A stretch of DNA of 64,000 bases from positions 10,728,501 through 10,792,500 of the forward strand of contig OX344755.2 in NCBI GenBank assembly GCA_947034885.2, written 5' to 3'. Shown here piece after piece: positions 1 to 64,000 of the stretch. The translations under genes and the position numbers were made by a program. How positions within the stretch are numbered: position 1 is the first letter of the stretch; each line of letters starts with the position of its first letter. The notes below the pieces were generated by a model. That model made no database searches. It had not been told where the DNA came from and was given only the letters and a program-made list of their open reading frames with translations. Origin of the DNA: Thuidium tamariscinum (lineage: Eukaryota; Streptophyta; Bryopsida; Hypnales; Thuidiaceae).

Positions 1-1329
1 TTGTACAAAGCAGTCTCAATTAGGTGAATTAGGTGGTGTTAGGTTAATAGAATGTTGTTGCATAGGCACCCTTACAATTGTCCTAAGTGTGGAATCTCAT
101 GATAGTTTAGCTTCTTTGTCCGTAGCTACAATCTCAATTGCCATCTGCAATATTTACAATAACAGCTTAGCAAGTCTATTCAAGGTAATTCAACCAATGA
201 CAAACACAACTATCGACATACCTATTGTAGTCCCAAAAATTATTCTGGTGTACATAGATGTGCCTTTTAAAATGTATTACACAAAAAGAAGTGGCACTGC
301 AATAGGCTTGTCTAGAGTTGTGCACGTCATAGGCTGAGTTGAACCTTAGAGCAAACCTCATGCAAGCCCTTGTCAATTTCAATGTCTTCATTTAGCAAAA
401 TTCCATCTAAACGGCATAGTCCACCCTCAGAGAAGAAGAAATGAAATGATGGAGCCGGGAGAGGAGAGGATGGAGTGCATATCCTTACTTCTCGTTGCGT
501 TGTATTGTGCATGAAATATAATGTGCAAATTGAATTCCATATCTGTCGGCACAAGCTACCGTTACTGTAGAAGCAAATGAAATATCGCCAATTTCATCGA
601 ATTGATGCCAACACATTTAGGATATATGAAAGTGAAGTGAAAACCCAGTCCGACAGGAATCTGAACGATGATTCTACTTGGAAATGAGCTATTTTTTAGT
701 CTTAGAATTTCACAAAAGAGGCAAATTCTCTAATTTTGTGCAATCGCACATGAAATCAGTCTAGAATGATGTTCCGATCCATGCCTTCATATGTCAGGCT
801 TCCGGGGATCAGGATTCTAGGTAGGAGTCACTCCACAAATTGGCTCAATTGCATAAAAATGGAGTGATGCACCCTGAGGCAAGGAAAGAAATGAAACGAA
901 CTACGGAGCGGAAGAGGGATGGGGTGGAACTCGTAGGATAGTGGTGCACAATGTTATGCACGAAATGGAATTTGCAGACATTGACACAACAAGCTTCCAG
1001 TGGATGTCAAATTAACGAGCAAGAACCACGGTTTTAACAAATATGAGCAACATGCACTTTCACTCATTTCCAAGCTCTGAAAACCTAAAATCATTTCAGA
1101 AGTTGAGTAGACACAAAAGTCGAAACAACATTAAAATCGAGAGTGGAACCAAAAGTAAGAATCCGTTCGGAAATCTCAGTCTGCAATCTCAATCTCAATC
1201 TGCAACGAGATGTGAATCACGTTGCTCAGGATCCAGCTCCTGTGCTTGCACGCTACAATGCACTGGATCAAGGTCCTCCATTCCTGGATTCAACTGCACA
1301 CGACACAAACAACAGACTGAATCTAACGG
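1..1329. other. Gene-free left edge with diverged direct repeats
   Basis: No gene recognised. Two related segments occur in tandem, about 405-560 and 870-1010, each with a 'caccct(c/g)ag' start and a 'tgcatgaaat / tgcacgaaat' end. The segment 640-810 resembles 8140-8300, the downstream flank of CHS copy 2, in the same orientation. Short open frames at 1043-1394 overlap in different frames and show no recognisable protein family. Confidence 0.5.
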
Positions 1330-1677
1330 AATTGATGAGCGACGAGGGTGCAAATTGGAAGAGACTTTCCGGAAACTCATATTTTGATGAATGATTTGTT
1401 TGCATCGATTCCTCCTGCTGGCTGTGGATTTCAATTGGAGATCACAATGCACAGACGGAGCTGCACTTACATCAATGAATGGGGTTGCAACCGTTGCAAC
1501 CAAAGAATGGACCTCCCTACTAACTAGGAAGAATGTTGATCCAACTTGGACCTTTGTACAATTGTCTAAAGTACACTGATGTGATCAGCTGCACCAAAAA
1601 TGAACTCGCTGGAAGAACAATGCCAGACGAAAACCAATTCTGAGCATCCCGTCATCGGCAGTCGTGACCGGGCTTAG

Positions 1678-3138
1678 CTATTGATTGGCTGCGGCCCGGA
1701 GCACCAGCACCTCCAGCGTCAGGCCCGGACCGAACCCGATGAAGAAGCCGAAGTCGCTGCCCTCACCCAGCGTCGAAGAACCCAGCTTCAACGACCTCCG
1801 ACGAATCTGGTCCAACACGAACAACACCGAAGAGCTCGACATGTTGCCGTACTCCAGCAGCACGTCGCGGCTGCCCTGCATCTTGTCCTTCGAAAGCTGC
1901 AGCTTCGCCTCCACCTGGTCCAGGATGGCGGGGCCGCCCGGGTGCACGGCCCAGAACATCTCGTTCCACGCGGGGGAGCCCACGCACTTGCGCGCCTCCG
2001 TCAAAAACTTCTCGATGTTCTTCGAGATCAGCCCGGGAACGTCCTTCATCAAGTGGAAGATGAGCCCGGCCTCCGTGAGATGGCCGTCGATGGCGCCATC
2101 GCTTTCCGGCAAAATGGTCTCCCCGGCCCAGTGGACCTCGAACAAGGCCTTCTCCACTTGCGGCTTGGGGTCCGACCCGACCACGTACACGCCCGCGCCG
2201 TCCCCGAACAGCGCCGAGCCCACCAGCCCGTCCAAGTGCTGCTCGCTCGGCGCGCGGTACGTCACGGCCGTGACCTCGCTGCACACGGCCAGCACGCGCG
2301 CGTTCTTGTTGTTCTCGGCCAAGTCCTTGGCCACGCGCAACACCGAGGCGCCGCCGAAGCACCCGGTTTGGTACATCATGACGCGCTTCACGGTGGGCTT
2401 GAGTCCCAGCAGCTTGGCCAGCGCGTGGTCGGCGCCGGGCATGTTCACGCCGCTGGTGGTGGCGAAGACGATGTGCGTGATGTCCGACTTGCGTCCACCC
2501 CACTCCTTGATGGCCTTGAGCGCGGCCTCCGCCGCGAGCTTGGGCACCTGCACCACCACGATGTCGTGTCGCGCGTTGAGCGAGGGCTCCATGTACGTGC
2601 AGATGCCTGGGTTGGCCTTGAGCACCTCCTCCGTCAGGAACAGGTGTCGCTTTCGGATGCCGGACTTGTCGCCTGCGGAATGGGGTCAAACATACATCAC
2701 GTCAATTTCATTCCGTGAGGGCTGCATCTTTCTTCGAATTCACCCCATTCAAATCAAATCAAATTGGGGTAGACTACGAAACGGAGCTTGCGTAGGAATC
2801 GAAATTTCCTCCAATCGATCACCCACATGGAACTACTTCATGTGATTCAACGGGAGGCAATCAAGGCAGGTGGATCAGAATGAGAGTTCAGACAAGTGAA
2901 TTGAATTGTGTCCGTCGATGCATGCGGCTCTGGTTGGTCACTTACAGATGCGCTTGAACTTGGCCTTGAGCGCCTCCTTCTCGTTGCAGTTGGTGATGTT
3001 GAAGAAGAAATCCGGGTACTCCGATTGCAGAAACTCCGTGGGAGGCACGGCAGTGCCGATGCCCAACACACACGCCGGTCCGTCCGCACGAGGCTGTCGC
3101 CTGGGGAGCACGGGGCTCACCGCAGTCTGAGAAGCCAT
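1678..3138 (-). CDS. CHS: Chalcone synthase, copy 1 (exons 3138-2946 and 2672-1678)
   Basis: Type III polyketide synthase that condenses p-coumaroyl-CoA with three malonyl-CoA to give naringenin chalcone, the entry step of flavonoid synthesis (cytosolic in known plants). The spliced product is 395 residues, a normal CHS length. A 273-nt intron (2945-2673, GTAAGT...CAG) splits the Cys codon after KRI, the conserved intron site of plant CHS genes. Visible active-site residues are Cys169 in GCFGG, Phe220, Phe270, His308 and Asn341, with Thr137, Gly261 and the GFGPG loop at 377-381; these match alfalfa CHS C164, F215, F265, H303 and N336 with an offset of 5. The ATG sits in a good plant context (gcaATGGC). 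It is the mirror image of the plus-strand copy at 5955-7415 and encodes an identical protein. Function is well supported by residues; whether this copy is expressed is unknown. Confidence 0.95.
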
Positions 3139-3370
3139 TGCGACGAGAGAGCTCGCTCGCTCCTACTGACCGTCGAAGTGGGAAGTGCGTGCTACTCGCG
3201 GTGCAAGCTAGCCTCCCGTCTGGAAGTCGAATGAATGAGAGCTTTGTAACTGGGAATCGAATCCAAGGCTTCTGTCTGTCACTGAGGTGTACTGGAGTGT
3301 GATCGCCAGTTGCTGGAGTGCTGGGGATTGATGTTTGCTGTTGTGAGGATTGGATGCAGGGTTTCAGGGT

Positions 3371-3377
3371 CTTTATA
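3371..3377 (-). promoter_or_regulatory. TATA box of CHS copy 1
   Basis: TATAAAG on the minus strand, 234 bp upstream of the ATG at 3138. The mirror-image gene has the same box, and so does the third CHS gene at nearly the same distance. This predicts transcription starting about 30 bp downstream and a 5' leader of roughly 200 nt. Confidence 0.7.
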
Positions 3378-3882
3378 GTGCTTGTGTCGAGCGACGCGGC
3401 GTCACTTTTGCGGAAGAGCGTGGGATGCAGGGAAGTCGTCCTGCGGGGAAAAGCAAGGAATGGCCCACCATGGGATCGAGAACGGATAAATGGTTAGAAT
3501 ATGAGAATGTCAACTCTTCGTTGTGCCTTTGTTGTTGACATCTGTTTGAAATTTTGGTTGCTCTCCTCCAAATGTGATGACTTCTTCGTTGGCTGTGTCC
3601 CACAAAGCAGAGACGGGTACCCAACGACTGACTGTTCGAGAGACTCCAACTGAACTTCCTACAAACAAACCCATTCACTCTCCAAGGAGGTGGAGCACCA
3701 CATTAACCACGGAAGAGTGGACTGGTGACCGTGGAAATCATCCTTTATAGTACAATGTAAGTCATCTACAATATTTGAAAGAAATCACAACTATTGTGCA
3801 GGACCTTTGGTTTTTGCACAAAATTCCAAGGATGAACACCTACATTTCTATCTAATGTAGAAGGATTCTTTGTCATCCACTG

Positions 3883-5210
3883 GACAATAAATATCAAAAG
3901 CATTATAAGCAAGAGTGTTTTTTTTGGCAAAGTTTCATTAAATTGACAAAATTTTGACGTCTATTTAATTGTCCTTCCCTCTAAATCTAGCTTGTGCAAC
4001 AAGGACAGAGGGAGAGGACAATAGTCCAAAATAAAAGCCCTAGTTACTAGTGTTAATTCTATAAAAATAGATTGGTCATGGTGGAAATAATCATTTTAAG
4101 CATAGTCTAAATCATATTAGTAAAGAATTCAGAAGCATTTGGGTGATTGCAAGAAACACTTTTCTTATTTTGTATCACATGGTGCATGTTGATTTGTTTT
4201 TTGGCCATAACTTTTGTGTGTTGGCTTCAAATGACTTAAGATTTATAGGGAAGTTACTCATGACTATCAGACATGTTCCCTAATTTTTTCATAATTTTCA
4301 AAAATAATTTACTATCTAAAAATAGACCCCAATTGAATGTAACACTTTGTAGTTTAGGATTTTTTAGTGCTAAAGGGTACCTTTTCTTAATGATTTTGAC
4401 ATGAAATTTGGATGATGTAGTCTACTAATAGACTTCTAGCTCTTTATGGAAGTATTTTTTAAAGTAGTTAATTTTATGTGGAGTGGAAGTCTACAAAATG
4501 AGCTTCTTTCTACTCGTATTTTGAAACATATAAAATATTATTTTGGTGGTTTTTTTGGTGAATAACCATCTCTATAGAATTGTTGCAAATGGATTTTTAA
4601 AATTTTTAAAATTTAGTTATTTTTACTATTTTTTCCTAATTAGAACATGAAGGTATGTATTTTCTTGAGGTTTGGTACTTTTCAAGTTCTCCTACTTAGA
4701 GAATTTTTCTATGCAATTCCTTTAGTGGGTCCCTTTATCCTAAAGTGCATATATAAGTCATATTTTTTAATTTTAAAAAAATTATTTTTTTAATTTTAAA
4801 GTACTCCAAAAAAAAGTCATGAGTATTGTTGCAAAACACAACAAATAGTATGTTTTTTACAATCACCTACTTTCTAAAGGTGAAACTACTGAGCTAGATC
4901 TCTTCTTTTTGCACAAAATTGCAAGGATGAATCCAAAGAAGCACCATCAATTGATATGGAAATTCTTTCATATGAATGTAACCTTGTGAAAAGCAAGTGC
5001 TTTAATTTTTTTAGGGTCTAGGAGAGGACTTTGGTCAATTCAAACACTAATATCTTGCAATAAACACAATAAAAAAGTTCTTAATGTTTTTTCATCTTTT
5101 CAATAAAGTAAACTACATGATCTTAAAGGTGCATGTGTCCAAAAATGTTTTTTTTTTTTTTAAAATTAGGTACATATATTAGAAATGACAATATTGATGA
5201 AAATATTGTC
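3883..5210. other. Spacer between the CHS palindrome arms
   Basis: AT-rich spacer without coding potential. It holds a 727-bp terminal-inverted-repeat element (4141-4867). The right part (about 4900-5080) resembles the long AT-rich element found at 58086-59283. The stretch 3883-4140 is AT-rich with nothing recognisable. Confidence 0.8.
4141..4867 (-). mobile_element. 730-bp TIR element, copy in CHS spacer
   Basis: Begins GGGTGATTGCAAGAAACACT and ends with a diverged reverse complement (ACAATCACC). The interior, with a conserved 'GGCCATAACTTTTGTGTG' stretch near its start, aligns in reverse orientation with the copies at 20597, 21941 and 29797. It has no open reading frame of note, so it is a non-autonomous DNA transposon. 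No clear target duplication is left. Confidence 0.75.
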
Positions 5211-5715
5211 CAGTGGATGACAAAGAATCCTTCTACATTAGATAGAAATGTAGGTGTTCATCCTTGGAATTTTGTGCAAAAACCAAAGGTCCTGCACAAT
5301 AGTTGTGATTTCTTTCAAATATTGTAGATGACTTACATTGTACTATAAAGGATGATTTCCACGGTCACCAGTCCACTCTTCCGTGGTTAATGTGGTGCTC
5401 CACCTCCTTGGAGAGTGAATGGGTTTGTTTGTAGGAAGTTCAGTTGGAGTCTCTCGAACAGTCAGTCGTTGGGTACCCGTCTCTGCTTTGTGGGACACAG
5501 CCAACGAAGAAGTCATCACATTTGGAGGAGAGCAACCAAAATTTCAAACAGATGTCAACAACAAAGGCACAACGAAGAGTTGACATTCTCATATTCTAAC
5601 CATTTATCCGTTCTCGATCCCATGGTGGGCCATTCCTTGCTTTTCCCCGCAGGACGACTTCCCTGCATCCCACGCTCTTCCGCAAAAGTGACGCCGCGTC
5701 GCTCGACACAAGCAC

Positions 5716-5722
5716 TATAAAG
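5716..5722 (+). promoter_or_regulatory. TATA box of CHS copy 2
   Basis: TATAAAG at 5716-5722, upstream of the ATG at 5955. It is the exact mirror of 3371-3377. The leader that follows (5750-5954) is conserved in all three CHS copies. Confidence 0.7.
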
Positions 5723-5954
5723 ACCCTGAAACCCTGCATCCAATCCTCACAACAGCAAACATCAATCCCCAGCACTCCAGCAACTGGCGATCACACTCCA
5801 GTACACCTCAGTGACAGACAGAAGCCTTGGATTCGATTCCCAGTTACAAAGCTCTCATTCATTCGACTTCCAGACGGGAGGCTAGCTTGCACCGCGAGTA
5901 GCACGCACTTCCCACTTCGACGGTCAGTAGGAGCGAGCGAGCTCTCTCGTCGCA

Positions 5955-7415
5955 ATGGCTTCTCAGACTGCGGTGAGCCCCGTGCTCCCCAGGCGACAGC
6001 CTCGTGCGGACGGACCGGCGTGTGTGTTGGGCATCGGCACTGCCGTGCCTCCCACGGAGTTTCTGCAATCGGAGTACCCGGATTTCTTCTTCAACATCAC
6101 CAACTGCAACGAGAAGGAGGCGCTCAAGGCCAAGTTCAAGCGCATCTGTAAGTGACCAACCAGAGCCGCATGCATCGACGGACACAATTCAATTCACTTG
6201 TCTGAACTCTCATTCTGATCCACCTGCCTTGATTGCCTCCCGTTGAATCACATGAAGTAGTTCCATGTGGGTGATCGATTGGAGGAAATTTCGATTCCTA
6301 CGCAAGCTCCGTTTCGTAGTCTACCCCAATTTGATTTGATTTGAATGGGGTGAATTCGAAGAAAGATGCAGCCCTCACGGAATGAAATTGACGTGATGTA
6401 TGTTTGACCCCATTCCGCAGGCGACAAGTCCGGCATCCGAAAGCGACACCTGTTCCTGACGGAGGAGGTGCTCAAGGCCAACCCAGGCATCTGCACGTAC
6501 ATGGAGCCCTCGCTCAACGCGCGACACGACATCGTGGTGGTGCAGGTGCCCAAGCTCGCGGCGGAGGCCGCGCTCAAGGCCATCAAGGAGTGGGGTGGAC
6601 GCAAGTCGGACATCACGCACATCGTCTTCGCCACCACCAGCGGCGTGAACATGCCCGGCGCCGACCACGCGCTGGCCAAGCTGCTGGGACTCAAGCCCAC
6701 CGTGAAGCGCGTCATGATGTACCAAACCGGGTGCTTCGGCGGCGCCTCGGTGTTGCGCGTGGCCAAGGACTTGGCCGAGAACAACAAGAACGCGCGCGTG
6801 CTGGCCGTGTGCAGCGAGGTCACGGCCGTGACGTACCGCGCGCCGAGCGAGCAGCACTTGGACGGGCTGGTGGGCTCGGCGCTGTTCGGGGACGGCGCGG
6901 GCGTGTACGTGGTCGGGTCGGACCCCAAGCCGCAAGTGGAGAAGGCCTTGTTCGAGGTCCACTGGGCCGGGGAGACCATTTTGCCGGAAAGCGATGGCGC
7001 CATCGACGGCCATCTCACGGAGGCCGGGCTCATCTTCCACTTGATGAAGGACGTTCCCGGGCTGATCTCGAAGAACATCGAGAAGTTTTTGACGGAGGCG
7101 CGCAAGTGCGTGGGCTCCCCCGCGTGGAACGAGATGTTCTGGGCCGTGCACCCGGGCGGCCCCGCCATCCTGGACCAGGTGGAGGCGAAGCTGCAGCTTT
7201 CGAAGGACAAGATGCAGGGCAGCCGCGACGTGCTGCTGGAGTACGGCAACATGTCGAGCTCTTCGGTGTTGTTCGTGTTGGACCAGATTCGTCGGAGGTC
7301 GTTGAAGCTGGGTTCTTCGACGCTGGGTGAGGGCAGCGACTTCGGCTTCTTCATCGGGTTCGGTCCGGGCCTGACGCTGGAGGTGCTGGTGCTCCGGGCC
7401 GCAGCCAATCAATAG
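5955..7415 (+). CDS. CHS: Chalcone synthase, copy 2 (exons 5955-6147 and 6421-7415)
   Basis: The same 395-residue chalcone synthase as the minus-strand copy at 1678-3138, with all catalytic residues present (Cys169, His308, Asn341). Exon 1 ends at 6147 before a GTAAGT donor, the 273-nt intron ends CCGCAG at 6420, and the split codon gives Cys65. The paired coordinates of the two copies always sum to 9093 (3138 with 5955, 1678 with 7415), so there is no indel between them from ATG to stop, intron included. The gene diverges from copy 1 across a 2.8-kb shared upstream region. Its 3' flank (7416 to about 8040) resembles that of the third CHS gene at 26971-28424 further than copy 1's flank does, which suggests this copy keeps the older context. 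Confidence 0.95.
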
Positions 7416-8302
7416 CTAAGCCCGGTCACGACTGCATGACGGGACGCTCAGAATTGGTTTTCGTCTGGCATTGTTCTTCCAGCGAGTTCATTTTTTGTGC
7501 AGCTGATCACATCAGTGTACTTTAGACAATTGTACAAAGGTCCAAGTTGGATCAACATTCTTCCTAGTTAGGTAGGTCCATTCTTTGGTTGCAATGGTTG
7601 CAACCCCATTCATTGATGTATGTGCAGCTCCGTCTGTGCATTGTGATTTCCAATTGAAATCCGCAGCCAGCAGGAGGAATTGATGGAAGCAAATCATTCA
7701 TTAACATTTAAGTTTCCGGAAAGTCTCTTCCAATTTGCACCCTCGTCGCTCATCAATTGCATAATTTATAGTTTAAGATTGCGGATTGCTTTGCAGTCGA
7801 ATCATGCCATTTCGTCTTATAACCCAGTCTGTCGTAGAGGGCGAGCACGAGAGCGGAATTTCAAGATATGTTGTCTACTGTTTTTTGCCGTCAATTCTAA
7901 TTGGTTCCCACCCTCGTTTCCACTGAACTTCCGAATAAATTATAGGTTTTCCGAGCTTGCTTACAGGTGAAGCGCGTGTTTCAGACCTCGGGTTTGCTGG
8001 ATGGCGTGCATCTCATCGTCTGCAGGAACTCATGGTGTAGCAGTATTTGCAGGTTTAAACAGCAATCCTTAAACTGAACAGTCCGTATATATTACTATTT
8101 CAGGAGCATCAAATATAGCAACATAGGATGTAGCGACTTGTTGTCACAGCGGAATCGGAAAGATGATTCTGCTTGTACGTGAGTGTCCGCTTTTGAGTGC
8201 CGGAGTATTAATTTAACAGCATACATTCTCTAATTTTTTGCAACTTCTCATGAAATCCGGATGAACATTCCATGCCTCTTTCTGTCAAGCTTGCAGGGGA
8301 AG
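7416..8302. other. 3' flank of CHS copy 2
   Basis: 7416-7766 is the diverged outer part of the palindrome (about 3-4 percent different from 1330-1677 by eye). 7767-8040 continues to match, in reverse, the flank of CHS copy 3 at 26390-26640, including the shared stretch around the 'GTCGTAGAGGGCGAGCAC' motif. 8140-8300 matches 640-810. There is no coding sequence. Confidence 0.65.
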
Positions 8303-8681
8303 CATTAGAGAAAATATGGATTCTGTGGAGGGCCACCAAACTTTGACAAGCTAGTCTATTACTGCATCTCTACTGAGCTATAGTAAGGACGAAATTGCTG
8401 ATAGAGATGCCTTTCAGCTTGTGTGAATATCTTAAGCATTTCTTCTTTTTTAATTCTAGATCTGTCAGGGAGAGATGACAAGTTCTTTCTTTCACACTCC
8501 ACCTGGAAGCTACAACTTGAATTTTTTTTTCATTTTCTTTACAATTAAATGCTCCGACAACAGCAAAACTGATACGAATGTCAATAGGGGAAAAAAACTG
8601 TCAAAGTGAAAATAAATGTTTTTGATGGGTCTCTCCGGCACCTCTTAGCGGCCCTCCACAGAGTCCATATTTTCTCTAATG
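8303..8681. mobile_element. MITE with CATTAGAGAAAAT termini, copy 1
   Basis: Terminal inverted repeats CATTAGAGAAAATATGGA and its complement TCCATATTTTCTCTAATG, followed inward by 'TGTGGAGGGCC' on both sides. It is 379 bp without coding capacity. A second copy lies at 21976-22334. The target duplication is not clear here. Confidence 0.8.
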
Positions 8682-8878
8682 TCAGTTCGACATTGCACCA
8701 TGAATGGGTAGGGCAGGATCTCATCTTACTTAAGTCTTGAGTAATAGATGTTTCAAGAAGGCTGGTGCATCAATTGAAATTTGAAACGGCGGGTGAAATT
8801 GCTTTCTTCAAGCTTATGATCAGTGTTTTGGTTTAAATTCTGAAGATTTCAGTTCCATAATTTGGTAGCGGATTATGA

Positions 8879-9560
8879 GCTACACTAAAGATGATATTTA
8901 GTGTTTAGTGATATTTAGTGTTTTTACCCCCCTACTAGCTACAACACTAAATCTGAACTTGTCCACAATTAGTGTTAGACTTGAATGCGCCGCCTTCTCC
9001 TTCCCTGGAATTGCTTGGCTTCAGTTCATCCGAGTTCTTCACATAAGAGGATTTCTGGGCCCCCAGAAGACCGTTTCAGGGGTGTTCCCCGAAATTGTTC
9101 CCACTGCTACAGACCAGCCCCCTGTTGGTCTGAATTTTTGAATTTTGAAAAATAAAATTAAAATTTTTTTTTTCAAAAAACTTCAGAATGTATTAAAGAG
9201 AAAAAAATGATTTCAAAAAAAAAAAAATTTCAAAAAATTTTTTTAAAAATATTTAATATTTAATTACAATTAATAAAAATTTATTATTTTCTGACGTGGC
9301 AGTCGCTCGACCACATCAGCATCGCGTTCCCAGCATTCCCAACGTTTGGGAACTCGCAATCTTGTATAGCAGCTGAAAATCCTCTTATGGTTCTTCCGAA
9401 TTCACTTCAGTTCAGCTCGAGTTCAGATTTCAGATCTTGAGTGTTCACATTTAGTGTTTGAATTGACATTTAATGTTACTTACTTTCATAGGGTAATTGG
9501 CTTTTAGTGTATGCCTTCGTATTTAGTGTACAAGACACTAAATATCATCATTAGTGTAGC
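8879..9560. mobile_element. TIR element GCTACACTAA, interrupted by another MITE
   Basis: Inverted ends of about 25 bp: GCTACACTAAAGATGATATT on the left and AATATCATCATTAGTGTAGC on the right. The interior is rich in repeats of TTTAGTGT. A 349-bp element (9041-9389) sits inside; removing it and one 7-bp duplication leaves an element of about 326 bp. Confidence 0.75.
9041..9389 (+). mobile_element. MITE CATAAGAGGATTT, copy 1 (nested)
   Basis: Termini CATAAGAGGATTTC and GAAAATCCTCTTATG. Both sides are flanked by GTTCTTC (9034-9040 and 9390-9396), a 7-bp or slightly longer target duplication. The centre is A/T-only. One side carries GACGTGGCAGTCG and a short palindrome around GTTTGGGAAC. It is inserted in the element at 8879-9560. 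A copy in reverse orientation is at 10786-11142. Confidence 0.8.
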
Positions 9561-9810
9561 TTGCATATAATATCTTCTAACAACTAAAATGGATCGAAAT
9601 TCTTGCCTTCTCATAGCACACAATCTCTAGATTCTTATGCTGAGGTGTAGATTGACAACTCTGGACAAAAGGAAGTAGCTGACGTTTGGGTTTGCTTGGA
9701 TGGTGTTTGATCGGCTCTCAAACCATGCAACATGTTCACAAATATTGTCCTTATCTCTTCAAGATCACAATAAGTGACCTCATTCTCTTGTAACCAATTT
9801 CCCCTTCATC

Positions 9811-10464
9811 TTAACCCCTAACTGTCCAAGGCACTAGAATCTAGTGTTTGCAAAACTTTGAAGTTAAATAAAACCTAACCAAGTTGCTATTTTTAGTAGT
9901 TTGAATTTTTGGAAAGTTCTTCTAGAAATCTAGTTTTAGTGTCAAAAATACAATTTGGAAAATGAATGATAGTGATTTTTCTATACAAGATTTTGTGCAA
10001 GGGTACCCCTTGCAATCTTGACTTTTCATAGTGTTGAGAGCTCTTGAAAATGAGCCTCAAATACACTAGATCTTAGAGAAATAATCACATTCTAAACTCA
10101 TTTACAAAAATTGTAAAGTAGATTTTGAGGAGCCATAAATTGATTGGAGTTATGCATGTTAGGCCCTTCAACCTCATATTCTTTTGGTCACCAACTTTTT
10201 AGATTTAACTTGTGAAAAGAGGATAAAAACACTTTACATCACTTTTGTAGTTTTAACACCCTTGTGGTCAAACATTATAATCTTTCACTCCATAAGTGAT
10301 ATCATTGTGTTTTTTTTCCTATGCAGTCTCTAACATGTCTAGTTTGAATTTGTACGATTACAATTAAAAAAAAATTGATACAACTTATCAAAATGTTGGC
10401 ATTTTGTTCAACTTAGAGCAAATTCCAAGAAGCTCAAAACAGGCCTTAGGCATTTAGGGGTTAA
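9811..10464 (+). mobile_element. TTAA-flanked MITE, 654 bp
   Basis: Starts TTAACCCCTAACTG and ends CATTTAGGGGTTAA with imperfect inverted termini (consensus TTAACCCCTAAATGCC). TTAA stands at both edges, as expected of a 4-bp TTAA target duplication. It has no coding capacity. A second copy at 29322-30700 is interrupted by a different element. Confidence 0.75.
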
Positions 10465-10785
10465 TTTATAATTGAAACTTGGGATTAAAAACAGTCTTGC
10501 TTGCGCTTCCTACTCTTGTGATTTCAAGTTTGGTAGGTTTTAAAAGTGAAAGGAATGTTCAATCTCGAAGGGTGAAGGTCAATCACAAGAAAAGCAAATC
10601 AGTTTAGGTCGTATGATACAGTTGATGAACACCATGACAGATGGTAGACTACCCCAAATGCATCTTTTCTAAAAATTTAATAGCCCTCAATTTGTCTTAA
10701 AACCCTATTCTCTCAATGTAATGCTTATTTGAAGGGCTTTGCATTATTTGCAATGAGTTTTGTTCAAGGATCCACTAGTAGTAAG

Positions 10786-11142
10786 CATAAGAGGATTTCT
10801 AGCTGGTTTACAAGACTACAAGTTCCCAAATGTTGGGAATACATTGGGAACTCTAGGAATGCGATGTTGATGTGGTCGAGTGACTGCCACGTCAGAAAAT
10901 ACTAATTATTCATTGAATCTAATTAATTATTAAATATTTTCAAAATATTTTTTTGAAAAAAAAAAATTTTAAATCATTTTTTTGCTTTTTAATACATTCT
11001 GAAGTTTTTTGGGAAAAAAATTTTAATTTTTTTTTTCAAAATTCAAAAATTCAGACTAGCAGGGGGCTGGTCTGCAGCAGTGGGAATAATTTCAAAGAAC
11101 ACCCCTGAAATAGTCTTCTGGGGACCCGGAAATCCTCTTATG
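10786..11142 (-). mobile_element. MITE CATAAGAGGATTT, copy 2
   Basis: Inverted-orientation copy of 9041-9389: CATAAGAGGATTTC on the left and AAATCCTCTTATG on the right, with the GACTGCCACGTCAG motif now near the left end and 'GTCTTCTGGGGACCC' near the right. The core is A/T-only. No target duplication could be seen. Confidence 0.75.
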
Positions 11143-11447
11143 TTACATGACATCCATGTGTGGTTCTTTGTGTTGTTAGATTGCTATGTTATGTCAACCT
11201 ACGTGTTTCTATTAATTGCCGGAATACACATTGAAACATTCTATGAAGCATTCTAAGCTTAGAAAAATGGTTTTAGAGATGTTGTGTCAATTCCATGTGG
11301 GTTCTTGGTCAAAGATGCCTATGAACAAATTGAGACCTTTACTCTTGCCCCTGCTTCTAAAGAATGTGATTTACAGATTGTCATTTGTTTTTGGTTCAAA
11401 ATATTGTGTCAATTATGAAAAATGTCCTTGATGCTACAAGATGCTTG

Positions 11448-14291
11448 TACTACTAGAAAATGGTGTCCAAATCAACAAAAACTTAACACTTTTTTGTTGA
11501 TTTGTGTATTGCAATGTCCATATGCACATTTAGTTGTGAACTCTGTCAATGTTCGCAACATATTTTGATGGGCGACGCTTACGCTCCACTGAAGCTGCGG
11601 CGCTGTGGGAACGGGGAACTTCGAGAACTGTGTTGTGGTGCTTCGGATAGGGTTTTCGTCTCCCTCCTCTTTTCTGCACTGTCTCTAACGTTACGAGGTT
11701 TTTCTTTAAACCCCACGATGAGACGTGATGTCGGGGCTTTATCAAGCCTGCTCTACAATTTCTAGTGGCAGCTTGTTGGTGGAGCCGGGGACGTGCAACT
11801 CGACTCTTGCTAGTTCTAGCTCCGGATGCGTTTGCGCAGGTGCTCGGATTGAAATAGTAATGTTTTTGGTTTTTTCATCCCATGTCTTTCCAACTTATCT
11901 TGCTTTGGTGAGCATTGGCACGAGTTTTAAAATTTTGGGTCTAAAATGTGGAAATGAAATTGGAGGCAGTGTCCGCGTGAGGACCACCATGGCGGGGGGA
12001 GCATCGTTTACTGTGCGTTACGCGGGCCAGAAGGACATGGCAAGTAGAAACCGCGTGTCCAATATTTGCAAAGAGTTGGATCGTCTGATTGGAAAAATTG
12101 GTGATAATTCTGATATGTGTGCGTCTCTCGATGCAGGTGCGTGCGAAGCCGCAACGTCAAAAAGATGATGGAGAAGATGATCTTTTCTACCCAGAAACGG
12201 AAGAAATTGACAGAGGTAACGAGTTTTAGGGATGCTATGAAATTGTGTTCCTGGATATGAAGTCGGTTTCTCTGTCCGTGTCTTGTTTACACCACGTGCA
12301 AATTATTCCAATCAAGTGTATAAATTGATGAGTTAAGTATCTGCTAGTTAGCTTATGAGAGACAGTCTTTCTGTTCTACTACTTGTAGTTACTTGGAAGC
12401 CGTTTCATATATTCACTTCATGCGAATATCATTGTGCTTGTTGTTCCCAGAATTCTAAGGATTTTTTAGACTTTACAATGGAATTATTTATGAAGAATTT
12501 GGTTAGAGTCACTTTTCAAATATGTGCTCGTTATGAAAAATTGTATTGCTTAGCCTTGAGGGATTCCTGGATTAGTTATCATACAGACATGTCAAATTTG
12601 GTGGTTCAGCTCATGGTACTCTCCAAATTGACATTATTTCATTTTACATCACTTCATTTTCTTGACATTCGTAATGATGCTTCTTGGTGTCAGGAATCGG
12701 GGAACAAAAGCCATCCTCGCTACAGGAGCGCTTTTCCACAAGTAACATGGCTGTAAGGGGCTAGGCCACCACAAATGCCGATGTTTTCGCAAATCTGGAA
12801 TCCAGCAGTCGTCAAACCGTTCCTCATAATACAGATGGCAAAGGGTTGTTACCAACATCTAGCCTTCCGCCATTATTCATAAATACCGGACGAGCGACTG
12901 AGGGGTTTGGCATACGATCACAGTCTTGGTACGAAGAGGTTGGTCTTCATCGTCCTCTCCTCTTTACGTGCTGGTAGCTGTGCTACAATGTTCTTGTTTT
13001 AAAGTACGTGAGATTTAGTGTGACTATAACCGATACATGCCGAAACTCACAAATTGATGAATTGTCAAGGCGAATCAAAGATCAGAAGCAGTGAGCTCGA
13101 TTTAGATGAAGGGGAGAGTGGAGGAGAAGCAGATGTCAAACCAGCTGCTGAAACTGTGGCACTCGAGGATGGTGACTTTTAGTCCCCTCCAACCACACCA
13201 AAATCAACTACTAGTAGTCCTTTCTTGGAGTGTCCAAGTACTCCTATTCTCAAGTAAGTTTCGACTTTTATTCATATTCTGTTTTAATGGTCCCTTCTAA
13301 AACTTTGAAGAAACTTTGATTTTAATTTTCTTAATGATATTGAGTGTGAAGACGTCTGATTTCCTATTTAGAATTGCAAGAAGCGTAATAAAGGTATTGA
13401 TTGTTGCCTCTATTGCTTGTGCCGTACTTTATGACTTACAGGAGAAAACATCTGTCCAGGCAACAAAGTTTGAGGGATACCAAGTTGCTTCTCACTACAC
13501 ATCTGAAGAGGACAGCCAGCATATTTATGTTCGACAAACACTTTGAATACCTTTGAGAAATTGGGCATGGGTCTTTCAGCACGGTTCGTGATTTTTCCTA
13601 CTTTGTAGTTGACGTTTTCGTTGTGTAATTTGTGTAACTTGTTTTTTCCTTACAATTTTATTGGTAATATCTGGTAACATATGTTTGCGATGCTCCTTGG
13701 TGACTGATGACTAAGCTGTGGTCGTATTGTGTGCAGGGGATGGTATGGTATGCTTGGGTAGGCAGGCAGTGGTAAATTGCGAGTCTCGATTGGTGAAAGT
13801 GACACTAGTCTCTAGAATGTGTTTGAGGATGCTCTGGAGGTTACACGCCAAAATGTTTTCCAGCGCAAGACTGCTTTGAAGGCTCCTGACGGGATAGATG
13901 TTAAGGGGATAGTGCATAACTTGTTTGTGGATTTATTGACAACACTCAATGTTTTGTAGCTAGCTTCTTCAGGTATTATATGGTATGACACCATATTCCT
14001 ATGATATGACAAACATATATAATTTGCTACATTGTATTCAAATTTGTGAGTTGTAAGAAGTTGTTATGTGAATGGGCATCCAAATCAACATTTTTATATC
14101 AATCATCAACACAAACGTGTCAAATTGGACAAAAAAATGAACACTTTTATGTTCACAGAGAACAAAAAAGTGTCAATTTGATTGTCCAAATCAACACTTT
14201 CTTGTTTATCTTTGTCCAAATCAACACGTCCTAATTAACAAAAAAAATCAACACTTTCTTGTAATTTTGGACGATGAATTTTCTACTAGTG
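11448..14291 (+). mobile_element. Non-autonomous CACTA-like element carrying gene fragments
   Basis: The left end reads TACTACTAGAAAATGGTGTC. The right end, read in reverse, is CACTAGTAGAAAATTCATCG; the outer 14-15 bases match closely and have the CACTA form. Both ends are followed by repeated subterminal motifs (AAATCAACACTTTTT and GTCCAAATCAACA), at least five on the right (14080-14270) and two on the left (11464-11510). Such subterminal repeats are typical of CACTA (En/Spm) elements. The 3-bp flanks are TTG and TTA, so a target duplication is possible but imperfect. No transposase is present; the interior holds intron-containing host-like sequence. Confidence 0.65.
11571..13960 (+). pseudogene. 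Decayed multi-exon host gene fragments inside the CACTA-like element
   Basis: Several stretches read like plant exons but carry stop codons. About 11989-12165 encodes MAGGASFTVRYAG and onward. About 12690-12970 is open except for one TAG after 'NMAVRG'. About 13090-13255 encodes an acidic then Ser/Pro/Thr-rich segment ending PSTPILK before a GTAAGT donor, with one in-frame TAG. 13441-13544 follows an acceptor (TTACAG) and encodes EKTSVQATKFEGYQV. 13800-13960 encodes NVFEDALEVTRQNVFQRK and onward after a TAG. I do not recognise the parent gene. The in-frame stops and the position between transposon ends suggest captured, non-functional fragments. An expressed gene with unusual splicing is a less likely alternative. 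Confidence 0.45.
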
Positions 14292-14378
14292 TTACTACAC
14301 TCTTTTCCAAGCAACAGTCTTAAGAGGTTTGCATTCGATATTCAATCTTCAAAAAATTATTAAGTGGGAGGTAACTCA

Positions 14379-15331
14379 TGAACTCCTATAGGTTTTTGAC
14401 TATGTTTCCACCAAAATCACTCCAAATTAAATTGCGATTTCTAATATAAATGCAAGGATTTTGAAAAAAAACATTTTTTGACATATATATTTAACCATAG
14501 GATCTTGTAGTTAGGTAGTACGAAAAGATGTAGAAAATTTTCAGAAATTTTCACCATGTAGATTGCAAGATATTAAGACTTGAATTGACAACAATCCTTT
14601 TTTTATCCCTGCAAAAATTTGGGCAGTTGCACTTCACAAGGTGACATTTGTATGAAAAGATACTCAAAATTATGGTTACTCTTTGAATTCATTTTACAAT
14701 TCAAGTTGGATACATGCTCAAAAAATTTCAAATCATTTGGAATTGTATAACATATAGGAAAAAAATAGAAAGAAGTAGAAAATACTTGAAAATACTAAAT
14801 TGTGAACAATTTATTTATAAAAATGAAAAATGCCAATCCCAATGGTTAAAATACTGTAATAAATAGTCTTCACCCTATGTTTTAGTTTCTTTTCAAAAAT
14901 ATTAAAAAATTGAATTAAATAAAGAATTTCAAACTTTTTTGTAGAATAGAGATTCTAAAATTAACTGCAAACTATCCAAACTAAAATTCCTCATAACTTT
15001 TGACTCATTTATTGAAATGGAATGCTTTTAAAGCTTTCCACATAGATATAAATCTATTAAACCAATTTCAAATTTTTATTTCTTACAAAAGCAATTTTCA
15101 AAGAAGTTTTTTTGCTACTCAGGTTGCTCGCTATTCAAAGGAATCAACATATCATGCCATAACTTTTTAACCATGTACTCAAAAGTTATGAAAATTTTAG
15201 GGCCTTAAAGCTACTTGTTGGGCACATGTTGTGTAAAAATTTCAAAGAAAACAAAAGAAAACTCCATTGGTAGTGAGCTACCCAAAATCATTATGTTGCC
15301 AAAAAACACACTTCAAGGCATTAGGGGTTAA
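14379..15331 (+). mobile_element. Long AT-rich TTAA-type element, copy (i)
   Basis: The right end is GGCATTAGGGGTTAA. The left end is diverged (GAACTCCTATAGG). The interior aligns in reverse with 58086-59283, and its last 330 bp align with the right half of the 750-bp foldback at 56387-57136 (shared 'CATAACTTTTTAAC' and 'GCCTTAAAGCTACT' motifs). There is no coding capacity. Confidence 0.6.
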
Positions 15332-16990
15332 AGGAAAAACTAAATCATTAATAGTTCTAACTAAAGATTGAATCAAGACATTTAACCAACAAATTGAGTG
15401 TTTACTTTAAGTATTTACATTGAATATTCATTGAATGAGATTTTTCTAACATACATACTTAGCCTTGTGGAATTTTTCTTTTTTTCGATTGTAAAAATTG
15501 AGTTCAATAATGAATCTAATATGTTGATTGCCTATTTGCTTGCAACACAAGAGGCTTCATAACTTTTACATTACTAATCCAAATGGAATCAATCAAAGCT
15601 TTTAATATAGGCCAAATGTAATTTATTAAAAAAAACAAAAAACAAAATCTATTTCAATTTTTTGTACATAGGGTTCTTTTGCAATACGATCTCCCCTATT
15701 TTGAACTTTTTGTGGCATAACAATTTTGCTCTCAAGCATCAATAGAAAAAAATTATACTCTACCAAATCAAATATGTTTTTTTATCTAAGAAATTTCTTT
15801 TTAGAAAATCATGTCAAAAAAATTGAGGTTGCCACAAGCCTATCTTGATTCTATTTTGTCCCTTATAGAAACAATGTGAGACGTTAAAAATCAAGAATAA
15901 TTGTGTCAACATTTCATTCATTCATCAACTTGCATGCAACTAAAATGCACATGTTTGTTGTAGTATGTATGACACAAATTTATCAAATTCAAACTATTTT
16001 GAAATATACCTTTAGGTTGAAATATATGTAGAATTCTGTAGATCATCAACACGATCAAAACAACAAAATCAAGTAGATTTTCTACTAGTAATACAATTAT
16101 GGAGTGATACTAATTTTCTTCTTCCCTAAAGTAGGAGGTGCTAAGATAGTCAAGATTTTATATACTTCTGTTAATAATGTGCATTACAACTTCATAAATG
16201 CAAAAAAAACAAGTCACTTCTAGTGCATAAAATTGGTTGTTTAATTTCCAACCAATCACACATCTCTTAAGGTACAAAAACCTTGAACTATTGCCATTAT
16301 ACTAATTGTAGAGGACCATGTCATATTTAGGGTACCATATGTCTAGGTCAGTTTTGTCAAGTCTTGCCAAAATATTTTGCTTTTTGCAATTAAACAATTC
16401 GGCAGACATGTAGGAATTTTTAAAAAAATTCGGCACTTTTTGAGAATATTAATTTTAGATTGATTCTTTCTATTCATGTGTATATGTGTTCTTTTCTCTA
16501 ATTTTTCTCAAGAACAATTTTCTTCAAATTTTTAGAAATACATAAGTTGTGTAATAATTTTTAAAATTTCGACATCTTCCAAATTTCCCGGAGTTATTTA
16601 GAAAACAGACCTACACGTACGGTACCCAATTGCTGCTCGGTGCCGAACTGACACTTCGACTGTCACACGCAAGAAATGAAAGCTTCGGAGGAAAAGCTGC
16701 GAAACTGCCTTTCCATCAGAAGGCAGGCGCAGCAGCAGTCGGCAAGTCCAGTAAACCAGTCGGCAAAATGTTTCTATCAATTTCGCTGCGCAAGTGGTTT
16801 GATCTCGAATGAGTGCTCTTTGCTTTTTGCTTCACACGGTACGTGCAAAAATTTGATTGCCACGGTGACCAACCAAGGTTTAATTTGAGGACATTCACAT
16901 CTCTGGCTACGATTTCAGCTCTACTTTCATCAATTCCATTCTCCTGGTGACGATGGACGGATCCGGTTAGAACTTTGGGTACGAGAGCTC
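15332..16990. other. AT-rich intergenic DNA
   Basis: No gene seen. 15332-15890 shares diverged similarity with 31800-32320 (both begin 'AAAAACTAAAT(C/G)(A/G)TTAATAG'), so it is old repeat DNA. From about 16600 the base composition rises toward that of gene DNA, which may mark the 5' region of the open frame at 17125. Confidence 0.5.
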
Positions 16991-17124
16991 ACGTCCTTCA
17001 ATTCGAACAGAGCCTCCTCCAGTCCATGCCACGCCATTGCTAGCTGGACTTGATCACGAACAAGTTTGTGCCTGAATTCAGATGCGATACATGCGAGAGT
17101 GCGAGAGTTCTTTCCTTCTCCGAA

Positions 17125-17799
17125 ATGGAAACTGTCGGTGACTCTATCACTGAGACTGACTTCGCCATGGAGGTTTGCAAGCAGGCGCAAGTGGAGGAGC
17201 ATGTTATCCATGTCGTAGGATCCACCAATTTCTACACCCGTCTTCAATTCTTCCTTCTGGCGAGCACGTGGTTCCCTCGTCCTCTGGGAGTGTGCCTGTG
17301 GAGTGCATTGCATGTGCTTCTTGTGTTGTATGAGGCTCTCATGCTTCTCGTCGTATTCTCCTTCGTTTTTGTGTTTGCAGTTCTATTCGATGCTACAGTT
17401 GTGGCTAGTTTGATCTCCATGGTGTTGCTTTCTCCCTTCTTTGTCATTTTCTATTTCCTGTGTTTGGGCATTTCTTGTCTTTGGCTGGTGGTCAGCTGCG
17501 AGTGCTGTACCATGGCTCCACGGGCACCAGGGCAGAGCCTGGTACACTACATCTGCAATGGAGGAGGAACTGTCCCCGACGGACCACAAGACCCACAACC
17601 AGCGCCTGCTGTGGAGGAAGGAGGAGCTGCTGCTGCTGACAAATTTTCTTTTTGTGCCTTTCTTAAAGAGCTTCCCAAGGGGTCTGCCACTCTGATTTGG
17701 GTAAACCATGTTACATCGGTATCGTTTCCCTATTGGAGAGCGCAATTGAGGGACTCGTGTCGGGAGATTGTGCCCTGGTACGACAGCATAGTGATGTGA
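17125..17799 (+). CDS. Possible multi-pass membrane protein, unrecognised
   Basis: Open frame of 224 residues from the ATG at 17125 (METVGDSITETDF); an upstream in-frame ATG at 17050 is possible. Residues 1-50 are hydrophilic and acidic. Residues 54-124 are strongly hydrophobic, enough for two or three membrane spans. The tail has a Gly/Pro/Ala-rich stretch (about 150-172) and a final basic region. The last codons overlap GTGAGT at 17796, so the frame could be an exon that continues after splicing, but the next acceptor (TTGCAG at 17838) is too close for a normal plant intron. I recognise no family. Base composition is closer to the real exons than to the AT-rich surroundings, which is the main support. 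Confidence 0.4.
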   Translation: METVGDSITETDFAMEVCKQAQVEEHVIHVVGSTNFYTRLQFFLLASTWFPRPLGVCLWSALHVLLVLYEALMLLVVFSFVFVFAVLFDATVVASLISMVLLSPFFVIFYFLCLGISCLWLVVSCECCTMAPRAPGQSLVHYICNGGGTVPDGPQDPQPAPAVEEGGAAAADKFSFCAFLKELPKGSATLIWVNHVTSVSFPYWRAQLRDSCREIVPWYDSIVM

Positions 17800-18390
17800 G
17801 TAGGCTTGATTATAGCAAATAGTTTCGTCCTCTTGCAGGATTTGTCACTGCCGTTTGTGCTCAAAACACACGTGTAACCAGTATCTGATCAATGGAAATA
17901 GGGTCCAGTTTGGCCTAGCTAGTCCTGCAGGCAAAATGTTGCTTAGAAACCCTACAAATTGCAGCCTGTGCACTTTCTTGAGCTGCGCATTGTTATGCCA
18001 CCTACACAACCTTCAATATTACATCCTGTCTGCTTCTAATCATGGTAATTAAAGCTATTGGGGTTAGAAAGAAAGTCTTCCACTTCCATTCTCAATATCT
18101 TTGATGAGCATTTTCGAGCACATCACTCGACAAGAATTTACATGAATGTACTCTTTCCAAAGGTCTCTTGCAAGTCTCAGGAACTGAGTGTGAGAATCTC
18201 TTCTACATAGTGAACAGTTCGATGGCGTTCAATGTTCTTCAGCTTTGGAACAGGTAACGAAGCAACTCCCGGACGTGAAACTCACAATTAACCTCCCTCG
18301 AGGGTGCGTCGTTCAACAAGGTGCTGAAGTCCTCTCGATCTCGTCAGTACTCAATCTTACCCCAGATCCTCACAGTCGACAATCATGGGT

Positions 18391-18503
18391 TTAGTCCTCC
18401 TCGTAGTTTACCATTTCAGAGCTCTCCATGATGGGCCAAGCCAGCACTCCCGGTGTCTCCTTGAAATCTGCCGTCATGTCCAACTCCTGGACAGCGTCCG
18501 GTT
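18391..18503 (-). CDS. Possible 3'-terminal exon of an unidentified minus-strand gene
   Basis: On the minus strand a good acceptor (pyrimidine-rich, TTTTTATTTCAG) at 18504 is followed by an open 113-nt segment that ends in TAA at 18391-18393. It encodes 36 residues including QELDMTADFKETPGVLAWP and an acidic end, MVNYEED. Upstream on the same strand, 18540-18745 has another coding-like frame (VENAYTASCAKL followed by KCVS repeats), but I could not join the two. It may be a gene remnant. The family is not recognised. Confidence 0.3.
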
Positions 18504-18629
18504 CTGAAATAAAAAGCTGTAAAGAAATCGAATTGGCGACAACGACTGGAATATTTTATCAAGCTCATGAATCCCCTGGATAATCAACTCCATCGTTGTC
18601 TCCTGATGCGGCAATTTGTTCGAATACAC

Positions 18630-18676
18630 TTGGAAACGAGTTGGAAACACACTTGGAAACACACTTGGAAACACAC
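18630..18676. repeat. Short tandem repeat, 12-bp unit
   Basis: About four copies of TTGGAAACACAC, the first degenerate. The period is a multiple of three, and on the minus strand it can read as a KCVS or VFPS tetrapeptide repeat depending on the frame. Confidence 0.85.
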
Positions 18677-18810
18677 TTATAAACCAGCTTTGCGCAGCTA
18701 GCCGTGTAGGCATTCTCGACTGTAAGCAATCACTGATAGGGAGCCCAATTGAAGCTCTCACACGTAGTTGCCATGAGTAGTCCTTGGAATTCAGCGGCGT
18801 TTAGGTTTTA

Positions 18811-19099
18811 TAGGTGGGTACACCCAAAAGCGCCACTTATTCATACGTAACTGTGCAATACTATTCATATAGTTACTGTTATAAAGCTATTCCGATTTTT
18901 AAATAGTCTTGTTGGCGAGTGAAAGCACATTCCATCACACCAAAGAACAAAGGATTTGGATACCGTATGCAATGGTTATTAACAGTCAAAGTCTGTTTCT
19001 GAAAGTGCCATCTATGGTCTGTGTACATGACTGATTATGAAAATGTATGCACGTTGTAGATGGCGCTTTAAGGTCACATGTGCTTTTGGGTGCACCTAC
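18811..19099. mobile_element. Candidate MITE with GGTGCACCCAAAAGC ends
   Basis: The left end TAGGTGGGTACACCCAAAAG and right end CTTTTGGGTGCACCTACC form an imperfect inverted repeat, and a second inverted pair (GCGCCA...TGGCGC) lies inside. The outer flanks show TTA on both sides (18808-18810 and 19101-19103, two bases from the right arm), which would fit a 3-bp TTA duplication of the PIF/Harbinger type. It is non-coding. Confidence 0.45.
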
Positions 19100-19542
19100 C
19101 TTAAGTAAGCACTACAACGGGATTTCAGTCGACTATGGATTTGTCACTAGAATACCATTAGTCTAAGACACACCTAAATGACAACGGCATCATGGAAAGT
19201 GCTCTTGAAAGTCCAGTTGAGGGTTTGACATCAGGAACTTCACGGCATGTGAATATGGTGCCATGATGGTGCATTGAAATGCAATCAAGTAAATTTGGTG
19301 CTAACCCCCATACCAACTGAGTAAGGAGAAAATGGCACCTATATTGTCAAAATGCAGCCTTTGGTGTCAAAATAGCACCAAAACAGTCTGGCCCAACTTT
19401 TCTGATGGACACATTGAAGGCAGCAAAAGGAGGCGAGGGATTCACGAATGGTGATCAAACTGTAACTGTGTTTTGGTTCAAGAGTCCAGGCATTCCTGGT
19501 TGGAGGGAAGGAGCTCCACGTGCGGAAGACAGATTGCTTCAA

Positions 19543-20022
19543 TCAGCTGAGTTGGAGGAAGTGGAATAGCAGCCCAATCACCTCCCATTCCATGTTGCCT
19601 TCGGGGGTGAGAATAGGTGGCGGAGGTTTTTGTTGGGGGCCTGAAATTGTGTCTTCTCGATATTTTTCTAGAAGTGACATATGAAAAACATCATGAATAC
19701 GAAGTTTATGAGGGAGCCTCAATCTATATACCACATCTGAAATTTTGGAAATAATTGGAAACGGCCCCAAAAATTTGGATGCTAGTTTCTTAGATGGGGC
19801 CGTGGTTGGTATATTGTCATGGCGAAGTAATACTTTGTCTCCAATTTTGAAAGTTGGTTGCAATTGAACCTTGCGGTCATAATGTTGTTTAGCTTGTTCC
19901 GCTGCCAATTGTATCATTAATTTAATTTCTTCGTGTACCTCATGCAAATGTTGAATTCTTGCTTCCGCCGCCGGCACTGATGACGAGCTTGGTGGGGTGA
20001 ATGTGGTCACACAAAAGTACAA
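19543..20022 (-). pseudogene. Ty3/gypsy integrase C-terminal fragment (chromovirus type)
   Basis: A 159-residue frame matches the C-terminal end of a Ty3/gypsy integrase: the 'AKQHYDRKV' helix, the 'FKIGDKVLL' strand, 'KFLGPFPI', 'YRLRLPHKLRIHDVFHMS' and then the proline-rich linker leading to 'EWEV', the usual start of a chromodomain. After that the frame breaks; a shifted remnant around 19500 still reads 'AWTLEP', like the TWEP motif of a chromodomain. There is no reverse transcriptase, protease, gag or LTR next to it, so this is a truncated, dead fragment. Confidence 0.8.
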
Positions 20023-20596
20023 GGCATCAAGTTGACTTTTTGCTTAATTGTAATACATATGTTACTAGAATTTTTATTTGATATTTAATACGCAATTGTT
20101 TGTGAAGTATCATGCACAAAACTTGTTACTTTGTGAAGTGGAAGTGTAATATGGAGATTGTTTGAATATGGGTTGTCACAGTACTTCCAAAGCCCTCTAC
20201 ATTCCCTAAGAAAGATCATGTGCTGTGCACTAATGCACCAAGAGCAAAAGGGAGACGTGAAATTCTCAAAGAAATCATAGTGCCATTTCTTCTCTTATAA
20301 GGGTGAAGAAACAACATTTTTGAAAATTTTCTCTTGGAATTTTTTGAAGTGCTTGGCCTAGCATGAGTATCGGAGCTCCTAAATGTACAGCTTTGTGAGT
20401 TAGAAATTCCTAAAGAATTGTTGCGAACGGAAGAGAAGGTTGTTACAGCTCCTTCATACGGAATACCTCACTATTGGCTCCACTGTTGTCTCATTGATTT
20501 CTCTGACTTCACAAAAATCTGGTTCTCACAAGAGCTCTGACTACCCCTAATGACAAGGTGTGGAGGTGAAGCCTGGGGAACCTTGAGTTCTAGTTT

Positions 20597-21328
20597 GGGG
20601 ATTGTTGCAAGAAACATTGTGCAAAAAGCGTAGCGTTTTCAATAGTATTTTTTTTTCCAGGAGTACTTTAAAATTAGAAAAAAAAGTTTTAAAAAAAGTG
20701 AAAAATATGTTTCATGTATAAACCTTTAAGAAGAAGGTACCCTAGAAAGGAAAGGCATAGGAAAAATCTTTAATTAGGAAATCTAGAAAAGTGCAAAATC
20801 TCATGAAAAGTAGTACTTCCACATTTTTATTTGTAAAAAATAGGAAAATCAATTTTAAGAAAAACTAAAAATTGGCCATTTGAGGAAAGTTGATTTTGAT
20901 GAGATTTGACCAAAAGAACAATCTTAGAACCATCATCAATGTTCAAAAATTGCATGCTACGGGAAAAAATTCGTACTCATATGGAGGATATAAAAAAATG
21001 TATTTTAAGATTTTTATTTGGAATTTATAGGTTTTACACCTATGCAAATAGACCATGAAAGTTTCGTCTTCAAATCATTAAAATTAGACACTGCAAACGT
21101 AATGATAACCATAAACATAATTTTGTGACAGCTCAACGAAAATGTTTTTCAAATATAAAATGATTTTTTTTAATTTTTGAAAAATAAGGGATCTAATAAA
21201 CTTCAAGTTAGATATGTTCAATAAAAATTTCATGTTCATTGGACATAATCTCCAAAAGTTATAGTGGAAAACAAAAAAATGGTTCGTGCTATGACGCGAA
21301 ATAGGACCGGTGTTTCTTGCAATGACCC
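20597..21328 (+). mobile_element. 730-bp TIR element, empty-site copy
   Basis: Same family as 4141-4867, 21941-23030 and 29797-30520. It starts GGGGATTGTTGCAAGAAAC and ends GTTTCTTGCAATGACCC. At 20620-20640 it keeps the uninterrupted sequence AAAAAGCGTAGCGTTTTC, which is split by another element in the copy at 21941. Confidence 0.75.
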
Positions 21329-21940
21329 TTGGGAAGTTAGAGGTTGGTCAATTGTCCATTGTTATTGTAATGATTTTGATTTCAATTTTGATTTGGAAAT
21401 TAGAGCTTGGAAATATATGAGAGGTAAGGTAGATCTTCAAGGTAGTGGAGTGTGAGGTCATTTACTTCTTGGATTGTAAGCTTCTTGCAAATGGTTAGAA
21501 ATATGATATTGTAGCACAAATAGGCAAGCAAAATTTGGTAGTGGCCCTTGGAGCACCGAGCTAGTACCCAAAGTACACCTTTCCACTACTGCTGTGACAA
21601 TATGTGAGATGACAATGCCAATTGAGTACAATTTTTTGGTGAAAGCCAATTATTGTTGAATGTACTTTAATGAGAGTTATTGCCTGTGGCTTTAATTTTT
21701 AAATATTGACTTGCTATATTGAGAATTATGCTTTTTGCTAATGAGTCTAAATTGAAGCGCTTTGACATCCATCTTCTAGTTGATGAAAAGGGTGCTTCAA
21801 GCCAACATTTCTTCCATATATCTTCAATCTTGTTCATTCTAAGCAATTCTTGAAATTTTGAAAGATGATCTTACTTTACCACCAATTTGATGAAACTGAA
21901 AGAGACAATGCATGGGGTACAAAAATATAAATTGGCAAAA

Positions 21941-23030
21941 GGGTCATTGCAAGAAACACCGTCCAAAAAGCATACCATTAGAGAAAATCTGGACTCTCCA
22001 GAGGGCCGCTAAGAAGTGACGAAAGGGACCCTCATTCCATTTATTTAGTATGAGGCAGAATTTTTCCCCTATAGCTGTAATGGACAAGTGTCATGCACTG
22101 AACAGTGCAGTCAAACGTCAGAGCTTCGAAATACAAGCTCTTCAACTTCATTGGACGAAAGCTGTAAAAACTGACATATTCTCCGTGGTAGTGAAGATAT
22201 TCACACAAGCTGAACCGCATCTCCGGTCAGGAATCGGGCACTTTACACAGAAATCAAACTGACATAGAAATCCTTATGTAGACCGGCTTGTCAAAGTTAG
22301 ACGGCCCTGTAGAGAGTCAATATTTTCTCTAATGTAGCGTTTTCACAATACTCTTTTTTTCCTTTTGGAGGGCTTTAAAATTAGAAAAACAAGTTTTTAA
22401 AATAGAAAAAATATGTTTCATGTATATATCTTTAAGAAGAAGGTACCGTAGAAAGGAAAATTATAGGAAAAATCTCTAAGTAGGAGAACTAAAAAAGTGC
22501 AAAATCTCATGAAAATTGGTACTTTTACATTTTAATTTTTTAAAAATAGGAAAATAAATTTTTTTTTAAACTAAAATTTTTCCATTCTTAAAGAGTTAAT
22601 TTTGATGAGATTTCACTAAAAGAACAATCTTAAAACCATCTTCAATGTTTAGAAATTGTGCACAACGGAAAAAATTTTGCACTCATGTGGAGGACATGAA
22701 ATAACATATTTTTCGATTTCATTCAAAATTTATAAGTTTTACACCTATATGTATAGACCATCAAAGTTTTGTTTATAAATCATTAAATTTGGGCACTCAT
22801 AACGTAGTGATTTTTGTAAACTACAAACTATGATGTGCAACAAAAATGATTTTTAAATATAAATTTTTTGTTTTTGTTTTTGAAAAATAAGGGATCTAAT
22901 AACCTTCAAGTTAGGTATGTTCAATAAAAATTTCATGTTCATTGGACTTATTCTCCAAAAGTTATAGTAAACAACAAAAAAGTGTTCTCATTGTGATATG
23001 GAATAGGACTGGTGCTTCTTGCAATTACCT
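21941..23030 (+). mobile_element. 730-bp TIR element with nested MITE
   Basis: Starts GGGTCATTGCAAGAAACACC and ends TGCTTCTTGCAATTACCT. Total length is 1090 bp; removing the nested 359-bp MITE (21976-22334) leaves 731 bp, which agrees with the other family members. Confidence 0.8.
21976..22334. mobile_element. MITE with CATTAGAGAAAAT termini, copy 2 (nested)
   Basis: Ends CATTAGAGAAAATCTGGACT and, on the right, AGTCAATATTTTCTCTAATG. Compared with the empty site in the repeat at 20597-21328, the junctions are AAAAAGCATAC on the left and TAGCGTTTTC on the right, so the target duplication is TA or a mutated 3-bp TA(C/G). This fits a Tc1/mariner-like or similar TA-targeting family. Confidence 0.8.
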
Positions 23031-26000
23031 TTTTAAAGGTAATAGTCAAAAGTCTATACTAAAATTTAGAAAATGATTAAGAATCAAGAAGAGGGTCAAA
23101 GAAGTAAACCTTTGGTAGTTTCACTCTACTATCATACAAGCTAAAAATAGACGGTTTACAAGTTTTGCAAAAAAATTGGCAATGATAGTCAACTTTGAGT
23201 GGTTAGAAAATGGTAATGATTTTGAGATAGTTGTTTATTAAAAAAAATATGATTTCATCAAAATTGAAAAGTGAAGACTATAAATTAAAGGAACTGAGGT
23301 GAAGGTAATCACAAAACCAATTGCAAACAAAGCTGCCAAAATTATCAAAGTTATTGACTCTTTGACCAACAACTATGAAAAAAAAATTCAAATGTGCAAA
23401 ATCTGATTTCAATTTTACAAATTTTTCTATAATGGCCCAATATATCCCTTGAAGGACACAAAATGTCCTTAGCAATTTGATTCCAAATACTAAAGACATT
23501 TTGTGTCCTCTAGACAGTCAAATAAACTTAGTTTGAGCATATTTAAAATTAGATTATTCTTAACTTGTTTCTTAAATGTGCAACTTCTTTGATGATATAT
23601 ATCCACATGGTTCACTTTAATTCAAGAGTTTTTAGTTGTACATAGATTTTATATAGGAAGATTAATCAAAAAAGTGATACATAATCTAATGTATTTCAAT
23701 ATTATAAGCTTCTTTTTTCCTTTAGTACTTGATTTTGACATTCAAAAGAATATCTTTTGCTTTAGAGCCAAACCAACAAAAATAAAGCTTCTAAAGTATA
23801 GTTTCTACCTCATTTGGAAAATTTGAGAAATTTCTCAAAAGAAGAATGTCATTGAAATTTGAAGTTGAGGATCTGTAACTACATTTTCAAACATGGATCA
23901 ACAAAAGAAAAATTCCTTACACTACCAAGTATGTTCTTCATTGTATTGTGCTTCTATTCAAAAAGTTCTAATTTTTTTGGAAACAACTATAAGTCCATCT
24001 TTTTTCTGTTCAAGTAGGAGAATCTATTGTTTATCATACAATTCAAAAGTTATCCAATGTGCACCATGATTGATTGTCTTTTAGAAGTGCTTTCTAAACT
24101 TTCCAAAAAAAAAAATTTGATATATAATGACCATAAAATAGTACAAATAGCCACATGATGCAAATAGGGTTCTTACCTTATACAAAAAATGGAAGGGGAT
24201 AGAAAATTGGGTTTGTTTAGCCAACCCCCTCATTTGCTATTGAGAAGAGTTCCTTTAATAATCATGACCTTTGGATTGGTATGAACCTCCAAGAAGGCAT
24301 GACATGGAAAAAAATTAATCAAATACAAATAGCTATCACGTTTATGCATTCAAAGAATGCATCAGTTTGGTCATTTGAAAAATAATCCCCTTGATTGTAA
24401 AAACTACAAATCTCCAAGTACCCAATTCTCTTCTTGCAATGACAAATTGAGACTGAGATTTTTTACCTCCATCAACTAAAATGCTAATGAAATTTTACTG
24501 GAAACTGTCGGTGCTATAAGTGTATGAAAAATTGCTCAATAATGTATCTAGAGTTGAATCCTTTCATCTTGTCTAATTGTAAAAGTCCAATTAAGGGATG
24601 CTTTACACCTAGAAGTCAAGTTGTGTGAAAAGCCCAAAATCCTCTTTTGTGATTGGACAACAGGTTGTTTGAAATTTGTGCAATTGGCCTAAAAAACGGC
24701 CCAACTTCTAGGTATAAAATGTCCCTAATTTCAATTATTTATTACAAGATAGTTTGATACTATCTCTTTACATGCCTTATAATCAAAAAAATTAGTTTCA
24801 AATCATTCATAACTCCCAAACTTCTTTCATATCCTCTCATCTAGATTGAAGTGTAGGTTCCTAATTTTTCAAAGACATAATGACCAAATGTTATCATACT
24901 AGTATTCAATTTCTTTTGGTCTAATTTGCAATACAACCCTATTCCTAATCTCAACATGACTCTTACGTCAATACGTCATGCATCTCTCATGAAATTATTC
25001 AAAATATTCATCTTCATGTACTAGTTTCTCTTCAATAGTTGTATGAAACTCTAGATATAAGAGAGCCTTGCCAACATATTTTCCTATTTATAAACCAACT
25101 AATAAAAATTAGCCTCTATTGTGGCAATTTAGACATCGATCTATGATTATCCAATACCCCAGTTTTGATTGGAATAGAGACCTAGGTATCTATAGAATGG
25201 GTCTATTGATGTTTATATGCATTTCAACCACATCTCTTTATCTTGTCCATTTATGAAGTTCTATTTGTATCCCTAAACCACTTCCCTCCTTCATCTTTTA
25301 AATTTGCTACTATTGTGGTTCTCTTTATTGACCACTTCTTAAATAGGGAATCATTTTTTGATGCTAGAGAAAAACCATCCTTTTAGATTACAAAATGCAG
25401 GTTGGGATTTAGATGAAATAACTATCACATAAACTCCCTACTAGCTCAATGTTTTTTTTTCATTTCTTATGAAGTGCCACATTGGTGATACTTCATTTTA
25501 TTATTGAGCTCCAAATCTCAACATTCATTCATATAGTGGATAGAAAATATCATATTAGGATACAATACATATCTATCATTCTCTTTTCATCCATTTTTTG
25601 GCGATTTCATTCAAATTTTTACTATTTATTTTCTATAGGCTTGGTGCAAGCCAAAAAACTTGGTGCAAATTTGTGCCAAATGACAAAAAAAAACCCCATT
25701 GTAGTAGCTTATGCTACTGTCTAACTATCCATTTTCAAAGTGTTGACGATGAGTTCCATATTGCCTTCCAAAGAAAGACGGCTTATGAGTTTTTACTTAT
25801 GGTGCTAAGAATAACACATTTTCTAATGGACCCCAATCCTTGAAGAGTTCTAAATTTGCAATTCTATGTGTTTGGGTGGTGGTTAAATTGTTGCGCAACC
25901 TCAAGGACGGCCCAAGAAGCCCACATGCCGATTGATTGGGACGAAATTGTTCTTTTCTAAGCAGTTTGAGTAGGTTCAGATGGAGGCTATCTTTTGTCCA

Positions 26001-26389
26001 TTTTTTCGTGTCCAACTCATGCAACGATAATTCTGGTGATAATTATTTGGCCCCAACTGAGCTCTGAATATCATCAATGGAATTCACCGCTTGTGACTGT
26101 CTGCACCAAACAATCGACTGTTGGATTCAAACTACGTCACGAATACTCAGTTATGGAGAATGATCCAAGCAGGATGCACACATTACATGAACTAGAAACA
26201 TGTTGTGATTTGAGGTGATGTGAATTGAAGTTCATAGATCATTCCCTCGTGCATTCAATTGCCAGATGTAAATTAATTAGCGCCGCAGCGAGATCTTAAT
26301 TAATTCTGGCTTGAAAGCAACCAACTTCAAAGCGCTGATCTAGAACTTACACCCGCCAAGGACTCGCACTCAGATACCTCGTTTCTCGG
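23031..26389. other. AT-rich intergenic DNA
   Basis: No gene seen over 3.3 kb. The stretch is dominated by A/T runs and short open frames without family resemblance. From about 26240 the composition rises on approach to the CHS copy 3 downstream flank. Confidence 0.6.
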
Positions 26390-26970
26390 ATGCATGCCAT
26401 CCTGCAACTCCAATGTCTGAAACACGCAATTCACCTGCACACAAGCTCTAGGAAAACCTAAAATTCACTCTGAAGCCGTTCAGAGGAAACGACAGGGGGA
26501 ATCGATCAGAATTGACGGCAAAAAACTGTAGATAACATTACATGGGATTCCACCCTTGTGCTCGCCCTCTACGACAGACTGGTTTACAAAACGAAATGGC
26601 ATGATTCGACTGCAAAGCAGTCAACAGTCTTCAAATAATGCAATTGATGTGCGGCAAGGGTGCAAATTGGAAGAGACTTTTCCTGAATCTCATATATTAA
26701 TGAACGACTTGTTTGCATCGATTCCTCCTGCTGGCTGCGGATTTCAATTGGAAATCACAATGCACAGACTCAGCTGCGCATACATCAATGAATGGGGTTG
26801 CAACCATGGCAACCCATGAATGGACCTACCTAACTAGGAAGAATGTTGATCCAACTTGGACCTTTGTACAATTGTCTAAAGTACACTGATGTCATCAGCT
26901 GCACAAAAAATGAACTCGCTGGAACGATGCCAGACGAAATAAAATTCTAAGCAGTCTTGACCTCGCGGAA

Positions 26971-28424
26971 CTATTGATTGGTTGCGGCCCGGAGCACCAG
27001 CACCTCCAGCGTCAGGCCCGGACCGAACCCGATGAAGAAGCCGAAGTCGCTGCCCTCACCCAGCGTCGAAGAACCCAGCTTCAACGACCTCCGACGAATC
27101 TGGTCCAACACGAACAACACCGAAGAGCTCGACATGTTGCCGTACTCCTGCAGCACGTCGCGGCTGCCCTGCATCTTGTCCTTCGAAAGCTGCAGCTTCG
27201 CCTCCACCTGGTCCAGGATGGCGGGGCCGCCCGGGTGCACGGCCCAGAACATCTCGTTCCACGCGGGGGAGCCCACGCACTTGCGCGCCTCCGTCAAAAA
27301 CTTCTCGATGTTCTTCGAGATCAGCCCGGGCACGTCCTTCATCAAGTGGAAGATGAGCCCGGCCTCCGTGAGATGGCCGTCGATGGCGCCATCGCTTTCC
27401 GGCAAAATGGTCTCCCCGGCCCAGTGGACCTCGAACAAGGCCTTCTCCACCTGCGGCTTCGGGTCCGACCCGACCACGTACACGCCCGCGCCGTCCCCGA
27501 ACAGCGCCGAGCCCACCAGCCCGTCCAAGTGCTGCTCGCTCGGCGCGCGGTACGTCACGGCCGTGACCTCGCTGCACACGGCCAGCACGCGCGCGTTCTT
27601 GTTGTTCTCGGCCAAGTCCTTGGCCACGCGCAACACCGAGGCGCCGCCGAAGCACCCGGTTTGGTACATCATGACGCGCTTCACGGTGGGCTTGAGTCCC
27701 AGCAGCTTGGCCAGCGCGTGGTCGGCGCCGGGCATGTTCACGCCGCTGGTGGTGGCGAAGACGATGTGCGTGATGTCCGACTTGCGTCCACCCCACTCCT
27801 TGATGGCCTTGAGCGCGGCCTCGGCCGCGAGCTTGGGCACCTGCACCACCACGATGTCGTGTCGCGCGTTGAGCGAGGGCTCCATGTACGTGCATATGCC
27901 TGGGTTGGCCTTGAGCACCTCCTCCGTCAAGAACAGGTGTCGCTTTCGGATGCCCGACTTGTCGCCTGCGGAATGGGATCAAACATCACGTCAATTTACT
28001 TCCAGGGCACCAAAATTAAGATAAACAGCTTTCTTCGTCTCAAATCCAATTGGGGTAGACTACGAAACGGAGCTTGCGTCAGAATCGAAATTTCCTCCAA
28101 TCGATCACCCACATTGAACTACTTCATGTGATTCATCGGGAGGCAATCAAGGCAGGTGGATCAAATTGAGAGTTCAGACAAGTGAATTGAATTGTGTCCG
28201 TCGATGCATGCGGCTCTGGTTGGTCACTTACAGATGCGCTTGAACTTGGCCTTGAGCGCCTCCTTCTCGTTGCAGTTGGTGATGTTGAAGAAGAAATCCG
28301 GGTACTCCGATTGCAGAAACTCCGTGGGAGGCACGGCAGTGCCGATGCCCAACACGCACGCCGGCCCGTCCGCACGAGGCTGTCCCCTGGGGAGCACAGG
28401 GCTCACCGCAGTCTGAGAAGCCAT
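26971..28424 (-). CDS. CHS: Chalcone synthase, copy 3 (exons 28424-28232 and 27965-26971)
   Basis: Third chalcone synthase, 395 residues, with an intron of 266 nt (28231-27966) at the same Cys codon. The protein differs from copies 1 and 2 at only three places that I can see: residue 14 (Gly instead of Arg), residue 337 (Gln instead of Leu, in the segment before the catalytic Asn341) and residue 393 (Thr instead of Ala). Catalytic Cys169, Phe220, Phe270, His308 and Asn341 are intact. Homology with the other copies continues through the 5' leader and TATA region to about 29060 and through the 3' flank to about 26390, so the duplicated unit is roughly 2.65 kb. The intron and flanks have more differences than the exons, which is consistent with selection or gene conversion on the coding part. 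Confidence 0.95.
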
Positions 28425-28665
28425 TGCGACGAGAGAGCTCGCTCGCTCCTACTGACGTACCGAAGTGGGAAGTGCGTGCTACTCGCGGAGCAAGCCTCCC
28501 GTCTGAAAGTCGAATGAATGAAGAGCTTTGTAACTGGGAATCGAATCCAAGGCTTCTGTCTGTCACTGAGGTGTACTGGAGGATAGCTGGAGTGTGATCG
28601 CCAGTTGCTGGAGTGCTGGGGATTGATGTTTGCTGTTGTGAGGATCAGAAGCAGGGTTTCAGGGT

Positions 28666-28672
28666 CTTTATA
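28666..28672 (-). promoter_or_regulatory. TATA box of CHS copy 3
   Basis: TATAAAG on the minus strand, 242 bp before the ATG at 28424, in the same sequence context (ACTATAAAGACCCTGAAACC) as in the other two CHS promoters. Beyond it the promoter has diverged from copies 1 and 2 but stays alignable to about 29060. Confidence 0.7.
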
Positions 28673-29321
28673 GTGCTTGGGTTGAGCAACGCGGTGTGAG
28701 ATTCTGCGGCGTCACTGTTGCAGAAGAGCGTGGAATGCAGGAAAGTCGTCGGGACGAGTCCTGTGCACAAATCAAGGAATCCAGGATTCCCGGGGGAGAA
28801 TGGATGAAGGCAGGAAGGCACAAGGCAGCGTTTCACGAAATCCTTTCAATAGAACGTGAGAATGTCAACTCCTGATTTCCTGCGTTGTGCCTTTGTTGTT
28901 GACATCTGTTTGAAAATTTCTGTTATTCTCTGCAAAGTGTGATGACTTCTTTATTGGTTGTGTAGTGTGCGGAGACTATGACCCAACTATTTCAAGTTAC
29001 TTTGTAAAAACCATAATTCCTAAGAACCCCATTCACTCTCCCGAAGATGAAGCAACACTGGCATTGCGGTCGGGGTGAACTGGCCCCCTCGCTCGGCCAC
29101 TCCAAGTAATTTCAGGGGTGCAAGTAAAACAAAAAAAAACTATTTTGTGCTTCTCTAATTTACGTTGTAAACTCTTCCTAGTTCATTTGTAGCCTTTGAT
29201 TGCATATATGAATTCAGAATTTACAAAAAAAATTATTTGCAAAAAATAAAAAATTCCAGCATTTTTCCAAGTGGCCGAGTGAGGGTATCAGTGCACCCTG
29301 GCCCACATTGCATTCCTCCCG

Positions 29322-30700
29322 TTAGCCCCTAAATGCCCGAGGCACCAAAATTTGGTGTTTGCATAACTTTGAAGTTAAATAAAACCTAATCAAGATCTTA
29401 TTTTTAGTGGTTTATATTTTTGAAAATTTCTTTTTGAAGTCTAGTTTAAGCATCCAAAAACCAATCTTGAAAATGATTGGTTTTGATTTTTCTATTCAAG
29501 GTTTTGTGCAAGGGTGTCCATTGCAATCTTGACTTTCTATAGTCTTAAGGGCTCTTGGAAATGAGCCTCAAATACACTAAATCATGGAGGAAAAAACACA
29601 TTAGAAATTCATTTAAAAAAAATTGTAGAAGAGATTTTGAAAAGCTATAAATTGATTGGGGTTACGCATGTTAGGTCCTTTAACCTCATATTTTTTTGGT
29701 GACCATGCAACTTTTTTGATCGGTGACATGTGAAAGAGGATTGAAAGACTTTTTCACTTTTAACACCTTCAAGATCAAACATTATAATCTTTCAATGGGT
29801 GATTGCAAGAAACACCTACTGATTTTGTTGCGTTTGGCTGATTTTTTCGGGACTACTTTAAAATTAGAAAATTAATTTGAAAAAAATTTGAAAAATATGA
29901 ATGGTGTATATACCTCTAAGATGAAGTTTTTCACCGAAGGAAATGGATAGAAAAATTCTCTAAGTAGGAGAACTTGAAAAGTGCCAAACCTCCAGAAAAT
30001 ACATACCTTCATGTTTTAATTAGGAAAAAATAGTAAAAATAGATATTTTCAAAATATAAAAAGTGTCCATTTGCAACAACTTTATAGAGATGGTCATTCA
30101 CAAAAAAACCTAACAAAATAATATTTTATATGTTTCAAAATACAAGCAGAAGGGAGCCCACTTTGTAGACCTCCACACCACATAAAATTAACTATTTTTA
30201 AAAATCCTTCCCTGGAGAGCTAGAAGTCTATTAGAAGACCATCTCATCCAAATTTCATTTTAAAATCATTAAAAAAAGGTACTCCATACTGTACTTAAAA
30301 CCCCTAAACTGCAAAGTGTGACATCCAATCGGGGTCTATTTTTGGATAGTAAATTATTTTTGAAAATTATGAAAAAATTATGGAAGGTTTATGGTAGTTA
30401 TGAGTACCTTTCCTACAAATCTTGAGTCAATCGGAGCCAAAACACAAAAGTTATGGCCAAAAAACAGATCAGCACACGTAGTGTGACACAAAATAGGACA
30501 AGTGTTTCTTGCAATCACCCCAATCTATTATTGATATTGTTGTGTTTTCTTTATTTAAGTGATCTCTAACATGTCTAGTTCAAATTCATATGGTTACAAT
30601 TTAATAAAAAATTCATAAAGCTTATGAAAATGTTGTCTTTTTGTTCAATGTAGAGCAAATTCCTAGAAGCTCGAAAAAGGCCTTAGGCATTTAGGGGTAG
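29322..30700 (+). mobile_element. TTAA-type 654-bp MITE, copy 2, interrupted
   Basis: Aligns end to end with 9811-10464 once the nested element 29797-30520 and its 4-bp duplication are removed (651 bp left). Ends read TTAGCCCCTAAATGCC and GGCATTTAGGGGTAGA, so both TTAA sites have mutated. Confidence 0.75.
29797..30520 (+). mobile_element. 730-bp TIR element, best-preserved copy
   Basis: Almost perfect inverted ends, GGGTGATTGCAAGAAACACC and GTGTTTCTTGCAATCACCC. It is flanked by CAAT on both sides (29793-29796 and 30521-30524). The empty site in the related repeat at about 10285 has no insertion there, so CAAT is a 4-bp target duplication. It is 724 bp and has no coding capacity. Confidence 0.85.
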
Positions 30701-32493
30701 AATGGTTCCTTTTGGGAACAGATCCTAATTCTTTATATTGTCTTCTTGTTTTAAAGTCAACTCCCTACAATAGTTAGTAGAAGACTAGAAGCTTACAACC
30801 TATTTCCAATCATTGAAGGAATCCAATAAAGATTTTAGAAACATTTACTGGGAGAAAAAAATGTTATGTAGGAAAATAGATTTTAGATACATCTATAAAT
30901 TTTGAAAATTTTTCACCCTTAAACAAGAATACCATGAATTATTTTTATCAAGATTTTGTAAAATCTATTTTTGATATTTGGTATGTCTAATTTGGACCAT
31001 AGGTTGGTCAAGAAATCCAAAGGAAATCAAAGGTTCATACTGGATTATAATTAATGGACCCATTTTTCTTACCTCCAATGTTCAGAGATAGAACATCCAA
31101 GATTTTGGGCAAGATTCTAGAAATGGGTCAACTACCTTAGTTGTATATTTTTGAGGCCCCAAAGTAGTTGGTAGACGAGTATCAAGATTTCTATAGAAGC
31201 AAAGAGTTCACCTATTGGTTTATAAAATGAATTATTTTTGGCAAAGGATCTTGGTTAACAATCTTGTGTTTTTAGGGTTAAATTATTTAAAAGGAAAATA
31301 ATAACTTCACTTGAATAACTTGAGTATTTACTATAGTCAATCTTATGCTTGATATTATTTATACTTATCCAAAAAGTGACCCTTATTTGTCAATAAGAAG
31401 ATTAAAAAATGTACACAAAATCTCAAAATTGCCCTATCAAAAAACTCTCAAAATTGCCATTTCTATTGCATTTACCAAAGAAAAAAAAACATTTTTTTAG
31501 AATCTAACCATAGGATCTTGTATTTAACTTGACTGAGATCATGTGGTAAAATTTTATGAAGTCTGACAATATAGATTAAAAGATATGAGCATTATAAGTT
31601 GAAAAAACAATTTTTTTTTAATAGAAGTCTACAATTTCAAATGACTTTGACTACCATTTGTGAAAAAAAATTTCACTATAGAATTTGAATTTTGAATTTT
31701 TTGTGTTAAATAATTGAATTTAGAGTCTAGAAAAAAATTCACAAAAAGAACACTTGATTACTATTCTTTAAAAAATTATTAAATAAAAGTAGTTCCAAGA
31801 TTCAAAGAAAAACTAAATGGTTAATAGCTCTAGAATGGGAGTGAAAGACAGTAATCCTAATGGTGAGATTGTTCTAGCAAGTAAATGTAACCTTGCCCAA
31901 CAATTTTTTTGTGAAGAATTGTGAAATTTTCATTAAAAAATGAATCCTATAACTTATTTTTCCAAAAAGACATTTAGATTGCTTGAAAAAAAAGATTGTC
32001 TATAATTTTCTTATTACTAGTCCAAATTGAATGAATCAAATGTTCACATGTAGACAAAAATATACTATTTCATGAAAAAAAAATTTAATTTAACTTTGAC
32101 CTTTTTACAAAAAAAATTTGTTGCTTGCCAGGTTTAATTTTGAACCTTTCATTGTATAACTTTTTCTACTAGGTATCAATTCAGTTGAAAATTATATTTC
32201 TTCAAAGCTAATTAGTTTTTCTATCTTATGAGAAAGTTTCAAAAAGTTTTATAAAAATTTGAAGTCATAAGAACCTGCCCCAAATCCATTTTGTCCCCTA
32301 AGGGCACAATGGTCCTTTAGAGGTTAAGTACAAACTACAATTAGCTTCTTGCTTCCATTCAAGAAAGCTAGTTCCCAAGGGTATTCAAACTTTCAATCAA
32401 TTTTCTGCACTACGATTAACAAAACAATTGCGGTAATTCAAAAAATGATTCAAGGAAGAGGTAGTGAACCTCCTAGAGCAAATTTGGGGCCTC
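30701..32493. repeat. AT-rich repeat DNA, including an element related to copy (i)
   Basis: About 31490-32327 aligns with the family of 14379-15331 and its flank (shared 'AACCATAGGATCTTGTA' motif) and ends CCTTTAGAGGTTAA, a diverged TTAA-type end. No coding sequence was seen in the whole interval. Confidence 0.5.
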
Positions 32494-32870
32494 TATAGTG
32501 GAAACACCCAAAACCGTGCAAATAAGGAATTCAGCATAGTTGGAGGCAGTGTTTTCTAAAAATGACGTTTTTCTAGTATTAGCGAGTAAAAATCATGAAT
32601 ATTCAAAAAAAAATTCCGATACAATATGTAATTTCTACAAATTTTCAAAGTGTTGGCTCCCTAGACCTATGAAACCGTCCAGTAGGTGCCCCAAAACTGA
32701 ACATTGCGAAAATCAACACTTAGCCAACCAGATTCTCCTATGTGTCCTTCAACTGTGTCAGCTAATTATAATTACACATGTGGCGAACACATTAAGGAAA
32801 GTCTACTAACACAATTGGGTGAATCTATGGTCCATTCCAAGGAACAAGTGCGAGAATGGGTGTTTTGCCC
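32494..32870 (+). mobile_element. Half copy of the TA-flanked foldback element
   Basis: Starts TAGTGGAAACACCCAAAACC and aligns with the left arm of the foldback at 51420-52233 up to the 'GAATGGGTGTTTT' motif. The right arm is missing, so it is a truncated or deleted copy. Confidence 0.7.
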
Positions 32871-33765
32871 TTAATTGCAAACATGAATTCTGAATTTGCA
32901 AATTTCAATCATCCATGGATAATAAAAAATTTCAGCGTTTTCCCGAGTGGCCGAGCAGGAGGTCAGTTCACCCCGGCCGAGGACGAAGGGGGTTGGGCAA
33001 CGCACTCAGCGTGGAAGGGAGTTGGGCAAGGCAGCGTGCGAAGGGCCCCACTGCGGCGATTGCCACGCAAAGCCCCCGAAAAGCTCGAGGGGGGGGTACG
33101 GGACAATCCAATTTCAACACTGACAGTGTCCTGAAGACCTGGAACTCTGGAACCGGGATGCCCGGGCACAGCGCAAAACACTGACACGCAGACTTTCACG
33201 GTGTGACGGTGAAAATTTCCACCAGGATCCCCGACCCCCTTTCAACTTCTCTCAGCTCCTTTCCACGCACTTTTTGAAGTCCTCCGAAACTAATTGAAAC
33301 TGCCCCGCGTTGTCTGAAAAACATGCCCAATTGCCCACTAAGTCGGGAGACCCAAAGTTCGTCACCACTAATTGCCAATCTCGCCCGCTTACAAATACAG
33401 ACCTTTGCGATCCCAATTCCTCATCTCCCTCACCTACATTGTTAGCAGTGCATCATTCGGGTTTCATCAACTTCGAGCTTGCCTACCGTGAATATATCTG
33501 CAACCACACTTGCTAGACATAGTTAAGAATGCAGTTGCAAACACAATCGGCTGTTCGATAGGATACGAATTTCATTCTCGAGATCAAGTCGAAATTCTTA
33601 CATTGTTGAAAATTGAGAGGACGTTTGCTCACCGAGAACGCTTGAAGGATTGATCCGGTGCATTACGAAGTTGGTCTGTGTAGAGTTCGTCGAATTCGGG
33701 GAGCAGCTACGGTAGATCCTCGATTGATTGCTGAGATCACCTGGGAGCTCGAGGATATATACCCA

Positions 33766-35958
33766 ATGGCAGCTGTGGACTTTGACATCATGGCGTCGTC
33801 CCTGAGCTACATGAATGCGGGATCCGAGCCCGCCTTGAAGAAACCGACCCCAGCCCCCAGCTTCGAATTCTGCAATAAGGGCTCCCAAGAAGAATCCCGA
33901 GCAGATCCGCTCAACTGGGCGAAGACGGCCGCGAAGTTGCAAGGGAATCATCTGGAGGAGATCAAGCAGATGGTGGCGACGTACTTCGACTCCACCGAAG
34001 TGGCGATTGAGGGAGTCAATCTCACGGTGGGACAGGTCACGGCCATCGCGCGCCGGCCCGACGTGGCGGTGGTGCTGGACGCGGCCAACGCCAAGGCGAG
34101 AGTGGACGAGTCCTCCAACTGGGTGTTGACGAAGATCATGAACGGTGGGGACATCTACGGAGTGACCACGGGATTCGGCGCCACCTCCCATCGCCGCACG
34201 CAGCAAGGCGTGGAGCTGCAGCGTGAGCTCATTCGCTTTTTGAACGCGGGCGTGCTGGTGAAGGGGCACTCACTGCCCACGGAGACCACGCGCGCAGCCA
34301 TGCTGGTGCGCACCAACACATTGATGCAGGGGTACTCCGGAATCCGTTGGGAGATTTTGGAGGCCATGGAGAAGCTGCTGAACGCGCACGTCACTCCCAA
34401 GCTGCCGTTGCGTGGGACGGTCACTGCTTCCGGGGATTTGGTGCCCTTGTCTTACATTGCGGGGCTGCTCACTGGCCGACCCAACTCGCGTGCTTGCACT
34501 CCGGATGGCCGGGAGGTTTCGGCGTTGGAGGGGCTGCGGATGGCGGACGTGGAGAAGCCGTTCGAGCTGCAGCCCAAGGAGGGACTGGCGCTGGTGAATG
34601 GGACCGCCGTGGGGTCGGCATTGGCCTCCACGGTGTGCTTCGACGCCAACGTGTTGGCGCTGCTTGCGGAAGTGTTATCCGCCTTGTTCTGTGAAGTGAT
34701 GCAAGGGAAGCCGGAATTCGCTGACCCTTTGACGCACAAGCTGAAGCATCACCCGGGACAGATGGAAGCTGCAGCGGTGATGGAGTGGCTATTGGACGGG
34801 AGCGACTTCATGAAAGCTGCGGCCAAGATCAATGAGACCGATCCCTTGAAGAAGCCCAAACAAGATCGGTATGCGTTGCGCACTTCACCCCAATGGTTGG
34901 GTCCCCAGATCGAGGTGATCCGCACCGCCACGCACACCATCGAGCGCGAGATCAACTCCGTGAACGACAACCCCATCATCGATGCCGCGCGTGGCATCGC
35001 GTTGCATGGGGGCAACTTCCAGGGCACCCCTATCGGTGTCTCCATGGACAACATGCGCCTGGCACTGGCGGCCATCGGCAAGCTCATGTTTGCGCAGTTC
35101 TCCGAGCTCGTGAACGACTACTACAACAACGGCCTGCCTTCCAACTTGAGCGGTGGACCCAACCCCAGCCTGGACTACGGGATGAAGGGCGCCGAGATCG
35201 CCATGGCGTCGTACCTGTCCGAACTCAACTACCTCGCCAATCCCGTCACCACCCACGTCCAGAGCGCGGAGCAGCACAACCAGGACGTGAACTCGCTGGG
35301 CTTGGTTTCCGCACGCAAGACGGAGGAGGCCGTGGAGATTCTGAAGCTCATGAGCTCGACCTTCCTGGTGGGGCTGTGCCAAGCCATCGACCTCCGCCAT
35401 GTGGAGGAGACCATGCAGTCCGCCGTGAAGCAAGTGGTGTTGCAGGTGGCCAAGAAGACTCTCTTCATGGGCCAGGACGGCGCCCTCCTGCCGTCGCGCT
35501 TCTGCGAGAAGGACCTCCTGCTCGTGGTGGAGCGGCAGCCCGTGTTCTCGTACATCGACGACGCGTCCTCCGACACGTACCCGTTGATGGAGAAGCTGCG
35601 AGGCGTGCTGGTCAGCCACGCCCTCAAACACGCCTCCAGCTCCGTGTTTGAGCAGATCCCCGTTTTCGAGACCCAAGTGCAAGAGCGGCTGCGCACGGTG
35701 GTGCCCTTGGTGCGGGAAGCTTACGACAAGAAGGGCTTGTCGGCGGTGCCAAACAGGATTGAGTCCTGCAGGACGTACCCACTGTACCAATTCGTGAGGT
35801 CGGAGCTCGGGACGCAATTGCTGTCCGGATTGCGGACTGTGTCTCCCGGGACTGAAATTCAGAAAGTGTTCGAGGCGATGTCGGAGGGGAAGCTGATTCG
35901 ACCGCTTTTGCAGTGCGTGCAAGGATGGACTGGCGCTCCTGGCCCATTCCCCTTGTAA
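33766..35958 (+). CDS. PAL: Phenylalanine ammonia-lyase, intronless
   Basis: Converts L-phenylalanine to trans-cinnamate and ammonia, the first step of phenylpropanoid metabolism. Single exon of 730 residues from the ATG at 33766 (context caATGGC); a second in-frame ATG at 33790 would give 722. The Ala-Ser-Gly triad that cyclises to the MIO cofactor is at 221-223 within [17 protein letters not shown]. Catalytic Tyr132 lies in YGVTTGFG. Phe158 in the RFLNAG loop is the residue associated with Phe rather than Tyr preference. [16 protein letters not shown] and YYNNGLPSN are all present, and the C-terminus ends GAPGPFPL as in plant PALs. All domains are complete. The first 60-70 residues are a variable plant-type N-terminal extension. 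PAL normally works as a cytosolic tetramer. Confidence 0.95.
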
Positions 35959-36542
35959 TTTCCTCCAACAAGGATTCTTTCGTTCCGTTAGTCACTTAGC
36001 CACTGTACATTTACAGACTTAAGTAGAAATTCTCTCAGGCTTAATCGGATTAGTCAGGCATTTTTCGAGTCACAAGTTGTGACTCTTGTACATTGGATGA
36101 GCACTGGGTTCCACATTGGGCCGTGCTTTCAAGAGCATTTAATAACATTCTTTGGACGTCACAATGGGCGTCTAAATTTCAATTCAAGAGGTTCTTCGAG
36201 TGTCTCAGCATGCTTGGAATTGGAATGAATATTCTTATTGTCACGTCTCCTGACACCGACCGATTGACGTAGTTCTCCGAAGTTGGAAGGCAAATCGAAA
36301 TGTAGACTTGGCCCCCAGAAAGGTTTGTACGCTTACCGCTGTCAACATGCTAGTTTAGAAAGTTCGGGGGCGTCAGTATACATTTCGACTTTTGCATAAC
36401 CGGGGTGACGGGTACCACGTCAGAGGTTTCATCCTGAAGTCAAATGCTCGAAATTGACCTGACGACCCAGACAATGCATTTCCCCATTTCGTGCAAAGCC
36501 ATGGCAATGGCAAAACGATGGAATTGGTCTTCCAGCACTGGA
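35959..36542. other. PAL 3' region
   Basis: Presumed 3' UTR and intergenic DNA. No further coding signal on either strand before the minus-strand exon ending at 36543. Confidence 0.5.
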
Positions 36543-36622
36543 TCAACCAAATTCGTCATTGATATCCTCAACGATGTCCACCTTGCTATAACCTAGACTG
36601 CCTGATTTTTCTTCTGAACCCG
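36543..36622 (-). CDS. Possible 3'-terminal exon, unidentified minus-strand gene
   Basis: After an acceptor (TTGCAG, read on the minus strand at about 36623-36628) there is an open segment ending in TGA at 36543-36545. It encodes GSEEKSGSLGYSKVD followed by IVEDINDEFG, an acidic C-terminus. Possible upstream exons on the same strand lie at about 37499-37541 (between TTTCACAG and GTAAGT, about 43 nt) and 37390-37498 (encoding CIEGRAATIMGNFKPKLQ and an acidic stretch). I could not join these with consistent phases and do not recognise the protein. A decayed gene between PAL and CHX is as likely as a live one. Confidence 0.3.
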
Positions 36623-37868
36623 CTGCAATCAAAATAATTGCATGAGCGCAACATCAGTGAAGTGCTAAACGATATCATTCTACGTGACACTAGGTAGACA
36701 GAAACGTTCCCAATTCTTCTGTTAGTTTACAGGACAAATTAAAACATATAACTTGCATTTCTCCTCTTGCATAATTCATGTTTAAACTCTGGATGCAAAA
36801 GCATACATCAGTTCACTTGCCCTTGAAAATGATAGAAGATCATGGCTACCTTTGGCTATTGAGAAACTGACCAACATCTTTATTTCTGGCATTCCTTCGC
36901 TTCAGCCTGCTCGAATGTTTGCCCGCTCAGAAGCAATCAGATTTTCTAAACTCGTGACATTTCTTGCTATTCCATAGATAGACTCCCACATGAACTGCAC
37001 GGAACTAAATCCTGTTGAAAGCACATCCAAGACAAATTATATGCTATTAAGAAAAATGAGCAGGAGTGGTCTTTTCACTGACTCATCCTGTACAGCAGTG
37101 GCGAAGACTTTTCTTTCTTCTCCAAGGTAAAAATGCATAATGCCAAAGCAGGTTTATGAAATTGAAGTGGCAATCGGACGATGGCTAGAGCCCTTAATAC
37201 TAACCTTTCTGAAAGTCTCTTAATAATCTGATTCAAATAGTATGCAACCAATGGCAGGGATGCCATAACCCTTCTGTTTCTAAATCTTAAAATCAACTGA
37301 AAGTATGGTTAAGTCTTATACTTGACATTATGCTTCATAATGTCAGCTCTCGCGCACTACATATAGTCCATATCACGTGTGATTTTAGAGGTTCTGAGTG
37401 CCTCCAACATTCACATCCTCTTCCTCAGCAGCTTGCAACTTCGGTTTGAAGTTTCCCATAATCGTGGCAGCCCTACCTTCAATGCATCGATGCCACTTAC
37501 ATGGCGGATCCAAAAGCACATACATGCGCATCACACTTTGAAACTGTGAAAGAGTTCCATACCAGCAACTCTTCACAATGTAAGAAAAATGTGTTTCAAT
37601 TCAATGACTGCCATAATGTCCAGGAAAGACAGTTGCACGTATCTTTGCGTATGCAACTGGAGTCTGCTGTTATATTTGAATTAATCTGGTCCCTTGAGCA
37701 GTATAATCTAACAAGCATTACCTTACGCCAACTCGATCTATTGAATGTTGCGAATTAGAGTTGACCCTGTAGATCAATCGTTAGCTCCATGATTCTCTGA
37801 TAGGAACTCCAATGTTATACACTGTACAGTCAAGCCCTAACTAGCTTATATTGTACAGAAGGCGGCAC

Positions 37869-40800
37869 TCATGGTGAGGATACAGAATCCCCCAGATCAT
37901 GAAGTGCCCTTGTGACGCTGCTTCGGGTTGCCCTCGAATACCCACAGTCGCTGGAAGCATCGACAGAGGAAATGGAAGTCCCGAGCTCCATTTTTTCGAC
38001 AACAGGGTGCAGGTTTCGATGAGCGTCGAGAGCGTTCGCAGTTCTGGAGTTCAAGTGGTTGTCAAACTTGTGCTGCTTGACCAGCAGCAGCGACGCGTGC
38101 ATGTGGAAGTGCTTCTTGGACACCAAAAAATCTCCCAAGGGCCCGAGGCCATGATCCTCCACAGCAGAAAAAGCGCAAAATTGCTTGACTGGGCTTGCGG
38201 GATGCAAGTGCAACCCAGTGATGATCAAGTCATTGGGTTGCGCAGAATGGAACACGTCAAGAACAGAGTCCTCGAGGTTTTGCGTCTCAATCACTTTGAG
38301 TGTCAACTTTCTGCAACTGATTTTATGCTCGCCGTTGCTTCTTAGGTCATCGTCGTCTTCCACTCCTTCTGCAGCTTCCAAGATAGGAGCTAGAGCTTGC
38401 CTATCCAAGTGTCTCTCACTTTGCGACTCGATTTTGTCCATGAAGATGCGAGATTCTTCCGTAGACTGTGCCTTGCTTGTATCTATCTGCCCATTTGGTA
38501 AGCAGTCTCCACTGTCTTGCTTGCGTGGGACAGATCTCTGGGTGTTGATCCATGGCGCCTTGAAGAAACTCAAAACTTCACAAGCTATCCATGTGAAACC
38601 GGTCCAGACTCGTTTAGCAACCGATTGAGTTTGCGAGTGTGACATGAGCACGTGGCTTGAAATGTTTCGAATGTTGCCCAAGTTTTTGTTCCCCAGACCT
38701 TCGATCACGAACTGGATCACTGTGAGGTTGATACTGCCATGTTGCAACATGCGGCGTGCCAGTATCAGGGCTTCCCGGTCATCCGAGCCTCCGAAGAATA
38801 AGACGTAAATTTGTTGTGAGCAATTGGTCGGGGGGCTGTCTGAGGTGATACGCAAACCATTGTCAAGAAGTAGTCCAACTGAGCAGGGAGGGTTTTGCAA
38901 CACCTTCCTGTTCACTTCCTTCAATCCCGACATGACTGTCTCAAAGCTTCCGTCGCACCGTTGGCGCATGTGAAAGGGGAGCAACAGGAAATTCACTCGG
39001 TTGGCGATTGAGGTGTTGCAGATGTCGATGTGCATGTTGTGGAAAGCACTGACGGCGACGGCGGTTTTCACTCTCACTCGGCTCACCTGGGAGTAAGTCT
39101 GGAATGCTACTTCCACTGCGTCCAACTCGGAACTGCCCTGAAAGCACAGATCAGGTGGGTTTTGTTATTGCAGAAGAAAATCAAGCTCGAATGTACCAAC
39201 CTATCTTTTAAATAGAGTCCATAGCTGTCTTTTATGACAATCTTAACACCTTCAATGAGTGCACCTAAATTTACTCTTCATCTGACAACATCGACACTAA
39301 CAGGATAGGATTTAGATTCAATCAACAAGTCTGAGAATAGTCTGCAATAATATGCTACTTCCTCTCAAGTGTCTATCCAGGAGCTACTGTGAGGAAGCTC
39401 TTGAATTGAGTGATGTCAGGGGCTTCCTTTTTCCAAACTCTGCAACTCAAGATGTAAGAGGTTTCAAAGAAGGAAGACTTCTGAGGATCGGAGCATGTTT
39501 TTGACCACGTTGTTTTTAAACATTCATTGAGCAGGTCATATGCGGAATTTCTTTTGTTCAATCTTGTTTATTCTTTGACGTCTATATGAGATGCTCTCCC
39601 TGATTCAGCTGATATAAGTTTTGTCACCATCTGAACTCTATTTTCCCCAATATGACTAATCGATTGGGTCATTTTAGAACCATGAATCCTTTAGTCTTTG
39701 AAGGGGAATGAAGATTCTAATTGCTTTCTTGTGCAACCATTGACGATGGCTTTCTAATTTGATTCAGACTACAATTCTCTGCAGATATTGATTAGGACGT
39801 TGTTGCTACTCTTGTGGATTGAATTGAGGAGGTTTATGGATGGTGCAATACATCACCTCTTGCTTGGAAAACGACGTGGACATTCGAATAGACGATAACC
39901 GTTCCGAACATTCGATGAGGTGAAGCACATACGCTCTCAGTGACTTGAAGTCTTTCCCTCTTGTGATTTCAATCATGTTTATCATGGAAGGTGTGTTCCA
40001 TGATCCAACAGGACATAGCAGCATACGTAGTTCATCCTTATCATCCCCAGCGTCGATACTTCGTCTCACGTAAGGTGGAATATCACGAGCTGGTGAATAT
40101 ATCCACATTACAACTGGCGTTGTTATGAAGGTGGTCACGAGGGCCATGATCACCAATATCGCAAACAATTCTTCATTTATGACCTGTGCAGGTAGATTGT
40201 GCAACACTGAAGGTTAATCGACACAAAATACTAGTTGTACTTTGGTGATGGAGTTTTAAGACATCGACTTTTCTTGGTCATGATGACCCTGAAGATGTTG
40301 AAACGTTTTCAAGTCTGAGAGAACAAAAAGCAAGAGCTCTAACTTACCCCCTTTGAAAGACCGATGTTCAGGACTATCAATTCCACAAGACCTTTGGTGT
40401 TCATGAGAAAGCCCAGGGCCAAAGCCTTGCGATTCTCCACACCCCAAAGCTTGGCCACAATAAATGTCCCCAACACTTTTCCTATGCATGCTGTTGCTAG
40501 CACCATTATGAGAATCAACACTGCACCAGAAACGTTTCACTATTCAGATTGTCTTTGTTTGCCATTCATTTGATATTTTTATACTGTGAGACAAGCATTT
40601 CGGTGTTTTCGCCATGAGATTCGCTTGAGAATTCGTTCAACCTCAAAGCATAGAGCTCATAACTGCTCTGTTAGCAAGTGAATATCCTTGACGTTCTTGT
40701 GATTCTTGTTGTTCTAACAAAATGGATAGTAAGAAAGGCCTCATACCTGCAGTTCCATTGTTGACTGCAGACAGGTGCGTCTTCAGTCCAGAAGATGCGA

Positions 40801-43395
40801 AGTAGAGGGGCAAGAAAAGGATGCTCACGTAGTCTTCAACCTTCTCAATCAGTATTACTGCACAGAAAGAATCCTTTTAATTTACTGTAAGTTGAGTTTG
40901 AACAGCAAATTCGTTGCATTCTCTGTTGACTGATGAAGATGTACACCTATTCCAAGTTTATGATATCTGAAGCCAGCAGCAATTGAAATAGAGCCTCTAA
41001 AATTTGTGTCAGTGACACGAACTTCTAGAGCTGTTTGTATCGTGATTGTAATGTAGAGCAGGCAAATCGAAGTACCTGCGAATAGGCCGTCCTTAGGGAT
41101 GATGAGCCCGCAGATGAAGGCTCCAAAAATGACATGAATGCCAATGAAATCAGTGAGAAACGCCGCACCAAGAACAAGCAAAAGAGTCATTGCCACAACA
41201 GGCTCCGGTGGAAGCTCCCTGTAATGGGCCAGTGCATACGTAATCGGTGAAACGACCAAACACATGAAGGCAAGAAAGGCTATGCCGAGGAGTGCCACCC
41301 ACAGCGCCACTAGTGGACTTGACTTTGAGTTCGTTACAGCCACTGCTAGAGCCAGAAGGACCCATGCAACCACGTCGTTTATTGCGGCTGCTGACATCGC
41401 CATTTGACCAATCTGCGAAATGAAGAGCCCGTTGGGTAAGCTCGTTCAGCGTTAAGAATGATCCACTGATTTTTTTTATCAACATTCACGGCAGGGTTTT
41501 TTTTTGGTACTGTTCATCTACAGTAAAGCCCTCTGTGGCCTCCCACCAGAGGCCAATATTGGGAGGGAGCCACACACACTGGTGAGCCAGAGCGGGAAGC
41601 TGGCGATAAATCGCCAGAAAAAAAAACCCTGATTCACGGATGTCAAGTGATTAAGTCCAACAGGATTGAGATTTCATGGTTTAAAGTGAGCAATTTGATT
41701 CAAATCCATAAAAAAACAATAATTCAGATAAGGTCAAACTTATATTACCAGAATCAATGAAGAACATTGCAGGTGCTGGTCAAATATAAATAGGTATGGA
41801 CAACACACATTCCTTTTATGACGTGCTCTAAATTGCCACGAAAGAGAAGCTCGAAGCCTCTTGATCCTTGAGGGTTTAAGCTCAAGCCCACAACGTTCTC
41901 AAGCTGACATTCTTGTGCAGTTTACACTACCGAAGAGATTTCGTCAGATCAACGACTATTTAAGTGAGAGTTTAGCTTGGCATGCCTCAGTGTTGAGAAG
42001 TTTGCGCTCTGCCAGAATGCGGGCGAGAACGGGGAACGCAGTAATTGAGAGCGACACGCCAAGGAATAGAGTGAAGGTTCCAAAGTTTTGACCCAACTCC
42101 GGCAGAAGAACTTTGCATATGACGTATGATACTATTGTCCCAAGTCCAAACGGGAGGATTATGCCTGCTGCTGCCATCCATACTGTCATTACTCCTGACC
42201 TGCAGTAAACAACGTCCAATTGAGTCAATCACTTACTTTTGGGTTTGCCAAAAGCAATAATTTCTAAGTGCTTCTTTAGTAGAAATCAAGCCTGCCTCCT
42301 AACCATTTGTGCCACCATGTCGATTTGAATCGTCTTGCGAAAAGCATAATCTAGATGGGGCCAAGCTTTATATCATTAGAATCAGCTAAGACAATTGTAT
42401 GTGCTGTTTAAGACTGAATGGAATTGGAATAAGAAAGTCTATCTCCACACGACCGACTCGAAACTGCAAATACAAACATAAGTCCCGATTTGGACCTTTG
42501 GTTCTGACTGCTGACAAAAGTTTTGAAGACAATGTACAGAAACAGAGGCAAGCTGAAAAGTGGAGAGTTTCACTACTTTCGAATTCTTGTGATATTGAGC
42601 TCCAATCCCACGAGGAAGAGAAAGAAGATGAGACCCAATTCCGCGATAGTATTCAGCACAGTCAAAGAGCTTTGAGGGAAGATAGTGTTTGTAAAGCCGG
42701 GAATGTTGCCGAAGGCTGTTGGCCCCAACAATACTCCTCCCAAAATTTCTGCACAAGCGAGCACAATCAGTCCAATGACCTTCTGCATCAACAACTGAGT
42801 CATTTCAACCATCTTGCAAACCCTAAGTTTCTGGTATCTAAAATCTAGAGGAACTACACAGTTTATTCTATTTTGTGTATGAATCACTATTTATAAGTTG
42901 AATGCTAATTCAGATACCATGTATTAGTATATTTCTAGATGGAAAAAGATTGGAACACCAATTAGTAAAAACAGTAAATCCCAACCTCCCAAGTCCCTAT
43001 TGATCCACTCCAGTTCACTCAAAAGCTTCTCTTCTTTTCTTTTGATTGTGGTCCTGAGGTCAAAACAAGTACAGTAAATAACAAAATCATGTTTATTTAC
43101 AGTATGGCAAGCTATTTTGGTGGTACGTGGTCACAATATATCAAATGAAAAGTGGCGCTTCCTCAGTTGTTCAGAAAGAAACTAACAGCAATACATCCAG
43201 AGGCCACAGGAGCTTACCAGCGACAACACGTGGTTGCTTGAGGGGCCACAGCAGGAGCCCAATGAAGCGTGAGAAACCGATGATGATTGCAACTTGTACA
43301 ATGAGAAGCAAGAGAGCATGGTGAATGGGATTGTCGCCTGTTACAATCCCACCCGATGTCACCGAAACATCATCAGCTGTGAGGTTTGAAGCCAT
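37869..43395 (-). CDS. CHX: CHX-type cation/H+ exchanger (CPA2 family), 8 exons
   Basis: Monovalent cation/proton antiporter of plant endomembranes or plasma membrane, thought to handle K+ and pH. Exons on the minus strand: 43395-43218, 42748-42577, 42199-41986, 41412-41076, 40857-40747, 40520-40348, 40183-39857 and 39137-37869. All phases agree, giving 926 residues. The first 440 or so residues form the Na+/H+-exchanger membrane domain with ITAFPVLAR at 169-177 and the Asn-Asp pair of the transport core at 200-201 ([11 protein letters not shown]). '[12 protein letters not shown]' and 'INEELFA' are further CHX signatures. The hydrophilic tail of about 480 residues resembles the paired USP-like regulatory region of CHX proteins. 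It is somewhat longer than usual (about 800-850) because of insertions in the tail. Intron 3 begins with GC instead of GT and contains a MITE. Confidence 0.9.
41492..41631. mobile_element. hAT-type MITE in CHX intron 3
   Basis: 140-bp element with perfect 14-bp inverted ends, CAGGGTTTTTTTTT and AAAAAAAAACCCTG. It is bounded by the identical 8-bp sequence ATTCACGG at 41484-41491 and 41632-41639. An 8-bp duplication and CAGGG ends are the hallmark of hAT elements. It is too short to encode anything, and it lies wholly inside intron 3 (41413-41985), so splicing need not be disturbed. Confidence 0.9.
41984..41985 (-). other. Non-canonical GC splice donor, CHX intron 3
   Basis: Exon 3 must end at 41986 (codons for LLNTE) to stay in frame with exon 4 ([10 protein letters not shown]), and the intron there begins GCATGC. 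No GT donor with the right phase lies nearby. GC-AG introns make up about one percent of plant introns. Confidence 0.7.
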
Positions 43396-46300
43396 AGAAT
43401 TGTATAAATCTCTCCTCTAGCTCGATATTGAGGAAAGCAACGTAAGTCTGACTAGTGAAAAGCTCCTTCTAATGATATATGCGTCGCTCTCCGCGCCTGA
43501 TGATATGTGAGTCTCTTCCTCTTCAAATAGCAAGCTCAACGGTTGTCAGAGACCTGACTGAAAATAAAGAGGGCAGCAAAAAATACTCGATCGTCCCTGG
43601 GCTTGTGTGGTGTTGCACGAACCTCAGGACCTCTGTCCTTGGCGCACTTCTTCATCACGTACGTAATTAACCTGCAATTCCAGGTTTGGAAATTCCAGGA
43701 CCATCGCCTGACAGGACGAAACTGCAATTATGCTGTCGCAAAATGATGCATGTGCAGAGTCCTCTGACTGATTCCGGGCAGTTTATGAAACTGAAGCTAC
43801 TGTAACAAGCACCCCCCAAGTCCAAACACCTTTCTTTTAACATTACTGACGCTCCGATATTCTTTCAAACTTAATTGTAGCAACTCTCAAATTCTACAGA
43901 ACGATTAAGCCTTAAGTGTACTGTCCAACCAACTTTGTGCGTTGTCACACTTTGGGCGTTCCTAAACAACACGGAATAAACCAGTGGAGTACAACGACAC
44001 GTCAGTCATAGTGACGTAGGAGCAACGACTACACAACATTTGTAACGACGCTTGTAAAACGCAGGATGATATGCCAGGCATTCTTTATAGTAGTCCTATC
44101 AAGAGTGAAAAACTTTGGAAGCCAAACAACTTTGGAGACTATGTACGGAGACTATGTACGGAGACTATCTTTGGAGACTTAGAACTTTTAAGGCCCTTCA
44201 GACAGTGATCGAAGCTCTCAAACTTACGCAGGACCATCCATCAATTATCCTGCAAAAGAATCTGGTGAGTACACAACGCACTTGCTGCCTCTAGAAATTT
44301 TGCAGAAACTCATAGGTAGCAACCAACTCTATGGACGGTACTCTACTAACTCAAGAGATTTGTGCACGGCAGTACACGTGAAACCATCCTAGGTGTTGAA
44401 GATATTTCAAATAGCACTGCATAATTGGACAGTATTGCTGCATTGATGCCTCCCCATGAGTAAATGTACGGAAAAGTGAATCATCGCACGGCAACATGTC
44501 GCCATGAGATTTGTAAGACGAAAAAAGGCCTGCTGTACTGTACATAATTTCAGAAATTATTCAGGCACTCTCTTTTCATCAGATTGGACAATGATTAACC
44601 CATGTAAAAAAGCTAAGTAAACTGTGAATACAGTTCTATTCTTTTCCCAACGAATGCCTTGATTTTCTTTGCAGAAGATTCTAAAGTAATTATAGTTGAT
44701 TGGAGATTGAGTGAACTAGCAGGTACGCAGCATGATACGTGGAAGAAGAATCGTAGAGGGAGATATGTATTCCGAAATTAAGGGAATCAGTTTGGAAAGT
44801 AGGATTTTTCAGGGCATTGCAATTTCAAGTGCTAAGGATGGAGTGAGCACCTGAAATAGTTTGCATTGCAGCAGGGGAATAACAGTCCATTTTTGTGTCC
44901 GTGCCGTGCTGAACTCTGGAGTTCAAGATTATCATACTCTTCTTGAAAATGTTGGTCATTGACAACAAAAATAAGTTCTTGCACAATTTCGTAACCAAGG
45001 GTCTGGGACGCCATTTGTCGACCTTCGTGTACTGTACAATATCTGAAGTTTTCATTTGGCACACGTTATCCTTGCATATGCCCTCAAATTCATGAGATGC
45101 AATTCGTAAGGAACCTCAAAACCTCTAAAGTACATGAAACTACATGGAAGTACATGACATCAGAATCTACCAGGTGGAGGAATAATACCCATTCCTCTCT
45201 AATATCGACTTCTCTAATATCACAGCCTTGTTCTCTCACCAACAAGGGTTCGTGAACGCAGCTCAAAACTCACTTTGTATCATTCCTATCATGCTCTAAT
45301 AAGTCATGCGGACCTTGGCGGTGCACCGCCTAGGTTCTGGGAGCAACTCATTGGTCACTCAGTGCGGCACTCTCTCAATTCATGGGGAAAATAACATCCT
45401 TGCAAGGCTACCAATATATCAGCTGTGCACATTAAATCAAATCCGTAGATGAAAACTACTACCAGTACTCTCAGAATTGCACAATAGAGGCTGGCAGGTC
45501 CTCAATTCATGGCACAATGTACTCTTTAATCTTTGGTCCTCAGTGCTCACATGAACTTCGCACAGGTAATTCTCTGACTCATCTGGTAATTATCAATCTA
45601 ATGTCTTCAAATGGAGGTCACCATTTTACCATTGTACAACAACTTTTGTATTGCACAGATTCCTCCACGATCGGAATCCAAAAACCGGTAAGAGTCTTCT
45701 TCACTTAGAATCCTCTTCTAACGTATGCCACTAATAATCTCTGGACTAGCACCATGAATCTGCTAGATTGCCAAGTGAGCGGTGACATTCTCAACCTGTT
45801 ATAATCATCAGACTTGAACGGCAGGCACATCTGCAGACATGCACATCCTTTCCCTTTCACATTTCTCGAAAGGAGAAGAAAAAAGTTGACAAGTGGCTGA
45901 TGACTGAACCACTTGTATAAATAAAAAGGGTATCTTATGAATACGATAGCAAAGAAACTGACGACCCCCATGAATGGCAAAACATGGAAGCATCTCCTTG
46001 AAATGTGTGCTACTTCTCCTTTGACAAAAGCCCTTTTTCATTTCTTGTCAATCTAGCCACACCAACAATGACAGCAAGGGTGCAAAAATAAAACAAGGAT
46101 TTTGACACAGTGGAAAATGCTTACCTCAAGGCGATACGTTGAGGCCGTGAGCTCAAGATACGGTGAAAACATGTGAATAAGAATGTACCCTACAATATTT
46201 CCTTGAGAACCACCGATTGTCCGTCGTAAACGATATCAAGCTTTGTGGCAGATTCTCCAGCTTACAAAGGCCGTTGAATTGAGGTCCACATCATCCCAGA

Positions 46301-46429
46301 AAATGAAACGCCCCTCCGAAGCAAGGAGGTTGCGCAGCCTTTTCCTTAATGGCCAAGATTACGAAACAATATATCTAGGAGTAGGTCAACAGGACACGTA
46401 AAATACGGCATGTTTTGGATCCGAGACAT
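43396..46429. other. Intergenic DNA between CHX and the GH28 gene
   Basis: No gene seen over 3 kb. It includes the CHX promoter side (from 43396 upward) and a short tandem repeat around 44136-44180 (unit near GGAGACTATGTAC). The stretch 45185-45260, with repeated CTCTAATATC motifs, resembles 49257-49330. Confidence 0.5.
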
Positions 46430-48899
46430 TCAGGCAACATATGCATTCTCGTAGTCCACCAAGTGCATATCACGCACGGTAGAGGGAGTAATATCAAATG
46501 GCAAGCCCCAGTCCTTCATACCACATTCCTTCCATTGTAAAAGCACCTTCTGCATCCAGACATACTCCACATACTCCATGAACAAGCCTGACATGCGGTG
46601 CTTCACAAGACCTTGGCATCCAGGTCTATAGTCGTGGTAACCAGCAGTGAAATTCGTCCACCTCACGAGCGTGACATTCACGTTACTGAAGTGTAGCCCC
46701 TTCAAGAAGCTTTCCTCCGAGCCTGAAAGGAAAATGCCATTCTCTGATGTGGTCGTGATGTTGATGTAGTGCACGTTACTGACGGAGCCAACCACCGTAG
46801 CCACTGTCCGAGGACATGCTGTGACATAAATAGGCTCAGCAAAACCCCACCATGAGGAGTGGTAGTAACGAGTGCTCATGTGAATGTTGGCAAAAGTGAT
46901 GTTGTTGATATTCCCTATTCAAAACCAACACAAAAGATTAATTTAAGAAGAAAACACGATAAAACGGAAAACTTCTATATTAGTTTAACAATCCTCTTTT
47001 GTAAATTTGATGGCAAGGACTAAGGTTTTACGGTTATAAAGTGACCATTTCGAATGATCACATTGTGAAAGTACTAGAATTCGAATGGGACTAAATTCTA
47101 TAGATCGACAGAATCTTTGAAATTCATTGCATATGTTGGTCAAAAAATAAATAAAATTGGACAAAAATTGGACAAAAAAGAGTCCCCAAACGACCTACTC
47201 AAAACTGAAAAAAAGAACATAAAGCCTAACTGGGCTTCTTAGGTATAAGCAGGTACCTTCATCTCGGAGTTGAATCCCTAGTCCTCTGTGGGTATCTACA
47301 ATCATAAGCTTCTCAAAGTGAAGATTACCGAGATCATAAAATGTCTGACTCCCCAGTTTCACTGCGCATGACTTGGTTCGGATCCAGCAGTTGCTCACCG
47401 TTAAATTGTAGAGAGGGCCAACCTGTGTCTTCGGGCATATAGCATCATCTCCAGTGTCAATGTGGCAATCCTTGATCATGGTGTTGTTGGAGGAGTCGAT
47501 GTCAATGCCATCAGTGTTCGGGGAGTTGAAGTTGCCGTGTATCGACACGTCGTGAATAGAAACTATGTCCGAGTTGACAACGTGCAAGCTGAAAATTTCA
47601 CAATCCCACACAATTGTCCTTCAAAATGCTCACAACCCACCTGAGTGTAACTGGATCCCCGACAGTTTCATGCTTCTAAACAATTCAATGCTAAGTTGGA
47701 GGGTTTAAGAAATGGACTACAGAAGAAGGAAATTTCAGCATCACCAAAAACTCTAAAAGGGGTTAATCCTTTGGGGAAAAGAAGAATTGCCTTGTATCCA
47801 ATTTGGTCTCAAAACAACAAATCGGACCACAAAAATAGCAAGGCCTGACACCTATTTGAAAGGGTAAGAGTTCAAAATTTCTGCTTCAAATCTTGGAGAA
47901 ATCCAAGAAACGTGATTTGAAACCTCGACAAGCTGGCCTAGTACGTTTGATGCAAAATTTAGAACCAACCACGGCTGAATTTCGATTCAAACAACAGAGT
48001 CGTCCGGTTGAAAATGCAAACTCTGGCAACCCCTGCACTCAAGCGTCCTAATTACACTCTGAAATTGAATATTTCCTGTATATCCTTAGAATCTGGCATG
48101 TTGCATACGCATCTTCCACATGTAAAAATGTTGAACATGCGAGATAGTGCTAACTAAAGATCATTTTGCCCCCGCGCGAGGCAGTGTCATTAGAGAGGAT
48201 TGAGAGTAACCCTTCAAATGCATAATTCTACACATTTGCTGAGGATGGAAATGTAGCAGGGTTTAGGGTTTAGGGTTGGGAATGTTACATGGGAATGTTA
48301 CATGGGAATGTCACGCACCACCAGTATGCAGGATCCTCCAGGAACACATTCCAGACGTGCACATTCTTGCAATTCACAAACCCCACCAGCCGCGGGCGGC
48401 ACTCATCCCCGAGACAATCACCCGAAACATTCCAGCTCACCATGACATTCTTCTCCGTCCTGAATTCCTTCACGAACTTCCGTCCCTGTCCCGCCAATAC
48501 TCCTCCCCCAGCGATCTCCACATTCTCCACATCCTCGGCCACGATGGTGTACCATCTCCTCCATTCCAATGGGAAATCCTCCTGCCGCGTGCTGCCCACG
48601 ATCGTCGCCCCTTCCTCCACCCACAGCGTGATGTTGCTCCTCAAGTAGAGCGTTCCCGTGAGGTACCTCCCCGGGGGAATGTGCACTATCCCGCCTCCTC
48701 GCTCGGCGCAACGATCGATGCTGGATTGGATGGCAATAGTGTCGTAGTCCTTGCCGGTGCCCGTAGCGTTGGGTCTGCAAACGAGACGAGCTTCCAGTTT
48801 CAAAGCTTGGAAATCAGGGCGAAGGGCGAAGGACGAGCCCATCAAGAAAACTATCGCAAGCAATCGGAATAAAAGATTCTGTCCATCGGAATTCGTCAT
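46430..48899 (-). CDS. GH28-family (polygalacturonase-like) secreted protein, 3 exons
   Basis: Right-handed parallel beta-helix protein of the GH28/pectin-lyase fold, expected to act on cell-wall pectin. Exons 48899-48319, 47588-47257 and 46914-46430 give 465 residues with consistent phases. The start MTNSDGQNLLFRLLAIVFLM provides an N-terminal signal peptide, cut near SSFA. NTDG at 218-221 and GDD at 240-242 supply the catalytic aspartates of GH28. The later GHG and RIK motifs of classical polygalacturonases are not present; instead the corresponding places read KSCAVKLGS (266-274) and RGLGIQLRD (295-303). This replacement is shared, as far as I know, with a plant subgroup annotated only as pectin-lyase-like. 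Activity as a true polygalacturonase is therefore uncertain. Confidence 0.85.
48258..48280. repeat. Interstitial telomere-type repeat
   Basis: Three imperfect copies of TTTAGGG in intron 1 of the GH28 gene, 38 bp downstream of its exon 1 donor in gene orientation. Read on the gene strand it contains AAACCCTAA, the plant telo-box motif, which often occurs near promoters and first introns. Confidence 0.8.
48278..48316. repeat. Tandem 13-bp repeat touching a splice donor
   Basis: Three copies of GGGAATGTTACAT, the third changed to GGGAATGTCACGC. The third copy overlaps the GTGCGTGA donor of GH28 exon 1 (48311-48318 on the plus strand). It is directly next to the telomere-type repeat. Confidence 0.85.
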
Positions 48900-49556
48900 T
48901 CTCACAAAACTAAGTGCACACGAAATCACTCAAATCACCACTCCGCACGATTTGTCAGAAAAAATAGGGGAAATTCTACGCAGGAGCGCACTCGTCTCGC
49001 CAGTAAAGGAACACTGACAATGCTTGCATTGAGAAGTGCGTCCATGGAAACGACATCCAAGGACGGTGCCTTGAATTCCAAGATGAACCAGAAAGATTGG
49101 ACTGAACAACCGGTAATCACGGCGAGGGAAACTCACAGACAAATTCTGATCGCAACAGCATGACAACGAATCACAGGATCCACTAAGCTTATTCTGAATT
49201 CCTGCACCCAAACATTATTTGAAACGCTCCAGATGGACGGAAGCTCTTCACTATGGACAAAATTACCTCTTTAATATCACTACCCTCTAATATCACATGC
49301 TCTGTTCTCGCACCAAATGTTGATGACCCAGTGCAAAACCTGTATTCTGCAGGAATAGATTCTCTTCGCTTGCTGCTTCTATTTGAGATACTCATCCTAA
49401 AGTATTGATACACAACACAGAGAGTACAAAATACTAAATTGAAACTCAATTTCGAACTTTCACAAACATACTTCAATTTGTTAACATGCACAGGTGATAC
49501 GATATGTTATTACCACGGAATTCAATGAGTGGTACCTTCTTGATTAGTTCTAGAAG
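48900..49556. other. Upstream region of the GH28 gene
   Basis: Presumed promoter and 5' leader of the minus-strand GH28 gene. 49257-49330 carries CTCTAATATCAC motifs shared with 45185-45260. There is no confident coding sequence. Confidence 0.4.
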
Positions 49557-49979
49557 ATGAATCGAACTCTGTTCAAGACCTCTAAGAACGATGATGAGCT
49601 CCATGGATCCTCTTGTTCTCATGAGGCTCTTGAAATCTTTGCTGCACGATTGTATTTTCAAGAGATGGCAGGAGCGTTTTCACAGTTTCGGTTCATTTTG
49701 ATGCACGTATTTTCCCAGAGGGCTGCTGCTACCAACTCCTCAAACAGGAGGAAGTTGGACGCTTGCAGTGTAGAGATTAACGCTTTCCAGGAGCTGATTG
49801 AGAATGACAATGTGAACATTCTGGAAGGCATCCAAATACTGTACCCTCTCAGAAGTTCTATGGTGTATAGGAGAGGGCTCGAAAACAATTCAGGCATTAA
49901 GAATCATCCCTACAGAGGCATTTATAGAGCAATCCATAAATGCATATCGTTCTTATATGGAGCAATCTGTAAATGGTAG
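49557..49979 (+). CDS. Unrecognised open frame, 140 residues
   Basis: Open from MNRTLFKTSKNDDELHG to a TAG at 49977-49979. The composition is mixed without a domain, signal peptide or low-complexity region that I recognise. The reverse strand has an open frame over much of the same stretch (49658-49897), which weakens the case that this is translated. It may be a fragment of an older gene. Confidence 0.2.
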   Translation: MNRTLFKTSKNDDELHGSSCSHEALEIFAARLYFQEMAGAFSQFRFILMHVFSQRAAATNSSNRRKLDACSVEINAFQELIENDNVNILEGIQILYPLRSSMVYRRGLENNSGIKNHPYRGIYRAIHKCISFLYGAICKW

Positions 49980-51419
49980 TAAATGAGGATGGTTCAAGAA
50001 TACCGAGGAAGCGAAATATGAGACTATGACATTCCATCTTATATCTTAAGTAATTTTTTGAGTTATTATAAGATAGAAAGAATACACTAAAAAGAATGCA
50101 TTAAAGTTTTATTAGGAGTGGCCTATGAATGCACACTTTCGTACGAGTCCTTTCTAGGGAAGTGGTGCTCTTTGTTGGCCATGTGCATAGGTCAATTTTT
50201 AATTCACATGCATGCTCATTCACTATGACTTCCACCATTTTCTAGCATGTGTGCTAAACAAGTCTACGATTAACTTAATTGGTTCATAGCCTCGTCAGGT
50301 GCCATTACTGATGTACTTTGTGAGTAACATTGCCTCCCTACTACCCCTTCACTTGAGAAAATCATAAGTAATTGAAACCAAGGTACAAAATTCTGGAAAA
50401 ACAAAGCTTCTTATAGTTCATAATTTGCCTTCCTTTGAAAATTATTTCCATATTTTTCCACTCCTTACATTTCCATACAGACCTTCATTTCTTGTTAAAT
50501 GCTCCATTTTTTAGCCTCTTACCTTATAATGAGGGCTTTTTTGGGGGGGGGGGCGAATTTTTTTGCCAAATGTATCAAAATGTGACAAACCAATAGTGGT
50601 CCCTCCCAAAATTGGGTGGTGCAACAAGGCCGGCACATGGAACATCAAAGATGCTTGTGTATGAATATAGAAGTGTGAGCCTACGAGCCTTGAACCTAAG
50701 TATAAGTAAGTATCATGCACTTATTAAAGTTTATAACATAAATACCTAGAATACAGGTGTTTAGAACATAGATATACTATAACCATTAAGGTGTCTATAA
50801 TATAGACACCTATACTATAGGTGTATAGAATTCTAGGCTCATAGGCTTAGACTTTCTATAGTGACATACTAGCAACCATGCACGGGACATTGGTAAAAAA
50901 TAAAAAAATTGTTGTAAATTATATGGATTTTTTTGTTGGTGATGTTCTTTGCATTTGGGCATAGGAGACACTACTCAAAAAAAAAAAGCCTTGTTGTAAG
51001 TTACATGGAATTTTATGTGAAGTGATGTTCTCTACATTTTGGCACGGGAGTAGTGAGTATTTAATATGTGCTAACTTTTTATTGAGGTTTTATTAGTATT
51101 TTAGAGGGCCCCATTACTAACCAGCACCCCATCAACAATCAATAGGGTACCATGTTTCCAACCAAAGTTGGAATGGATTTTCATTTTTTCCCTAGGATGC
51201 ATATTTTTGTACTTTTTTCAAAGTTTGGACCAATGAGTTCATATCATGTAAGTGAGCAAGAAAGTAGGAAATAATGAGCAAGAAAGTGGTTCTTGAATGA
51301 TCTAAATTGAATTATGCTAGATGTTAATCATGGGTCAAACCCAACTTTTGCCTTTCAAAATTCTTAGTAATTTCAATTCATGAGATAAAGTTACCAAATT
51401 TTTTGCAATCTCCATTATA
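49980..51419. other. AT-rich intergenic DNA
   Basis: No gene seen. It includes a G-run (about 50535-50553) and a short hairpin around 50791-50812 (AGGTGTCTATAATATAGACACCT, split by its AT centre). Confidence 0.4.
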
Positions 51420-52233
51420 GTGGAAACACCCAAAACCGTCAAAATAAGGAATTCAGCATAGTTGGAGGCAGCTTTTTCTAAAACTAATAATTTTCCAGTA
51501 TTAGCGAGTGAAAATCATGAATATTAAAAAAAATCTAATTTTTCGGAATCAATATGTAATTTCTATAAATTTTCAAAGTGTTGGCTCCCTAGACCACTGG
51601 AACCGTCCTAGGTGTACCTGTAATTGAACACCTGTTGAAATCAGTTGTCAGTGAATGAAAACTATACATGTGTTTTACAACTGCATCAGCAAATTAGAAT
51701 TAAACATTTGTGGGACGCTTTAATGAATGCTTATGGACAGATTTAGTGGTACTCTAGAGTCCAAGAATAGGTACAGGGATGGAAATGGGTGTTTCTCTCT
51801 TATTTTTGTCAATGCACCTCTGAAAAGATTTACTTTTGCCTTGCACTAAGGGAGAAACACCCATTCCCGTCCCTATACCTATTCCAGGTCCCTAGAGTGT
51901 CACTAAATCTGTCCATAAGCGTTCATTAAAGTATCTGACAAGTGTTTAACTCTAATTTGCTGACGCAGTTGTAAGACACATGTATAACTTTCATTCACTG
52001 ATAACTGATTTCAACAGAGTTCAGTTTAGGGTACACCTATAGGACGGTTCCAGTGGTCTAGGGAGCCAACTCTTTCAAAATTTGTAGAAGTTACATACTG
52101 ATTCCGAAAATTTTAATTTTTTTTTTGAATATTCATGATTTTCTCTCGCTAATACTAGAAAAATATCAGTTTTAGAAGAAGATGCCTCCAACCATGCTGA
52201 ATTCCTTATTCGGACGGTTTTGGGTGTTTCCAC
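51420..52233. mobile_element. Foldback element, TA-flanked, 814 bp
   Basis: Two arms of about 380 bp in inverted orientation, outer ends GTGGAAACACCCAAAACCGT and ACGGTTTTGGGTGTTTCCAC, centre near 51826. With the next bases the ends read TA-(C/T)AGTGG and CCACTG-TA, that is, TIR CAGTGGAAACACCC with TA on both sides, as in Tc1/mariner-like elements. No coding capacity. A half copy is at 32494-32870. Confidence 0.85.
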
Positions 52234-53139
52234 TGTACCCTAGATCCTGTCCAGATCCTGTTCCTATTTTAACGGTTATGGATCCCTCTGCCATATTTCT
52301 TGATCGGTCGAGTTACAATCATAGTGTTGTTGATGGAGTAATTGAATTGCCTGTCTGACACAAAGTCACGGACTATTTGGGGAGTAATAAGGTTCAGTGG
52401 CTTCAGTCTGCGCAGTTCATCATAACTTAGTGCATGGGCCGGCAGAGAGGATTGTGACATTATTTGTCTTTCTGAAATCTGGACAGTCATGCTGGCACTA
52501 AGTTACCTTATTTAGACTCTTAGGCCCAGCTTCCATGTGAGTCAGGCCAGTAGCAAAAGTGCTAAGGTAAGAGGTCCTATTATGGACCATCCAAGGGCTG
52601 AAACTGAATTTCAGGGAGGTAAAACTTCTAAAAATATTTTTCAGTAAATTCACCTTGAAAGACTAGTAGAATTGACATCTAACCCAAGTGGTTTCATATT
52701 TTTTTAAGCTGTGTGGAATTAGTTATAAAATTTTGAAGTTGAAGTGGCATAGGGCTCTAAAATGGAGCACCTCCTAAAATGTACACAATTTGTACATTGT
52801 TGAAGGCTATGAAAAAAACATGTACAAATTGTGTACATTTTAGGAGGTGTTCCATTTTAATGCCTATTCAATTTAAGGACCTCCTACCTTGTAAGACAAG
52901 TAGCTCCCATCGATTGTCTTGCCGACCTCAGTGAACACAGAAGCAAGTTCCCAAGTTTCACCGATATTGGTGGACGAGGCCTTTGGTGGAGATAGGTGAA
53001 ACTTCAAGAAAATCATTACATGTGCTTTTTTTTACTCGATATCACTCACCCATTGGGTCCACATAGAAGTGTCATCACTTACTTGTCACTGTAGCTCTCC
53101 CTTCCAAGTTCTACCCACCCGGTTCACATGGAAGCTAGC

Positions 53140-53960
53140 CCTTAGAACATCTGCAATCCATCCAGCAACAGGGCCAGTATTGGCATTGTGCCGAGCAGAA
53201 ACAAAATTTTGATTAAATTTGGTCTCCAATGCAACTGTTGTAGGGGCCTTAAATTCCAAGGCCTTAGTATAGGACACCCCCCCCCCCGGGATCAGTAAAT
53301 TTGCAATATATGGAGGGCCCGGGAGTTGGCCCTTTAGAGAATAATCATTATTGTCAAGCATTGGAATGTGTGCTTTTCAATGCAACTTTCCCATGTCTTC
53401 ATGGAAAGTCTTTTTATAATGGAGATTCTTTTTCTTTTCTTTTTATAATACAAAAAAATCCATTTGACATTCGGGTTTACTGTTTTCGCATTGGGTCATT
53501 TTCTTCCAAATTTGAACCAATACTACGTGGCTCATGTAGAATGGCCCTCCATTTGTCTTTCTTTGAATAAAATGGCCGATTTTTTCTTTGAATAAAATGA
53601 CCCAATGCTAAGCCGGCAATCCAAACATCAAATGGACTTTTTTGTCTTATAAAAAGAAAGAAAGAAAAGAATCTCCATTATAAATTGATTCCCCATGAAA
53701 ACAAGGAAAAATTACATCGATTAGCACACATACCAATGCTTAACAACAATGATTATTCCCTTAAGGACCAACTCACAGGCCCTCCATACATTGCATATTA
53801 ACCAATCATGGATGGTCGCATACTAAGGCCGTGGAATTGAAGGCCCTAATAATGGTTGTATAGGAGCCCAAATTTAAATTTAAATTTAAAATTGTTTGTA
53901 CACGACACAGTAACGATACGGGCCCTCTTGTTGGAAGGATTGCAAATGCTCTTACCTTAC
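53140..53960. mobile_element. Foldback element, 820 bp
   Basis: Inverted arms of about 380 bp with many indels. Pairs that can be followed from outside in: 'CTGCAATCCATCCAGC' with 'TTGGAAGGATTGCAAATG', 'GGCCTTAAATTCCAAGGCC' with 'GGCCGTGGAATTGAAGGCC', and 'ATGGAGATTCTTTTTC' with the 'GAATCTCCATTATAAA' region. The centre is near 53550. A C-run sits at 53277-53287. Arm divergence suggests an old insertion. The short open frames across it are chance. Confidence 0.75.
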
Positions 53961-55024
53961 AACCGTGTACAAGACTATGGTTGTGTGTAAAATCTCAACT
54001 ATGTGAAAACAAGTACTAGTTAGACCAAAAATCCAACTGAATATTCTTTGTCATTCAACATGAAAGGTCAAAAAAATGAAAAAATGATTTTAATATCTTT
54101 GGAAGTCACTGGACTATCATCCAAATACCACAAAATGGAACTAGCAATAGTGCAATATTAAAGACTCTAAGTTAACTCCTCAGGGGTAGCTAAGAGAGAT
54201 ACAATATATCTTCTTCAAATTTTCAATAGAAAATTCTTGGTAAGGTGAAACAAATCTCAATATTTTCTAAATTAGGGCCTATAGAGTAACAAATTGATAC
54301 ACTTCTTGCATTTTTTGGTTTCCAAGTTTTCCATGAGAAAAATATTTAAAACCTCATTTAAGAATTGTTGTCTAATAGCAAAAATGATGCAAGTATAACT
54401 TTTTCTTACAATAAAAGGATTAGTGGGAATGGAAAAAAAAAACTTTTTAGGCATTTTTTATCTTTTATTTAAACAAATAGACTTAGTCTAGAGATTTATA
54501 ATTAGAACAATACTAATTTCTTTAAATATATTCCTAACAATATGCTACTCATACTAATTGCTAAATTTCAAAATTGGCCACACATGTAAATATTTAAAAT
54601 TTTGTACGATCCAATTTGGTCAATTTTGGCATTCTACTTTTTTTTAAAGAAAATTTGTACTAATTTGAGAGAGTTTTTTATTTGTAATTTTATTGAATTA
54701 AAAAATATTGCATTTGCCTTTTGGGGGGGTGGGGGGGGGGGTGGGTGGGGGGGTAGGGGTAAGCATTCTTCATCTTCTTATAATTTTTCTTCCTCGAAAG
54801 CTACATTTATTCACTCATAAGTTGATCATCCAAAATTGTTAGGATAGAAAAATTCAAGGATTAATATTACCCATAATTTATTTTATGAATACAAGATAAA
54901 GTAGCCTTTACCTTTGCATATTTAAAATTTAAGAAACTCAAATACATCCATGTGCAAAAAAATACAAAAGTGGGACAACTCATTGAAAACCTCCATTGTG
55001 AAAAAGCTTTTAGGTCTTTAGAGG
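53961..55024. other. AT-rich DNA with a G-rich tract
   Basis: No gene. At 54721-54762 the plus strand is almost only G with single T spacers, a strong potential quadruplex. The rest is A/T-rich. Confidence 0.5.
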
Positions 55025-55253
55025 TCAACCCTTAAACAACATGGGGGTCACTCAAGAAACCATCTTTTTTTGAAACTGTGAGAATCATTGGTATTAAAAA
55101 TCCAAAAGTATGCATTTGAAGTCAAAGAACTGTAGAAGATCTTCCTTTTCTATCCCTAATTCCGAGGATGAATGCTTGCAATTATGTCATGCACTCCAAA
55201 AGGCTCTCTTATTCATCAACCATAAAATAGCTCCAACGTCGTTTAGGGTTTAA
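55025..55253. mobile_element. Short TTAA-type MITE, copy A
   Basis: About 229 bp, ends TCAACCCTTAAACAAC and GTCGTTTAGGGTTTAA. It shares the internal GAAGATCTTCCTTTT stretch and the following 'CCCTAATTC' with copies B and C. Confidence 0.7.
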
Positions 55254-55473
55254 GGGACTTACAATCTTAGAACTTGAGAAAAATTGTTGACTAATTCAAA
55301 GTTAGCTAGTGGAAGAGGGGGAAATCCCAATTGCAATTTGAAAACATTAGTTGAAAAAAAGTGAATAAATTTAGAAAATTCTACTTATACTTTAAAAAAA
55401 TAGAGAAAATAAGTAGACTAGATACTTGGAAAAACAATTAATATGAGAATCAAATCAAAGGAAAATAGCTGGC

Positions 55474-55697
55474 TTAACTCCTAAACAACGAGCCAATGGC
55501 CATAGAATTGAGGAATTTTGATATTGTGGGAATCATTGGTTCAAAAAAAATCTAAAAATACATGTTGGAAGTTAAAGCACTGTAGAAGATCTTCCTTTTC
55601 CACCCCTAATTCCAAAGATGAATGATTGCAATTCTGTCCTACATAAAAAGATTCCCTGAAGTTCATCGACCAGAAAATGGCGTCGTTTAAGGGTTAA
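55474..55697. mobile_element. Short TTAA-type MITE, copy B
   Basis: 224 bp, bounded by TTAACTCCTAAACAACG and CGTCGTTTAAGGGTTAA. TTAA is intact on both sides, and the flanking bases differ from those of the other copies. Confidence 0.8.
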
Positions 55698-55888
55698 AAT
55701 ATCCGGAACACCGACTGCACACCTTAACTGAACCTTACTGCATGAGCCTGTCATCCCAGGTATCAATTGTGACTTGTCTCTTCCAAGGACATAAACTTAC
55801 AGTAACGTACTGTGAAAGTGAACGTTGTCTCCATCAATCATTGTTGTTTTGGTACAAAACCCATGTAAGATGTCAGCCAAATTCAACC

Positions 55889-56096
55889 TTAACCCCTAAA
55901 CAATGAGCCCGTGGCCATGGAAATCCTGAATTTTGATACCGTGGGAATTATTGGTTCTAAAAAATTCCAAAGCTCTCATTGGAAGTCAAAGCCCTGTAGA
56001 AGATCTTCCTTTTCCACCCCTAATTCTGAGGATGAATAATTGTATTTAAGTCCTATACAAAAAGATTCTCTCTTTTGCACATTGTTTAGGGGTTAA
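55889..56096. mobile_element. Short TTAA-type MITE, copy C
   Basis: 208 bp with the cleanest ends, TTAACCCCTAAACAATG and CATTGTTTAGGGGTTAA. It is a direct-orientation relative of copies A and B, each about 200 bp from the next. Confidence 0.8.
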
Positions 56097-56386
56097 GGTA
56101 GGGGGCTGTAAAAGCAACCCTTTACCAGCTGATTTGCATTTTGGGGAAGCTAAACCCCTTAAAATAATTTTTAGTAAATTTTTGTGGTAAGAAAAATGGA
56201 ATTGACATCTACCCAAGTCATTTCATATTTTTTGGACCTTCATGAAATTAGTTATGGATTTTTGAAGTTGAAAACATGGTAGTTTCTAAAAGCGACCCCC
56301 TTCTGAAATGTACACTTCTGGTACATGTTAGAGGCAAAATCTACCAGATTGCTTTTAGAGACAGGGTCACAATTACAACCCCTACC

Positions 56387-57136
56387 TTAACCTCTAAAGG
56401 ACCAAGCTATGTTTTTTTGGCAACGTACTGATTTTGGGTAGCTCACCATGAATGGAGTTTTTATTTTTTTTCATTGAAATTTTCACACAACTTGCACCCA
56501 AGGAGTAGCTTTAAGGCCCAACAATTTTCATAGCATTTGACTATGTAGTTAAAAAGTTATTGCATGATATGTGATTTCCTTTAATCTCTGGGCAGCCTGG
56601 GCAGCTCAAAAAACTTCTTAGAAATGATGTTTTTGGAAAAATGAAAGATTGAAATTGATTCTTTAGAATTTTGTGTATGCGTAAAGCTTTGAATCATTCC
56701 ATTTGGACTCATGAAGTGAAAGTTATGAGGAATTTTAGTTTGTGGGTAGGAATGGTTTTTGAAGAGTCCATACCTACTCGCAAACTAAAATTCCTCATAA
56801 CTTTCACTTCATGAGTCCAAATGGAATGATTCAAAGCTTCATGCATACACAAAATTCTAAAGAACCAATTTCAATCTTTCATTTTTCCAAAAAAGTCATT
56901 TTAAGAAGTTTTTTGAGCTGCCCAGGCTGCCCAAAGATTAAAGGAAATCACATATCATGCAATAACTTTTTAACTACATAGTCAAATGTTATAAAAATTG
57001 TTGGGCCTTAAAGCTACTCCTTGGGTGCAAGTTGTGTGAAAATTTCAATGAAAAATAAATAAAAACTCCATTCATGGTGAGCTGCCCAAAATCACTATGT
57101 TGCCAAAAAAACGCAGCTTGGTCCTTTAGGGGTTAA
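56387..57136. mobile_element. Long TTAA-type foldback element, 750 bp
   Basis: Almost perfect palindrome. Mirrored positions sum to 113523 from the outer TTAA (56387 with 57136) and again at an internal check point (56419 with 57104), so the arms of about 365 bp balance with little or no net indel. Outer ends are TTAACCTCTAAAGGACC and GGTCCTTTAGGGGTTAA. The unpaired centre is about 25 bp near 56762. A transcript would fold into one long hairpin. Its right half is related to the last part of 14379-15331 and its left half to the first part of 58086-59283. Confidence 0.9.
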
Positions 57137-58085
57137 ATTAAATAAAACATTGACCATATAATGTAGAACCATCTATTCCTGACTAAGGACCCATACCCAA
57201 TCTAAAATACCTCACCTAAAGGATGTGGCTATTTCCAACCAAGGTTAGAAGAGATTTTCAATCAAAGCTTGGAATGTACTATTTCCCTTATTTTTGAGGT
57301 TGGATCTAATAAAATCATGACCTAAAGTAGCGATACCCACACTCAATCACTTAAACAATTTTTAGGCAAATTATGAGCAATATGAGGCAAGTAAAATTCT
57401 TGCCAAGTAGGAAGATAGGAAATATAGGGATTGCAAATTTTTCAGAATTAAAAAAAAATTAAAATTATTGTGATTTATAGAAGCCAAAAAGTTTACTAGA
57501 ATAATTGCCAATGCTTAGACTCTTCCAATTCCAATCATATACTAAGTACTTTCCCACTTACTACTTACTACTTTCTTGCTTACTATTTTGGGACTTGTAT
57601 CATGATCTTATTGGAACCAACTTTGAAATGGAGGAGAAAACACATTCCAAACTTTGGTTGGAAATACATTGTAGCCTTGGTTGGAAATAATTGCACTCTA
57701 CAAGTTGAGTATGAGTCCGTGGTCAAGAATGGGTACCTCTACCTTATGTCTCAAAGTGTCATAAAGTGAGCAGGAATTATTGACCAAGAAAGTAGTCTCT
57801 TGAATGATCCAAATTAGAAGAGTCTAGGTATTGGCTATGGGTTCAAATCACTTTTTGGCTTCTAAAATTCATAATAATTTCAATTTGGAGAATTTTCTAA
57901 AAAAGAAAATTGGCAGTCCCTATATTTCCTACTATTCTACATGGAGAAAAATTTGCATAGCTTTGTACTCCTCTAGAATTGCTTAAGTGATCAGTGTGGG
58001 TGGCTTACTATTGGTAGCAAATGATGTTTCATATCTTTGGGTGCAACCATAAAGTATGGGATGGATACCCATTTCCAATTCACCG

Positions 58086-59283
58086 TTAAAGCTCTAAACT
58101 GTATTCTTTGGCAATATGGCAATTTCAGGCAACTCATTACAAATGGAGTTTTTATTTTTATTTTTTGAAATCTATACAAATTTTTTTTTCTAAAAGAATC
58201 TTCAAGGCCCAACAATTTTCATAACTTCTGATTGCAAGGTTAAAAAGTTATGGCATGATATGTTGTTTTCTTTACTTGGTGGGCAACCCAGTTAAAAAAA
58301 CTTCTTTAAAAATTATTATTTAAAAAAATAAAAGTTTGAAATTGGTTCATTAAATTTATGTCTAAGTGGAATGCTTTGAATCATTCTATTTTGATCAACA
58401 AGGAGTTTAGTTTGGGGTAGTTTGTGAGTAGTTATAGAATCTCTATTCTACAAAAGAAAGTTTGAAATTTTTTATTTAATTCAATTTTTAATATTTTTGA
58501 AAAAAAATTAAAACATTGGGTGAAGATTTTTTATTAAAATATTACAACCATTGGGATTGACATTTTTCATTTCCATTTTCATTTTCATGGTTCACAATTT
58601 AGTATTTTGAAACATTTTCTACTTCTTTCTACTTCCTATTTTTTTCCTATATGTTGTAAAATTCCAAATGATTTGAAATTTTTTTAGCATATAGCCAACT
58701 TGCATTGAAGGATGAATCCAAAGAGTAACCACCAACTTGAACATTTTTTCATACAAATGTGACCTTGTGAAGTGCAGCTGCCTGGATTTTTGCAAGGTTG
58801 AAAAGAAGATTTTTGCCAATTCAAGTTTAATACCTTGCAATTTGTACGGTGGAAATTTTTGAATTTGATCAAAAACGTGGTTTTTTTCTAAAATTTTGTA
58901 CTTGTATTAGAAATCGCAGTTTTGAAGTATTTTTGGTGAAAATATAGATGGGGAATTTCGTTAAAATGGCGGTATTCCACATGCCATTTTCACACCTTGA
59001 CATCTAGGACAAATATACATTGCTAATATCTAGGACACTTTTAGATTTCTGAAATCTATGACAAGCATAGATATTAGACCAAACAATCTAAAAAATCTAG
59101 GATTGGTATAGATTTCAGACATCTAGGAGAGTTGTAGATTTCCAAAATCTAATACAGGTGTAGATCCTAGGATAGAAAAAACAGTTCAGACCGCGCAGTC
59201 TAAACTGCTCAAAAGTGCCAATTTAACGAAATGGCGCCATTTTAACGAAATTTCCTATATAGTCAAAAACCTTTAGGGGTTAA
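58086..59283 (-). mobile_element. Long AT-rich TTAA-type element, copy (iii), interrupted
   Basis: Ends TTAAAGCTCTAAACTG and CCTTTAGGGGTTAA. It aligns in reverse with 14379-15331. A 305-bp element (58951-59255) is inserted near its right end; without it the length is about 893 bp. No coding capacity. Confidence 0.65.
58951..59255. mobile_element. TIR element TTTCGTTAAAATGGCG (nested)
   Basis: Inverted ends GGGAATTTCGTTAAAATGGC and GCCATTTTAACGAAATTTCC. The interior is built from repeats of TCTAGGACA and TAGATTTC variants. ATATAG occurs close to both junctions, a possible target duplication. It is inserted in the element 58086-59283. Confidence 0.75.
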
Positions 59284-60997
59284 GGAATTAGGCATATTTT
59301 CTAAATGGATGTGTTGAAGGAAAAAATTTCCCCATACAAAGAAGTTTAATTCAAAAAAATTTGAATTATTTTTTGCATTTTCTCCATAAAAAAATTATTG
59401 TGAATATTTTCATAAAGATTTTGTAAAACCTATTGTTATTATATAAATTGTTCTATTTCTAATTACAGGCTAGTTTCAAAATCAATGAAAGTGATGATTG
59501 TGGCTTTCAATATACATATTATAATCATTTTCTACTTTCAATGTATACTTCTTGGACATTTACATTTGTCTAGGATATATGAGCTACAATATAAACCCCA
59601 ATTGATTAGAAATAGAGCAACCTACATCGTGGAAACGGAGGGAGGGGGGGAGGGGGAATGGGTTGCCTACTCTTCACAAGCCTATTGTATTGCTACCTTG
59701 ATTAGTAATTTGAACATTTTGGTGCCAACTCCAATAGGGGCATATAGTTTTCAAAGGTGTGCGCTTGTTTTACGAATCAAACCAAAGTACAATTGCAATT
59801 TTTTATAATAAAATTGTAATCTCTATGAATTTTTGAAGTAGTTTTCTTGAAATTTCAAAACTACTCATAGAGTCAATGGAGTCATGAACATTTTATAAAC
59901 AACCAGTAACTATTGTTTCATGTATCCAATGGTACTAGAATGTTTTCTATTGTAAAGTTGACACATTACCTCTTTAGTTATTGGAATTAAGGCAATGATT
60001 TTGTTAGAAAATCAAAATGAATTTCAATGGATTTTTGGACAAAATTAGCATAAAAAATAGGACTATGGAATTAGGTAACTAATATAAATGGGCTAGCTTA
60101 CCTTAGTAAACTTGATTTTCACAATTACAACTTATATTATACATTCAACTTAAATCATTATTAGACCTATATAACAATAAGATCATATATGACACTGACT
60201 TAGAAACATGTGAATTTTTTTTAGAAATTTCCATCATATGGATTGCAAGATATAAACATTTGAATTCACAAAAATATTTTTTTTGGGACTTACAGAAAAC
60301 TAGGCAATAGCAAATCATAAGTTCACAATTGCATAAAAAAAAAGTCTAAAATGGTGGTGCTTTTTTGGATTCATTCTTCAAAGATAGTTGGCTACATGCT
60401 TGATAAATTTTAGATCATTTGGAATTGTACAACATATAGGAAAAAAATAGTAAGTAGAAAGAAGTATAGGATGATTCAAAATACTAAATTATTTAGATTT
60501 TAGTTATAAAATTGAAAAATGTCAATTCCAATAGTTGCAATGTTGTAATAAGCAATCTACATCCTTTAGTTTTATTTTATTTTTTAAAAATAATGAAAAT
60601 TTAGTAAAATACAAAACTTCAAAGTTTATTTTAGAAAAAAAAATTCATTACTAAGTGCAAACAAAAATTCCTTACAACTTTTGATCCATTGGTTAAAATT
60701 AAATGATTTAGAGCTTTTCATGTGTATATTAATCTAGAAAACCAATTTCAAATTTTAATTTTTGAAAAAAGTGAATTTTTTTTAATTTGCTCAAGTTGCC
60801 CACTTTATATATATATATTAGGGCATAATTTTTGACCTATATTTTCAAATGTTTTTATTTTTAGTATACTTGAAAAATATTCCTTGTCCCCACCTTCTAT
60901 TAAAATTTTGGCCCAAAGTATAGAAATCTCCAATTACATGTATTTGCTAAAAATGACTATATTACTAAATTTAGCAATTTGATACTTTAGGGGTTAA
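59284..60997. repeat. AT-rich repeat DNA with copy (iv) of the TTAA-type element
   Basis: At least 60180-60997 aligns in the same orientation with 14480-15331 and ends ACTTTAGGGGTTAA. It includes a TA microsatellite around 60818-60830. A G/A-rich tract lies at 59637-59658. No gene seen. Confidence 0.5.
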
Positions 60998-61692
60998 AGA
61001 TAGATCAACCTATTACTACTAAAATTTTCTATTTAATTACCTAGAAAAAAATAATTTGTCAACTCACATATTTTCTAGACATTGACAAATTGGAGAGAAG
61101 CCGATTCTAATTAGAATGAAGACTCACAATAGACAAGAAATGAACTTTTTGTATTTTTCCAAAGTTTATTAGGACTAATTTGGTAATGAGTGGATAGCCC
61201 CATATTGAACCATATACTAATATGTCATTGCTCCCCAAATGCATTGTCATGATGTTAAATGGTTGGTAAGATTGTGGTAATTGGTGGGTGATTGACAGAA
61301 AAGTGAAGGTCCAATAGATGTTGGAATTTGGTGGTCAACAACATCGATTTGTTCTACCTTATGCATAATAGTGGCCTTTGATTACTTTGGCCAAATCTTT
61401 ATATTGGAACTCTATTGAGGAAGAAGATCCTTTGTGCTTAAATTGCATGCATTCATGCCTTGTTGTCATTTTATGAAAATTCAAGGCCATTAAAAAAATC
61501 AAATGCAATCTATGATTGAAGAAAATTTATGATTTAGAATTTATGACTTCACTTTAGTATAAATTTATGACTTCACTTTATGTCCCAAAAGAGGTTTTAT
61601 ATTAACACTCATATTAAAGAGGAGAAAGTGATCTTATAAGGGAGTTTAACATGGTGGACTTGTAAGTGTTCAAATTGAAGAAGTTTTAACTC
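60998..61692. other. AT-rich intergenic DNA
   Basis: No gene, no clear repeat boundary. Confidence 0.4.
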
Positions 61693-62245
61693 ATTAGGAG
61701 AGATTTGAGGCCTCCGGATGGCCGTTTTAAGTCTGTTCTTGAAACTATTTCCAAAATTGTTCCCAAAACTATTGGTTGCTATTAAGTGAGCAATTATTAG
61801 AAAATAAATAAAAATAAATGAAATATAATTATTGGTCCTGAAATTTTTATTAAAAAATTCAATTTTTTTTAATGATGTAGCACATTCTCAACCGCGTCAC
61901 ATTAGATGAAATTTGAGGCCTCCAAAGGGTTGTTTTAGATCTATTCTCCCAAATAGTCTCTAAAATGGCTGGTTGCTATCATGCCAACATTTACCAAAAA
62001 AAAATTTTATTAAATTTTTTTGGGGGGGCCTAAAATGCAAAAATAGTTCAATTTAAAAAAAATTAATGACGTGGCACTGTCACAGCTATGTCAAATTCCT
62101 ACGATTTTATAGTTTCTACGTTCCCAAACCATGGGAACTCGTAGGCTCGTAGAAGCCTCAAATCTCTTCTAATGGATTCTTGTGTTTTTGTGTTCCCATA
62201 ATCTAGGAATTCACAGTCATCTGGAGGCCTCAAATCTCTTTTAAT
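61693..62245. mobile_element. MITE family ATTAGAAGAGATTTGAGGC, outer copy
   Basis: Ends ATTAGGAGAGATTTGAGGCC and GGCCTCAAATCTCTTTTAAT. A second, complete member of the same family (61901-62172) is inserted within it; subtracting it leaves about 281 bp, close to the 272 bp of the inner copy. Confidence 0.75.
61901..62172. mobile_element. MITE family ATTAGAAGAGATTTGAGGC, inner copy
   Basis: Ends ATTAGATGAAATTTGAGGCC and AGCCTCAAATCTCTTCTAAT. The right part carries GACGTGGCAC and a GTTCCCAAACCATGGGAAC palindrome, the same arrangement (GACGTGGC then a GTTTGGGAAC palindrome) as in the MITE at 9041-9389, so the two families may be related. Confidence 0.75.
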
Positions 62246-62377
62246 ACCTAAGATATCTTTTAGTCATGTTCACAATTGTGGTGATTTCATCAAATATTGA
62301 TGAATAACAAAAATAGTACAAGGATAAGAACACCTACATCTAGGTGTATTGGACATGGCCTCAATGACGTCTACTAG

Positions 62378-62529
62378 CACTAGAAGAAAAGCAAGTTGTA
62401 GTGAACAAAAAATGTGGGCCAGATTTTGTTGACAACATGTTTGTAACACAAAATCTACGTTTACAAACGCACCATCGACAAAATCTGGCCCACATTTTTT
62501 GTTCACTGCAACTTGCTTTTCTTCTAGTG
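62378..62529. mobile_element. CACTA MITE, 152 bp
   Basis: Near-perfect hairpin with ends CACTAGAAGAAAAGCAAGTT and AACTTGCTTTTCTTCTAGTG. It is flanked by TAG on both sides (62375-62377 and 62530-62532), the 3-bp duplication expected of CACTA elements. The arms pair over about 65 bp (CCAGATTTTGT with ACAAAATCTGG). Short open frames across it are chance. Confidence 0.85.
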
Positions 62530-62945
62530 TAGTCCCTTTCAAAAATCTATGTTCCATTATTACTCTCCCAACATAAACTTGAATCATGGGCTCTTCAAAA
62601 ATTACCCCGGCCATTCAATAATTGAGGGCCTTCTTTGTTGACACATGATCATAGATTTAGGAAGATCAATCCAATCATTCAACCTCATTTGAATATAACA
62701 ATATGTAGTTGTATAAGTCAATTTGAAAATATTCAACGTCTAAACACCTCAATCCTTTTTCAAATTTTTTGCACATTTTTACTTACAACTTTGTACAGAA
62801 ATATCATTTACCAAAATTTCATGAATTTGGTCTTCAAAAAGGGTTGTCTTTTCTAAACTCTAGTATTACATTGGATGAATGAGAAGTTAGTTGGAATGAA
62901 TAGTGACTTGAAGCCCTCTGTTTAATGTCCACAATATGGACATAC

Positions 62946-63170
62946 ACTAGTAGAAAAAAACAGTGACCAAATTAACAAAACTCAACACAAAAGTGTTGAT
63001 TTTTTTTGTTGATTTGGACATGTTAATTTGGGTAATTTTGAACACAAAAGTGTTGATTTTTTAACAAAAAAATGTCAAATTTTAACAAAAAAGTGTTCAT
63101 TTTCTAACAAAAAAGTGTTGATTTTTTTGTTAATTTGGACCTTTTTTTAAAATATATTTTTAAAAATTCA
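62946..63170. mobile_element. Left end of a CACTA-like element
   Basis: Begins CACTAGTAGAAAAAAACAGT and continues with at least five subterminal repeats of AAAGTGTTGATTTTTT and GTTGATTTGGAC. These are the same motifs, in the matching arrangement, as at the ends of the element 11448-14291. No matching right end was found before 64000, so the element may continue beyond the window. Confidence 0.65.
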
Positions 63171-63244
63171 TAAAAGATTTCAACCTCTAGGGAGGTGCCA
63201 CATGGCGGCCTATCCAATTGCCACATGGCAGCTATTGAAGAAAT

Positions 63245-63314
63245 GAGGCCACCGGGATTTGAACCCGCGACCTCGTGGTTGGAGGCCAAGGCTCTTGCCA
63301 AGGCACCAAGCACT
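63245..63314 (-). repeat. tRNA-like sequence, probable SINE head
   Basis: Read on the minus strand it contains a B-box GGTTCAAATCC (63265-63255) within GTCGCGGGTTCAAATCCC, a T-arm-like fold, and upstream a weak A-box region (TGGTGCCTTGGCAAGAG). A full cloverleaf with a sound anticodon stem cannot be built by eye, so a tRNA-derived SINE or tRNA relic is more likely than a working tRNA gene. It lies inside the CACTA-like element's left region. Confidence 0.55.
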
Positions 63315-63386
63315 CAAGATGTGTGATTGTTGAAGAAGTAAAAATGTATTTAGATAGTTCTTTCGGGGTTTTTTCAATTCTTTTTT

Positions 63387-63743
63387 AAAGTAAGCAGACT
63401 TTAGAGGCGATTCAGACCTAGTAAAAGAACTTTTTTGGAAAAAATTTGAACTAAAGAAAGTTGAGAAATAAAGTCTTCTTTCACCTCCAACAATGTTTTT
63501 GAGATTTGGATCTTCCAATCAAAAGTTATGGACAAAAATCAGAGAGGGAGTTTGAAAATTTTTAAAATAAATGTTCATTTTCACCCCTCTCTGATTTTTG
63601 TCCATAACTTTTTATTGGAAGATCCAAATCTCAAAAAAATTGGAGGTGAAAGAAGACTTTATTTCTCAACTTTCCTTAGTTCAACGTTTTTCCAAAAAAG
63701 TTCTTTTACTAGGTCTGAATTGCCCTTAAAGTTTGCTGACTTT
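63387..63743. repeat. Foldback repeat, 357 bp
   Basis: Inverted arms of about 160 bp: 'AGTAAGCAGACTTTA' pairs with 'TAAAGTTTGCTGACT', and 'CAGAGAGGG' with 'CCCTCTCTG' near the centre (about 63566). A further partial copy of the outer part (CAATAGACTTTAGTGGC) begins near 63919. Confidence 0.75.
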
Positions 63744-64000
63744 TCAAAAATCCGATTTGTGATGATTTAATTTAAAAAAAAATCTACATTGTAAAATTAA
63801 GACTCCAAATGCTTATAAAGAAATAAAAGGATTAAAATTATACTTATATTTGAATTTGGAGTTGAGACATATAATTTTAATTATATTATTCTTTAACATT
63901 TTTCCCATCAAAAGTCAATAGACTTTAGTGGCAATTTTGTCCTAGTAGATAAACTTTTCAAAAAACCTTTGAACCAATGAAAGTTGTAAGATGAAGATAT

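What the first reader, a model, noticed from the sequence alone, without database searches (positions are those of the whole stretch)
1330..7766. CHS palindrome with perfect arms and an abrupt loss of identity at the stop codons
Two divergent CHS genes form an inverted repeat. From the stop codons inward (1678-3882 and 5211-7415) every compared base is the same and there is no indel over 2.2 kb, intron and promoter included. Directly past the stop codons the same alignment continues for about 350 bp, but with roughly 3-4 percent differences and small indels. A single recent inversion-duplication would leave uniform divergence, so recent gene conversion across the hairpin is the simplest reading. 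An assembly artefact that copied one consensus into both arms is the main alternative.
Basis: partly seen in the sequence, partly recalled or inferred. Interest (0 to 1): 0.75.

Follow-up and report, generated by a model that had tools for sequence, protein, structure and literature searches.

The report
Moss CHS palindrome homogenised by conversion
Two mirror-image copies of a moss flavonoid gene are identical, most likely because one copy has repeatedly overwritten the other, and neighbouring copies of this gene elsewhere in the genome show similar signs.

Summary
The palindrome is real. Arms 1658-3889 and 5204-7435 are 2232 bp without a difference. On the 3' side identity falls in steps: 2/113 differences, 12/210, then 34-47% beyond 1330. 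Uniform divergence is rejected (Fisher p = 2e-13).

New and decisive is a change of ancestry near 1330. Inside it the left (L) and right (R) copies are sisters. A 74%-identical relict of the distal promoter lies on the inner side. So L looks like an older CHS locus overwritten by R-type sequence, then homogenised again.

Eighteen CHS copies were compared. The 19 pairs less than 34 kb apart share exact runs of 218-3355 bp; the 134 other pairs share at most 181 bp. Five further pairs have exact cores inside diverged flanks.

Gene conversion is well supported; an assembly artefact is unlikely but not excluded. The process is known from nematode inverted gene pairs and human Y palindromes, and was suggested for moss arrays. 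This is a clear new example.

The parts
1658..3889 (-). Left perfect arm (L): CHS gene with promoter, intron and 20 bp of 3' flank; 100% identical to 5204-7435
5204..7435 (+). Right perfect arm (R)
1678..2672 (-). L CHS exon 2 (stop at 1678)
   Evidence: R coordinates mirrored
2946..3138 (-). L CHS exon 1 (ATG at 3138)
5955..6147 (+). R CHS exon 1
6421..7415 (+). R CHS exon 2; 395-aa protein, Pfam PF00195 + PF02797
1330..1657 (-). Outer imperfect part of L arm (14 substitutions and 5 gap positions against R); edge of an inferred older conversion tract
7436..7758 (+). Outer imperfect part of R arm
1047..1300 (-). Inferred relict 3' flank of the older resident L gene, collinear with flanks of R, C and 14.8x copies but strongly diverged
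   Evidence: (nhmmer E=3.2e-18)
7759..8012 (+). R outer 3' flank, homologous to copy C (15-19% mismatches where aligned)
4063..4138 (-). Inferred relict distal promoter of the resident L gene, first piece, in L orientation
   Evidence: 115/155 identical over both pieces; 0 of 500 shuffles as good
4870..4968 (-). Relict distal promoter, second piece, split from the first by the transposon
4139..4869 (.). Transposon-like element with terminal inverted repeats in the spacer (edges approximate); a relative at 29798-30524, 82-84% identical
26971..28424 (-). Third CHS copy (C); exon 1 4/193 and exon 2 9/995 differences from the arms; intron 13/251 plus 37 gap positions in one alignment
   Evidence: the alignment has more mismatches, concentrated in the 3' half of the intron (28/143 at R 6290-6439)

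Best explanation
The left gene was an independent, older CHS locus in inverted orientation next to the right gene. An ectopic homologous repair event copied R-type sequence over it, with its outer edge near 1330. At least one later event re-copied the gene body between the arms, with its outer edge at 1658, so 2232 bp are now identical. On the inner side the copied tract ends at 3889, where L-R homology stops; an old promoter relict lies 173 bp further in. This suggests that this end was joined without homology. A similar process homogenises neighbouring CHS copies elsewhere in this moss genome. Shown: the identity step, the homology and stronger divergence of the outer flank, the promoter relict, and the exact cores in other pairs. 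Inferred: donor and recipient for the first event, the number of events, the one-sided joining and the repair pathway. The direction of the latest event is unknown.
For: Exact 2232-bp arms including promoter and intron, with 0/178 fourfold differences in exon 2. Stepwise loss of identity. In the inner flank L+R are sisters (support 97/95) and R+C is rejected (AU p=0.040). In the outer flank L+R is rejected (p=0.047) and the L end branch is 0.41 against 0.13 (R) and 0.066 (C). The L outer flank is homologous (E=3.2e-18). A relict promoter lies in L orientation (score 40, best of 500 shuffles 28, opposite orientation 16). Longest L-R run shares 334 of 560 polymorphic sites, 0 of 10,000 permutations (see limits). 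Parallel cases: 14.86a/b 3355 bp exact beside an upstream flank with 11-17 differences per 100-bp bin; 27.89a/b 1002 bp exact, nearly all exon 2, while exon 1 has 27/185 differences and the intron 92/314 plus 134 gap positions; 21.54 and 21.57 pairs near-identical inside flanks without clear alignment. The 19 pairs less than 34 kb apart have runs of at least 218 bp; the 134 others have at most 181 bp, median 41.
Against: Both AU tests are only just below 0.05, rest on 300 and 243 columns, and were chosen after the flank pattern was seen. In the outer flank the R+C clade has weak support (62/21) and a clade of L+R+C is not rejected (p=0.288), so L's exact age is open. The permutation test is not specific: two pairs on different contigs, 27.89a/21.57a and 27.89a/21.58, also gave 0 and 1 of 10,000 with runs of 26 sites, so slow exons beside fast flanks alone can produce low values; R-C gave 380 of 10,000; 15 pairs were tested without correction. 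With C as outgroup, the L-R differences in 1330-1657 are 7 L-specific, 5 R-specific, 1 three-state and 1 where C is gapped; this patchiness hints at exchange with other copies. No bias toward G+C on the L/R branch (9 W>S, 8 S>W, 5 neutral). The stretch 3890-4062 shows no homology to the arm promoter, so the inner junction is not fully explained. Proximity and recent duplication are partly confounded. No reads, no other species and no population data.
Confidence: 0.85

Rival explanations
1. Assembly artefact: one consensus was written into both arms, so the true arms differ.
For: No reads or coverage could be examined; exact identity over 2232 bp is also what a collapsed repeat would give.
Against: The same assembly keeps differences in comparable arms: 21.57a/b, 3.2 kb apart, 3 in the intron and 12 in exon 2, 9 of the latter in its last 100-bp bin, and 14 substitutions immediately outside the exact arms here. 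Exact cores with diverged edges recur at other loci, with different boundaries. The arms are 2.2 kb, short for long-read data, but the sequencing method is unknown.
Confidence: 0.07
2. A single recent inverted duplication of R, with no conversion; the edge differences come from local mutation or a different origin of the flank.
For: A recent duplication would also give identical promoter, intron and exons. The inner arm edge is abrupt, with no L-R homology found beyond 3889/5204.
Against: Uniform divergence rejected (p=2e-13). The outer boundary is a stepwise change within a collinear homologous flank, not a jump to unrelated DNA. Relicts of an older L-oriented locus lie on both sides.
Confidence: 0.06
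3. Strong purifying selection or codon bias keeps the coding parts identical.
For: CHS proteins are very conserved in this family: R and 14.84 differ non-synonymously in only 3 codons of exon 2.
Against: Intron and 751 bp of promoter are as identical as the exons; R and 14.84 differ at 45/173 fourfold sites, so synonymous sites are free to change.
Confidence: 0.01
4. The palindrome is kept by selection for a hairpin or antisense RNA that tunes CHS dosage, as at silencing inverted repeats of CHS in soybean (recalled).
For: All five CHS pairs closer than 6 kb among the 18 copies compared are inverted; four of these five are convergent, which could give overlapping transcripts (gene positions).
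Against: L and R are divergent with promoters inside, so a hairpin RNA would need read-through from outside. Direct pairs carry long exact runs as well. No expression or small-RNA data.
Confidence: 0.05

Closest known systems
Inverted paralogous gene pairs of Caenorhabditis, kept alike by active maintenance, perhaps gene conversion (Zhao et al. 2007, PMC1803023; passages seen)
   Same: Divergent and convergent gene pairs with long near-perfect arms including intergenic DNA (2207-bp arms at the F44E5.4 locus), and cases where identity is lost part-way through the genes.
   Different: Shown there by comparison of three species; here by change of ancestry along one locus and by several pairs of one family in one genome. 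Spacer 1314 bp here, 126 bp there.
Tandemly arrayed genes of Physcomitrella, suggested to evolve in concert by gene conversion (Lang et al. 2008, not seen, as cited in PMC3045890; passages seen)
   Same: Moss; neighbouring copies unusually alike; conversion proposed.
   Different: A general statement in the passage seen; here tract edges, relict flanks and a distance effect are resolved for one family.
Human Y-chromosome palindromes (PMC3403216, start of abstract and passages seen; also PMC1803023)
   Same: Inverted arms homogenised by arm-to-arm conversion.
   Different: Much larger arms (recalled) on a non-recombining sex chromosome; here 2.2 kb, and whether C7 is a sex chromosome was not tested.
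Gene conversion among rice multigene families (PMC2277409, passages seen)
   Same: Within-chromosome conversion most frequent below 5 kb and infrequent above about 35 kb.
   Different: A genome-wide count of conversion events, 60% between same-direction genes by its own figures; here one tract of 2.2 kb with promoter, in an inverted pair.
One-end gene targeting (HR at one end, apparent end joining at the other) in Physcomitrella (PMC6521618, passages seen)
   Same: Would explain a homologous outer edge and an apparently illegitimate inner edge of the L tract.
   Different: That is transformation with added DNA; here the donor would be the neighbouring gene. Resemblance only.

Membership tests
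Gene pair homogenised by gene conversion | Identity in a bounded tract, including neutral sites, beside clearly older homologous flanks | tested here: met
Gene pair homogenised by gene conversion | Sister relation changes at the tract edge | tested here: met
   (AU p=0.040 and 0.047, named after the pattern was seen, so modest)
Gene pair homogenised by gene conversion | Concerted change across species or individuals | not testable with these tools
   No relatives of this genome are held
Palindrome whose conversion depends on inverted orientation (Y-type, hairpin) | Inverted pairs homogenised, direct pairs not | tested here: not met
   The six direct pairs also carry exact runs of 2876, 668, 548, 510, 473 and 362 bp
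Chalcone synthase family | Chal_sti_synt N and C domains; closest solved structures are chalcone synthases | tested here: met
   (387-residue match to 9jl6_A, E=3e-245)
Chalcone synthase family | Enzyme makes naringenin chalcone | not testable with these tools
   No assay
CHS silencing inverted repeat (soybean I locus type, recalled) | Hairpin or antisense transcript giving CHS siRNAs | not testable with these tools
   No RNA data

The most novel reading that the evidence does not exclude
Moss gene arrays are shaped by a natural version of moss gene targeting: a break in one copy is repaired by homologous invasion of the neighbour at one end and by end joining at the other. Whole genes with promoters are thus repeatedly overwritten within a few tens of kilobases, and inverted pairs are the stable form in which close copies survive (all five CHS pairs under 6 kb among the 18 copies compared are inverted).
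Probability: 0.25. Interest if true: 0.65.

Novelty: new member of a known kind. Interest (0 to 1): 0.42.

Why it matters
The locus gives readable tract edges for ectopic gene conversion in a moss. Physcomitrella, a model moss, has gene-targeting rates described as comparable to yeast (PMC6521618, passage). If the reading is right, CHS copy history in mosses cannot be read from coding sequence alone, because neighbouring copies are overwritten and exon trees would date old loci as young. The distinct 3' UTRs of otherwise identical genes allow expression and conversion to be measured directly.

Tried and rejected
Purifying selection alone: rejected, because intron and promoter are as identical as exons. 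Chance: not tenable for 2232 bp. Hairpin orientation as a requirement: not supported, since direct pairs carry long exact runs. GC-biased conversion: no signal (9 W>S, 8 S>W on the L/R branch; 6 and 11 on the C branch). Homology of the inner spacer 3890-4062 to the arm promoter or C promoter: none found. Homology of R's upstream flank to C's upstream flank (5030-5197 with 31448-31607): score 46 against a shuffle maximum of 42, in AT-rich DNA, so not used. A first shuffle test of the L outer flank was weak (44.5 against a null maximum of 40 for R; 45 against 49 for C); the profile search replaced it. The site-permutation test proved unspecific, because distant control pairs also gave very low counts; it carries little weight, and confidence was lowered from a drafted 0.86 to 0.85 for it.

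LHC genes as a control family: 49 matches listed, six local groups fetched. Of four inverted pairs two have long exact runs (1640 bp at C6, 617 bp at C9) and two do not (186 bp at C10, 112 bp at C1:46.9 Mb); the two direct groups reach 281 and 107 bp. This shows that exact cores are not unique to CHS and not general either; it is too small to test orientation. The LHC groups at C1:50.5 Mb, C1:0.11/0.14 Mb and C4:11.91 Mb were not fetched.

Dating with a substitution rate was not done: the look-up failed on a bad search term and was not repeated. The species was not identified. Passages of PMC3729371, PMC7010833 (no mention of gene conversion) and PMC9247546 gave nothing on conversion between moss CHS genes.

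Rows dropped: of the matches, the copy at C1:27.968 Mb (exon 2 in two overlapping pieces, one with a stop) and the weaker partial matches (C1:48.58-48.61, C2:12.95, C2:40.55, C4:1.20, C5:23.92, C7:4.53, C9:20.40 Mb) were left out; 18 copies were compared, and warns that its counts are lower bounds. Copy 14.86a was left out of the C7 trees and permutation set; in gene body and 200 bp on either side it equals 14.84 and 14.86b. Loci L001-L008 were left out of the database. The runs for 14.84/14.86a are 2873 bp and 2876, which aligns differently at the ends.
Full report
OBSERVATION. The window lies at C7:10,728,501-10,792,500 of a 363-Mb assembly in 19 contigs. The encoded CHS matches solved chalcone synthases almost end to end; that the best of these are moss enzymes, and so that this is a moss, is recalled and not from a call. 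Two divergent CHS genes form an inverted repeat whose exact arms are 1658-3889 and 5204-7435, 2232 bp, with 1314 bp between. Each gene has exons of 193 and 995 bp and an intron of 273 bp, an intact 395-aa frame and Pfam domains PF00195 and PF02797 (done for one copy; the other is identical). Past the exact arms the alignment continues over 1330-1657 / 7436-7758 with 14 substitutions in 323 aligned bases and 5 gap positions.

STATISTICS. Zero differences in 2232 against 14 in 323 gives p = 2e-13; at the flank rate 97 differences would be expected in the arm. In an alignment of seven C7 copies L and R share a run of 334 of 560 polymorphic sites, reached in 0 of 10,000 site permutations. This test is unspecific, however: two control pairs on different contigs (27.89a/21.57a and 27.89a/21.58) also gave 0 and 1 of 10,000 with runs of 26 sites. 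The argument therefore rests on the flanks.

CHANGE OF ANCESTRY. Four other C7 copies from two places (8.97, 9.00, 14.84, 14.86b) serve as outgroups. Within 20-348 bp past the stop, L and R are sisters (support 97/95), C is next, and holding R with C is rejected (p 0.040). Within 348-640 bp past the stop, L has an end branch of 0.41, R 0.13 and C 0.066, and holding L with R is rejected (p 0.047); R+C is weakly supported there (62/21), and L+R+C is not rejected (p 0.288). Both rejections are modest and were named after the pattern was seen. That the L flank is nevertheless homologous is shown by a profile of the R, C, 14.84 and 14.86b flanks, built without L, which finds 1047-1300 in the collinear orientation at E = 3.2e-18; the next matches outside these flanks have E = 0.012 (in the 14.86 loci) and 0.12 (in the window). 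On the inner side, the spacer without its transposon matches the distal promoter of the arm in L orientation over 155 aligned bases at 74% (score 40, shuffle maximum 28 of 500; opposite orientation 16). The simplest reading is that remains of an older L gene stand on both sides of an R-type gene body.

MECHANISM. Shown: a bounded identical tract, an older imperfect edge, and old homologous pieces beyond. Inferred: (1) R-type sequence replaced the older L gene, because R but not L is close to C in the outer flank (R-C 19/126 and 19/101; L-C 52/126 and 34/101); (2) at least one later conversion re-copied 1658-3889, direction unknown; (3) the inner end of the first tract was joined without homology, because 3890-4062 matches nothing in the arm promoter and the relict promoter beyond it repeats part of the arm. 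HR at one end with apparent end joining at the other is described for gene targeting in Physcomitrella (PMC6521618, passages). The spacer carries a transposon-like element with terminal inverted repeats and a relative near C.

OTHER CHS COPIES. Eighteen copies were compared; one search warns that its counts are lower bounds. The C7:14.86 pair is exact over 3355 bp, with 11 to 17 differences per 100-bp bin from -1500 to -1100. The C1:27.89 pair is exact over 1002 bp, nearly all of exon 2, while exon 1 has 27/185 differences and the intron 92/314 plus 134 gap positions. The C3:21.54 and 21.57 pairs are about 99% alike in the gene and have flanks without clear alignment. The C3:12.89/12.93 pair has 697 exact bp with 16/200 differences just downstream. 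The 8.97/9.00 pair is less clear, with 18/995 in exon 2 and no run over 218 bp. The 19 pairs less than 34 kb apart share exact runs of 218-3355 bp; the 134 other pairs share at most 181 bp, median 41. Recent duplication may contribute to this contrast. All five pairs under 6 kb are inverted, but the six direct pairs carry long runs as well (2876, 668, 548, 510, 473 and 362 bp), so a hairpin does not seem to be required. In a small control, LHC genes, two of four inverted pairs also carry long exact runs (1640 and 617 bp), two do not (186 and 112 bp), and the two direct groups reach 281 and 107 bp.

ARTEFACT. Without reads it cannot be excluded. Against it: the assembly keeps differences between arms 3.2 kb apart at C3:21.57 (3 in the intron, 12 in exon 2 of which 9 in its last 100-bp bin) and 14 differences just outside the arms here, and exact cores at other loci end at other places.

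WHAT IS KNOWN. Inverted gene pairs kept alike, perhaps by gene conversion, are described in nematodes (PMC1803023, passages). Concerted evolution of tandem arrays by conversion was suggested for Physcomitrella (Lang et al. 2008, not seen, as cited in PMC3045890, passages). Distance-dependent conversion is known in rice (PMC2277409, passages). Among the titles and abstract starts listed by ten searches of the held open-access library (the lists were capped) I saw no paper on conversion of moss CHS palindromes. Most subscription papers are not held, so this is no proof of absence.

VERDICT. A real and well-supported case of gene conversion, probably recurrent, in a CHS family whose neighbouring copies show the same signs; a new member of a known kind.

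Noticed in passing
window 33658-35958 (+): Uninterrupted phenylalanine ammonia-lyase-like frame (Pfam Lyase_aromatic, E=2e-149, on 33790-35955) about 5 kb from CHS copy C. Neighbouring PAL and/or CHS genes are also reported for Marchantia (PMC7010833, passage).
   Followed up: partly
window 1425-1595 against 1378-1407: With copy C as outgroup, six L-specific substitutions and no R-specific one lie at 1425-1595, whereas 1378-1407 holds five R-specific, one L-specific and one three-state site; possible small exchanges with other copies.
   Followed up: partly
window 5187-5210: Short hairpin GACAATAT-TGATGAAA-ATATTGTC at the inner edge of the right arm (read); could mark the old junction.
   Followed up: no
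G000:C1:27.885-27.899 Mb (L016, L017): Convergent CHS pair identical over 1002 bp, nearly all exon 2, with strongly diverged exon 1 and intron; the sharpest tract seen.
   Followed up: yes
L029, L030 (C6:0.563 and 0.633 Mb): Inverted LHC-like genes about 69 kb apart with a 1640-bp exact core, further apart than the CHS pairs that share long runs.
   Followed up: partly
G000:C1:27.968 Mb (L018): Broken CHS copy (exon 2 in two overlapping frames, one with a stop), left out of the comparison.
   Followed up: no
window 56387-57136, 51416-52237: Other inverted repeats: a 750-bp near-palindrome (94%) and one of about 820 bp (85%), both with relatives elsewhere in the window; they look like mobile elements.
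   Followed up: no
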